From Parafrankia elaeagni (lineage in GTDB: Bacteria; Actinomycetota; Actinomycetes; Frankiales; Frankiaceae): 38,849 nt of DNA. This document shows, piece after piece, positions 1 through 38,849 of this stretch. The position numbers and the translations under genes are program-made. The stretch's first letter is position 1. Every line of letters begins with the position of its first letter. The notes under the pieces are model-generated. The model had not been told where the DNA came from. It ran no database searches and saw nothing but the letters and a program-made list of their open reading frames with translations. Location of the stretch: assembly GCF_000374165.1 (NCBI RefSeq), contig NZ_KB893753.1, forward strand, positions 1 to 38,849, read 5' to 3'.

Positions 1-3000
1 GGTGAGGGCGGCGCCCATCCCCGCCTCCCACAGGCCCCAGCCGATGGCGGTCGCTGGCACGCCGCTGCCGCGCAGATGGGCGGCGTAGGCGTCGACAAAG
101 GTGTTCGCCGCCGCGTAGTTCGCCTGCCCCGCGTTACCGAACAGGCCGGCGACCGACGAGAACAGGACGAACGCCTGGACGCCGCGGTCGCGCGTGACAG
201 CGTGCAGGTTGACCGCCGCGTCCACCTTCGACCGCAGCACACCGTCCAACCGCTCCGGCGTCAACGACGTGAACACACCGTCATCGGCCAGCACCCGCTC
301 CAGAGCACCCCGATCAGCCACATCACAGGCGACCAGACGCACCGTCGCACCCGCCGCGGTCAGCTCAGCCACCAACGTGTCCGCACCCGGCGCCGCCGAG
401 CCCCGCCGGCTGAGCAACACCAGATCCCGCACCCCGTGCACGGCGACCAGATGCCGCACCAGGACCGCGCCCAACGTCCCCGTCGCCCCCGTCACCACCA
501 CCGTCCCAGCACCGAAATCCACACCGCTGGTCTCCCGCCCAGCCGTCACCCGGACCAGCCTCGGCACCAGCACGGACCCGTCCCGGACCGCCGCCTGCCC
601 CACCCCCGACGCCACCACCACCGGCAACACCACACGATCAGCGGCCCCACCCACATCCACCAGCACAATCCGACCCGGATGCTCCGCCTGCGCCGAACGC
701 ACCAACCCCCACAACGCAGCGGCCTCCACGCCCGGCACTCCATCGCCCGGCAGTCCGGCATCCGGCGTCACCGCGACGGCTCCGGCGGTCACCACCACCA
801 GCCGGCTCTGCGCCCATCCCGGGTCGGACAACCACGTCTGCAGGACCTCGAGGAGTTCAGCCGCACGTCGGCGTACCAGCACCGGATCGAGCTGTACCCA
901 CGTCTGCGCGGTGCCCGCGTCCACCGGGAGCGGGGCGGCGACCCGGGTGCAGTCGACGACAAGCACCTCGGCCGGCTCGGGCAGCGGCTCCCCCAGCTGC
1001 ACCGTCCGCCAGGCCAGGTCGACGCCGTCGAGAACGGCACCGTCGGGGACGGCGCTGCCGGAGTCGAGGCCGGCTGGGACGAGGCCGGCGACCGGTCGCC
1101 ACCGCGGCAGGAACAGAAGCCGGTCGGCAAGACCGCGGCCGTCGGCGAGCTGGTCGGCGGACATCGGGCGCAGGGCGAGGGACTCGACGGCTGCCACCGG
1201 GAGGCCGTCCCCGTCCGCGAGCGTGAGCCGGACGGAGACCTGCGGGGACGACGGGCTCGTCGCCGGGGCGGCCGCCGGGGCGGCCGCGTTGCGGGCAAGC
1301 CGGACGCGCACCGTCAGGCCGGCGAGGCCGTGGACGTGGACGCCCGAGAAGGCGAACGGCAGCGGGACGCCTTCGGTGTCGGGCAGCAGCCCGCCGAGGG
1401 CGATCGCGTGCAGCGCGGCGTCGAACACCGCCGGGTGCAACACGTAGCCGTCGGTGGTCTCGGCGCCGGTGACCTCGGCGAACAGATCCTCACCGCGCCG
1501 CCAGGCCCGGACGAGGCCGCGGAACGCGGGACCGTAGCCCAGCCCGGCGTCCGCGAGCGCCTCGTAGAGGTGGGCGGTGTCGATCTCGTCCGCACCGGTC
1601 GGGGGCCACACTGTTAGGTCCGGATCGGGGTCGGGCACGCCGATCTCGGGCCGCAGGGCACCGGTCGCGTGCACGGTCCAGGTGGTTCCGGCCTCGTCCG
1701 GCCGCGCCGAGTCGACGCTCACGGTGCGCCGGCCGTCCTCCTCGGCGGCGGCCACCAGGACGCGCAGCCGGACGCCACCGTTCGCCGGCAGGACCAGCGG
1801 GGCCCGCAGGAGTAGCTCGTCGACGGACATTCCACCGACCCGCTCACCGGCGGCGAGCACCAGCTCGACCAGCGCGGTGCCCGGGACGACCGTCGCGCCG
1901 TGCACGGCGTGGTCGGCGAGCCACGGATGCGCCTGGACGGAGCACCGGCCGGTGAAGACCATGCCACCGTCGGGCAGCGGTACGGCGGCGCCGAGCAGTG
2001 GGTGACCGGTCTCGTCGAGGCCGACAGCCTGGAGATCGGTGCCGTCCGGGGCCGACTCGAGCCAGAACCGGCGGTGCTGGAAGGCGTAGGTCGGCAGGTC
2101 GACGTGCCGGGCACCGCTGCCCTCGAACACCCTCGCCCAGTCCACCCGGGCCCCGGTCACGAACAGCTCCGCCACCGCGCCCAGCAACGTGGCGGCCTCC
2201 TCCCGACCACGACGCAACGTCGACACCGCCAGCACAGCCCCCGGCTCAGGCAGCACATCACCAACCATCGGCGTCAGCACCGCATCCGGGCCGACCTCCA
2301 GAAACCGAGTCACACCCAGCTCTGCCATGGTCTGGACGGCGTCAGCGAAACGCACCGGCCGACGTACCTGGGCCACCCAGTACCCCGGATCCGACCACTC
2401 ACCCACCCCGACCGCGGCACCGGACACCGTCGAGACCGCCGGCAGGGCCGGCTCGGAGAACGTCAGACCACGCACCACCGTTTCGAACTCGGCCAGCATC
2501 GGCTCCATCAACACCGAATGAAACGCATGACTCACCGACAACCGCCGACTCCGCCACCCATGCTCCTCGGCGAGGACCGCCACCTGGTCCAACACGGCAT
2601 GCGGACCGGAAACGACAAGAGCCGACGGCCCGTTGACCGCCGCCACATCCACGACCAGACCCCGCGCCGACAGCCCGGCAAGTACCTCCACCTCACCGGC
2701 GGCGAGAGCGAGCATTCCTCCGCCGGCCGGCAACCCCTGCATCAACCGGCCCCGCGCCGCCACCAACACCGCCGCATCCGCCAGGCTCAACACCCCCGCC
2801 GCGTACGCCGCCGACACCTCACCAATCGAATGCCCCGCCACCACCTCAGCCCGCACCCCCCAGTCCCGCACCAGCGCCAGCAACGCCACCTCCACCGCGA
2901 ACAACGCCGGCTGCGCATAACCGGTCCCCTCCAACACCTCCGGATCGCCCTCAACCACCTCCCGCACCGAACAATCCAGAAGCGGATCCAACAGGCGTAC

Positions 3001-3012
3001 GCCGCCGACACC
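1..3012 (-). CDS. Downstream part of the disrupted PKS (AT-DH-KR), truncated by the left window edge
   Basis: The same frame as the upstream part continues after the TGA and stays open to the left edge. It repeats the AT middle ([12 protein letters not shown], then GHSIGE with His codon 2832-2830) and completes the AT, including HAFH near 2525 (malonyl). [15 protein letters not shown] with HxxxGxxxxP intact (His codon 1911-1909) and [10 protein letters not shown] (Asp codon 1422-1420). KR: glycines near 510, Ser, and catalytic Tyr (codon 117-115, QANYAAAN) are present, but RVLA is followed directly by DDGVFTSLT. Compared with the other KRs here, about 14 residues carrying VVHAAGVL are missing (junction near 282), so the KR is probably dead. 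A TTG at 2991 is the first plausible start, without an obvious ribosome site. AT and KR use G-ending codons, DH C-ending codons. The ACP would lie off the left edge. Confidence 0.72.
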
Positions 3013-3249
3013 TCACCAATCGAATGCCCCGCCACCACCTCCGCCCGAACCCCCCACCGCGTACGCCGCCGACACCTCACCAATCGAATGCCCCGCCACC
3101 ACCTCCGCCCGAACCCCCCAATGCCGCAGCAACCCGAGCAGCGCCACCTCCACCGCGAACAACGCCGGCTGCGCACACCCGGTCCCCTCCAACACCTCCG
3201 GATCGCCCTCAACCACCTCCCGCACCGAACAACCCACAAGCGGATCGAG
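2801..3249 (-). repeat. Triplicated AT-core segment containing an in-frame stop
   Basis: Three copies of the AT core follow each other: 3059-3249 (in frame, GHSIGE His at 3090), a 64-bp partial copy at 2995-3058 (out of frame, matching the first 62 bp of the previous copy exactly), and 2801-2994 (in frame again, His at 2832). Offsets between His codons are 64 and 194 bp, 258 in total, a multiple of three. The TGA at 3013-3015 arises because the short middle copy is read in the wrong frame. The two long copies differ at roughly 15 of 190 positions, so they are not a fresh exact duplication. Confidence 0.85.
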
Positions 3250-5297
3250 AACCGCGCACACCTCGTCGAACGCCGCCGCAAACACCGGAAACGCCCCGTA
3301 CAACCCCCGACCCATACCAACCCGCTGCGCACCCTGACCGGTGAACACCAGCCCCAACCGACCCTCGACGGCCACACCGCGCCTGCACGCGACGCCATCG
3401 GCCCCGTCGGACAGGTCAGACAGATCGGAAAAGGCCGAAAGGGAGGCAAGGGAGGCCGGCAGGGCCGAGGGGGCGGTGGTCAGCAGTACCGCCCGGTGCT
3501 CGAGAACAGGTCTGCGGGCGAGCGACCGGCCGACGTCCGCGAGGAGGAGCCCCTCGGACGACAGTGCTGTTCCCAGCCGCTCGGCCTGCGCGACGAGCGC
3601 CGCGTCGGTGCGCGCGGTCAGCACGATCGGAACGACCGGCAGCTTTGCCGCCGTCGGGCCGTCCTGCGCCGAGACCGTGTCCTGCGCCGAGCCTGGGTCG
3701 TCCTGCGCCGTGGCTGTGTCCGCCGCCGGGGTGGCGGGGGCCTCCTCGAGGATGACGTGGGCGTTGGTGCCGCTGATCCCGAACGACGACACCCCCGCCC
3801 GCCGGGGACGTCCGTCCTGCACCGGCCAGGGACGGGACTCGGTCAGGAGCCGCACCGCGCCCGCCGACCAGTCGACCTGGGGCGAGGGCGCGTCCACGTG
3901 CAGGGTCTGCGGCAGCAGGCCGTGCCGCATCGCCATGACCATCTTGATGACGCCCGCGACACCGGCCGCCGCCTGGGTGTGGCCGATGTTCGACTTGACC
4001 GATCCCAGCCACAGCGGGCGGTCGTCCGGCCGGTCCCGCCCGTACGTGGCCAGCAGGGCCTGGGCCTCGATCGGGTCGCCCAGCCGGGTGCCGGTGCCGT
4101 GGGCCTCGAGTGCGTCGACCTGCGCGGTGGAGAGGCGGGCGCCGGCCAGCGCCTGGCGGATGACCCGCTGCTGGGACGGACCGTTGGGGGCGGTGAGCCC
4201 ACTGCTCGCGCCGTCCTGGTTGACGGCGCTTCCCCGGATCACCGCGAGGACGGGATGCCCGTGGCGGTGGGCGTCGGAGAGCTTCTCCAGCAGGAGCATG
4301 CCGACGCCCTCGCCCCACCCGGTGCCGTCGGCGCCCGCGGCGAACGACTTGCAGCGGCCGTCGGCGGCCAGGCCGCCCTGCCGGCTGAACTCGATGAAGG
4401 TGCCGGGCGTCGCCATCACCGTCACGCCACCGGCGAGCGCCAGGTCGCACTCGCCGAGCCGCAGTGCCTGGGCCGCCAGGTGCATGGCGACCAGGGAGGA
4501 CGAACACGCCGTGTCGATGGTGACGGCCGGGCCCTCGAGGCCGAAGGTGTAGGCGATCCGGCCCGAGGCGACGCTCCCGGAGTTGCCGTTGCCGAGGTAG
4601 GCGGCGACCCCTTCGGGCAGCTCCAGCTGCCGGGAACCGTAGTCGTGGTACATGACGCCGGCGAAGACTCCGGTGCGGCTCTCCCGCATGCCGAGCGGGT
4701 CGAGGCCGGCCCGTTCGAAGGCCTCCCAGGAGGTCTCCAGCAGCAGCCGCTGCTGCGGGTCCATCGCGAGGGCCTCACGCGGGCTGATACCGAAGAGCCC
4801 GGAGTCGAAGCCCGCGGCGTCGTGGAGGAAGCCGCCGGCCAGGTGGGCGCCGGTGTCGAGCCGACCGGTCTCGTGGTCGTAGAGGCCGCCGACGTCCCAG
4901 CCGCGGTCGTCGGGGAAGCCGGCGATCGCGTCCCGCCCCTCGGCGACCAGCCGCCACAGGTCCTCCGGGGTGCTCACGCCCCCGGGGTAGCGGCAGCTCA
5001 TCGCCACGACGGCGATCGGCTCCCGGTCGCGTTCCGTCAGCTCGTGCAGACGCTGCCGGGCGGTGCGCAGGTCGGCCGTGGCCCGCTTGAGGTACGCGAG
5101 GTACTTCTCCTCGTTCGTGGACCCGTGCTGGTTCAGGGACCCACGGTCGTTCATGGCCTCTTGCTGGTTCGTGGCCTCTTGCTGGTTCATGGCCTGTTGC
5201 CCGTTCCTGTCCCGGCCGGCTGGCACGCTGGCTCTCGCTTCGCTCGTAGGGACGGGTCCCTTCCCGCCGGTCACCGCGCTCTCCCCGTTCCCGTCGC

Positions 5298-5301
<4 letters not shown>
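3013..5301 (-). CDS. Type I modular PKS, 5' part of a disrupted gene (docking-KS-truncated AT)
   Basis: The start is GTG at 5301-5299, overlapping the TGA of the upstream PKS by four bases (GTGA), which suggests translational coupling; no clear Shine-Dalgarno is seen. The first 50 or so residues are unusual and include five xN-type hexapeptides before a normal docking coil ([23 protein letters not shown]). KS spans about 90-510, with Cys266, EAHGTGT and NIGHTQ all intact. The AT starts normally (GQGAQ near 655, GHSIGE with His738) but after SAAYA the frame runs into a misplaced repeat, reads a glycine-rich stretch and stops at TGA 3015-3013. As written it encodes 762 residues with half an AT and no ACP, so it could not work as a module. 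The AT continues in the same frame after the stop (see 1-3012). It is a broken gene or an assembly artefact; the KS itself looks functional. Confidence 0.8.
5113..5202 (-). repeat. 18-bp tandem repeat, five units, at the N-terminus of PKS gene 5
   Basis: Five 18-bp units encode the hexapeptides xNQQEA, xNQQEA, xNDRGS, xNQHGS and the first part of xNEEKY. The units at 5149-5166 and 5167-5184 differ by one base. The last unit merges with the docking coil, which in the other proteins starts close to the initiator codon. Confidence 0.85.
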
Positions 5302-20948
<15,647 letters not shown>

Positions 20949-20956
20949 GAATTCCA

Positions 20957-20962
20957 CTCTCC
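20957..20962 (-). promoter_or_regulatory. Ribosome binding site deciding the start of PKS gene 4
   Basis: GGAGAG ends eight bases before the ATG at 20948. The alternative GTG at 20957-20955 would overlap this site, which favours the ATG. Confidence 0.7.
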
Positions 20963-21003
20963 ACAGACCGGTCAGAAAACTCTACGGGCCGGATCAGATC
21001 ATG

Positions 21004-21033
21004 ATGCTAGGAGAGGGGCTTTTACACGAGCAA
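21004..21033 (-). promoter_or_regulatory. Candidate promoter for PKS genes 4 and 5
   Basis: TTGCTC (21033-21028) and TAGCAT (21009-21004) are 18 bp apart on the minus strand, with the shared element directly upstream. The leader to the ATG at 20948 would be about 50 bases. Both hexamers are partial matches to consensus. Confidence 0.45.
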
Positions 21034-21054
21034 CCCCTGTCGCGCCCCTAGGGG
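21031..21054 (-). promoter_or_regulatory. Shared operator-like element in front of PKS gene 4
   Basis: This is the second copy of the element at 34501-34524. On the minus strand it reads CCCCTAGGGG, four bases, ACAGGGG, then TTG. The first heptamer and the palindrome are kept; the second heptamer differs at two positions. Confidence 0.6.
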
Positions 21055-21091
21055 GGCTTGCCGGTTACCCGAATACCGCCGTTAACCGAAG

Positions 21092-29263
<8,172 letters not shown>

Positions 29264-29269
29264 GTCTCG

Positions 29270-29273
29270 CTCC
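29270..29273 (-). promoter_or_regulatory. Ribosome binding site for PKS gene 3
   Basis: GGAG lies six bases before the ATG at 29263, within the 15-bp gap after the stop of PKS gene 2. It fixes the start and implies translation from a shared transcript. Confidence 0.75.
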
Positions 29274-29278
29274 GTTGG

Positions 29279-32200
29279 TCAGGACGTCTGGGTTTCGCCG
29301 CCGAGCATCAGATTGATCAGGTCGTCGACCGCCATGCCGTCGATCACGGCCGGGTCGATGGCGGGTGCCGGGCCGGTGGCAGGTGCCGGATCGGTGGCAG
29401 CTGCGGCAGATCCCCCGGCCGCGCCGGCCTCGCCGGACGGGGCGGACGGGGCGAGCGAGACCAGCTGTGGCAGCAGGCCGCTCGCGCGCAGCCGCGCGAC
29501 CGGAATCGACGCCAGCAACGCCCGGATCCCGGCCTCGTCGAGGTCTCCGGCGGAGGCGGACGAGAGGGCGGGAGCGGGAGCGGGCACGATCATGTCGAGC
29601 AGGTAGCGGGCGAGGCGGCCGGCGTCCGGGTGGTCGAAGACCAGCGTGGCGGGCAGGCGCAGCCCCGTGGCGGCGACCAGCCGGTTACGCAGCTCGACCG
29701 TGGTCAGCGAGTCGAAACCCAGCTCCTTGAACGCACTGCCGGGCACGACCGCCGCCGTCGACCGATGGCCCAGCACACCGGCCACCTCCCTGCGGACGAG
29801 CTCCAGCACGATCCGCTCGCGCTCGTCGCCCGAAGCCACCGCCAGCCGCTCCCGCAGGCCGCCGTCGCCCTGCGAGCGATCGGCCTCGGCGGACGGCGCC
29901 AGCGCCGGCGCCATCGCGTCGAAGAGCGGGCGCGGGCGCGCGGCGGTGAACAGCGGCAGGAACTGCGCCCACCGCACGTCGGCGACGGTCACCACGCCCT
30001 CGTCGGCGCCCACCGCCCGGGCCATCGCGACGAGAGCGGGTTGCGGGTCGATCGCGACCAGGCCGCGCCGACGCAGGTGCCCGGCCACCGCCGCGTCGGC
30101 GGCCATCCCCGCCTGGGCCCACGGCCCCCACGCGATCGCCGTACCCGGTCGTCCCGCCGCGCGGCGCCGCTGCACCAGCGCGTCCAGCGCCGCGTTGGCG
30201 GCCGCGTAGGCACCCTGCGCACCGCTGCCCCACACCCCGGAGATCGACGAGAAGACCACGAACGCGTCCAGTGGAGCGGCGCGCAGCAGTTCGTCCAGGT
30301 GCTCGGCACCACGCACCTTGGCGTCGACGACGCGGGCGAGATGCGCCGCGTCGGCCTCGGCGATCGGCCGGTCCTCGGCGACCCCGGCCGCGTGCACGAC
30401 CGCGTTCACCTCCCCGCCCAACGCCCAGAGCAGCTCGGCGACCTGCTCGCGGTCGGCGACGTCGCAGGCCCGGACCAGCACCTCGACGCCGAGGGCCGCC
30501 AGCTCACCGACGAGATCACCCACTCCGTCGGCGGCGGGGCCGCTACGGCTCACCAGCACCAGCCGCTCGGCGCCGCCGGCGGCCGCCCAGCGCGCCACGT
30601 GCGCGCCCAGCCCGCCGGTGCCGCCGGTGACGAGCACCGTGCCGCGGGGCCGCCACTCGTCCACCTCGTCGCGGGCCGCGGCCGGCACCAGGCGGCGTAC
30701 GAGGAGCCCGGTCCGGCGCACCGCCACCTGGTCCTCGCCGGCCGGCAGCCCGGACAGCGCCGTGACGATCCGGGCGGCGGCCCGACCGTCCACAGTCACG
30801 GTCTCGGGCAGGTCGAGCAACCCGCCCCACCGGTCCGGATGCTCAAGGCCGACCACCCGGCCGAGCCCCCACACCTGCGCCTGCCCGACCTCCACCGGAG
30901 GATCGGTCGGCCCGGTCGACACCCCGCCCGAGGTCACCAGCCACAGCGGCGCCGTGATGCCGGCATCGCCCAGCGCCTGCACGACGGCCAGCGTGTCGGC
31001 CAGGACGTCCCGACGCCCGCTGCCGCCGTCCGCGACAGCGGCGAGCGAAAGCACCCCGGACAGGGTCTCCGCCCGCATCGCGGACAGGGCGGCGGCCAGC
31101 TCGGCGCGGTCACCGACGGGCAGCGTGCGGACGTCGACACCGGCCTCGGCGAGCACCGCGCCCAGCCCCACGGTCTCCGCGTCGACGGTCTCCGCGTCGA
31201 CGGTGTCCGCGTCGACGGTGTCCGCGCTGGCAGCGTCCGGGCCGGCGGTGGCGGCGGTGTCCGCGCCGACGAGCAGCCATGTCCCCGACAGCGACGGCGG
31301 CCCCGGATCGGCGGGAACCGGCTTCCACGTCACCCGGTAACGCCAGCCGTCGGCCGTCGCCGCCGTCCTCCGACGGGTCCACCACGAGTCGAGTGCCGGC
31401 AGCACCGCACCCAGCGCCGCGTCGTCCACGCCGACGGTGGCGGCGAGGCTGGCGGTGTCCTCCTGCCGCACCGCCGTCCAGAAACCGGAGTCGGCGTCGG
31501 TGGGCTCCGGCGCCCGCGCGGCGTCCGGCAGCGTGTCAAGCCAGTAGCGCTGCCGGTCGAAGGCGTAGGTCGGCAGCTCGACGCGCCCGGCGCCGGTACC
31601 CGCGAAGACCCGCGTCCAGTCGACCGGCATCCCGTCGACGAAGAGCCTCGCCAGGGCGGTGAGCGCCGTCCGGGCCTCGTCGCGCTCGCGGTGCAGCATC
31701 GGGACGAAGGCGCCCCCGGGGCGGTCGGGCAGGCACTGCTGGGCGAGAGCGGTGAGCGTGCCGTCCGGGCCGAGCTCGACGAAGCGCGCTGCCGGCAGCT
31801 GCGTGAGGGTCGCGACCGCGTCCGCGAAGCGGACCGGCTCCCGGACCTGCCGGACCCAGTACTGCGGATCGGACCACTGGCCGGCCTCGACCTGGCGGCC
31901 GGTCACCGTGGACACCGCGACGAGCGCCGGCTCGGACAGCGTCATCCCCCGCAGGACGGCGCCGAAGTCGGCCAGCATCGGATCCATCAGCGCCGAGTGG
32001 AACGCGTGACTGGTGCGCAACCGGGTCGTCTTCCAGCCGTTGGTCGCCGCCCGTCCGGCGAGCGCGTCGACCGCCGCGGCGGATCCGGAGACGACCACCG
32101 AGGTCGGTCCGTTCACGGCGGCGAGGTCGACCGTGCCCGCCGCCAGCGCGCGGACGTCAGCCTCGCTGGCCTGGACCGCCAGCATCGCGCCGCCGGCCGG

Positions 32201-34375
32201 CAGCGCCTGCATCAGCCGGCCCCGTGCCGCGACGAGCTTCACCGCGTCCGCGAGGGTGAACACCCCGGCCGCGTACGCGGCGGCCACCTCACCGATCGAA
32301 TGGCCCGCCACGACGCCCGGCGCCACGCCCCAGTGGCGCAGCAGGGCGAACAGCCCGACCTCCAGGGCGAAGAGCGCCGGCTGGGCGTACTCGGTCCGGT
32401 CCAGCAGCTTCGGCCCACCGTCGATCTCGCCGTCGATCTCGCCGTCGATCTCGCCGTCGACGACCGTCCGCAGAGGGCGGTCCAGGTAGGCGTCGAACTC
32501 GGCGCAGACCTCGTCGAAGGCCGCCGCGAAGGCGGGGAAACCGGCGCGCAGGCGCCGGCCCATCGCCGTGCGCTGCGCGCCCTGCCCGGCGAACAGGAAC
32601 GCCTGTCTGCCCGGCGCCCTCGTCAGACCCGAGATCACGTTCTCGTGCGGGGCATCATCCGCAATGGCCGCCAGGGCGTGGTTCAGCGCGGTAGCCCGGT
32701 CGGACGCGGTGGCACCGTCGGACGCGGTGGCACCGTCGATGAGGAGGACCGACCGGTACGGCAGGGCGGCGCGCGCCGCCGTCGACAGGCCGATGTCGTG
32801 CACATCGACCGGCCCCGAACCAGCGCGGCTCGGGGCCGCAGCGGCGAGGTGGGTACGCAGCCGTGTCGCCTGCCGCCGGAGGCCGGCTGCGTCCCGGGCG
32901 GTCACCGGCACCGGCACCACAGGCAGCGCGCCGGCCGAGCCGTCCTCGCCAGCCGCCCCGTCCTCTCCGGCGGACGCGGGCGCGGGGGGCTCCTCGATGA
33001 TGACGTGCGCGTTGGTGCCGCTGATGCCGAACGACGAGACCGCCGCCCGGCGCGGCCGCTCCCCCGCCGGCCACTCCCGCGGCTCGGTCAGCAGCCTCAC
33101 CTCACCGGCGGACCAGTCCACCTGCTGCGAGGGCTCGTCCACGTGCAGCGTCCGCGGCATCAGGCCGTATCTCATGGCCTGAGCGATCTTGATGACGCCC
33201 GCGACGCCGGCGGCGGCCTGGGTGTGGCCGATGTTCGACTTGATCGATCCCAGCCATAGTGGCCGGCCGGCCGGTCGCCCCTGCCCGTAGGTCGCGATCA
33301 GTGCCTGTGCCTCGATCGGGTCACCGAGAGTGGTGCCGGTGCCGTGCCCCTCCACCAGGTCGACGTCGTTCGTGGACAGGCCGGCGTTCGCCAGCGCCTG
33401 GCGGATGACACGTTGCTGGGACGGCCCGTTCGGCGCGGTCAGCCCGCTGCTCGCGCCGTCCTGGTTCACGGCGCTGCCCCGCACCAACGCGAGGATGCGA
33501 CGCCCGTGGCGGCGGGCGTCGGAGAGCTTCTCCAGCAGGAGCATGCCGACGCCCTCGCCCCAGCCCGTGCCGTCGGCCGCGGCGGCGAACGACTTGCACC
33601 GGCCGTCCGCGGCGAGACCACGCTGGCGGGAGAAGCCGGTGAAGGTGTCGGGGGTGGCCATCACGGTCGCCCCGCCGGCCAGAGCCAGGTCGCACTCGCC
33701 GCTGCGCAGGGCCTGCGCGGCCAGGTGCAGCGCCACCAGCGACGACGAACAGGCGGTGTCGACCGTGACCGCCGGGCCCTCCAGACCGAACGTGTAGGAC
33801 ACCCGGCCCGAGGCGACGCTGCCGGAATTGCCGGTGCCGAGATAGCCCTCGACCTCGTCCGGAACGTCGATCAGACGGGCGGCATAATCGTGGTACATCA
33901 GCCCGGCAAATACTCCGGTTCGACTTCCACGCAGCTGGGACGGATCAATTCCGGCGCGTTCGAGGGCCTCCCAGGACGCCTCCAGCAGCAGGCGCTGCTG
34001 CGGATCGGTCGCCAATGCCTCCCGCGGGCTGATACCGAACAGCGCGGCGTCGAAGTCCGCGGCGTCGTAGAGGAAGCCGCCTTCCCGCGAATAGGAGGTG
34101 CCGGGATGATCGGGATCGGGATGGTAGAGACCCTCGACGTCCCATCCTCTGTCCGCGGGAAACAGGCCGATCCCGTCGCCACCGGCTGCGACCAGGTCCC
34201 ACAGCTCCTCGGGTGAGGTCACGCCGCCGGGATACCGGCAGGCCATCCCGACGATCGCGATCGGTTCCCGACTGTCCATCTCCAGTTCGGCGAGACGTTG
34301 CCGGGCCTGGTGGAGATCCGTGGTAACCCGTTTCAGGTAATCCCGAAGCTTCTGCTCGCCCGACACCTGAGCCAC
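29279..34375 (-). CDS. Type I modular PKS, one module (docking-KS-AT-KR-ACP-docking)
   Basis: A 1698-residue single-module synthase that adds malonyl and reduces the keto group to a hydroxyl. Residues 1-35 form the N-terminal docking coil ([22 protein letters not shown]). KS spans about 37-459, with Cys209 in DTACSSS, a His in EGHGTGT and a His in NIGHTQ. AT spans about 590-945, with GQGAQ, GHSIGE and HAFH (malonyl). The KR Rossmann glycines are near 1250 and Tyr1390 is catalytic; Trp lies eight residues before Tyr, Gln three before it, and LDD is absent, which is the A1 signature. ACP Ser1556 is in GFDSL. From about residue 1605 is a second kind of C-terminal docking segment ([17 protein letters not shown], then [13 protein letters not shown]). 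The start is GTG at 34375, the codon that puts the docking coil at the N-terminus; the nearby ATG at 34380 is out of frame. It lies 154 bp after the upstream PKS and 15 bp before the next, so it is probably cotranscribed with the latter. Confidence 0.95.
31170..31229 (-). repeat. 15-bp tandem repeat, four units ([10 protein letters not shown])
   Basis: Four 15-bp units (ACGGTSTCCGCGTCG on the plus strand, last one imperfect) encode DTVDA and ETVDA repeats in the structural half of the KR of PKS gene 2. Confidence 0.85.
32418..32460 (-). repeat. 12-bp tandem repeat, three perfect units (EIDG)
   Basis: Three perfect 12-bp units (CCGTCGATCTCG on the plus strand) plus a partial one encode DGEI repeats inside the AT of PKS gene 2, ahead of the GHSIGE motif. 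Confidence 0.85.
32701..32736 (-). repeat. 18-bp tandem repeat, two perfect units (ATASDG)
   Basis: Two identical 18-bp units (CGGACGCGGTGGCACCGT on the plus strand), with a decayed third to the left, encode DGATAS and DRATAL in the KS-AT linker of PKS gene 2. Confidence 0.75.
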
Positions 34376-34426
34376 CTCATTCCGGGAAAACCGGTATACG
34401 CGGACGGGGTTCCACCCAGCAGAAAG

Positions 34427-34458
34427 CTGGCTCCAGCGAAAAACCTGCTGGAGCCAGT
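34427..34458. repeat. Perfect 11-bp inverted repeat (hairpin) in the leader of PKS gene 2
   Basis: CTGGCTCCAGC (34427-34437) and its exact reverse complement (34448-34458) flank a 10-base loop. It lies between the candidate promoter and the GTG at 34375. No T-run follows the stem on either strand, so it is not a classical intrinsic terminator. It could be an RNA leader structure, a U-less terminator for the upstream gene, or a protein site. Confidence 0.6.
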
Positions 34459-34475
34459 CCTGCCACTGATCTGAA

Positions 34476-34503
34476 ATTTATGAGCGGTCCGGTTCTCCAA
34501 CAA
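34476..34503 (-). promoter_or_regulatory. Candidate promoter for PKS genes 2 and 3
   Basis: TTGTGG (34503-34498) and TAAATT (34481-34476) are 16 bp apart on the minus strand, with the shared element directly upstream. The leader to the GTG at 34375 would be roughly 100 bases and contains a hairpin. The hexamers are only partial matches to consensus. Confidence 0.45.
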
Positions 34504-34524
34504 CCCCTAGCGTTCCCCTAGGGG
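34501..34524 (-). promoter_or_regulatory. Shared operator-like element in front of PKS gene 2
   Basis: On the minus strand this reads a CCCCTAGGGG palindrome whose right half is also the first of two CTAGGGG heptamers separated by four bases (11-bp period), then TTG. It matches the element at 21031-21054 at 20 of 24 positions. Direct heptamers on an 11-bp period just upstream of a -35 box are the geometry known for SARP-type activator sites; the actual regulator is unknown. Confidence 0.6.
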
Positions 34525-34529
34525 TTCAT

Positions 34530-38849
<4,320 letters not shown>

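Follow-up and report, generated by a model that had tools for sequence, protein, structure and literature searches.

A scrambled triplication of the AT start in a modular polyketide synthase gene of Parafrankia elaeagni, very probably created by an assembly join

Introduction

According to one review (PMC5484115), repeats in biosynthetic clusters cause fragmentation and misassembly, and a rearrangement in the bryostatin cluster turned out to be a misassembly.

Here, we analysed a stretch of 38,849 nt (hereafter the window) from the draft genome of Parafrankia elaeagni, in which a modular polyketide synthase (PKS) gene is interrupted by an in-frame TGA within a scrambled triplication of its AT start. 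In its KS-AT-DH-KR order, its GHSIGE and HAFH motifs and its N-terminal docking segment, the gene is like a type I modular PKS with a malonyl-type AT (PF00698), from which it differs by carrying the AT start twice, together with a 64-nt unit and an internal stop. The closest parallels to the lesion itself are two Streptomyces loci, in which, as in the window, part of a PKS domain appears once before and once after a join, in one of them likewise at the AT start. However, those joins are marked by 25 or 10 N and their copies are exact or nearly so, whereas the window has no N, its two long copies differ at 17 of the 194 sites, and a 64-nt unit stands between them. A further relative, encoded on contig 95 of the same genome (from position 876), is a single AT that is closely similar to both the front and the back part of the window AT, yet aligns without any duplication. 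The lesion is very probably an assembly artefact.

Materials and methods

The draft genome comprises 135 contigs (7,589,313 bases, contamination estimate 5.46%). The window (positions 1–38849) makes up most of contig 84 (39,044 nt), the remaining 195 bases of which hold 10 N. Domains were matched to Pfam, the two pieces of the interrupted gene being searched apart; the repeated copies were delimited by repeat search and alignment, and the stop codon and open frames by the letters, the ORF list and the translation. Local duplications were scanned for as exact 30-mers repeated 20–700 nt apart. As comparators, we used 79 named PKS loci (733,290 nt), representing the best 80 of 552 relatives at 50–58% protein identity; these loci are not fully independent, as some share a record, and records of the same genome were possibly excluded from them.

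Results

The gene lies on the minus strand, from about 5304 to base 1, and is the last of the modular type I PKS genes in the window. It encodes a docking segment followed by KS, AT, DH and KR in one frame, which is broken solely by the TGA, and in this respect matches a type I modular PKS module. In the direction of the gene, its features are as follows:

5032..5118, minus strand: N-terminal docking segment (Pfam PF08990, E 2.9e-9)
3895..5022, minus strand: ketosynthase, upstream of the duplication and in the same frame (Pfam PF00109 and PF02801; residues 95–470 of the frame from 5304)
3059..3252, minus strand: copy C of the AT start, with GLLRHWGV (repeat search and alignment)
2995..3058, minus strand: unit B, 64 nt, out of the AT frame, 62 nt of it identical to copy C (repeat search and alignment)
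3013..3015, minus strand: in-frame TGA inside unit B (letters, ORF list and translation)
2793..2994, minus strand: copy A of the AT start, with ALVRDWGV, running on into the rest of the AT (repeat search and alignment)
2146..2792, minus strand: remainder of the AT, open, with VSHAFHS (translation and Pfam)
1147..2004, minus strand: dehydratase region, open (Pfam PF21089 and PF14765)
25..288, minus strand: ketoreductase, C-terminal part (coordinates of the best-scoring stretch), close to the end of the contig (Pfam PF08659)

Given the docking segment, the module probably opens a new protein. At its other end, window base 1 is also base 1 of contig 84, and the contig terminates at the KR. We take the GHSIGE and HAFH motifs of the AT to denote a malonyl-type substrate.

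The AT is not intact: PF00698 is matched in two pieces, covering profile positions 3–102 before the stop and 37–318 after it, so that positions 37–102 are present twice. The repeat search returned two copies of 196 nt that are 93% identical at a spacing of 258 nt, together with a 62-nt repeat present three times at spacings of 194 and 64 nt, which gives the order copy C (3252–3059), unit B (3058–2995), copy A (2994–2793) and the rest of the AT. The TGA reads TCA on the plus strand, and one ORF ends at 3013; past the stop, the sequence is back in the frame of the KS-AT part upstream, since 258 = 86 × 3, and remains open to base 1. Thus, a preliminary description of the stretch had correctly reported three GHSIGE-containing copies, the middle one of 64 bp being out of frame and giving the TGA at 3013–3015, as well as a total offset of 258 bp that restores the frame and leaves AT-DH-KR open to the window edge. 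It had placed the lesion at 2801..3249, which is the right site, the homologous blocks themselves being slightly longer.

One reading of this arrangement is a functional split, in which translation stops at the TGA and starts anew at TTG 2991, yielding a module of two chains, or in which the stop is read through. The ORF list does contain a second ORF, running from TTG 2991 to the contig end. However, such a start would lie inside the AT fold and leave the AT start duplicated on both chains, and unit B, when read in frame, is a run of glycines followed by the stop. In addition, nothing similar was seen in the other seven ATs that a search for the GHSxGE motif located in the window, each of which is open over the approximately 140 residues examined. 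We regard a functional split as extremely improbable.

Copies A and C differ at 17 of the 194 sites, and both code for sensible AT residues. Since a fresh local duplication would start identical, this number of differences argues against one; only unit B resembles a fresh copy, and of copy C alone. Judged by their letters, A and C are different AT sequences and not noisy versions of one. The residue differences noted earlier (GLLRHWG against ALVRDWG, TGCAQ against TGYAQ) are accurate, and the two copies also differ at further residues.

The AT on contig 95, which also encodes sensible AT residues, allows the two copies to be told apart. On the side of copy C, window positions 3051–3380 are 94% identical to contig 95:876–1205 (330 nt), while the back block (2994–2061) is 84% identical to this contig over 938 nt. 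Between offsets 74 and 146, copy C agrees with the contig 95 AT at all 11 of the 11 sites at which A and C differ, and at other sites, e.g. offsets 119, 126, 143 and 144, A and C agree with each other against contig 95. The earlier suggestion that the copies derive from two different ATs is therefore supported by their 17 differences, by copy C siding with contig 95 and by the sensible residues in both. Contig 95 itself was considered as the source of either copy and rejected, as it differs from C at 16 and from A at 22 of the 194 sites. At window position 3380, identity to contig 95 jumps from a dissimilar linker to 86–98% over the AT start, as though exchange or homogenisation between modules had affected the AT.

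Neither the rest of a C-type AT nor the front of an A-type AT was found among the own-genome matches scored (40 of 168 candidates), in a comparison that covered the first 20 kb or less of large contigs and left out 25 masked contigs (1,058–2,745 nt each, 43,475 nt in all). These matches also include contig 68. Contig 6, which carries two ATs, was considered as a source of the half that a split AT would lack and was rejected, its ATs being only about 70–75% identical to this gene. When six other genomes of the genus were searched for an orthologous stretch, the best-scoring match reached 74% over about 1 kb, with shorter conserved pieces of up to 92%, and is therefore too distant for counting modules.

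These comparisons bear on the hidden module that the preliminary description had suggested: the join may skip at least one real module, in which case the true protein would have two ATs, and the front KS-AT start and the back AT-DH-KR would come from different modules. This would be a special case of an artefact and not a rival to it, and we rate it as a possibility that falls somewhat short of an even chance. It is consistent with A and C being clearly different AT sequences, with the absence of matching AT halves among the own-genome matches found, and with the existence of near-identical modules in the same genome (contig 6 and window positions 37473–38774, 88%). However, it needs missing sequence that was left unassembled, was missed, or resides in the 25 wholly masked contigs, contig 6 not being the missing piece, and the same picture would arise from one genuine AT if paralogue reads had been drawn in at the end of one piece.

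The join carries neither a visible gap (N run) nor an ambiguous base: no N occurs in the window, the duplication site included, where the contig sequence is continuous, and N are confined to the contig tail and to sister contigs. Both ends of contig 84 fall inside PKS domains. At its far end, the 10 N lie scattered inside such a domain (positions 351–449 of the stretch L014, corresponding to contig 84 38850–38948), the window stopping one base earlier. Contig 95 holds six scattered N, one of which (960) falls inside the AT block in question. Contig 6 holds 16 N. Its sequence forms one open frame, in which 11 of these N occupy third codon positions, as would be expected if reads of paralogous modules had been pooled. 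It contains two AT-bearing stretches with 88% identity to each other, and it resembles the far end of contig 84 (window positions 37473–38813) at 86–88%, conditions that allow the pooling of reads from paralogous modules. Thirteen N, most of them in third codon positions, cluster in a ketosynthase region of this contig (L011, 4038–4221), and this cluster is a sign of such pooling. Together, contigs 84, 95 and 6 hold 32 N in 72,129 nt, compared with 14 in 35 unmasked stretches from other contigs (447,053 nt) and none in five other PKS-bearing stretches (52,778 nt); this comparison is descriptive and uneven, the three contigs having been chosen after their N were seen.

At the junction between copy C and unit B, normal AT sequence is followed up to GTACGCGG, after which it jumps to the TGGGGGG of copy C. 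The two parents have no base in common exactly at this break (five G are common if one mismatch is allowed). This detail is relevant to the reading in which the deposited order is genuine, a paralogous AT start having been inserted non-homologously alongside a 64-nt tandem duplication; the stop would then end the protein within the AT and kill the assembly line from there on. We consider such a lesion unlikely. Its other wording, a very recent double illegitimate recombination that placed a paralogous AT start before this AT and left a snapshot of failed AT shuffling, appears equally doubtful to us. The deposited sequence does read exactly so, in a continuous and N-free contig; AT paralogues close enough for recombination exist (94% over 330 nt on contig 95), and copies from unequal ATs would also fit real ectopic recombination. 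However, homologous recombination between ATs is expected to leave one clean in-frame hybrid and not two starts set end to end, and two separate illegitimate events (C–B and B–A) would be required, the former without a shared base at the break. Moreover, there is no decay beyond the lesion, the KS, the rest of the AT, the DH and the KR all being open and matched by Pfam. Searched with up to two mismatches, the C–B and B–A junctions are absent from 35 other genomes of the family, which belong to other species and thus say little about a strain-specific lesion.

Among nine PKS sources of the same genome (the window, L009–L013 and L015–L017), the 30-mer scan found such a duplication in the window only, indicating that it is not due to chance; the sole other hit, in L016, was a tandem array of 24 nt. 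Of the 79 named PKS loci, two gave hits in the same scan (limit 700 nt), in both cases across N runs. In Streptomyces sp. AcH 505 (L104, scaffold00001, 10134–10460), 25 N at an AT start are flanked on each side by the same 151 nt, and the frame is broken there. In Streptomyces sp. AC512_CC834 (L122, NODE_148, 7524–7768), near-identical stretches with a longest exact match of 47 nt flank 10 N in a KR, and the frame breaks at the second N run of this locus and not at the duplication. We take both duplications for contig ends that were written out twice across a gap in the scaffold. In total, the 79 loci contain four N runs of two or more, and the other two lack a flanking repeat. That both comparable cases sit at N runs further weakens the case for a real lesion in the window.

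Local repeats were also found in four of the 35 unmasked non-PKS stretches of the same genome (L132, L144, L148 and L177). The one on contig 80 (L144) measures 75 nt and lies in two similar copies of a domain, presumably fibronectin type III, within one open frame; we considered it as a second artefact and rejected this, as it looks natural. A local repeat alone is therefore no sign of an artefact. The remaining three are short local repeats (L148 3051–3249, L132 5633–5707 and L177 37–130, with periods of 126/252/504, 34 and 36 nt, respectively). Among the 30 loci of the genus search, local repeats occurred in the window itself (L018) and in another genome of the genus, where they have short periods of 36/54 nt (L037, 1697–1745).

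Discussion

Two explanations had initially been offered for the interrupted AT, a natural inactivating rearrangement and a join error between near-identical modules. Our analysis favours the latter, while for the former we found no positive evidence beyond the deposited sequence. In the window, duplicated homologous ends meet at one point, within a repeat common to paralogues, and the geometry is that of the two Streptomyces loci, with a 64-nt piece standing where those have N. We prefer an assembly join because it needs only features that are visible in the draft, namely pieces whose ends lie in paralogous domains and a closure that is imperfect.

In such a scenario, one assembled piece would have ended inside an AT start (copy C) and another would have begun inside a homologous AT start (copy A). 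Because these ends are about 9% different, they would have been left unmerged and set end to end, and unit B, 64 nt repeating the tail of copy C, would have been used to close the join. The excess of 258 nt would be a multiple of three by luck, a chance of one in three, which makes the frame look restored, and the TGA would be a by-product of the out-of-frame unit B. It seems probable that this N-free join shares its cause with the N-marked joins of the two Streptomyces loci, and that the true gene has an intact AT domain or domains. What speaks against an artefact is the N-free sequence at the site, in contrast to the two Streptomyces loci.

If left unmarked, an artefact of this kind would make a gene caller split the PKS into two truncated genes and would lead pathway prediction to terminate the assembly line at this point or to count its modules wrongly. 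A search inside PKS domains for exact 30-mers that recur within 700 nt may serve as a cheap flag for such joins. If the lesion were real, the protein would stop inside the AT, downstream of the KS, and would presumably be inactive, and the locus would be a rare record of a failed AT exchange between modules. If, as we think, the deposited order is false, the locus would encode an ordinary KS-AT-DH-KR module with a malonyl-type AT, and the stop codon would have no biological role.
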